This document shows positions 1-32,589 of a stretch of 32,589 nt of DNA, one piece after another. Source of the stretch: an uncultured Ilumatobacter sp. GTDB taxonomy: Bacteria; Actinomycetota; Acidimicrobiia; Acidimicrobiales; Ilumatobacteraceae. Location: positions 1 to 32,589 of the forward strand of contig CALFRK010000166.1 in NCBI GenBank assembly GCA_937919625.1, in the 5' to 3' direction. The notes below the pieces were generated by a model that did not search any database, had not been told where the DNA came from, and saw only the letters and a program-made list of their open reading frames with translations. Each line of letters opens with the position of its first letter. The stretch's first letter is position 1. The position numbers and the translations under genes were made by a program.

Positions 1-2
1 CC

Positions 3-59
3 GGTCCATCGGAGATTGATCTCCTGACGGAGATCCGCGACTCGCTGAAGAGCCGTTGA
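3..59 (+). CDS. mscL: MscL large-conductance mechanosensitive channel, C-terminal fragment
   Basis: This is an 18-codon open frame entering from the left edge and ending at TGA 57-59. Its peptide contains LLTEIRDSLKSR. The LLTEIRDLL-type segment is the conserved start of the C-terminal cytoplasmic helix of MscL, the pentameric tension-gated channel that releases solutes on hypo-osmotic shock. Only this tail is visible, so the channel itself cannot be checked. The stop codon lies inside the first unit of the 11-bp tandem repeat that follows. Family assignment rests on one short motif, hence moderate confidence. Confidence 0.68.
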   Translation, partial: GPSEIDLLTEIRDSLKSR

Positions 60-144
60 TTCACTGTTGATTCACTGTTGATTCACGGCTGATTCACGGC
101 GAACTCACGGCTGATTCACGGCTGATTCACGGCTGATTCACCGT
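57..144. repeat. 11-bp tandem repeat, eight units, directly after mscL
   Basis: Eight head-to-tail 11-mers run from 57 to 144. The consensus is TGATTCACGGC. The first two units end TGT, the fifth reads GAACTCACGGC and the last ends CGT. The first unit contains the mscL stop codon. Because 11 is not a multiple of 3, successive units place TGA in all three forward frames. No spacer alternation is present, so it is not a CRISPR. The array fills most of the gap before the next gene and is likely variable in copy number between strains. Confidence 0.9.
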
Positions 145-209
145 TTAGAACGAACCAATTGTGGGCCCGCCCATGTGGGTCGGCCCACAATCGGCTTCAA
201 TGGCCCTGC

Positions 210-1073
210 ATGTTCAGGGCCGCACGAGCTTCTACACCAGGCACCGTTCTCCGACGAGCGGTGCTGGTGGTCATGTTCGTCGTTCCGAGCGCGGCCTGCG
301 GGTTCGACGAAACGAGTGCCCCGCCCCGGCTCTTTAACGTTCCTGACACCGTTGCACTCGGCCAGTTACCAGAGCCGCCGACCGATCGCGGCTCGATCCC
401 GGCTCCGCCGACGACAGTGCCGGCATCCGTTGCGCCGACGACCACGCCGTCAAGCCGGCCGGTTGCTGGAGCGATCGCAGATGTGGTCGTCGGTTACCGC
501 CTGCTGCTGGTCGGTGACACCGTGATGGCGGCGACGGCACCACGCAACGGTGGGATCATGTGCGACGTGCTGAGCGACTTTGGTTGGACCGTCGAGATTG
601 CGGCCGAACCGGGTCGCTTCATCGAGTTTGGGCACCAAGTACTCGACCAGCGTCTGACGCCTACCGATGGCGATCCATGGGATGTTGTTGCCGTGATGTT
701 CGGCAACCACTTCGACGGCGATCTCGACGGATTCGTCCGCCAACTGGGCACCATGCTGGAGCGACTGTCTCCGCGCCCGACGATCGTTTACACGTTGAGC
801 GAAGTAAATGATGACGCTGTGGCGATCAACGACGTCATCCGCGAGCTGCCACGCTCGTTCCCGAGTGTGGTCGTGGTCGACTGGGCGGCAGCGACCGAGG
901 CCAGGCCGATCGATCTGCTCGATGGTGATGGTCCACAGGTAACCGAAGAGGGCAGTGAGTTGCTGGCGCTGTACTCGGCCGCCGCTCTCGGCAAGACCCC
1001 GCGTGGCGAACTCGGCGAGCCGGGCGAGTGCCTGCCGTCGGTGTTGGTCGACGACTCGGCGATCGTGCTTTAG
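210..1073 (+). CDS. SGNH-hydrolase-like lipoprotein lacking catalytic residues
   Basis: Predicted 287-residue secreted protein. The ATG at 210 is preferred over TTG 159 because it places a basic N-terminus before the hydrophobic segment VLVVMFVV and a lipobox-like PSAAC with Cys30. A Pro/Thr-rich linker (about 50-85) leads to an SGNH/GDSL-like domain. LLLVGDTVM (about 98-106) sits where block I normally reads GDS, so the nucleophile Ser is Thr104. GNHFDGD (165-171) resembles the block III G-x-N region. The block V counterpart near the C-terminus reads DGDGPQVTEEG and lacks the usual DxxH pair. The fold assignment is from motif spacing. The loss of Ser and His suggests a non-catalytic or binding protein on the outer face of the membrane. 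No strong Shine-Dalgarno precedes the start. Confidence 0.62.
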   Translation: MFRAARASTPGTVLRRAVLVVMFVVPSAACGFDETSAPPRLFNVPDTVALGQLPEPPTDRGSIPAPPTTVPASVAPTTTPSSRPVAGAIADVVVGYRLLLVGDTVMAATAPRNGGIMCDVLSDFGWTVEIAAEPGRFIEFGHQVLDQRLTPTDGDPWDVVAVMFGNHFDGDLDGFVRQLGTMLERLSPRPTIVYTLSEVNDDAVAINDVIRELPRSFPSVVVVDWAAATEARPIDLLDGDGPQVTEEGSELLALYSAAALGKTPRGELGEPGECLPSVLVDDSAIVL

Positions 1074-1155
1074 ATCAGGCGGGCAAGGCACGCGCCAAAC
1101 TGCACGCCGGCGGATGTCACCGTTGCCGTCACCGATCTGACCGTAGCCTGGTGCG

Positions 1156-2772
1156 ATGCTCCAAGCGCAGGCACTCTCGGTGGAGGTAGGTGGTCGACTG
1201 CTCGTCGACGGCGCCAGTTTCACCGTGATGCCCCGCGACAAGGTGGGCATCGTCGGTCGCAACGGCGCCGGCAAGACATCTCTATTTCGGGTGCTCGGCG
1301 GTGCCATCGAACCGGCCGCCGGCAAGGTGGTTCGCAAGGGTGGATTCGGTTACCTGCCCCAAGACCCCAAGATCGAAGGCGACCACAACTCTCGCACGGC
1401 GATCCAACACGTGTTGTCGGGCCGAGGCATCGACGAAGAGTTGGTTCGGATGGAGAAGTTGCGGATCGCGATGGAAGAGCTGCCCGACGACCGCAACGTC
1501 GGTCGCTACAGCCGTGCCGAGGAACAGTTTCGGCTCTCGGGCGGCTATTCAGCCGAGAGCGAGGCGCGTTCGTTGTCGGCCGGGCTGGGGCTCGGCGAAG
1601 ATCGGATGGAGCAGCCGATCGGGGTCTTGTCCGGTGGCGAACGACGCCGGGTCGAGCTGTCGCGGATCTTGTTTGCCGGCAGCGATGTGCTGTGCCTCGA
1701 CGAACCGACAAACCACCTCGACATCGACGCCAAGGAATGGTTGCTTGGTTTCCTTCGTCAGTACCGGGGCGCCTTGCTCGTTATCAGCCACGACCTCGAA
1801 CTACTCGACGAGGCGATCACTCGCGTGCTGCACCTCGATCGGGCGACCGAGACGGCAACGGGTCACATCGTCGAGTACAAGGGCACCTACACCCAGTACG
1901 TCAACGCCCGCGCCGAAGACGAGCGGCGTCTGATCAAGCAGGCCGCCGAGCAAGAGCGCGAGATTGCCCGGATGCAAAAGTTCGTCGATCGTTTTGGTGC
2001 GAAGGCCACCAAGGCGGCCCAGGCCCACAGCATCGAGAAGCGGATCGCCCGGCTGGCCGCTCAGAAGGTCGAGGCTCCCAAGGAGTCAAAAACGATGACG
2101 GTCCGGTTTCCCGATCCTCCGGGGTGCGGCCAGACCGTGATCGAGGCGTCGGGCTTGTGCAAGGGCTATGGCGGTGCGCCGGTGTTCGAAGATGTCGGGT
2201 TCGATCTCGGTAGGGGCGAGCGCCTGCTCGTGCTCGGCCTGAACGGGGCAGGCAAGACCAGCCTGCTGAGGATTCTCGCCGAGGAAACGAAGGCCGACCT
2301 TGGTCATTTCGAGTTCGGGTATCACGTGCACGCCGGGTACTACGCCCAAGAGCACGACAATCTCGACACGGCATCGTCGCTGTTGGACAACATCCGTGCC
2401 GATGTTCCCTCCAACGTCAACCTGACCGAAACCGAACTGCGCGGCCTGCTCGGCATGTTCGGGCTGTCCGGTGAGAAGGTGTTTCAGGACGCCGGCACGT
2501 TGTCGGGCGGCGAGAAGACCAAGCTTGCGCTGGCGATGCTGATGGTCGGCCGCAACAATCTGTTGCTGCTCGACGAACCCACCAACAACCTCGATCCACC
2601 GTCGCGGATCGCAGTGGCCGATGCTCTCAAGGGTTGGCCGGGCTCGATCATCTTCGTCAGCCACGACACTGAGTTCGTTACCGAACTCAATCCGACCAAG
2701 GTGCTGTTGATGCCCGACGGCGACGTCGACTACTTCAACGACGAATGGCTCGACCTCGTCAGCCTCGCCTGA
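1156..2772 (+). CDS. ABC-F family ATPase (ribosome-associated type)
   Basis: 538 residues with two ABC ATPase domains and no membrane segments, as in the ABC-F family that acts on the ribosome in translation or antibiotic protection. Domain 1 has Walker A GRNGAGKTS (about residue 35), signature LSGGERRRVELSR and Walker B LCLDEPTNHLD followed by the ISHD switch His. The charged linker (about 255-310) includes KFVDRFGAKATKAAQAHS, typical of ABC-F linkers. Domain 2 has GLNGAGKTS, LSGGEKTKLALA, LLLLDEPTNNLD and FVSHD. The length is normal for an actinobacterial ABC-F. Whether it is a housekeeping factor or a resistance protein cannot be told from sequence. It converges on the HNH gene, with a long hairpin between them. 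Confidence 0.93.
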   Translation: MLQAQALSVEVGGRLLVDGASFTVMPRDKVGIVGRNGAGKTSLFRVLGGAIEPAAGKVVRKGGFGYLPQDPKIEGDHNSRTAIQHVLSGRGIDEELVRMEKLRIAMEELPDDRNVGRYSRAEEQFRLSGGYSAESEARSLSAGLGLGEDRMEQPIGVLSGGERRRVELSRILFAGSDVLCLDEPTNHLDIDAKEWLLGFLRQYRGALLVISHDLELLDEAITRVLHLDRATETATGHIVEYKGTYTQYVNARAEDERRLIKQAAEQEREIARMQKFVDRFGAKATKAAQAHSIEKRIARLAAQKVEAPKESKTMTVRFPDPPGCGQTVIEASGLCKGYGGAPVFEDVGFDLGRGERLLVLGLNGAGKTSLLRILAEETKADLGHFEFGYHVHAGYYAQEHDNLDTASSLLDNIRADVPSNVNLTETELRGLLGMFGLSGEKVFQDAGTLSGGEKTKLALAMLMVGRNNLLLLDEPTNNLDPPSRIAVADALKGWPGSIIFVSHDTEFVTELNPTKVLLMPDGDVDYFNDEWLDLVSLA

Positions 2773-2809
2773 CGAAGTGGTGGTTAACGTCGGTCCTCCG
2801 TCGTGAACC

Positions 2810-2863
2810 CCGTTCTGGTCGCGAAGTGGCCGAGACGGTGCGGCAGCTTCGCGACCAGAACGG
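2810..2863. terminator. 17-bp perfect inverted repeat between convergent genes
   Basis: Arms 2810-2826 (CCGTTCTGGTCGCGAAG) and 2847-2863 are exact reverse complements, separated by 20 bases. The hairpin lies 38 bases after the ABC-F stop and over 110 bases after the HNH gene stop, which reads towards it. There is no T-run on either side, so it is not a textbook intrinsic terminator. It could be a bidirectional transcription stop, an mRNA-stabilising hairpin, a regulator site or a repetitive extragenic palindrome. The structure is certain; the role is inferred. Confidence 0.6.
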
Positions 2864-2977
2864 TCGGCTACTCAGCTGGTGAGTCGCCAGTGGGTGGTAC
2901 GGGATCGCGTGATTCGTTCCTCCGACGCGCTACCCCTACGGTCTCGGTGCGTGTCGGGCCCAGCCTTCAATAGCGGC

Positions 2978-4225
2978 CTAGTTGGAGTGGTGCCGTGTGC
3001 GGCGACGAAGTTGTTCGTCGGGGTGAACCCAGCCAAGGCCGACCCAGTGGTAGTCGACTCGGCCCATCAACGGTGGCTGATACGGACGGGCGGGAGATGG
3101 GGGAGAGATGTCTGGGGGTTTTGGTCTTCCGCACTGATCGAGGGGGCTCCCTCGGGAATCGGTGAACACTGTGCCGTCGGGGTCGTCGGCGTTGCCGGTG
3201 ATACCCAGAACGCCACTGTGATGGAGGCGGTGATGATGGGCGCACAAGCAGATCAGATTCCATGTATCGGTCACCCCGCCGTTCAGCCAATGGATGATGT
3301 GGTGGACCTCGAGGAAACTGTCGCTGGAACACCCCGGCACCCGGCAGCCGTGATCGCGTCGCTCGACGATTCGCCGAGTGCGCTCGGGAACGATCTGTTG
3401 CGTACGGCCGACCGAGAACGGAACACCCTCGCGCTCCCACACCGGCTGGACGAGACCGTCGCAACAGATGCGGTCACGCACCGAATCGGGTAGCCGCCAG
3501 CCGTCCGTTGTTGATGCGGCCCCTTCGGTCACATCGATGTGGACCCAGGTCTTGGACCGCTCACGGCGGGTAGGCGACTCTATGCCGTCGAGGTAGCGCC
3601 GGCAGACCTCGACGAGGCAGTCGGCGGTGCTGATCGACTGGTGTCCGCGATCGAACAGCGACTCGCGTGCCTCGATCAACGCCGCGTCGACGACTGCCCC
3701 GCGACCGAGGTCGAGCTCGCCGTTGACGCGCCACCGGTGATCGTCGGTCACGCTGGTCGACACACGGTCGCGATCAGGCCCAGCAGCATGATCGACATCG
3801 GGTTCGCCAGGCGCACCGGTGAACCATTCGCGCCGGATCGTTCTGCGCAACCGAGCGACGGTGGCGACCCGGCCCCAGTCGAGCACCAGGCCGTCCGCCC
3901 AGGCGGGCGCCTTTACCAACTCGACCACCTGTTCGAGCGAGAGTTCGCCCGATTCGAGCGCCGACATCACCTGTGGGAACGCCGCTCGACGTTCGGCCAC
4001 CGCCACGATCGCCTTGGCGCGTTCGGGTGAGACACCTGCCCGATATGTCAACCATTGGCTCAGCGAATGCACGCCGGTGCCGACCCAGGATTCGTCGTGC
4101 GACACCCGTTCGGTGATCTCGACCAGCTGCGCATTTGCGAGATTCAGGGCCCCCGCCGCTTCGGCGAGCTCGGCCTCGTAGCCGGCAATCTGCTCGTCGA
4201 TCAAGGTCATGAAATGATCGCACAC
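2978..4225 (-). CDS. DUF222 (13E12-type) HNH endonuclease domain protein
   Basis: 415 residues. The first two thirds are the helical DUF222 region (LSQWLTYRAGVSPERAKAIVAVAERR and similar), and the C-terminal part carries an HNH nuclease fold. Residues 294-336 start CRVPGC, continue EVHHIIHW and LNGGVTDTWNLICLC, and end HHHRLHH. These are the paired Cys ligands, catalytic His and Asn of the HNH ββα-metal motif. This family is abundant and multicopy in actinobacterial genomes. Its role is unsettled, and some members sit in repeats or mobile elements. The start is ATG 4225; ATG 4210 (MTLIDEQ) is an alternative. The His/Arg-rich last 20 residues are low complexity. It lies downstream of fumarase on the same strand but 84 bases away, so it is probably separately transcribed. 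Confidence 0.88.
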   Translation of the reverse strand: MCDHFMTLIDEQIAGYEAELAEAAGALNLANAQLVEITERVSHDESWVGTGVHSLSQWLTYRAGVSPERAKAIVAVAERRAAFPQVMSALESGELSLEQVVELVKAPAWADGLVLDWGRVATVARLRRTIRREWFTGAPGEPDVDHAAGPDRDRVSTSVTDDHRWRVNGELDLGRGAVVDAALIEARESLFDRGHQSISTADCLVEVCRRYLDGIESPTRRERSKTWVHIDVTEGAASTTDGWRLPDSVRDRICCDGLVQPVWEREGVPFSVGRTQQIVPERTRRIVERRDHGCRVPGCSSDSFLEVHHIIHWLNGGVTDTWNLICLCAHHHRLHHSGVLGITGNADDPDGTVFTDSRGSPLDQCGRPKPPDISPPSPARPYQPPLMGRVDYHWVGLGWVHPDEQLRRRTRHHSN

Positions 4226-4267
4226 GTGTTCGTGTCACCTTGCAATACCCCTGCTCAGAGGTGTTTC

Positions 4268-4290
4268 CGATAGGTGCGCCGGCGCTATCG
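4268..4290 (-). terminator. Short GC-rich hairpin downstream of fumarase
   Basis: CGATAG (4268-4273) and CTATCG (4285-4290) are complementary and enclose the GC-rich palindromic GCGCCGGCGC core. The structure begins 20 bases after the fumarase stop on the minus strand. No T-run follows, so termination is only a suggestion from position and structure. Confidence 0.35.
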
Positions 4291-4309
4291 CTGGGACTGA
4301 TGGGCCGAG

Positions 4310-5983
<1,674 letters not shown>

Positions 5984-6017
5984 GAAAGAAACCCTATGCG
6001 ACGGAAGCTCGAGTAGT

Positions 6018-6758
6018 TCAGAGCAGCTGTCGCGCCAAGAGCACGATGGCCGACGCGGCGCAGGCGATCAGCACGAACGGACGTACGCGGTCGGGTGGCA
6101 CGCGGGTGATCGTGAACCGTCCAGTCCACAAACCCAGCAAGACGCCCGGCACGAGCATCAGGGCGAGCTGCAACTCGCGGTGGCCGATCACGCCTGCGAT
6201 CGCCAGGCTCGGGATTGTGAACGCCGATCCGATCATGTTGAACGTCGCCAAGGTTGCGCGCAGCGTGCGTGGATCGGAGTGCTGGTAGGTGAGCGCCATC
6301 GGCGGTCCGCCAACGCCAGCAACGGTGCCAGAGAACCCAGAGGCCGTTCCGGCGACGAGCAGGTTACGAGGCGTCGGCGCGAAATGTATGCCGGTCAGCG
6401 ATCCGACGACGGCCAGCAGCACGCTTAGGCCCACGACGATGGAGATCCCGGCTTGGCCCATCCTGGAAATCAGCCAAGCACCGATCACGACACCGACGAA
6501 ACGCCCTACGACAGCCGGTGAGATGCCATTTCGATCGATGTGGCTGCGTTCGCGGATGGTCATGCCGACCGTGAGCGGCACGACACACACGGTCAGCGCC
6601 CCTGGGATGAAGGCGGGATCGATCAGCGACAACGTCGGGGCTGCCAGCAAGCCCAGGCCAACCCCAATCGAAGCTTGCAGTGTCGAACCGATGAACACGA
6701 TCGCGATGCACAGCATGGCCACCCATGGGTTGAGCCCGATCACGTCGGCGGCGATCAC
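6018..6758 (-). CDS. TauE/SafE-family (DUF81) membrane permease
   Basis: 246 residues, almost entirely hydrophobic, with about eight predicted membrane helices in two similar halves. The first half has the family's glycine-rich [20 protein letters not shown]. The second has the matching [18 protein letters not shown]. Members export sulfite, sulfoacetate or other organic anions, but the substrate cannot be told here. The start is GTG 6758, immediately next to the hrpB stop (6759-6761), so the gene is probably translationally coupled to hrpB. No taurine or sulfite genes lie next to it. Confidence 0.9.
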
Positions 6759-9239
6759 TCAGCGCTCCTTGAGGCGTTTTGGCTGAGCGCCGGCCGGGTC
6801 GTCGGGCCACCGGTGCTTGGGATACCGGCCGGCAAGGTCCTTGCGCACATCGGCCCAGGTGCCAGCCCAGAACCCTGGTAGATCGGCCGTGATCTGGACC
6901 GGCCGGTCGGCTGGTGAGAGCAGGTGCAAGACGATCGGATGTCCACCGGCGAGCGGATGCACCGTCGTGCCGAACACGTCTTGAACGCGGACCTTGGCGG
7001 TCGGTTGGTCTGCCGAGTAGTCGATCGGCACCGAGCGCCCCGTCGCCAACTCCAGTCGTCGTGGCGCCAGCTCGTCGACATCGGCGCCCTGTGGCCACGG
7101 CAGTTGTGACCGCAGCACCGTCGCCAAGTCGACATTTTCAAGGTCGCGCCGCCCGATCGCGCCCGGCAAGTAGGGCGCCAGCCAATCGTCGAGCGTCACC
7201 GTGAGCGCAGCGATGCTCCAGTCGGGCCATGGATCGCCGATGCTGCGGTGCAAGAAGTCGACACGTTGGCGCAGCGAGATCGATGACGCCGACCAGCCCA
7301 GCACAGCCAACCCCGTCGATCGGGTACGGGCCATCAGCGCCGCGGTCGTCGCCTGGGACGGACGCGGCCGGCGTGACGTGGCCCCGAGTTGCATCGATCC
7401 GAGCCGACGTTCGACGCGTTCCACCAGATCATCGCGGCGCTCGTCCCATTCGAGCCGGACGCTTTCGTCGATCTGGTCGCCGAAGGTATTGGCGACATCG
7501 TCGGCGTCGAGGGCTGCGGCGAGGCGGATGCGAGAACGGTCGCGCTTTCCGTCGAGGTCGGCGGCAACGATGAACGGCTCGTGAGCGAGCGGATCGGTGT
7601 CTGGCAGCCAGGCACCGGATCCGGTGCGCAGCTGGAACTGGCCGGGGCGGCGACGCGCCGCAAGACGGTCAGGGAACGCGTGCAACAACGCGCCCCCGGC
7701 GCGGTCGGCGTCGATCAGATCGAGATCGAACTCGATTCGCATCCGGCGGGCCAGGTCACTGGCGCGGTCGCGCAGGCGTCGGACAGCACGGTCGTCGGCC
7801 TGGTCGTGTGCATCCCGGCCCGCCAGCAGTCGCAGCCGGAGCGACAGATCCGAGGGCAGCTCGTCGGGTCGACCACGGAGCAGGTCGCGCTCGTCGATCA
7901 GAACCGCCAGCGCACACCCGAGCGGCGTCGGTTCGGCCACCAACATACGAGCCAGGCGCGGGTGCACCGGCAGGCCCAACATGCGCCGCCCGACCTCGGT
8001 TATGTGTTCGTTGGCATCGATCGCCTCGAGGTTGCGCAACAACTCGGATGCCGCCTTGATGGCCTTGCGGGGTGGGGGAGTCGGAAATGCCAGGTGCTCT
8101 GCCGGGGTGCCCCAGGCGGCGAGCTCGAGCATCAACCCGGCGAGGTCGACCTCTTCGATCTCTGGTGACCGATGAGCGGCCCGGCTGCCGTGCTCGATTT
8201 TGCTCCACAACCGGTAGCAGGCGCCGGGCTCGACGCGCCCTGCCCTGCCGGCGCGTTGTTCGGCTGACGACCGGCTTGTCGTCACCGTCGTCAGTCGGCT
8301 CATGCCGGTGCGAACGTCGAACCGCGGCGCCCGCGCAAGGCCCGAGTCGACGACGACACGTACGCCATCGACGGTCAAGGAGGTTTCGGCGATATCCGTC
8401 GACAACACGACCCGACGGCGTCCGGGGGGCGATGGTGCGAGAGCCAGATCCTGATCGCTGAGAGACAGCGCGCCCGCCAATGGGTAGACATCAACGTTGT
8501 GGCCGACCACGTCTCGCAACGCCGTTTGGGTGCGCATGATCTCTCCGATGCCCGGCAAAAATACGAGCAGGTCACCAGTCTGCTCGCCAAGCGCCCGTTG
8601 GACGGCGGCGACGGTGTCGTCCTCGATCCGGCTTCGTCGCTGGCGGGGCATCCACGTGATCTCGACCGGGTACATGCGACCGGCACTCTCGATGACAGGG
8701 ATATCGCCCAGAACTGAGATGAGTGCCCGGGTGTCGGGTGTGGCCGACATGGCAAGGATCCGCAAATCGGGTCGGAGATTGGCGGATACATCGAGAGCGA
8801 GCGCCAATCCGATGTCGGTCGGCAGGTTGCGCTCGTGCACTTCGTCGAAGATGACCAAACCGACGCCAGGCAGCTCTGGGTCACCCTGCAGCCGCCGCGT
8901 CAAGATCCCCTCGGTGACGACCTCGATCCTGGTGGCGCTGCCGATGTGTCGTTCGTCGCGCGTCTGGTAGCCGACGGTGGATCCGACCTGTTCGCCGAGC
9001 AGATAGGCCATCCGCCGGGCGGCCGCGCGGGTGGCGAGGCGTCGAGGTTCGAGCATCACCATTCGCTGGCCCGCCAGCCATTGTTCGTCGAGCAATGCAA
9101 GCGGCACCACGGTTGTCTTGCCGGCACCCGGCGGGGCGACCAGTACCGAACGTCGGTGCTTACTGAGGGCGTCGCGAAGCGCTTCGAAAGTTTCGGCGAC
9201 CGGAAGGTCGGGGAGCGGTGGGCGCGCCGAGGAGGGCAC
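6759..9239 (-). CDS. hrpB: ATP-dependent DEAH-box RNA helicase HrpB
   Basis: 826 residues, the normal length for HrpB. The order is helicase ATP-binding domain, helicase C-terminal domain, HA2-like region and HrpB C-terminal domain. Motif I is APPGAGKTT (about 35-43), motif II DEVH within FDEVHERNLPTD, motif III SATPDT, motif V STDIAETSLTVDG and motif VI SSAEQRAGRAGR. The final third (WPDWSIAALTVTLDDWLAPYL and later PTAKVRVQDVFGT) matches the HrpB-specific end. HrpB belongs to the DEAH/RHA group, but its RNA substrate in bacteria is unclear. The start is GTG 9239. It sits between a thioredoxin-fold gene (2-base gap) and the TauE-like gene (no gap), suggesting one transcript. Confidence 0.95.
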   Translation of the reverse strand: MPSSARPPLPDLPVAETFEALRDALSKHRRSVLVAPPGAGKTTVVPLALLDEQWLAGQRMVMLEPRRLATRAAARRMAYLLGEQVGSTVGYQTRDERHIGSATRIEVVTEGILTRRLQGDPELPGVGLVIFDEVHERNLPTDIGLALALDVSANLRPDLRILAMSATPDTRALISVLGDIPVIESAGRMYPVEITWMPRQRRSRIEDDTVAAVQRALGEQTGDLLVFLPGIGEIMRTQTALRDVVGHNVDVYPLAGALSLSDQDLALAPSPPGRRRVVLSTDIAETSLTVDGVRVVVDSGLARAPRFDVRTGMSRLTTVTTSRSSAEQRAGRAGRVEPGACYRLWSKIEHGSRAAHRSPEIEEVDLAGLMLELAAWGTPAEHLAFPTPPPRKAIKAASELLRNLEAIDANEHITEVGRRMLGLPVHPRLARMLVAEPTPLGCALAVLIDERDLLRGRPDELPSDLSLRLRLLAGRDAHDQADDRAVRRLRDRASDLARRMRIEFDLDLIDADRAGGALLHAFPDRLAARRRPGQFQLRTGSGAWLPDTDPLAHEPFIVAADLDGKRDRSRIRLAAALDADDVANTFGDQIDESVRLEWDERRDDLVERVERRLGSMQLGATSRRPRPSQATTAALMARTRSTGLAVLGWSASSISLRQRVDFLHRSIGDPWPDWSIAALTVTLDDWLAPYLPGAIGRRDLENVDLATVLRSQLPWPQGADVDELAPRRLELATGRSVPIDYSADQPTAKVRVQDVFGTTVHPLAGGHPIVLHLLSPADRPVQITADLPGFWAGTWADVRKDLAGRYPKHRWPDDPAGAQPKRLKER

Positions 9240-9241
9240 GC

Positions 9242-9730
9242 TCAGCCAGCGGCTGACGAACCGACGAACGACCCCGGATCACCCGGCGTCGGAATCGTCG
9301 GGACGTTCCAGCCGGTGGTGTCGGCGATCGACTCTGCGACCGCCCGCCACTCAGCGGAGTTCCAGCCTTCGGCGATTGCGTGTGTCTCGCGGTCGACGCG
9401 GATGAACACGAACGCCGGCAGTGTCTGCAGTCCCATCGCTTTCACAACTGACCGCTCGGGGTCGCAGAACACCAGAAATCGTTCGGTGAGTGGCCCGAGA
9501 AAGGCGTGTGTGTCGTCGGCATCGGCGGTGACGATCAGGTTTACCCGAACGTCCGAGCCACGCAACTCCTCGAGGATCCGGACCGCCGTCTTGAGGATCC
9601 ACGAACTCTCGTTCGTGTACGGATCGAGCACCACGCTGGCGAGGTGAAAGGTGGTCAACCACTGGGACAGGTCGCGCGAATCGCCGTCGAGCGGCGTCAG
9701 TACGAGGTCGGGAGGCAGTTTCGTCGCCAC
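9242..9730 (-). CDS. Thioredoxin-fold protein without the CxxC active site
   Basis: About 162 residues from GTG 9730 (MATKLPPDLV). The reading frame stays open to 9826, but that would overlap the divergent gene starting at 9809, so the internal GTG is preferred. The pattern is thioredoxin-like: a strand (ASVVLDPYTNESSW), a helix, a second strand (RVNLIVTADAD), FLVFCDPERSVVKAMGLQTLPAFVFIRVD with the cis-Pro turn (TLPAF), then a closing helix. Where redox-active members have WCxxC, this protein has DPYTNES, so it cannot be a dithiol oxidoreductase. It heads the hrpB–tauE-like cluster. Function unknown; a binding or folding role is possible. Confidence 0.75.
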   Translation of the reverse strand: MATKLPPDLVLTPLDGDSRDLSQWLTTFHLASVVLDPYTNESSWILKTAVRILEELRGSDVRVNLIVTADADDTHAFLGPLTERFLVFCDPERSVVKAMGLQTLPAFVFIRVDRETHAIAEGWNSAEWRAVAESIADTTGWNVPTIPTPGDPGSFVGSSAAG

Positions 9731-9808
9731 GGCGTGGGATCCTAACGACCAGAACGATCGCCGCCCCAACCAGCGGCGAAGCCGCTGATTCTGGCGTACG
9801 GTGCGAGG

Positions 9809-10612
9809 GTGCATCCGATCGAGCATCTTCGCTATGTGGCGCGCTCCAGAGGTACCGACGCGTCGGCCCTCGTGCGTGAGGCGGCGATGGCTCTGGCGTC
9901 GCTCAAGGTCGATCCTTCAAACCTGGTGATCGCCTGTCGACGGATCGTTGAACGCCACCCCGAGTTGGGCCCGGTGTGGTGGTTGTGTTCTCGCCTGCTC
10001 ATGTCCGGCGACCCGTCGGAGTTGGCCTGGGAGTTGGCCGACGAGATCGATGCCGACCTCACCGACCGGCAGATCTCACTGGCGCTGCCCGACCGGGCGG
10101 TGGTCGTTACGATCGGCTGGCCGGAGATCGGCGGGGCCGCTCTGATGCGGCGCAGAGATGTGTCGGTGCTGTGCGCTGACAGTCGCCACGAGGCGTCTGC
10201 GTTCATGCAGCGGCTCGAGCGCTACGAGATCGAATGTGTTCCGATTCCGGCCGAATCGCTGGCCCGTGCGGCGGCGGCGGCCGACCTTGTGCTGATCGAA
10301 GCGGTCGCCGCCTCGCCGCAGCGTGTTCTGGCGCCTGTCGGCTCGCACGTCTTGGCTGCGGTGGCCAGCACAGTCGGAACGCCGGTTTGGTTGGCGACCG
10401 GTGTCGGCCGACGTCTCCCGGCGCAGTACGTGGACGCTGTCGCCGACCGGGTCATGATCGACTCTGCCGTGTGGGAACTCGGGCTCGACGATGTTCCGGT
10501 TGGTCTGATCACCCATATCGGCTCGATCGACGGTGTCAGCGACGACGTGGTGGGCTCGCTGGTTTCCGACTGCCCATTTGCCCCCGAGTTGCTGCGCACC
10601 AGCGCGTTCTGA
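9809..10612 (+). CDS. eIF2B alpha/beta/delta-like (ISOCOT fold) protein
   Basis: 267 residues from GTG 9809. The N-terminus is helical (SNLVIACRRIVERHPELGPVWWLCSRLL). The C-terminal Rossmann-like part includes ADLVLIEAVAASPQRVLAPVGSHVLAAVASTVGTPVWLATGVGRRLP. This resembles the segment of eIF2B-related proteins and MtnA-type sugar-phosphate isomerases in which a phosphate-binding loop precedes a conserved GxPVW turn. Function is unknown in bacteria of this type, and the catalytic Cys/Asp pair of MtnA is not evident. It is divergent from the thioredoxin-fold gene (78-base gap) and convergent with the next gene (3-base gap). Confident as a real gene, moderate for the fold. Confidence 0.72.
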   Translation: MHPIEHLRYVARSRGTDASALVREAAMALASLKVDPSNLVIACRRIVERHPELGPVWWLCSRLLMSGDPSELAWELADEIDADLTDRQISLALPDRAVVVTIGWPEIGGAALMRRRDVSVLCADSRHEASAFMQRLERYEIECVPIPAESLARAAAAADLVLIEAVAASPQRVLAPVGSHVLAAVASTVGTPVWLATGVGRRLPAQYVDAVADRVMIDSAVWELGLDDVPVGLITHIGSIDGVSDDVVGSLVSDCPFAPELLRTSAF

Positions 10613-10615
10613 CAC

Positions 10616-10900
10616 TCACATTCCCTGATGAGCCGGAGGGTGGCCTATAACCTCCTCGATGATCGCTTCAGCTTGGGCGAGCCGCGGCTCCGTGACGAAG
10701 ATCCTGGCCATCGGCTCGCGGGCGCCGAACCGCAGGTGAGAGGTGTGGTCCTCGCTGACGACGGCTGGTACCTCGCGTTCCAACAGTTCGTGCAGCACCA
10801 GCTGGGCCTGCCACATCGGGACCCAGGCCGCTTCGACGGTGCGCTCGGGGTCGGGTGGGCGCGGCGGGTGTTTTCCGAAGAGCCAGTTCCAGAGTCCCAT
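10616..10900 (-). CDS. Small DUF2007-like protein
   Basis: 94 residues starting at ATG 10900 (MGLWNWLFGKHPPRPPDPE). The longer frame reaching 11245 is rejected because it runs antisense through the next lipoprotein. The segment EAAWVPMWQAQLVLHELLEREVPAVVSEDHTS followed by RIFVTEPRLAQAEAIIEEVIG fits the DUF2007 pattern: a strand, a helix that scans 'layers' of a sequence, PAVV, and a closing (I/V)xxxxxxxAxxII(E)E helix. That family is a small ferredoxin-like fold suggested to bind ligands or act in signalling. The N-terminal Trp/Pro-rich tail is not part of the domain. It is divergent from the lipoprotein gene with a 70-base gap. Confidence 0.7.
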   Translation of the reverse strand: MGLWNWLFGKHPPRPPDPERTVEAAWVPMWQAQLVLHELLEREVPAVVSEDHTSHLRFGAREPMARIFVTEPRLAQAEAIIEEVIGHPPAHQGM

Positions 10901-10970
10901 CGGGTCAACCCTATTTGGCGCGTCGACGAATGCCCAGCGCACCCAAAATCCTGCCGCTAGCGTGGGGCCC

Positions 10971-12107
10971 GTGGGTAAACGCGTCGCGGTATTGGTGGTC
11001 TCTGGTTTGGTCCTGGCGGCCTGTGGCGGAGGTGACGACGACTCGTTTGGTGGCGGGTCCGACGAGTCGTGGTGTGCGCTGGCACAACGCATCGAGGACA
11101 GCAGCGACACGCTGGATGGTTCGTTCGAGGCCGGCAACGAAGCGTTGGACCAGGCTTTCAGCGAGTTTTCGGCACTGTTGAGCGATGCCAAGCGGTCGGC
11201 GCCCGACGAGATCAGCGACGCGGTCAACACAGCTGCCAACGGCACCGAATCATTTCGGCAGCTGCTCGCCGAGGTCGACTTCGACGTATTCGCGCTCGAC
11301 GAGCAGTCGTTCGCCGAGTTCGACGCGCTGGGCGACGAAATGGAGGCGGCGACCGATCAACTCGAGACCTACAATCTGCGCGAGTGCGGCATCGCGCCCA
11401 GCTCGGACGACTCGCCCAGCTCGGATCAACCACCGGTGGCCGGTGAAGAGGTCGCCGACGAGATCGTCGAGGACCCATCGGTTGATGACGACCAGGCGAC
11501 CGGCATCGTGGTCACCTACGTTGGCGATAGCAACTCGGATTGGTGTGTCGCATCCCGCCAGCTCGATATTGAGAGCGACCGGTTGGACAGCCTGGACTTC
11601 ACCGACCCTGTGGCCATGGAGGCTGCGTTTACCGATTTGATTGGGATGTACGAGGGCGCCGTGCCGTTGGCGCCGCCCGAGCTGAAGGACTACGTCAGCA
11701 TCTCAATTTCGGAGCTTCTCACCTTGCAGGCGGTGCTTGTCGCCGTCGACTACAACTTCGTCAACGCCGACCTGTCGGCGCTCGACGATCTCGGCGGCAT
11801 CGTTCAGAACGCCAATGACAACATCGAGTTGTACAACGAGCAGGTATGTGGCACCCCGGCCGGCGTCGACAGCGGCGAGACGGTCTTGGGAGCCGACAAC
11901 GGGGGTTTCGATCCAGGCGCAGGCACGATCCGCGACCAGGCCGTCGCCGAGTTCGTCAACAGCGGCTTCACCGAGCAAGAGGCCTCGTGCATCTTCGACA
12001 ACCTCGACTTCACCGACCCCGCCGTCGGCGACGACACGAACGCCATCGTCGCTGTGTTCGACCTGTGTGCGATCGACCTCGCCCGGCTCGCCGAGCTTGG
12101 CGGCTGA
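10971..12107 (+). CDS. Lipoprotein with two tandem copies of an unknown cysteine-paired domain
   Basis: 378 residues from GTG 10971. A clean lipoprotein signal, VGKRVAVLVVSGLVLAAC with lipid Cys18, makes this start clear despite an open frame back to 10743. After an Asp/Gly-rich linker come two homologous modules of about 105 residues. Each starts with S-x-W-C (DESWCALAQRIE and NSDWCVASRQLD) and ends YN-x-x-x-CG (YNLRECG and YNEQVCG), so each probably has one disulfide. An acidic, Ser/Pro-rich linker separates them. The last part, about 60 residues (FVNSGFTEQEASCIFDNLDF through IVAVFDLCAIDLARL), is a third Cys-paired helical domain of a type common at the end of actinobacterial lipoproteins. 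Function unknown. The protein is strongly acidic. The HAD gene follows after 10 bases. Confidence 0.88.
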   Translation: MGKRVAVLVVSGLVLAACGGGDDDSFGGGSDESWCALAQRIEDSSDTLDGSFEAGNEALDQAFSEFSALLSDAKRSAPDEISDAVNTAANGTESFRQLLAEVDFDVFALDEQSFAEFDALGDEMEAATDQLETYNLRECGIAPSSDDSPSSDQPPVAGEEVADEIVEDPSVDDDQATGIVVTYVGDSNSDWCVASRQLDIESDRLDSLDFTDPVAMEAAFTDLIGMYEGAVPLAPPELKDYVSISISELLTLQAVLVAVDYNFVNADLSALDDLGGIVQNANDNIELYNEQVCGTPAGVDSGETVLGADNGGFDPGAGTIRDQAVAEFVNSGFTEQEASCIFDNLDFTDPAVGDDTNAIVAVFDLCAIDLARLAELGG

Positions 12108-12117
12108 GTCCACCTCG

Positions 12118-12801
12118 ATGAGTCGATTCGACGCGGTTCTGTTCGATGCCGGCGGTGTGTTGGTTTTGCCCGACCCCACCGTGCTACGCCCTTTGCTGGC
12201 GACCTATGGCGGTGTCGACGACATCTATGCGCATCGTCGGGCGCACTATGCCGGTATGGCGCACAAGTCCCGTCAGGGCTCCGACGAGCGCGACTGGAGC
12301 TCATACAACAAGGCCTATGTGTCGTCGGTCGGGGTCGCCGAAGATCTGATCGACCACGCCGCCGAGGTGCTCGACAACACTCGCTCGGCACATCTTTGGC
12401 GGTGGCCGATCCCCGAGACTCTAATCGCGTTGACTGCCCTGGCTGATGCGGCGGTTCCGATGGGTGTCGTGTCGAATGCGAGCGGCCAGATCGAAGAGAT
12501 GCTGCTGCGGGCCCGGATCTGCCAGGCCGGGGAAGGTCCGGGCGCCGTCATGCGGGTGGTGATCGACAGTTACGTGGTCGGCGTCGCCAAGCCCGATCCA
12601 AGAATCTTCGACTTTGCCCTACCGCACTTCAGCGAGTTCGATCGAGCCCGGATCCTCTATGTCGGCGATTCGGTCACGATGGACATCGCCAGCGCCCGCG
12701 GGGCCGGCCTGCACCCCGTGTTGATCGACCCGCACAACGACCACGCCGACGCCGATTTCGAACGGATCACCTCGGTCGAAGAAATTCTCGACTGGTTCTA
12801 G
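12118..12801 (+). CDS. HAD-superfamily hydrolase (subfamily IA)
   Basis: 227 residues from ATG 12118. The four HAD motifs are present: I (FDAGGVL, Asp10 nucleophile, with Gly instead of the second Asp at position 12, as in several IA members), II (VVSNAS), III (VAKPDPRIF, Lys) and IV (LYVGDSVTMDI). The cap is a helical insert after motif I (about 20-100). It is likely a phosphatase acting on a small metabolite; the substrate is unknown. The stop TAG 12799-12801 overlaps the first bases of an intergenic repeat element. It is probably cotranscribed with the upstream lipoprotein gene. Confidence 0.9.
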   Translation: MSRFDAVLFDAGGVLVLPDPTVLRPLLATYGGVDDIYAHRRAHYAGMAHKSRQGSDERDWSSYNKAYVSSVGVAEDLIDHAAEVLDNTRSAHLWRWPIPETLIALTALADAAVPMGVVSNASGQIEEMLLRARICQAGEGPGAVMRVVIDSYVVGVAKPDPRIFDFALPHFSEFDRARILYVGDSVTMDIASARGAGLHPVLIDPHNDHADADFERITSVEEILDWF

Positions 12802-12943
12802 TTGCGAATTGTGCAAGTTGTGCAAGTTGTGCGAGGAGCGTGAGCCGATAGGCGAACTGCGACCAATCGTTACGGGGGATCGGTGCGGAATGAAAAGGAG
12901 CGGAGCGACGTATCCGCTGAGATCCCAGGTACATCTCCCAACT
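12800..12943 (+). repeat. Dispersed intergenic element, copy 1 (144 bp)
   Basis: This copy is homologous to 17686-17811, which is in the opposite orientation. Over the last 111 bases the two copies align without gaps with 16 mismatches (about 86% identity by hand count). The right end is ATCTCCCAACT and the left end AGTTGCGAATT, a degraded version of the 10-bp inverted ends seen in copy 2. Copy 1 has two extra AAGTTGTGC 9-mers near its left end, which account for the whole 18-base length difference. It exactly fills the gap between the HAD stop and the acyl-CoA dehydrogenase stop, overlapping both by one or two bases. Confidence 0.85.
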
Positions 12944-14556
12944 CAGCCGGCGGTCAGGCGGCGGGCGATCACCTTCAGGCACAGCGTCTCGTCGGCACCC
13001 TCGAAGATCGACAGCACACGAGCATCGACGAACAGCCTGCTGACCGGGTATTCCTCTGCGTATCCGAAGCCACCGTGGATCTGCATCGCTTCGCGGGTCA
13101 CCCACTCGGCTGCCTTGCACACATAGGCCTTGACCATCGATGCCTCCATCGCCCCCTGGCCTTGGGCCATCAAGGTAGCCACACGGTATGAGAACTGACG
13201 ACTGGCCTGAATGATCATCGCCATCCGGCCGAGCTTGGCCTGCGTGAGCTGGTACTCGAAGATGTTCTCGCCGAACACCTTGCGGTTCTTGGAATATTCG
13301 ACTGCCGCCTCGTACGCAGCTTGCATCACGCCGAGCGCGCGTGCGGCTGTTTGCAGGCGGCCGTTCTCGAACCCAGCCATCTGCAGGTAGAAGCCTTTGC
13401 CGAGACCGTCGTCGCCACCGACCAGGTTGCCGGCCGGTACCCACCAGTCCTCGAGGGCGACCTCGTAGGAGTGCATGCCGCGGTAGCCGATCGTGTCGAT
13501 CGGGCGGCCCTCCATCTTGCCGAGTCGGTTACCGTCGCCGGTCGCGACTGGGTCTTGTGTGAACTGGAAGCCGTGGCCTTCGCCGCGCGGCTTGGGCACG
13601 ATGAACAGGCTGAGGCCGCGGTGGCCCTTGGCACGGTCTGGGTCGGTGCGGGCCAGTAATGCAAGGGCGTCGGCACGGGCGCCGAAGGTGCACCAGGTCT
13701 TGACACCGTTGATCACGTAGCCGGGAGCACCGTCGGGCCCGTCGGCGGGGGTGGCGGTGACCTTGATACCTGCCACATCGCTGCCGAAATCGGGTTCGGT
13801 CACAGCGACGGCCGGCATCACCTCGGCGGTCGCCAGCTTGGGCAGCCATTCGAGCTTCTGCTCTTCGGTCCCGCCCTTGACGAGCGCCCGGGTGAGGATT
13901 TCCGGGCGGGTGATGAGAGACCCACCGATTCCGAGGCTGGCGCGGCTGAGTTCTTCGGTGGCGACGACCATTCCGAGATACTCGTCGTCGCCGCCCTCGC
14001 TGTACCCGCCGTACTCTGCCGGCACGCTGAGGCCGAAGGCACCGATCTCGGCGAGACCCGACACGATCTCCTCGGGCACGTCGCCATTGGTGCGGTGCAC
14101 GTGCTCGGCGTGGGGGCCGATCACGTTCGTTGCAAACGCTCGGAAGGCGTCCTGCACCATTTCCATGTCGCTGTTGAGGTGCCGAGGACCTGGCGAGTCG
14201 GCCAGCGAGGCCAGGAAATCCGGGTCGCGGTATGTGCCGACAAAGTCATAAGCGCCGGCCAGCGAGGAGGCATCGACGCCCCACAGTTGGTCGCGCCCGA
14301 TCAGCTTGGTCATCAGATCATGGATCGCATCGGCCGCGAACCCGCAGGTCAGACGGGCCTCGATGTCGCCTTTGGTGCCATAGTCGAGCATCGCCTTGGC
14401 AGTGGCGATGCCGGCGCCGGCGTGGGCAAGTTCGTAAGCGAGCACTTGCTGTTGGTCGGGGCCGCCGAGCTCGGTCAGGCGTGCGATCGCCGTTGCGATG
14501 GCGCTGTCGGCGAGATCGATCGCGGCCGCCGCGGCGAGCAAGTCGGGAGTCATCAT
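12943..14556 (-). CDS. mcd: Acyl-CoA dehydrogenase, probable (2S)-methylsuccinyl-CoA dehydrogenase
   Basis: 537 residues, longer than a normal acyl-CoA dehydrogenase (about 380-400) because of an N-terminal helical extension of about 125 residues. That extension (LAYELAHAGAGIATAKAMLDYGTKGDIEARL ... DLMTKLIGRDQLWGVD) resembles the one that distinguishes methylsuccinyl-CoA dehydrogenase of the ethylmalonyl-CoA pathway. The remainder has the FAD/acyl-CoA core: VTEPDFGSDVAGIKVTA, KTWCTFGARADALALLART, YSKNRKVFGENIFEYQ and IHGGFGYAEEYPVSRLF. The C-terminal IFEGADETLCLKVIARRL carries the likely catalytic Glu (519). The reaction would be (2S)-methylsuccinyl-CoA to mesaconyl-CoA, passing electrons to ETF. 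No other ethylmalonyl-CoA genes are in the window, so the specific name is an inference from the extension. General family is certain. Confidence 0.75.
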   Translation of the reverse strand: MMTPDLLAAAAAIDLADSAIATAIARLTELGGPDQQQVLAYELAHAGAGIATAKAMLDYGTKGDIEARLTCGFAADAIHDLMTKLIGRDQLWGVDASSLAGAYDFVGTYRDPDFLASLADSPGPRHLNSDMEMVQDAFRAFATNVIGPHAEHVHRTNGDVPEEIVSGLAEIGAFGLSVPAEYGGYSEGGDDEYLGMVVATEELSRASLGIGGSLITRPEILTRALVKGGTEEQKLEWLPKLATAEVMPAVAVTEPDFGSDVAGIKVTATPADGPDGAPGYVINGVKTWCTFGARADALALLARTDPDRAKGHRGLSLFIVPKPRGEGHGFQFTQDPVATGDGNRLGKMEGRPIDTIGYRGMHSYEVALEDWWVPAGNLVGGDDGLGKGFYLQMAGFENGRLQTAARALGVMQAAYEAAVEYSKNRKVFGENIFEYQLTQAKLGRMAMIIQASRQFSYRVATLMAQGQGAMEASMVKAYVCKAAEWVTREAMQIHGGFGYAEEYPVSRLFVDARVLSIFEGADETLCLKVIARRLTAG

Positions 14557-14621
14557 GTTTCCAACGTACTTCGCGGTAACCGTGGTCGACCTTGTCGCGG
14601 CGGCGTGTCATTCTATGAGTC

Positions 14622-15215
14622 ATGTCCATCGAGCTGAAGCGGATCTGTGTGTTCTGTGGTGCCAATCTCGGCGACGATCCGGAGTTCGCCATCATCGCTG
14701 GGAAGTTGGGCCGGATGATCGCCGAGGCGGGCCACGAGGTTGTGTACGGGGGCGGGCGGGTCGGCCTGATGGGTGTCCTCGCCGATGCAGCCCTCGAGGC
14801 CGGCGGGCGGGTCGCCGGATTCATCCCCCAGGCCCTCTTGGATCGTGAGGTCGGGCACCGTGGCGTGACCGAGTTGATCGTGACCGACTCGATGCACACC
14901 CGCAAGGCAGCCATGGCCGATCGCGCTGACGGGTTCGTCGCCCTCCCGGGCGGATTCGGCACGCTCGACGAGGTGATGGAGATCCTGACCTGGAACCAAA
15001 TCGGCAGCATCTCCAAACCCGTCGCGTTCCTCGATGCGGGCGGCTACTTCACCAATCTGTTCCGGTTCTTCGATGATGCGGTGGTCGGCGGTTTGATCAA
15101 AGCCGAGCATCGATCGATGGCACAACACGCTTCAACGGTTGACGAAGCAATCGCAATCGCCACGAGTCCGGCACCATCCAGCCCAAGCAAGTGGACCGAC
15201 CCGACTGTCCGCTGA
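14622..15215 (+). CDS. LOG-family protein (TIGR00730 type)
   Basis: 197 residues from ATG 14622. It has the Rossmann-like LOG fold with CVFCGANLGDDPEF at the N-terminus, YGGGRVGLMG (about 43-52), MHTRKAAM and the signature LPGGFGTLDEVMEILTW. LOG proteins are cytosolic phosphoribohydrolases that release free cytokinin-type bases from nucleoside 5'-monophosphates. Many bacterial members are annotated as lysine decarboxylase in error. Arg and Glu of the R-x7-PGGxGTxxE motif are present. The last 25 residues are Ser/Pro-rich and may be disordered. It is divergent from the acyl-CoA dehydrogenase gene with 65 bases between starts. Biological role in this organism is unknown. Confidence 0.92.
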   Translation: MSIELKRICVFCGANLGDDPEFAIIAGKLGRMIAEAGHEVVYGGGRVGLMGVLADAALEAGGRVAGFIPQALLDREVGHRGVTELIVTDSMHTRKAAMADRADGFVALPGGFGTLDEVMEILTWNQIGSISKPVAFLDAGGYFTNLFRFFDDAVVGGLIKAEHRSMAQHASTVDEAIAIATSPAPSSPSKWTDPTVR

Positions 15216-15322
15216 GTTCGCCCGTCAAATCCGGTCGTACTCGCGTCGAGCGGTTGCTGTCGGCGCCCGGCGCTAGCTTCGCAGGTCGATCCGATTGGGT
15301 GGCGACGGTTACGGTTCGAGTC

Positions 15323-16321
15323 GTGACCTTGCAGAGTCGAGTCGACGCAATCTTCGATCGCCCGAGCGAACACGGGATCTCGTTGGCGATGGTGGTGATG
15401 CACCGCGGCGAAATAGTCGCCGAAAGGTATGGCACTCAGCCTGAGACCATTTTCGGGCCAAGCGAATTGGTGACGGCCGACACGCCGCTGACCTCGTGGA
15501 GCACCGCCAAGTCGATCACACATGCAGCCGTCGGTCTGTTGGTGGCCGACGGCAAGCTCGACCTTGAGGCGCCTGCTGAGGTTGCAGAGTGGCGTGGTAC
15601 CGACAGGCAACGCATCACCCTGCTGAATCTGTTGGAGATGCGTGCCGGTCTCGAGTTCGTCGAGGACTATGTCGACGGAGAGACGTCGCACTGCATCGGC
15701 ATGCTGTTCGGCGAGGGCATGGCCGACCACGCCGGCTACGCCGCGGCGCTCCCGCTTTTTCATGCACCGGGCACGGTGTGGAACTACTCATCGGGCACCA
15801 CGAACATCATCGCCCGCATCCTCGGCGCCGTGGTCGGCGGCGGCCGGCCAGGGATGGAGGCGTTTCTCCGAGAGCGCCTGTTCGGGCCCGTCGGGATGAA
15901 CTCGGCGAGCCCCAAGTTCGATCAGGCGGGTACGTGGGTCGGTTCGTCGTTTGTCGACGCGACGGCGGGCGACTTCGCTAGATTCGGCGAGTTGTATCGC
16001 CACGACGGCATCACCAGGTCTGGGGAGAGAATCCTGCCTGTGGGTTGGGCCGATCACGGCCGCACTTTCGTGGCGCACGACCCGACCGATCACGCTCCCT
16101 CCGGGTTCGACTACGGGCGGCATTGGTGGATGTGGCCCGAGTTTCAGGGCTCGATAGCCGCCCACGGCTACGAGGGGCAGTACATCATCGTGATTCCGGA
16201 TCGTGAGCTCACGGTGGTCCACCTCGGCAAGACCACCGTCGCTGTGCGGGCTCACCTCGTTTCGTATCTGAACGACCTGATCAGCGCCGTCCCGATCAGC
16301 GCCGTCCCGATCAGCGCGTAG
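15323..16321 (+). CDS. Serine hydrolase of the beta-lactamase/NylB-like family
   Basis: About 332 residues from GTG 15323; GTG 15299 is possible, and the frame is open to 15191, where it would overlap the LOG gene. The catalytic S-x-x-K motif is SWSTAKSITH (Ser60 and Lys63). The Tyr motif is WNYSSGTTN, as in 6-aminohexanoate-dimer hydrolase (NylB)-like proteins, and a HGYEGQYIIV segment stands where class C enzymes have KTG. No signal peptide is evident, so it is probably a cytosolic esterase or amidase rather than an antibiotic resistance enzyme. The C-terminus ends ISAVPISAVPISA because of a 15-bp tandem duplication at 16279-16317. The LPG_synthase_TM gene follows 42 bases later. Confidence 0.85.
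   Translation: MTLQSRVDAIFDRPSEHGISLAMVVMHRGEIVAERYGTQPETIFGPSELVTADTPLTSWSTAKSITHAAVGLLVADGKLDLEAPAEVAEWRGTDRQRITLLNLLEMRAGLEFVEDYVDGETSHCIGMLFGEGMADHAGYAAALPLFHAPGTVWNYSSGTTNIIARILGAVVGGGRPGMEAFLRERLFGPVGMNSASPKFDQAGTWVGSSFVDATAGDFARFGELYRHDGITRSGERILPVGWADHGRTFVAHDPTDHAPSGFDYGRHWWMWPEFQGSIAAHGYEGQYIIVIPDRELTVVHLGKTTVAVRAHLVSYLNDLISAVPISAVPISA
16279..16317. repeat. 15-bp in-frame tandem repeat at the end of the serine hydrolase gene
   Basis: GATCAGCGCCGTCCC occurs twice (16279-16293 and 16294-16308), followed by a third partial copy of nine bases up to the stop. It is in frame and adds ISAVP repeats to the C-terminus, which looks like recent slippage. Confidence 0.85.
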
Positions 16322-16363
16322 GCTAGGGCCGCACGCGCCTTCGACCGGCGTGAGCGTTCGACG

Positions 16364-17668
16364 ATGACCGATCCCACCGCCCCCGCCGCCGCCGAGCCCT
16401 ACGAGTCGGTCTTGCGCACGGGTGAGTTGCCCGTGATCGATAGCGCATCGGATTCACCGCCTCGTCGTCACTTTCGGCTCTCACTCAAGCTGTTGGCGTT
16501 TGCGGCGGTCCTGTACTACTTCGTCGTTCCGCTGATCCCCGACTTCAAGAACGCCTGGACCGAACTGCAACGCGTCGAGCCCCTGCTGCTGGTCCTCGGC
16601 CTCGGGCTCGAGGTGGTCGCCCTGTCTTGTTACGCCCCGCTGATGAAGGCTGCGCTCGGCGAGGCTGGGCTTCCGTTGTCGCTGGGGCGGCTGTTTCGGA
16701 TCCAGATGAGCACCCGTGCTTTGTCGAGCATCGTGCCCGGTGGCAGTGCCGCCAGCTCGGCTTTGGGATATCGGTTGATGACCTTGTCTGGCGTTGCGGG
16801 TCCCGACGCCGGCTTCGCCTTGGCAACCGTCGGCCTCGGCTCTGCCGTGATCTTGAACATGATCTTGTGGTGCGGGCTGATCGTTTCGATTCCCGTGCGA
16901 GGCGTGAACCCGATCTACGGCTCGGCTGCCCTCGCCGGAGTGATCGTGATGGGTTTGGCGGCGGCACTGGTATTCGGTCTGATGGAGGGGCAAGGCCGGT
17001 CGGAACGGGTGATTCGGTGGATCGCCAAGCAGTTTCGAATGGATGAAGACAAGGCGGCGACCGTGCTGCATCGCGTCGCAGAGCGCCTTGAACAGCTGAT
17101 CAGTGACAAACAGCTGCTCGGCCGGGTCGCCTTTTGGGCAGCGCTCAACTGGCTGTTCGATGCTGCCGCGTTGTGGATTTTTCTGCGGGCGTTCGGGATC
17201 ACGATGGATGTTGACGCGCTGATCATTTCGTTCGGCATCGCCAACGTGTTGGCGGCAATCCCGATCACCCCAGGCGGACTGGGGTACGTCGACACCAGCT
17301 ACATCGGCATGCTGGCCGGCTTTGGGGCCGGCCCTCGAAAGGCAGCGCTCGGCGTGGCGTCGTACCGGTTCGCCCAGTTCTTCTTCCCGATCCTGCTTGG
17401 CGGGATCCTGTACCTGTCGTTGCGTGTCGGCCCGTGGTCGATCGCACGGCACGAGCGCCTGATCCGCCTGCGCGATCTGGCCGAGGAAGAAACACGCCGC
17501 GGCGAATCGAATATCGACTTCCAATTGCGCTTCCCCACACGCGACGACACCGGTGAGCTGATTCGCCGGCCACACCGGGACGAGACCCTCGAGATTCGGT
17601 CACCCGCTACTGGAATCCAGCGCCAGCAAGAGCGATTCCAGCAGTGGCGTCGCAACCGCCGCCGTTGA
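16364..17668 (+). CDS. LPG_synthase_TM / UPF0104-type polytopic membrane protein
   Basis: 434 residues from ATG 16364. A polar N-terminus of about 40 residues precedes roughly eight membrane helices, and a charged cytoplasmic tail of about 80 residues follows (RHERLIRLRDLAEEETRRGES ... RFQQWRRNRRR). Family-typical features are RIQMSTRALSSIVPGGSAASSALGYRLM, where the (P)GG segment precedes a helix, and IPITPGGLGYVDTSYIGML near the last helices. This is the membrane part of lysylphosphatidylglycerol synthase and its flippase-like relatives. No aminoacyl-transferase domain is attached, so a lipid or glycan-lipid flippase-like role is the usual guess. The downstream gap contains repeat-element copy 2. 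Confidence 0.85.
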   Translation: MTDPTAPAAAEPYESVLRTGELPVIDSASDSPPRRHFRLSLKLLAFAAVLYYFVVPLIPDFKNAWTELQRVEPLLLVLGLGLEVVALSCYAPLMKAALGEAGLPLSLGRLFRIQMSTRALSSIVPGGSAASSALGYRLMTLSGVAGPDAGFALATVGLGSAVILNMILWCGLIVSIPVRGVNPIYGSAALAGVIVMGLAAALVFGLMEGQGRSERVIRWIAKQFRMDEDKAATVLHRVAERLEQLISDKQLLGRVAFWAALNWLFDAAALWIFLRAFGITMDVDALIISFGIANVLAAIPITPGGLGYVDTSYIGMLAGFGAGPRKAALGVASYRFAQFFFPILLGGILYLSLRVGPWSIARHERLIRLRDLAEEETRRGESNIDFQLRFPTRDDTGELIRRPHRDETLEIRSPATGIQRQQERFQQWRRNRRR

Positions 17669-17685
17669 TCGGCTCGGCGGCAATA

Positions 17686-17811
17686 AGTTGGGAGTAGTGA
17701 CTGGGGATTCAGCGGATAGGTCGCTTCGCTCCTTTTCATTTTGCACGAATCCACCGTCACGATTGGTCGCAGTTCGCCTATCGGCTCACGCTCCTGGCAC
17801 AACTCCCAACT
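17686..17811 (-). repeat. Dispersed intergenic element, copy 2 (126 bp) with perfect 10-bp terminal inverted repeats
   Basis: AGTTGGGAGT (17686-17695) and ACTCCCAACT (17802-17811) are exact reverse complements at the two ends. The body aligns gap-free with copy 1 (12800-12943) in inverse orientation, apart from two extra 9-mers in copy 1. Internal GATAGG and CCTATC can pair in this copy. No transposase is encoded. A short frame is conserved in both copies (EREPIGELRPIVT, then MKRS-ATYPL), but it is probably a by-product of DNA conservation. It lies between the membrane protein stop (17668) and the selenoprotein stop (17815). Confidence 0.88.
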
Positions 17812-17814
17812 CGG

Positions 17815-18339
17815 TCAGCCGGCGGTGATCTGGCTGACGATCTCGTCGAACGCGGCGTCGGCGTAGGCGATCATCTCTTCGTCGGTTCGGTCCTGGATCG
17901 GGTGCGGTGTGAACACCCTCGCCATCGCCGAGTAGCCGAGCGACTTCGACTGTGACTCGGCGGCGGTGACGAACTCGCTCGAGGCCACGAACACGCCGGG
18001 AATGCCACGAATTTCCAGATCGCTGATGTCGTGCACACTGCACGACGTGCAACTGCCTCAATCGGCAAGTGCTTCGATCACCACCTGGCATTCCATCGCA
18101 ATCTCGTGGCGCAGGTCGACCGGTGCCGGCTTGGCAAACGTCGGCTTCTTGTAACGCTTGACATTGGCGCCGACCTCGTGGAGCCGTTGCTCGATGCGGT
18201 TGAGGAAGATGTCGCCGCGCGGCTTCGAGATGTCGAGCAGCCCGACGGTCAGCCCATCCAGCGAAGCCGGTCGCGCGAGACGGGCACGTTCGGCGAGCGT
18301 GCGCTCTCCGGTCGGATCGAGAATCGTTCGTGTGCTCAT
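17815..18339 (-). CDS. UGSC-family selenoprotein with in-frame UGA (Sec94)
   Basis: One 174-residue gene is read from ATG 18339 to TGA 17815-17817 through an in-frame UGA at 18060-18058 (codon 94). A clear Shine-Dalgarno (GGGAGAA, 18352-18346) precedes the ATG. The UGA falls in ALAD-U-GSCTSCSVHDISDLE. That matches the UGSC motif, which names a known selenoprotein family found in marine metagenomes, where U is Sec or Cys. Downstream sequence stays in the same frame and keeps family-like content (IPGVFVASSEF). A perfect 8-bp stem with a GUG loop begins 12 bases after the UGA, as expected of a bacterial SECIS. The UGSC and CTSC cysteines suggest a redox site. The enzyme's reaction is unknown. 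It is cotranscribed with the thioredoxin-fused gene 23 bases upstream. A nonsense-mutated pseudogene is the main alternative. Confidence 0.88.
18028..18046 (-). promoter_or_regulatory. Candidate bacterial SECIS stem-loop
   Basis: On the mRNA the UGA is followed, after 11 bases, by GUCGUGCA-GUG-UGCACGAC: eight perfect pairs and a three-base loop starting with G. The loop begins 20 bases after the UGA, inside the 16-37 base window generally used for bacterial SECIS searches. It sits within the coding sequence, as bacterial SECIS elements do. Recognition by SelB is inferred. Confidence 0.72.
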
Positions 18340-18362
18340 GTCGGCTTCTCCCAGGTCGATGA

Positions 18363-19799
18363 TCAGTATCGCACTTCACGGGTGACAGGTTTTGAACCCA
18401 TCTCGCCGTTGACCCAGCCGGGAATGACCGACGACAACAACCCGGCCCCACCGCCGGTGTAGGCGAGCATCAGCCCGTCGGGTCGGAACTTTGGAAGGTC
18501 GGCGGTGCTCATTCCGGCTGGGATGCCCTCGGCGATGCCGCCGGCTCCGCGCTCGAGCTTGGCGGCGGGTGTGGTGAGCCGCATGTGCAACTCGAACAGG
18601 ATCCGGTCGCGATCCCACCCTGCCTCGGCGAAAACGCGGGCGTGTTCAGGGCCCAGCACCAAGATCGCGTCGAAGCCGAGCACGAGCTTGTGGTGGTGCA
18701 GGACCTGGAGTTGAGCAGCGAGCGTGCTCGCCAAGCTCTCTGGCATTCGTGACAGCTGGTCGATCAGGCCACGCGGGCCTTCGCCGGCGAACACCGTGAT
18801 GGCGTCGACCCCTGGCTCGACGCCATGTTGACCCGCCAGGGTTCCGATCGGCGATCCGGCATCGTTCTCGGCGAAACAGAAGCTGAGCTTGGCAGGATTG
18901 CCGTGAGCCGCCCGGTCGATCTCGCCAGGGCGCCCGCCGCCGACATTGCGCACGATCAGCTGCAGTGCCCGCCCGATCGTGGAGTTGGCTCGATTGCCCT
19001 GGCCGAGCGCGTTGATTTCCGAGTTCATACCGATCGCTCGTGTGCCAGGCCCGCTGCACACCAGCACCGGGCCGACCGGCATCGTTGTGGCCAACAGGCC
19101 GTGCATGTTGAACTCGTTGTTGCAGACGGCCTCGACGGCGGTCAGCACCCACGGCATGTATTCCGGCAGGCAGCCGGCCATGACTGCAGATATCGCCACC
19201 TTCTCGACCGTGACGTCGACGAGGTCGGGTGGCACTGTGGCCACGATCTCGTCTGGCGCCCGCGAGGTGCCGGTGAGCATCTTGAGCACCCGCTGCTCTG
19301 TGGGTGGCACGACAGGCAGTCCGTCGGTCCAGCCACGGGTGAACATCATTTCGATCTCGTCTTCGGCGTCGGCCACCTCGATCCGCCTCGACCTCAGCAC
19401 GCCGCCTCCGTGGCGCACGTTCAGCTCGTCGACGAGATCGGGGTCGACGCTTTTCGAGCCGCAGCCGGGTCGCATGAGGGGGAGCCCGTCGCCGAGCCCA
19501 GAGATGCCCGTGAACTCCTCCCAGGCGGTGCGCAGCCAACCAAACGTGCGGTCGACCTCGACTCCGTCGATGACCCTGATCAACGTGGGCACCGTCTCGA
19601 TCTCGTGGTGCCAACTGACACCGAGGTCGGCGTCGTAGATCGCCGCTGGATCGCCTGGGAAGTTCGGGTCGTCCTGCGTGTAGACGGTGAGATCGGTGAC
19701 CGTGGCGAGCTGCTGCAACACTGGCACGACGGTTTGACAGGTCTCGCAATCGCGCTTGACGACCACCACGAATCCGTCCGGCAGTATCGGCTTACCCAT
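18363..19799 (-). CDS. Thioredoxin domain fused to UGSC-associated domain
   Basis: 478 residues from ATG 19799. Residues 1 to about 100 form a thioredoxin-like domain with a CETC redox motif (Cys18, Cys21) after a β-strand (FVVVVKRD) and a cis-Pro turn TVPTL (Pro71). A linker with PGCGSKS (Cys113) leads to a large domain of about 330 residues. That domain has MFTRGWTDGLPVVPPTEQRV (about 151-170), ISAVMAGCLPEYMPWVLTAVEAV, NMHGLLATTMPVGPVLVCSGP, NALGQGNRANSTIGRALQLIVRNVGG and FCFAEND. I recall this domain only as a conserved uncharacterised protein found beside UGSC proteins; that recollection is not verifiable here. It lies just upstream of the selenoprotein, so the CxxC could recycle the Sec/Cys centre. 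The reaction is unknown. Confidence 0.75.
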   Translation of the reverse strand: MGKPILPDGFVVVVKRDCETCQTVVPVLQQLATVTDLTVYTQDDPNFPGDPAAIYDADLGVSWHHEIETVPTLIRVIDGVEVDRTFGWLRTAWEEFTGISGLGDGLPLMRPGCGSKSVDPDLVDELNVRHGGGVLRSRRIEVADAEDEIEMMFTRGWTDGLPVVPPTEQRVLKMLTGTSRAPDEIVATVPPDLVDVTVEKVAISAVMAGCLPEYMPWVLTAVEAVCNNEFNMHGLLATTMPVGPVLVCSGPGTRAIGMNSEINALGQGNRANSTIGRALQLIVRNVGGGRPGEIDRAAHGNPAKLSFCFAENDAGSPIGTLAGQHGVEPGVDAITVFAGEGPRGLIDQLSRMPESLASTLAAQLQVLHHHKLVLGFDAILVLGPEHARVFAEAGWDRDRILFELHMRLTTPAAKLERGAGGIAEGIPAGMSTADLPKFRPDGLMLAYTGGGAGLLSSVIPGWVNGEMGSKPVTREVRY

Positions 19800-19948
19800 C
19801 TGGCGAACCGTATCGGTTCTGCCGCGTCAGCTCGCCAGCGAGGCAAGTTGGGGCGGTCGGGAGCAGGGTCTTAGTGCTCGGGATGATCCCGTTCGTTCGG
19901 GAGCCACGGCTTTGGGCGATCTCGTGACGGCTGCGTATCGCTAACTCC

Positions 19949-20764
19949 TTACCAGGTGACGAGTGGGAAACGTGTCTCGTCGAGCGGGTCGCCGACCTTC
20001 AGGCCCTCTGGCTCGTAGGGCGGGGACACTTGCCACGGGCGCTCGGCCCACACGGCGTCGTCACCTACCCACCTCAAACTGACGGCGCGGCGAGACTTCG
20101 ACAGCGATGGGTTACCCGGCGCGTCGTGGAGCGTGCGGTAGTGGAAAACGATCACGTCACCGGGCTCGACCTCGAACGACAAAACACGGTGCTGATCGGG
20201 ATGTTCGGCGATCATGGTGTCGATGTCGGGAAGCAACTCGTAGCGGTCGATCTCATTCGAGTACGGCGTGTGGTCGATGAACTTGCGAGGAATGAACCAG
20301 CGATTCCACAGGTGTGACCCGGCAACAAATCGCAGGGCCGCATTGGTCGGTACGGCATCGAGGGCGATCCACATGCTGACGTTCTGGTCTCCGTCGACCG
20401 AGTAGTACGGCTGGTCGTGGTGCCACGGAGTGCGCTCGGCCGCACCCGGTTCTTTTACGAGCACGTGCTCGTGAAAGAACCTTGCTGTCGTCGACTGCAT
20501 CAGCTCAGCAGCAACCCGGGCGAGACCACTCTCGAACACCACCTGGCGATACTCGGGAACGTTGTTCCAGGTGACGTAGTCGCTCCAGAACCCAACCGAC
20601 TGATCGGGGTTGGTGTACCAATGTGACCACTCGCTGGGATGGTTGCGGTTGTACTCGACGCCCAGGGTGAGGCGTTCGATCCAAGACGCGTCGAGCACCT
20701 TGCGCAGGACCGCAACACCATCGCGCTGAAACGCCTCGATCTCAGTGCCAGAGGTGACGTTCAT
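19949..20764 (-). CDS. Phytanoyl-CoA dioxygenase (PhyH) family oxygenase
   Basis: 271 residues. This is a non-heme Fe(II)/2-oxoglutarate-dependent dioxygenase fold. The metal triad is readable as H115-x-D117 (TPWHHDQPYY) and His213 (YRTLHDAPGN), with Arg225/226 in SKSRRAVSLRW placed to bind 2-oxoglutarate. The N-terminal FQRDGVAVLRKVLD is the usual opening of the family. It probably hydroxylates a small organic substrate; which one is not evident. It is the last of four same-strand genes (metY, CoA-binding, dehalogenase-like, PhyH) and begins 12 bases after the dehalogenase-like stop. A possible link with the dehalogenase-like neighbour is inference. Confidence 0.9.
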   Translation of the reverse strand: MNVTSGTEIEAFQRDGVAVLRKVLDASWIERLTLGVEYNRNHPSEWSHWYTNPDQSVGFWSDYVTWNNVPEYRQVVFESGLARVAAELMQSTTARFFHEHVLVKEPGAAERTPWHHDQPYYSVDGDQNVSMWIALDAVPTNAALRFVAGSHLWNRWFIPRKFIDHTPYSNEIDRYELLPDIDTMIAEHPDQHRVLSFEVEPGDVIVFHYRTLHDAPGNPSLSKSRRAVSLRWVGDDAVWAERPWQVSPPYEPEGLKVGDPLDETRFPLVTW

Positions 20765-20776
20765 GTCTTAAGAATC

Positions 20777-21952
20777 TCACACATGGTCGGACTCGGCGGG
20801 CGCGGTCGATCCTGGCCACCAGTGCTTGGGAAGCAACCGCTTGCCGTGTTCTTGGCGGTCGGCCAGCTTCAACGCAAGCCTGGGGGAGCGAGCGGCCAAC
20901 TTCACCCACCACCGGCTCGACTGCTTCGAATAGTCACGGTTGTAGGGGCACACACGGATACACACCGAACAGTCGGTGTTCACTTTCGACCAGTAGTTGA
21001 AGCACTTCACCCCATCGACCGACCACTTCTTCACGCCGATGATGTTCGAACGGTTGTGGCGCTCGGTCGAGGGTTTGCCCCCTGGGATCGCCTTTGCTGG
21101 GCAGGCATCGGTGCAACGGCGACAGCCATCGCAGAACCGTTCGACGCCGAACGACTTGGGCCGATCGCGAGTCAGCGGCATATCGGTGAATATCTTCCCG
21201 AGCCGAAGCCGCGGCCCGAACTCGGGCGTGATCAACAGCCCGTGGCGGCCATACTCGCCCAGCCCGGCCTCGAGCGCGTAGGGGATCGCCAGCGCCGTGT
21301 CGTTCATCGACGGGATCGCCAAATAGCCGAGGTTGCGAATGTATTGGGCGATCGTGAGCAACACCACCGAATCGAGCGAGTAACCGAGACCAGTCGCCGT
21401 GCCCGCCAAGGCGGACGGCGCCGTCCGCGTCAGATCGTGGTCCATCGACTGTCCGATCACGATCACGTTGGTCAACTCAGCGGGAAGATCGTTGGGTTTG
21501 GCGCCACCGGTTCGAACCGAGAACCGCTCGGTGTAGGTCCAGCGCTGGTCGAATGGTGCGATTCCGACGAGATCAGCTCCGACCACTTTGGCGACATGTT
21601 TGACGTCTTGTGAGGCAGCGTCGGGCGAGTCGAAATCGATCCGTTCGCCGGCACCGTCGCGCAACATCGAGAGCGGATCGAGAAATCCGTCTCGGCGGTC
21701 GTCGTGCTCGTACATCTCGGCGAAGATGTCGGTCACGTGCCAGGCCGCGTTGCGTAAGGCGTAGTCGTGCTGCGTGAAGCCAGCAGCGGCTCGCCAGTCG
21801 GTCAGCGGTCGCCGATAGGTCGAGTAGAAGCGGTCGGAGGCGTCCGACTGCACCTCTGGGTCCCAACGCGATCGCGAGAATACGTCGTCGACCTGTGAGA
21901 ACCGCTCGAACGACTTGAGCACCTCGTAGTTGTGGTGGAGTTGGTTGGTCAT
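20777..21952 (-). CDS. Reductive-dehalogenase-like cobalamin/Fe-S protein, no Tat signal
   Basis: 391 residues. Two ferredoxin-type clusters are clear: Cys274, 277, 280 and 284 (CDGCRRCTDACP), and Cys317, 328, 331 and 335 (DCSVCIRVCP). The part before them matches reductive dehalogenases closely in motif order: GADLVGIAPFDQRWTY, the (A/G)-rich TGLGYSLDSVV, AQYIRNLGYLAIPSMNDTALAIPYALEAGLGEYGRHGLLITPEFGPRLRLGKIFTDMPL. Many family members read GRNG where this has GRHG (His237). There is no Tat signal and no membrane anchor gene nearby, so it is probably cytoplasmic. QueG, which shares cofactor types, is less likely because these RdhA-specific stretches are present. Substrate unknown. It is 6 bases after the CoA-binding gene and 12 before PhyH. 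Confidence 0.85.
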   Translation of the reverse strand: MTNQLHHNYEVLKSFERFSQVDDVFSRSRWDPEVQSDASDRFYSTYRRPLTDWRAAAGFTQHDYALRNAAWHVTDIFAEMYEHDDRRDGFLDPLSMLRDGAGERIDFDSPDAASQDVKHVAKVVGADLVGIAPFDQRWTYTERFSVRTGGAKPNDLPAELTNVIVIGQSMDHDLTRTAPSALAGTATGLGYSLDSVVLLTIAQYIRNLGYLAIPSMNDTALAIPYALEAGLGEYGRHGLLITPEFGPRLRLGKIFTDMPLTRDRPKSFGVERFCDGCRRCTDACPAKAIPGGKPSTERHNRSNIIGVKKWSVDGVKCFNYWSKVNTDCSVCIRVCPYNRDYSKQSSRWWVKLAARSPRLALKLADRQEHGKRLLPKHWWPGSTAPAESDHV

Positions 21953-21958
21953 AACTGC

Positions 21959-22435
21959 TCAGATCAAGACCGTGCGGCGGTTGTCGATGATCCCGGTCAC
22001 GAACCCGGCGCAATGCAACCCGCCGGCGAACCGAGCATGTTCGATCTTCAAACAACGGTTCTGCACGACATCGAGGCCGGCCGCTGAAGCCTTCGCGGCG
22101 GCCTGGTCATGGCTCAACCCGAGCTGGAACCACACCGCCCCGGCGCCGCCATCGACAGACTCCTGAACAACCGATGGGAGATCCTCGTGGCGGCGGAACA
22201 CGTTGACGATGTCGGGTGGCTCTGGCAGATCTGCGAGCGACGGGTAAACCGGTTGCCCGAGCGCCTCGGTCTCATGTGGGTTGACGTAGTACACGCGCCA
22301 ATCGGTCTTGCCGGCAAGATAGGTGGCGACGAAATTACTGGCGCGGCTGGGCTTGGACGACATGCCAATGATTGCGACCGAGCGCGTGCGCTGCATCAGC
22401 GCTAGTCGATCGGAAGCTCGTTCGAGGATCGCCAT
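21959..22435 (-). CDS. CoA-binding domain protein
   Basis: About 158 residues from ATG 22435; a GTG at 22438 adds one residue. It is a single Rossmann-like CoA_binding_2 domain with SVAIIGMSSKPSRASNFVATYL at the N-terminus, VYYVNPHETEALGQPVYPSLADLP in the middle and VWFQLGLSHDQAAAKASAAGLDVVQNRCLKIEH, including the conserved Cys of NRCLKIEH. These proteins bind a nucleotide or CoA; no enzymatic activity is established for most. The start overlaps the metY stop as TGATG, a classic translational-coupling arrangement. The pairing with metY is a plausible functional link. Confidence 0.9.
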   Translation of the reverse strand: MAILERASDRLALMQRTRSVAIIGMSSKPSRASNFVATYLAGKTDWRVYYVNPHETEALGQPVYPSLADLPEPPDIVNVFRRHEDLPSVVQESVDGGAGAVWFQLGLSHDQAAAKASAAGLDVVQNRCLKIEHARFAGGLHCAGFVTGIIDNRRTVLI

Positions 22436-23730
22436 CACAAACCTGCTTGCGACGCGGAGAGGGCCTGGTCGAGATCGGCGCAGATGTCTTCGGCGTCTTC
22501 GATCCCGACCGAGATCCGAATCAGGTCGGGATCGATCCCGCCGGCGACGAGAGCTTGATCGGAGAGCTGTTGGTGGGTGGTCGAGGCGGGATGGATCACC
22601 AACGTACGGGTGTCGCCGATGTTGGCGAGATGTGATGCGATGCGAACACTTTCGATGAAACGTGAGCCGGCCACCCGTCCGCCCTTCACGCCGAACGCAA
22701 ACACGGCGCCCGGCCCCTCAGGCAGGTAGCGCTGAGCCCGTTCATACCATGGCGAGTCGGGGAGGCCGCTGTAGCGCACCCACTCGACGAGAGGGTGATC
22801 GGCTAGGAAACGGGCAACCTCCAACGCGTTCTCCACGTGCTGGCGCATCCGCAGTGCCAATGTCTCGAGCCCCATCAGGAACAAGAACGCGTTGAACGGG
22901 GTCATCGTCGCTCCGATATCTCGGAGTTGTTCCGATCGGACGCGGGTGAGAAAGCCGTACTCGGCGAAGTTGCCCCACCAGCTCAGCCCGCCGTAGGCCG
23001 GCATCGACTCGGTCATCAACGGGAATCGACCGTTGTCCCACGGGAACTGGCCAGACTCGATGATCGCCCCGCCGAGCGAGGTGCCGTGCCCGCCAATGAA
23101 CTTGGTCACCGAGTGCAACACGATGTCGGCGCCGTGCTCGATCGGCCTACACAGGTAGGGCGTCGCCATCGTCGAGTCGACGATCAGCGGGAGTCCGTTG
23201 GCGCGGGCGACGTCGGCGAGACCGGCGAAGTCGGGAATCATCCCCGAAGGGTTGGCGATCGTTTCGACGTAGATCGCCTTGGTTGCCGGTGTGATCGCCG
23301 CCGCCACGGCCTCGGCCTCTGGCTCAGGCAAGAAGGTGGTCTCGACCCCGAACCGGGCCAGCGTGACCTCCATCAGGGTTCGTGTGCCGCCGTATAGCTG
23401 GGCGCTGGCGACGATGTGGTCGCCCTGTCCGGCGAGCGCCGCCAGTGTGAGGAACTCGGCCGATTGTCCGCTCGACGTACCGATCGCGCCGAGGCCGCCC
23501 TCCAACGAGGCCACTCGTTCTTCGAAGGCGGCAACGGTCGGGTTCGAGATCCGGCTGTAGATGTGGCCGAAGGTTTGCAGGGCAAACAGGTTGGCCGCCT
23601 CGTCGGTGTCGCCGAACACGTACGACGATGTCTGGTAGATCGGTACGGCGCGGGCACCGGTGGCCGGGTCGGGGCGGCCACCCGCGTGCACGGCGCGGGT
23701 GCGGAACCCGGGAGGGTCACCATTGGTCAT
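22435..23730 (-). CDS. metY: O-acetylhomoserine (O-acetylserine) sulfhydrylase
   Basis: 431 residues from ATG 23730 (MTNGDPPGFRTRAVHAGGRPDP); the open frame extends to 23847, but the extra part would overlap the divergent transporter gene. It is a PLP-dependent fold-type I enzyme of the Cys/Met metabolism family. Opening motifs are AVPIYQTSSYVFGDTDEAANLFALQTFGHIYSRISNPT, the substrate-loop YGGTRTL and the Schiff-base Lys in LHSVTKFIGGHG. Length and the FGHIYSRISNPT pattern favour MetY (sulfide plus O-acetylhomoserine to homocysteine) over cystathionine γ-synthase. It heads the four-gene unit and is divergent from the EamA gene with only 47 bases between starts, so both promoters must lie in that gap. 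Confidence 0.93.
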   Translation of the reverse strand: MTNGDPPGFRTRAVHAGGRPDPATGARAVPIYQTSSYVFGDTDEAANLFALQTFGHIYSRISNPTVAAFEERVASLEGGLGAIGTSSGQSAEFLTLAALAGQGDHIVASAQLYGGTRTLMEVTLARFGVETTFLPEPEAEAVAAAITPATKAIYVETIANPSGMIPDFAGLADVARANGLPLIVDSTMATPYLCRPIEHGADIVLHSVTKFIGGHGTSLGGAIIESGQFPWDNGRFPLMTESMPAYGGLSWWGNFAEYGFLTRVRSEQLRDIGATMTPFNAFLFLMGLETLALRMRQHVENALEVARFLADHPLVEWVRYSGLPDSPWYERAQRYLPEGPGAVFAFGVKGGRVAGSRFIESVRIASHLANIGDTRTLVIHPASTTHQQLSDQALVAGGIDPDLIRISVGIEDAEDICADLDQALSASQAGL

Positions 23731-23777
23731 CAGGCCATCATGGCCGATCCGCTCGCACGACGTAGCGTGCTGTCCGT

Positions 23778-24698
23778 ATGTCGTTCGCCGCCCAACCCAA
23801 AGAGGTCGCTCCTTCGTCGGCTCCCGAGCAGGTGCAACTCGCTCCACGAGACTGGTTGATGCTGGCCGTCCCCGGCGTGATCTGGGGGTCGAGTTTCTAC
23901 CTGATTGCCGTGGGTCTCGATTCGTTCTCGCCCTATCTGATCACCTGGTTGCGGATCAGCTTCGGTTTCTGCGTGATCGCTTCGGTACCCGCCACCCGAC
24001 GCTCGATTCCGTCGTCTTCGTGGTTGCGAATCGGTGTGTTGGCGGTCGTCTGGATGGCTGTGCCGCTGTCGTTGTTTCCGCTCGCCGAGCAACGTGTCTC
24101 GTCGAGCGTCACCGGGATGCTCAACGGCGCCAACCCGATCTTCACGGCGATCGTTGCTGCCACGATTGCACGCGCTCTGCCTCCGGGTCGGCAACTGCTC
24201 GGGTTGGGTGTCGGACTCGTGGGGGTCGTGCTGATCGCCGTGCCTTCCTGGTCGGACGGGTCATCCAGCGCCGGCGGTGTCGTCATGATCCTGGCAGCTC
24301 TGGTGTGTTACGGAATCGCGCTGAACCTGGCCGGACCAATTCAGAGACAGCTCGGTTCGCTGCCGGTGATCGGACGCGCGCTAGGGATCGCCCTCGTGCT
24401 GACAGCTCCGTTTGGCATCGCGGCGATCTCCGACTCGACATTTGAGTGGGGGAGCGCCGCCGCAGTCTCCGTGTTGGGCGCTTTCGGTACCGGCGTGGCC
24501 TATGTCGTGATGGGGTCCAACGCCGGCCGATTCGGCAGCACGCGGGCGTCGTCGACGACGTATCTGATTCCCGGGGTGTCGATCGTGCTCGGGATCTCGT
24601 TCAGAGGCGAAAGCGTCGAGTTGATCGCGTTGGTGGGGAGTGTGGTGGCCGTGCTAGGCGCATACCTGGTCAACACGATCACGCGTCCTGCTCACTAG
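23778..24698 (+). CDS. EamA/DMT-family transporter
   Basis: 306 residues with about ten predicted membrane helices in two EamA repeats. Repeat 1 opens WLMLAVPGVIWGSSFYLIAVGLDSFSPYLITWLRIS, and repeat 2 has VVMILAALVCYGIALNLAGPIQ and ends RASSTTYLIPGVSIVLGISFRGE, with the family's helix-end motif. A polar N-terminus of about 28 residues precedes helix 1. EamA proteins export amino acids or other small metabolites; the substrate is unknown. Being divergent from metY, it might be coregulated with sulfur amino acid metabolism, but the sequence shows no direct sign of it. Confidence 0.92.
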   Translation: MSFAAQPKEVAPSSAPEQVQLAPRDWLMLAVPGVIWGSSFYLIAVGLDSFSPYLITWLRISFGFCVIASVPATRRSIPSSSWLRIGVLAVVWMAVPLSLFPLAEQRVSSSVTGMLNGANPIFTAIVAATIARALPPGRQLLGLGVGLVGVVLIAVPSWSDGSSSAGGVVMILAALVCYGIALNLAGPIQRQLGSLPVIGRALGIALVLTAPFGIAAISDSTFEWGSAAAVSVLGAFGTGVAYVVMGSNAGRFGSTRASSTTYLIPGVSIVLGISFRGESVELIALVGSVVAVLGAYLVNTITRPAH

Positions 24699-24826
24699 GG
24701 CGTGATGTCTCGGTTCGCTCGGGCGACTCGGTAGCCATCGACAACTTTGCTGCCGAGGCCGGACAGCACCTGCCCGAGGCGGCTCGGCTGACCCACCGCG
24801 TCGGGACTGCCTGATACCGTCGTGAC

Positions 24827-25705
24827 ATGCTTCCTCACGCAGCCTTCGGGCGAACCGGCCACAACTCGACGCGCGTGATCTTCGGTGCTGCGGCGCTGGG
24901 CGACATGAGCCAAGAACGGGCTGACGCCACGCTCGACCTGATCGACAGTGCCGGGATCAATCACATCGATACCGCAGCCTCGTACGGCGAGTCCGAGAAC
25001 CGGCTCAGGCCGTTTCTCGCCGATCATCGCCAGCGGTTCTTCCTGGCAACCAAGACCGGCGAACGATCTGGGGCGGCCGCTCGCGCCGAGCTCGAACGGT
25101 CGCTCGAGCGGATGGGCGTCGACCATGTCGACCTGGTTCAACTCCACAATCTTGTCGAGCCCGACGAATGGGAGGCGGCATTCGCCGGCGACGGCGTGGT
25201 GGCGGCGATGGCCCAGGCCCGAGACGAGGGGCTGACACGATTCATTGGTGTCACCGGGCACGGGATGCGGATCGCCGAGATGCATGTTCGCAGCCTCGAG
25301 GCGTTCGATTTCGACAGTGTGCTGTTTCCGTACAACCATTCGCTGCTGTGCAGCACGGCCTACCACTCCGACGTCGACGCGCTGCGTCAGTTGTGTGCCG
25401 AGCGGTCGGTCGCGCAGCAAACGATCAAGTCCGTCGCCCGCGGTCGTTGGGCCGACCAGAGCCTGCCTCGTTTCAGCTGGTACGAGCCAATCACCGAGCC
25501 GGACGCGATCGATCGGGCGGTGAGGTATGTCCTCGGCAACGGTGATCTGTTTCTGAACACCACCAGCGATGCACGCCTGCTCCCACTGATCCTCAAAGCG
25601 GCGACCGGATCGCTCGAACCGCCCAGCGATAGCGAGATGAACGGCGACATCGACCGTCTCGGAATTACCCCGCTGTTCGATGGTGAGGCGCTCGAGCGGA
25701 TCTAA
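24827..25705 (+). CDS. Aldo/keto reductase family protein
   Basis: 292 residues. The TIM-barrel AKR pattern is present: FGRTGHNSTRVIFGAAALGD at the N-terminus, INHIDTAASYGESENRLRPFL (Asp and Tyr), FFLATKTGERSG (Lys), VDHVDLVQLHNL (His) and FIGVTGHG. The catalytic D-Y-K-H tetrad can be read from these. The C-terminal half, YVLGNGDLFLNTTSDARLLPLIL, binds the NADPH end of the cofactor in this family. It probably reduces a carbonyl or sugar substrate. It stands 128 bases after the EamA gene on the same strand. It is convergent with and overlaps the next gene at the stop codons (TAA 25703-25705 and TAG 25702-25704 on the other strand). Confidence 0.92.
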   Translation: MLPHAAFGRTGHNSTRVIFGAAALGDMSQERADATLDLIDSAGINHIDTAASYGESENRLRPFLADHRQRFFLATKTGERSGAAARAELERSLERMGVDHVDLVQLHNLVEPDEWEAAFAGDGVVAAMAQARDEGLTRFIGVTGHGMRIAEMHVRSLEAFDFDSVLFPYNHSLLCSTAYHSDVDALRQLCAERSVAQQTIKSVARGRWADQSLPRFSWYEPITEPDAIDRAVRYVLGNGDLFLNTTSDARLLPLILKAATGSLEPPSDSEMNGDIDRLGITPLFDGEALERI

Positions 25706-26787
25706 GGCTGTTCGGCCGTTGTGTCGCTTGCTGCGACCGCCGCGCCAGTGGTGTCCTCAAGCAATGTCGATGCGGGATCGATCGGGGTGAACGACTCACC
25801 CGAATAGGTGAGACGCTCCCACGACCAGTTTGTCTGCTCATCGCGGACCCGCACGAGCACCTGATCAGCGTCGAGCCAGATGATCACAGGGAGGGCACTG
25901 GTCTTTTGCACCCCTGGGATCGCGCCGCTCTGGAAATCTTGCCACTGCAACGGATAGTCGACACTGAACTCGAGCGTGTCCAACTCGAGTTCGTAACGGG
26001 TGCGTTGATTGAGGCCGGTGCCCTCGATCGCCTGTTCGGTGAGGTCGACATACCCGCGTCGCAGCCGGTTGGTGAGAATCGCGTCTGAGTTCTTGTCGTT
26101 CGAGATATAGCGCACGACCAGCAGGAGATCCTGTGGGTCGATGCCGGCGGTGCCGGCCTCGGTCATCAACGCCCAGCCGCCTTGTGAGCCGCGAACACAG
26201 GAGGTCGATCCGTCAGGACTGACGACGTGGATTCCGGTCTGCGGACCGCCGTTGCGGCCGACGAACTCGAACGCCCGGGAGGTTGCGTCGATCGTGAGCG
26301 TTCCGTCGACATCAGGGGCGGGAGTGCTGGACCTGACCTGGAAGCTGGTGCGTCGGATCTCTGGCACTTCGGCGCCGGGGCTCGGAAGCTTGTCACGCTC
26401 GAGATAATCCTGAATCAGGCGCGCCCCGAAGTACAGGCCGGCGCCGAGCGCCGAGATGAAGGTGAGGGCGACGATCCCGCGCCCGAGGCGGCGGTACCAG
26501 GGATTGGCGCGCCGATGCACACTTTTGTAACGCGCTTGATCAGAGCGATACCACGTCGAGGCGCCGTCCTCGGGCTGAACACCTGTCGTCGTGATCGCAG
26601 TCGGTTGCTCGTCTGATCTGGACGGCAACACCGGTGGGGAGTTGGAGAACGACTTGGCGGGCTGGGGTGGTGGCGGCGGGGTCGGGGTCGACGAGAAGGA
26701 CCCCGTCGATAGCGAGGACGGTGAGGATGAAGCGGACGGCGCGGGGCGTCCCTCCCCCGGGGTCTGGTCTACTTCGCCGCCTTGCAT
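25702..26787 (-). CDS. Single-pass membrane protein with long Ser/Pro-rich N-terminus, unknown function
   Basis: About 361 residues from ATG 26787; an upstream ATG at 26832 stays in frame, but its first 15 residues look unlike coding sequence. The N-terminal cytoplasmic part, about 85 residues, is Ser/Pro/Thr-rich (with PTPPPPPQPAK). A basic patch (RRANPWYRRLGR) precedes one membrane helix (GIVALTFISALGAGLYFGARLI, about 104-125). The outer domain, about 235 residues, has strand-rich segments such as GTLTIDATSRAFEFVGRNGG and RTRYELELDTLEFSVDYPLQW. I do not recognise the domain. A β-sandwich lipid- or ligand-binding role is only a possibility. It is divergent from kgd. Confidence 0.78.
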   Translation of the reverse strand: MQGGEVDQTPGEGRPAPSASSSPSSLSTGSFSSTPTPPPPPQPAKSFSNSPPVLPSRSDEQPTAITTTGVQPEDGASTWYRSDQARYKSVHRRANPWYRRLGRGIVALTFISALGAGLYFGARLIQDYLERDKLPSPGAEVPEIRRTSFQVRSSTPAPDVDGTLTIDATSRAFEFVGRNGGPQTGIHVVSPDGSTSCVRGSQGGWALMTEAGTAGIDPQDLLLVVRYISNDKNSDAILTNRLRRGYVDLTEQAIEGTGLNQRTRYELELDTLEFSVDYPLQWQDFQSGAIPGVQKTSALPVIIWLDADQVLVRVRDEQTNWSWERLTYSGESFTPIDPASTLLEDTTGAAVAASDTTAEQP

Positions 26788-26862
26788 CTCCCTATCGTGC
26801 CAGATCCACCGTGGTCTATAGCGACCTTGCATGTCGGACTCGAATATTCGACTTTCGAAACG

Positions 26863-26892
26863 TTGACAACCTGGTCAGGCTGCGATCTCGAT
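26863..26892 (+). promoter_or_regulatory. Possible kgd promoter
   Basis: TTGACA at 26863-26868 is a consensus-like -35 box. The only -10 candidate at a suitable distance is CTCGAT (26887-26892, 18-base spacer), which is weak. Position ahead of kgd is right; low confidence. Confidence 0.3.
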
Positions 26893-26926
26893 GTGAGGGG
26901 GCAACCGGCGAGTACCATCTGGCGCC

Positions 26927-29900
26927 ATGGCTGCCTCAGATCCGACCGGTTCAGCGTTTGGCGCCAACTCCTGGCTCGTCGAGGAGATGTTCGAGCAGTA
27001 CAGGGCAGACTCCGAATCGGTCAGCGAATCATGGCGAGAGTTCTTCGAGGACTATCGGTCGGTTTTGGCCGCTGCCCACCCACAAACCGCTAGCTCTTCG
27101 GATCGAGCGCCTGCTGCCGTAGCCGCTGCCGGCCCGGCATCCGCCGCCGCTTCTGTGATCGCTCCTGATAACGCCCCAACTCGCTCTCCGGCAGCTCAGG
27201 CAGCACCCGACGAACCGGGCGAGCTGATCAAGGGCGTCGGGGCAGTGATCGTAAGAAACATGTCCGCCAGTCTCGAGGTGCCGACCGCTACGAGCTTCCG
27301 CAACATGCCAGCCAAGTTGCTCGAGATAAACCGCAAGGTCATCAACGGCTATCGCGCCAGGTCGGGGCTCGGTAAGGTCAGTTTCACCCACCTGATCGGA
27401 TACGCATTGGTGCGGGCGATCGCCGAAGCAGTGCCCAACATGAAAAGCAATTTTGCCGTTGGCAGCGACGGTAAGCCGCGGATGGTCCGCCACGAGCACG
27501 TCAACATGGGTCTGGCTGCAGATGTCGACAAAGGTGATGGCACCCGCACGCTGGTCGTTCCCGTGCTGAAGAACGCAGACACGCTCGACTTCAACGGGTT
27601 CCTCGCTGCCTACGAAGAGTTGATTCGCAAGATCCGCACCAACAAGCTTACGATCGACGACTACGCCGGAGCGAACATCACGCTCACCAATCCAGGCACG
27701 ATCGGCACGGTGCAATCGGTGCCTCGGTTGATGCCAGGCCAGGGCGTGATCGTGGGTGTCGGCAACATCGACTACCCGGCCGAGTTCGAGGGCGCCGATC
27801 GCCGCAACCTGTCGTCGCTCGGTATCTCGAAGGTCGTCACGATCACCAGCACCTACGACCATCGCATCATTCAGGGCGCCGAGTCGGGGATGTTCCTAAA
27901 GCGCGTCCATGAGCTGCTGCTAGGCGAGCACGGCTTCTACGACGACATCTTCCACGATCTCGACATGCCGTACGAAGCCGTCAAGTGGCGCCCCGACGTC
28001 AACCCGATCGACCGCGAAGAGGCGATGCTCGCCAAACAGATGTCGGTCGCCAAATTGATCCGTGTGCATCGCGTTCGAGGGCACCTGATCGCCGATCTGG
28101 ATCCGCTGCACTGGAAAGAGCCCCACACCCCAGTCGAGCTTGACCCTGCTACGTATGGCCTGACCATTTGGGATCTCGATCGCGAATTCCTCACCGATGG
28201 TGTCGCCGGCACCCACAAGTTGACACTTGGCGACCTGCTCGGAGTGTTGCGCGACGCCTACTGCCGCAGTATCGGCGTCGAGTACATGCACATCCAGAAC
28301 ACCGAAGAGCAGCGCTGGATCCAAGAGCACGTCGAGATCAAGCCACCGCCGCTGCCCAAAGAACACAAGGACCGCATCCTCGAGCGGCTCAACGCCGCCG
28401 AGGCTTTCGAGAAGTTCCTCGCCACGAAATACGTCGGCACCAAGCGGTTCGGCATCGAGGGTGCCGAATCGGCGATCGCGATTCTCGATGAGATCCTTTC
28501 GGGCGCCGCCGACGAGGGCCTCGACGGTGCGGTGATCGGCATGGCCCACCGCGGCCGCCTCAACGTGCTGTCCAACATCATGGGCAAGAGCTACGAGATG
28601 ATCTTCTCCGAGTTCGAAGGCCACGTCGACCACAACACGGTGCAGGGATCCGGAGACGTCAAGTACCACTTGGGCGCCACCGGCAAGTACGAGAGCCCGT
28701 CGGGCGCCAACATCAATGTCGAGTTGGCCGCCAACCCGAGTCACCTCGAGACCGCCGATCCGATTGTGATGGGTATGGTCCGCGCCCGACAGGATCAGAT
28801 CGATCCGCCGGGCGCGTTTTCGGTTCTGCCGCTGCTGATCCACGGCGACGCCGCCTTCGCCGGCCAAGGTTTGGTGGCCGAGTGTCTCGCCATGAGCGAC
28901 ATCGGCGGCTACCGAGTCGGCGGCACCATACATCTCATCATCAACAACCAGATCGGCTTCACGACGGCACCCGAGTGGAGTCGCTCATCGCTGTATTGCT
29001 CAGACGTTGCGAAGACCATTCAGGCGCCGATCTTTCATGTCAATGGCGACGATCCTGAGGCGTGCGTGCGCGTCGCCCGCCTGGCATGGCAGTACCGCCA
29101 GGCGTTCCAGAAAGACGTCGTCATCGACATGGTCTGTTATCGCCGCTACGGACACAACGAGGGCGACGACCCGAGCTACACCCAGCCGCTGATGTACAAG
29201 GCGATCGCCGGGCGGCGCAGCGTTCGCAAGCTCTACGTCGAGACGCTTGTGAAGCGTGGCGACATCACCGTCGATGAGGCTGAACAGGCACTCGGGGACT
29301 TCCACGGCAAGCTTCAAGTCGCCCTCGACGAAACTCGCTCACGCGGTGGCGAGGCGCCAAAGGTCCCAAGGCCGCCCAAGCCGTTGGGGGTGCTTCCACA
29401 CATCGCGACCGGCGTCGAGCAAGCAACACTCGAGCGCATCTTCGCCCAGCTCACCGCCTACCCGAAAGGCTTCACCCCGCACCCCAAGTTGGTGCGTCAG
29501 TTCGAGAACCGCTCGAACCAGTTCGAAACCCACCACGATGTCGACTGGGCAACCGGCGAGGCATTGGCTTTCGGTTCGCTAATCCTTGAAGGACACCCGG
29601 TTCGGCTCGCCGGCCAGGACTCGAGACGTGGCACCTTCAGCCAGCGTCACGCCGCGATCATCGACTTCGAGACGGGTATGCCGTGGGTGCCGCTCGCTGA
29701 TCTCGAGGGCGCTCGCGCCAACTTCTGGGTATACGACTCGCTGCTCTCCGAGTACGCCGCCCTCGGCTACGAGTACGGCTATGCCCAGGCCAACGACGAG
29801 GCGCTCGTGATGTGGGAGGCCCAATTCGGCGACTTCATCAATGGTGCCCAGATCATCATCGATCAATACCTCGTCGCCGCCGAGGACAAGTGGGGCCAGC

Positions 29901-30571
29901 GCAACGGCGTCGTGCTGTTGTTGCCACACGGGTTCGAAGGACAAGGTCCCGAGCACTCATCGGCCCGGATCGAGCGCTTTCTCACGCTCGCCGCCGAGGA
30001 CAATATGCAGATCTGCAATGCCACGACTGCCGCCCAATATTTCCATCTACTCCGGCGCCAGGTGCACAGTGTCCGCCACACGCCGCTCGTGCTATTCGCC
30101 CCCAAGCAGGGCCTGCGCATGAAGCAGACCCGATCACCCATCGCCGATCTAGCAAGCGGATCGTTCCAAGAGGTGCTCGACGACCCGAACGTTGTCGACC
30201 CGGCTGGCGTGAAGCGGGTCGTGCTCTGCTCGGGCAAGGTCGCCTGGGATGCGATGGCGGCCCGTGACGAGCGCAACGCCCCCGTAGCGATCGTGCGCGT
30301 CGAGCAGTTGTATCCGCTTCCGAGCGAGCAGATGCTCGACATCGTGCGCAACCGGTATCCCAACGCCAAGGAGATTCGTTGGTTGCAGGAAGAACCCGAA
30401 AACATGGGCGCCTGGAACTTCATCGAGCACCACACTTGGCGGGTGAAGGAACTTGGTTACGACCTCCGACACGTGGCGCGGGTCGAGTCGGGCAGCCCCG
30501 CCACGGGCTCGAAGACCGTGCACGACCAGGAACTTGCCGACCTGATGGAAGGCACTTTCGCCGAGCTTTGA
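26927..30571 (+). CDS. kgd: Multifunctional 2-oxoglutarate decarboxylase/dehydrogenase E1 with E2-like domain
   Basis: 1214 residues, matching the length of the mycobacterial Kgd type. Residues 10-45 (FGANSWLVEEMFEQYRADSESVSESWREFF) are the E1 N-terminal region. An Ala/Pro-rich linker (about 50-98) follows. An E2-like acyltransferase domain (about 100-335) carries the DHR motif at 311-313 (TYDHRIIQG), but no lipoyl domain is present. The remainder is the ThDP-dependent E1, with AMAHRGRLNVL, PSHLE, HGDAAFAGQGLVAE, INNQIGFTT and RYGHNEGDDPSYTQP. It decarboxylates 2-oxoglutarate and can feed lipoylated E2 for succinyl-CoA. With fumarase in the same window, the TCA cycle is represented. In mycobacteria this enzyme is inhibited by GarA; no garA gene is present here. 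Confidence 0.96.
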   Translation: MAASDPTGSAFGANSWLVEEMFEQYRADSESVSESWREFFEDYRSVLAAAHPQTASSSDRAPAAVAAAGPASAAASVIAPDNAPTRSPAAQAAPDEPGELIKGVGAVIVRNMSASLEVPTATSFRNMPAKLLEINRKVINGYRARSGLGKVSFTHLIGYALVRAIAEAVPNMKSNFAVGSDGKPRMVRHEHVNMGLAADVDKGDGTRTLVVPVLKNADTLDFNGFLAAYEELIRKIRTNKLTIDDYAGANITLTNPGTIGTVQSVPRLMPGQGVIVGVGNIDYPAEFEGADRRNLSSLGISKVVTITSTYDHRIIQGAESGMFLKRVHELLLGEHGFYDDIFHDLDMPYEAVKWRPDVNPIDREEAMLAKQMSVAKLIRVHRVRGHLIADLDPLHWKEPHTPVELDPATYGLTIWDLDREFLTDGVAGTHKLTLGDLLGVLRDAYCRSIGVEYMHIQNTEEQRWIQEHVEIKPPPLPKEHKDRILERLNAAEAFEKFLATKYVGTKRFGIEGAESAIAILDEILSGAADEGLDGAVIGMAHRGRLNVLSNIMGKSYEMIFSEFEGHVDHNTVQGSGDVKYHLGATGKYESPSGANINVELAANPSHLETADPIVMGMVRARQDQIDPPGAFSVLPLLIHGDAAFAGQGLVAECLAMSDIGGYRVGGTIHLIINNQIGFTTAPEWSRSSLYCSDVAKTIQAPIFHVNGDDPEACVRVARLAWQYRQAFQKDVVIDMVCYRRYGHNEGDDPSYTQPLMYKAIAGRRSVRKLYVETLVKRGDITVDEAEQALGDFHGKLQVALDETRSRGGEAPKVPRPPKPLGVLPHIATGVEQATLERIFAQLTAYPKGFTPHPKLVRQFENRSNQFETHHDVDWATGEALAFGSLILEGHPVRLAGQDSRRGTFSQRHAAIIDFETGMPWVPLADLEGARANFWVYDSLLSEYAALGYEYGYAQANDEALVMWEAQFGDFINGAQIIIDQYLVAAEDKWGQRNGVVLLLPHGFEGQGPEHSSARIERFLTLAAEDNMQICNATTAAQYFHLLRRQVHSVRHTPLVLFAPKQGLRMKQTRSPIADLASGSFQEVLDDPNVVDPAGVKRVVLCSGKVAWDAMAARDERNAPVAIVRVEQLYPLPSEQMLDIVRNRYPNAKEIRWLQEEPENMGAWNFIEHHTWRVKELGYDLRHVARVESGSPATGSKTVHDQELADLMEGTFAEL

Positions 30572-30581
30572 CGCGGCGGGC

Positions 30582-30716
30582 TCAGTCGGTGCTGACTACC
30601 TCATAGATCGACACCGGTCGAGTGATGCCCTCGAACTCGGCGTCGCATGTTTGGCGCGTCTCGACGGTGACCTTAACGGTCGCTGGATGCGGCTTGTCAG
30701 CAGGACCGAGTGGATT
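30582..30716 (-). pseudogene. Possible C-terminal remnant of a nucleotide cyclase
   Basis: There are 44 codons in frame directly after the HAD stop (TGA 30717-30719), up to TGA 30582-30584. The peptide VKVTVETRQTCDAEFEGITRPVSIYEVVSTD resembles the last strand of adenylate/guanylate cyclase domains, where a KGI-x-x-PVxxYEV type ending is common. Nothing cyclase-like precedes it. It may be decayed debris, an untranslated coincidence, or a tail separated from the HAD gene by a new stop. Low confidence. Confidence 0.3.
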
Positions 30717-31346
30717 TCAGCCGAGTCGGATCGACAGAGCGGCTTCGAGGGCGAAGATTGCCTGCGCGACGTTTAACACCTTGATCGTAGTCATGCCCAT
30801 CGCCTTTGCCGGCTTGAGGTTGATGCCGAGATCGTCGAGGAACACGACCTCGTGGGGTTCGACGCCGACTGTTGCGCATGCAATCTCGTAGAACTCTGGT
30901 TCAGGCTTGCGGCATCCGACCTTGCTCGACTCGATCACGTGATGGAAGCGCTCCATCACCGCGTCGACCTCCGCTCGCGAATGGTCGGTCGAGACGTTGT
31001 TCGTCAGGCAGGCGGTGATGTATCCCGCTTCGATCACACGATCGAGTGCCGTCACCATCTCTGGCCGCACCGAACCACTCAGCATGCCGAGCACGTCGAG
31101 TCCGGGAACCAGGTGACCGGCCGCCTCTGATTCCTTCGCGAACAAGGCATCGAACTGGATCGAATCGACCTCTCGACGCTCGATCAACGCCCAGGCGTTT
31201 GTGTCGGGGTGGCGGCTGTTGATAGTGCGAATGAAGTCGATCGGGAGCCCGTGCTGCCTCTCGTAGGCGTTGAACGCATCGAACGGGCTGGACAGGATCA
31301 CACCCCCGAAGTCCCAGAAGACGGCCTTGAACTTCGTGGTCTGCAT
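30717..31346 (-). CDS. HAD-superfamily hydrolase (sEH-N/YihX-like IA group)
   Basis: 209 residues from ATG 31346 (MQTTKFKAVFWDFGGV). The frame stays open far upstream, but that part is antisense to the next gene. HAD motifs: I (WDFGGV, Asp12, with Gly14 in place of the second Asp), II (CLTNNVS), III (GCRKPEPEFY, Lys) and IV (VFLDDLGIN). This D-x-G motif I and the FLDDLGINLKPAKAMGM ending are typical of the soluble epoxide hydrolase N-terminal/YihX-like group of phosphatases. The substrate is unknown. It is divergent from the NYN gene with 75 bases between starts. Confidence 0.9.
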   Translation of the reverse strand: MQTTKFKAVFWDFGGVILSSPFDAFNAYERQHGLPIDFIRTINSRHPDTNAWALIERREVDSIQFDALFAKESEAAGHLVPGLDVLGMLSGSVRPEMVTALDRVIEAGYITACLTNNVSTDHSRAEVDAVMERFHHVIESSKVGCRKPEPEFYEIACATVGVEPHEVVFLDDLGINLKPAKAMGMTTIKVLNVAQAIFALEAALSIRLG

Positions 31347-31421
31347 CGGCGGGCACTCTACGATGTACGACAGCGTCGCGCCCACCTGGTGCACGCGTTC
31401 ACGAATCGAGAATTTGTCCAC

Positions 31422-32589
31422 ATGGCGAAAGTAAGTAGACCGGGCCATTTCGTGGTCGACGGGTCCAATATCGCAACCGAAGGCCGCAGCGAGCCGAGCC
31501 TTGAACAACTCAACGACGCAGTGCTCGCCTTCATGGAGGATCACCCGGGTGCTGTGATCACTGTGGTGGTCGACGCGACCTTCGGGCATCGCATCGCCAG
31601 CAAAGAAGTGAAGGCATTCGACGAGGCTGTCGCCAACAACGAACTGGTCACCCCTCCCGCCGGGGCGATCGGACGTGGTGACGCGTTCGTGCTCACGATC
31701 GCCAACAAGGCCGGCGCCGGCGTGTTGTCGAATGACTCGTTCCAAGAGTTCCACGGTGACTACGACTGGCTCTTCGACGAAGGTCGCCTGATCGGTGGAA
31801 AGCCAGTGCCACATGTCGGATGGGTGTTTGTGGCGCGCTCGCCAGTGCGAGGCCCCAAGAGTCGCCAGTCGGTACGCGAGGCCAACGCTGGTGCCACGGG
31901 CACCGTCGCGACCGAAGCCAAAGAGCGCGCCAACCGGCGCGTTCGGGCCAAGGCACCGTCGCCGTCGGGCGACGACTCTGGTGTGGTCGCGCCAGCGCCC
32001 GAACCCGCCGCGTCGGGTAGTGGTCGGTCTGGCCGTAGCCGTGGTGGACGTTCGCGCGGCGACAAGCAAACATCCGTTCAGGTAACCGAACAGGGACAGG
32101 CGGCCGAGGCGGCTAGTCCGGCACCGTCGCCTCAGGATCACGTCAACGAACTGTTGCCGTTTCTCGAGTTCGTCGAACGGCACCCGATCGGCACCAGCTG
32201 CACAGGGGTCGTCGAGAGTTACGCCTCGCACGGTGCGTACGCCAAAGTCGGCGATGTCTCGATCTATATCCCGCTGCGATTGATGGACAGCCCAGCGCCG
32301 CGCAGTGCACGATCGGTGTTGGCAGCCGGCCAAGCGGTGACGGCCGTGATCGTCGGCTACGTGGCTGATCGACGTTCGATCGACGCAGCCCTTCCTCACA
32401 TGGCCGACGCTGCACTCGCTGATGCAGCCAGGCCCGAAGATGGTGTCACGGGCAAGTCCTCTGCGTCGGCCAAAACGGCAGCAACCAAAACGGCAGCAAC
32501 CAAAACGGCAGCAACCAAAACGGCAGCAACCAAGACGGCAGCAACCAAGACGGCAGCAACCAAGACGGCAGCAACCAAGAAGGCAGCAA
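31422..32589 (+). CDS. NYN/PIN-like (Zc3h12a-type) ribonuclease protein, 3'-truncated by the window end
   Basis: The frame is open from ATG 31422 to the window edge (389 codons, no stop). Residues 9 to about 140 (HFVVDGSNIATEGR, VVVDATFGHRI, GAIGRGDAFVLTIANKAGAGVLSNDSFQEF) fit the PIN-like NYN fold, with Asp residues placed to bind catalytic metal. A disordered stretch (about 145-240) rich in Arg, Gly and Ser follows. Next is a segment of about 70 residues resembling an S1/OB RNA-binding fold (TCTGVVESYASHGAYAKVGDVSIYIPLRLM). Last is a Lys/Ala/Thr tail made of KTAAT repeats. The overall architecture suggests an RNA-degrading or RNA-binding enzyme. The true C-terminus is not visible. Confidence 0.8.
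   Translation, partial: MAKVSRPGHFVVDGSNIATEGRSEPSLEQLNDAVLAFMEDHPGAVITVVVDATFGHRIASKEVKAFDEAVANNELVTPPAGAIGRGDAFVLTIANKAGAGVLSNDSFQEFHGDYDWLFDEGRLIGGKPVPHVGWVFVARSPVRGPKSRQSVREANAGATGTVATEAKERANRRVRAKAPSPSGDDSGVVAPAPEPAASGSGRSGRSRGGRSRGDKQTSVQVTEQGQAAEAASPAPSPQDHVNELLPFLEFVERHPIGTSCTGVVESYASHGAYAKVGDVSIYIPLRLMDSPAPRSARSVLAAGQAVTAVIVGYVADRRSIDAALPHMADAALADAARPEDGVTGKSSASAKTAATKTAATKTAATKTAATKTAATKTAATKTAATKKAA
32472..32589. repeat. 15-bp in-frame repeat encoding KTAAT
   Basis: Seven complete 15-mers (AAAACGGCAGCAACC; the last three begin AAG) and a partial eighth with ACG changed to AAG reach the window edge. The period is five codons (K-T-A-A-T). The tail is like histone-H1-type Lys/Ala repeats of actinobacterial nucleic-acid-binding proteins. 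The full copy number is unknown. Confidence 0.92.

Follow-up and report, generated by a model that had tools for sequence, protein, structure and literature searches.

A UGSC-family selenoprotein gene with an in-frame UGA and its conserved upstream partner in an Ilumatobacter-related actinobacterium

Genes and features at the locus

The locus comprises a UGSC-family gene interrupted once by UGA and a larger partner gene lying upstream of it. Positions are those of the window, i.e. the whole stretch of 32,589 nt that was analysed, and each feature is given with its strand.

17815–18339 (−): UGSC-family selenoprotein gene (174 aa, Sec94; stop TGA at 17817–17815)
18058–18060 (−): in-frame UGA, the Sec94 codon, opening the UxxC motif (U94-G-S-C97)
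18049–18051 (−): Cys97 codon, the predicted resolving cysteine of UxxC
18028–18046 (−): bacterial-SECIS-like hairpin, GUCGUGCA-GUG-UGCACGAC, beginning 14 nt past the first base of the UGA
18348–18352 (−): Shine–Dalgarno-like GGGAG, at positions −13 to −9 relative to the ATG
18363–19799 (−): partner gene, 478 aa, co-directional and 23 nt upstream of the UGSC gene, with a thioredoxin-like N-terminus and an undescribed domain of ~330 aa
19503–19799 (−): thioredoxin-like domain, partner residues 1–99
19737–19748 (−): redox motif C18-E-T-C21 of the partner
19461–19463 (−): Cys113 (PGCGS) of the partner, invariant in a 35-row alignment and replaced by Sec in a single clade with 11 members
18366–19367 (−): C-terminal domain, partner residues 145–478, common to the partners of distant UGSC paralogues

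Read through its TGA, the frame running from 18339 to 17815 on the reverse strand gives 174 residues with a single internal UGA at codon 94 (18060–18058), in the context ...EALAD-U-GSCTSCSVHD...; 80 codons separate this UGA from the TGA stop at 17817–17815, and without read-through the frame is an ORF of 93 aa. A sequence-only reading of this DNA had claimed a lone UGA at this position, 80 codons beyond it, a Shine–Dalgarno sequence ahead of the ATG and a truncated 93-residue protein under ordinary gene calling, all of which is borne out by translation and by the GGGAG listed above. The family named in that reading is likewise correct, as the read-through product scores 153.4 bits against PF24696 (UGSC; E-value 8.4e-45, cut-off 25) and 167.3 bits against NF041046 ('UGSC family (seleno)protein'; cut-off 125), with both matches spanning the UGA. 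Since both scores exceed their cut-offs and both matches cross the UGA, the read-through frame is not a product of chance. The U-G-S-C stands where the family has it, the UxxC motif begins with Sec or Cys, and U exchanges with C amongst relatives. The window's gene departs from the family in no way. It is one selenoprotein gene split by a stop codon, and belongs to a family on record since 2008.

Decoding of the UGA as selenocysteine

The hairpin consists of an 8-bp stem and a GUG loop, the synonymous sites of which are nearly fixed among relatives. In the 109 unique close genes, Ser+7 is encoded by AGT in every case (109/109), against a frequency of 0.04 for this codon elsewhere in the gene, whilst the same comparison gives 105/106 against 0.29 for ACG at Thr+4, 108/109 against 0.41 for GTG at Val+8 and 109/109 against 0.61 for GAC at Asp+10. 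Counted over the rows that carry the residue concerned, one codon accounts for 98–100 % at positions +4, +6, +7, +8 and +10 past the UGA, and for 92 % and 88 % at +5 and +9, respectively. A stem–loop with a G in its apical loop, under selection and just past the UGA, is thus present, as in bacterial selenoprotein genes. Folding energy improves only modestly on that of synonymous shuffles (mean z of −0.84, with 55 of the 109 genes below −1) and would by itself be weak proof of a SECIS element; the codon test was used in its stead. Amongst the Cys-type UGSC paralogues, four (L130–L133) keep much of the SECIS-like stem, bearing AGC where Sec relatives have AGT, and one of them, L132, folds with a complete stem; these are possibly fossil hairpins left by Sec-to-Cys loss.

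The host is an actinobacterium, the nearest named matches being Acidimicrobiaceae/Ilumatobacter MAGs (92–88 %), in agreement with the apparent actinobacterial origin proposed from the sequence. A search of its assembly (4.10 Mb in 185 contigs, completeness 98.7 %) for the sel genes, suggested in the same place, recovers the full set: one tRNA-Sec above the Rfam cut-off (63.9 bits), which ARAGORN also calls as tRNA-SeC with anticodon TCA; selA (406.9 bits) and selB (262 bits), adjacent on host contig 1; and selD (322.7 bits). SelA, SelB, SelD and tRNA-Sec, the combination expected for bacterial selenoprotein synthesis, therefore occur in one genome. In the tRNA-Sec and selB searches rows below the cut-off were not counted, and all 14 of the 14 control genomes were matched, above the cut-off in 5 and 2, respectively; sub-cut-off rows and control matches presumably stem from other tRNAs and from elongation factors. 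Across 296 genomes of the host's class, selA (E-value below 1e-50) was found in 81 of the 83 genomes with a UGA form of UGSC among the matches listed, in 10 of the 22 UGSC genomes with no such form listed, and in 110 of the 191 genomes lacking UGSC. The two UGA-form genomes without selA are 79 % (G188) and 96 % (G292) complete.

With regard to the Sec column itself, U is found in 110 of the 110 closest UGSC loci, the window being counted once (108 by pattern, 2 by reading). These comprise 30 loci from class genomes, the window among them, and 80 from named genomes; they are the best matches and so not a random sample, and they span many assemblies with some near-copies (112 hairpin stretches, 109 unique). 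Amongst 40 more distant loci, 38 pattern-found rows divide into 21 with U and 17 with C, by a pattern that keeps only U and C rows and missed some. The anticipated alternation of U with C is consequently seen in the family at large; three paralogues (L190, L196 and L197) carry U-G-A-C in place of U-G-S-C.

To derive the UGA from a Cys-type gene by nonsense mutation or by sequencing error would require little, as one base separates TGA from the TGC or TGT of the Cys forms, yet this is an exceedingly improbable explanation given the same TGA in 110/110 close loci, the fixed hairpin codons and the presence of the sel genes. Sequencing error in particular, which the earlier reading had named among its refuting findings, is made very unlikely by the recurrence of the UGA at the same column in independent assemblies; of the refuting findings named there, none was encountered. 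Considering the family profiles, the hairpin with its fixed synonymous codons, the complete Sec machinery and the U/C exchange together, the UGA is almost certainly decoded as Sec.

UGSC occurs in 105 of the 296 class genomes, and in its UGA form in at least 83; Sec forms are common in the host's class. The Geodermatophilaceae are also an actinobacterial family. Because selenoproteins with the UGSC motif are, according to the available passages of PMC5330540, already on record for Geodermatophilaceae, the window's is not the first Sec form from an actinobacterium; the suggestion that one is worth recording holds as to the actinobacterial host and fails as to rarity, given that report and the 83 or more genomes counted here. 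In accessible parts of the literature UGSC is named in PMC2398784, PMC13188914, PMC9312934 and PMC5330540, and its inclusion in the GOS selenoproteome of 2008 agrees with the statement that the family stems from marine metagenome selenoproteome work.

The partner gene and an apparent second selenocysteine site in one clade

Every close UGSC locus (110/110) contains a relative of the partner gene, in each case on the strand of UGSC. The intervening gap lies within −30 to 150 nt in 103 of the 106 cases measured, 39 of which have a 4-nt overlap; in L067 and L112 the partner is 1.1 and 2.1 kb from UGSC, respectively, and the gap in L081 is a misjudged start. The partner profile matches 126 of the 296 class genomes at an E-value of 0.001 and 105 at below 1e-40. 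UGSC and partner, found in 105 genomes each, co-occur in 103 (Fisher 5e-75), the exceptions being two genomes with UGSC and no strong partner (G103, G196) and two with a partner and no UGSC (G092, G162). Judged by gene order and co-occurrence, UGSC and its upstream partner form an operon-like, near-obligate pair.

No Pfam or NCBIfam family matches the partner gene (18363–19799) at an E-value of 0.001. Its N-terminus, nevertheless, matches PDB thioredoxins in sequence (E-value 1.3e-4) and in structure (Z 9.4, 2.6 Å, 85 residues), such that residues 1–99 display a thioredoxin fold with a CxxC motif. The C-x-T-C form of the motif, shared with thioredoxin (TIGR01068 / PF00085), is invariant in 35 aligned partners, with C-P-A-C in most of the clade bearing Sec at residue 113; the VPT of the partner resembles the cis-Pro loop of thioredoxin. 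A search by one pattern for Sec within this CxxC returned 82 CxTC and no U. Differences from thioredoxin are that the match to TIGR01068 is weak (21 of 35 partners at E-values up to 0.01, the window's own not among them) and that the domain is fused to an undescribed one; the UGSC protein itself has no thioredoxin match. For the C-terminal domain no confident fold match was obtained, class I fumarase being rejected since the Foldseek rows concerned have a TM of ~0.2 and an rmsd of ~16–18 Å.

All 20 of the 20 distant UGSC loci fetched contain a relative of the partner's C-terminal part (from residue ~112–156 onwards), and no match to the thioredoxin-like part was found at these 20. The core unit would thus seem to be UGSC with the C-terminal domain, the thioredoxin-like domain being an apparent addition in the window's subgroup. 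The 2008 GOS paper (PMC2398784) mentions, in its available passages, a fusion of UGSC with 'Unknown_1', which may be the domain of the window's partner.

The window's own partner has Cys at residue 113, within PG-C-GS. In 11 of 99 partner rows (L046, L108, L110, L115, L121, L122, L123, L128 and L246–L248) this residue is encoded by TGA, and the UGA of UGSC is present too in 11/11 of these loci. A hairpin-forming stretch follows the partner UGA, GACCCCGGGCGGGTC, exact in 7 of the 11 and in close variants in 4, and is absent from the three Cys relatives compared. The L128 partner folds only weakly, and that of L121 folds otherwise in a 51-nt window; hairpin energies overlap, the 11 Sec rows having a mean of −13.3 kcal/mol (−15.5 to −6.3) and the 88 Cys rows a mean of −8.9 kcal/mol (−20.8 to −3.2). 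The 11 Sec113 partners constitute one clade (100/100 support) nested in Cys-bearing rows, requiring one change. As the tree is rooted by midpoint, a change of Cys113 to Sec within this clade is the simplest reading of the sequences rather than proven. The replacement of Cys by Sec in an 11-member clade makes Cys113 a likely redox residue. The Sec113 partner is an apparent selenoprotein for which no description was found, encoded in the same operon as UGSC, and the apparent Cys-to-Sec change would offer a clean case for the origin of a Sec site together with its hairpin.

Probable relation to GrdB/PrdB and a proposed reaction

Profiles of 79 UGSC proteins and 40 GrdB/PrdB tails were compared by hhalign, giving Prob 91.0 and P 1.1e-6, and in the other direction Prob 95.9 and P 5.6e-9. 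The alignment begins slightly ahead of the Sec, extends over ~85 columns to the C-terminus and sets Sec column on Sec column; with the motif masked the match persists (P 1.9e-5, Prob 77.7), against P 0.16 for a reversed profile and P 0.023 for the best of 22 same-locus ORF clusters (2 of the 22 being mostly shadow frames of the UGSC–partner pair). Against GrdB alone the values are Prob 71.7 and P 3.5e-5, against PrdB alone Prob 14.8 and P 0.0018, and against GrdE P 0.029, whilst an initial comparison using shallow profiles (4 GrdB rows) was unconvincing (Prob 9–15). The GrdB/PrdB tail profile itself aligns along 55 columns with GrdE's C-terminal part (Prob 53.8, P 1.3e-4), perhaps through an old duplication or merely a shared fold, so alpha/beta proteins of unclear kinship can score in such a range. 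There is, then, significant profile–profile similarity with the Sec columns aligned, as would be expected within a wider GrdB/PrdB superfamily, and the best reading of these comparisons is that the Sec-bearing half of UGSC is probably remotely homologous to that end of GrdB/PrdB which carries the Sec.

Further points of likeness are the 17 residues (counted by eye) from Sec to a G-I-P-like turn in UGSC, GrdB and PrdB, the UxxC motif in UGSC and PrdB-like genes, and the position of the Sec gene directly downstream of a partner gene. UGSC nonetheless lies outside PF07355: its protein has no match to this family at E-values up to 10, PF24696 alone being found. The host's own genome also has no PF07355 match (nor do the controls) in a search that finds 89 of the 296 class genomes, matches in the class ending at about the UGA. 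Moreover, the UGSC partner, with its thioredoxin-like and undescribed domains, is unlike GrdE. Its C-terminal domain was rejected as a GrdE homologue, there being no match to 19 GrdE (Prob 0.1), and PF09338, present in 20 of the 296 class genomes, is absent from the host's own; as judged by GrdE and PF09338, a pyruvoyl proprotein partner of the GrdB/PrdB kind was not found. GrdB differs additionally in that a Cys three residues past the Sec is missing from all 20 GrdB-like genes read. GrdB-like and PrdB-like UGA genes are common in the host's actinobacterial class; those read comprise full-length GrdB-like genes (L150–L169) continuing as U-G-T-x-T-R in 20/20 and short PrdB-like genes (L170–L189) with U-P-x-C in 20/20.

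Sequence searches gave no credible solved relative of UGSC or of a GrdB. An AlphaFold2 model of UGSC (pLDDT 90.9) has a five-strand alternating alpha/beta fold in which the Sec opens the helix following strand 86–92, and structure searches with it return generic, mostly Rossmann-like matches. The 2008 GOS paper (PMC2398784) suggests, in the part available, a thioredoxin fold for UGSC, and the modelled fold is not obviously the same; thioredoxin is named in none of the best 50 rows of either structure search, an absence that is no proof. These observations bear on an alternative in which the protein is a selenoprotein acting as a thioredoxin-fold thiol oxidoreductase or peroxidase on disulphides or peroxides. 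This would suit the UxxC motif, the thioredoxin-like partner and the fold suggested in 2008, as well as a paper titled on GrdB's own peroxidase activity that is cited in the accessible text of PMC3091704; it fits poorly with the alternating alpha/beta model, the mostly Rossmann-like matches without thioredoxin and the profile match to GrdB/PrdB, and we regard it as unlikely, if worth serious consideration. Considerably less likely still is that the pair serves as an electron carrier or as a metal/cluster handling factor and is no substrate reductase. Here the top VIA-align row for the UGSC model is chain H of 8S7V, an MCR activation complex (Z 11.4, 3.5 Å, 133 residues), probably Mmp7 as inferred from its length; Mmp7, according to the passages available of PMC12176620, helps to bind FeS clusters. 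The next rows, however, sugar-binding and repressor proteins, follow within ~1 Z, and the sequence gives no support. Being tied with unrelated folds, the 8S7V match was not relied upon.

In preference to these alternatives, the selenoprotein UGSC probably supplies the Sec of a thioredoxin-coupled reductase built from two proteins. As described in the accessible text of PMC3091704, D-proline reductase holds its substrate on the pyruvoyl group of PrdA, where it is attacked by the Sec of PrdB; a PrdB Cys then releases the product, leaving a mixed selenide–sulphide that is re-reduced, and glycine reduction uses thioredoxin. By analogy we infer a similar order of events, in which the partner would both hold the substrate and act as the pair's own reductant. 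The partner's C-terminal domain would bind and present the substrate, and Sec94, at a helix N-terminus, would attack it and reductively cleave a bond. Cys97 would free the product, leaving a selenide–sulphide as in the PrdB proposal, which the partner's thioredoxin-like domain (C18-x-T-C21) could reduce for the next cycle, perhaps via Cys113 (Sec113 in one clade). Substrate activation probably differs from that of the GrdB/PrdB systems, because no relative of the pyruvoyl proprotein GrdE was found in the pair. More tentatively, and as a possibility we would put somewhat short of even, the pair may represent a third branch of GrdB/PrdB-type Sec reductases, pyruvoyl-independent and supplied straight from a built-in thioredoxin, that radiated into many paralogous pairs in non-clostridial bacteria and became, in one Acidimicrobiales clade, a two-selenoprotein enzyme from one operon through the change of Cys113 to Sec with its own hairpin.

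Amongst titles and abstract openings on UGSC and selenoproteins, a body of text beyond which most subscription papers lie, none mentions kinship with GrdB/PrdB or a partner bearing Sec, and the available passages of the UGSC literature likewise contain neither that kinship nor the thioredoxin-fused partner. With a partner gene, a predicted electron donor and a putative kinship to enzymes whose chemistry is known, the orphan UGSC becomes a protein that can be expressed and assayed.

As for the substrate, ten neighbours chosen from 16 fetched loci of paralogue pairs were scanned, and include hydantoinase A/B, amidohydrolase, luciferase-like monooxygenase, acyl-CoA dehydrogenase, CoA-transferase III, branched-chain permease and TauD. 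That some UGSC paralogues lie near genes for the breakdown of small organic compounds is suggestive only. At the window's own locus no substrate is indicated, because genes further out than the partner are seldom shared between loci. In the 110 UGSC loci the gene at 16364–17668 recurs 17 times, PhyH 4, the CoA-binding gene 3, and the reductive-dehalogenase-like and O-acetylhomoserine sulfhydrylase genes once each, counts that are minima because many of the loci are short; the wider neighbourhood was accordingly set aside as a clue to the substrate. The reductive-dehalogenase-like gene, at 20777–21952 (−), scores 172.4 bits against TIGR02486 (cut-off 160.35) and runs with the PhyH, CoA-binding and O-acetylhomoserine sulfhydrylase genes. 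At 31209–32588 (+), a frame that runs off the end of the window carries about seven KTAAT-type repeats C-terminally.
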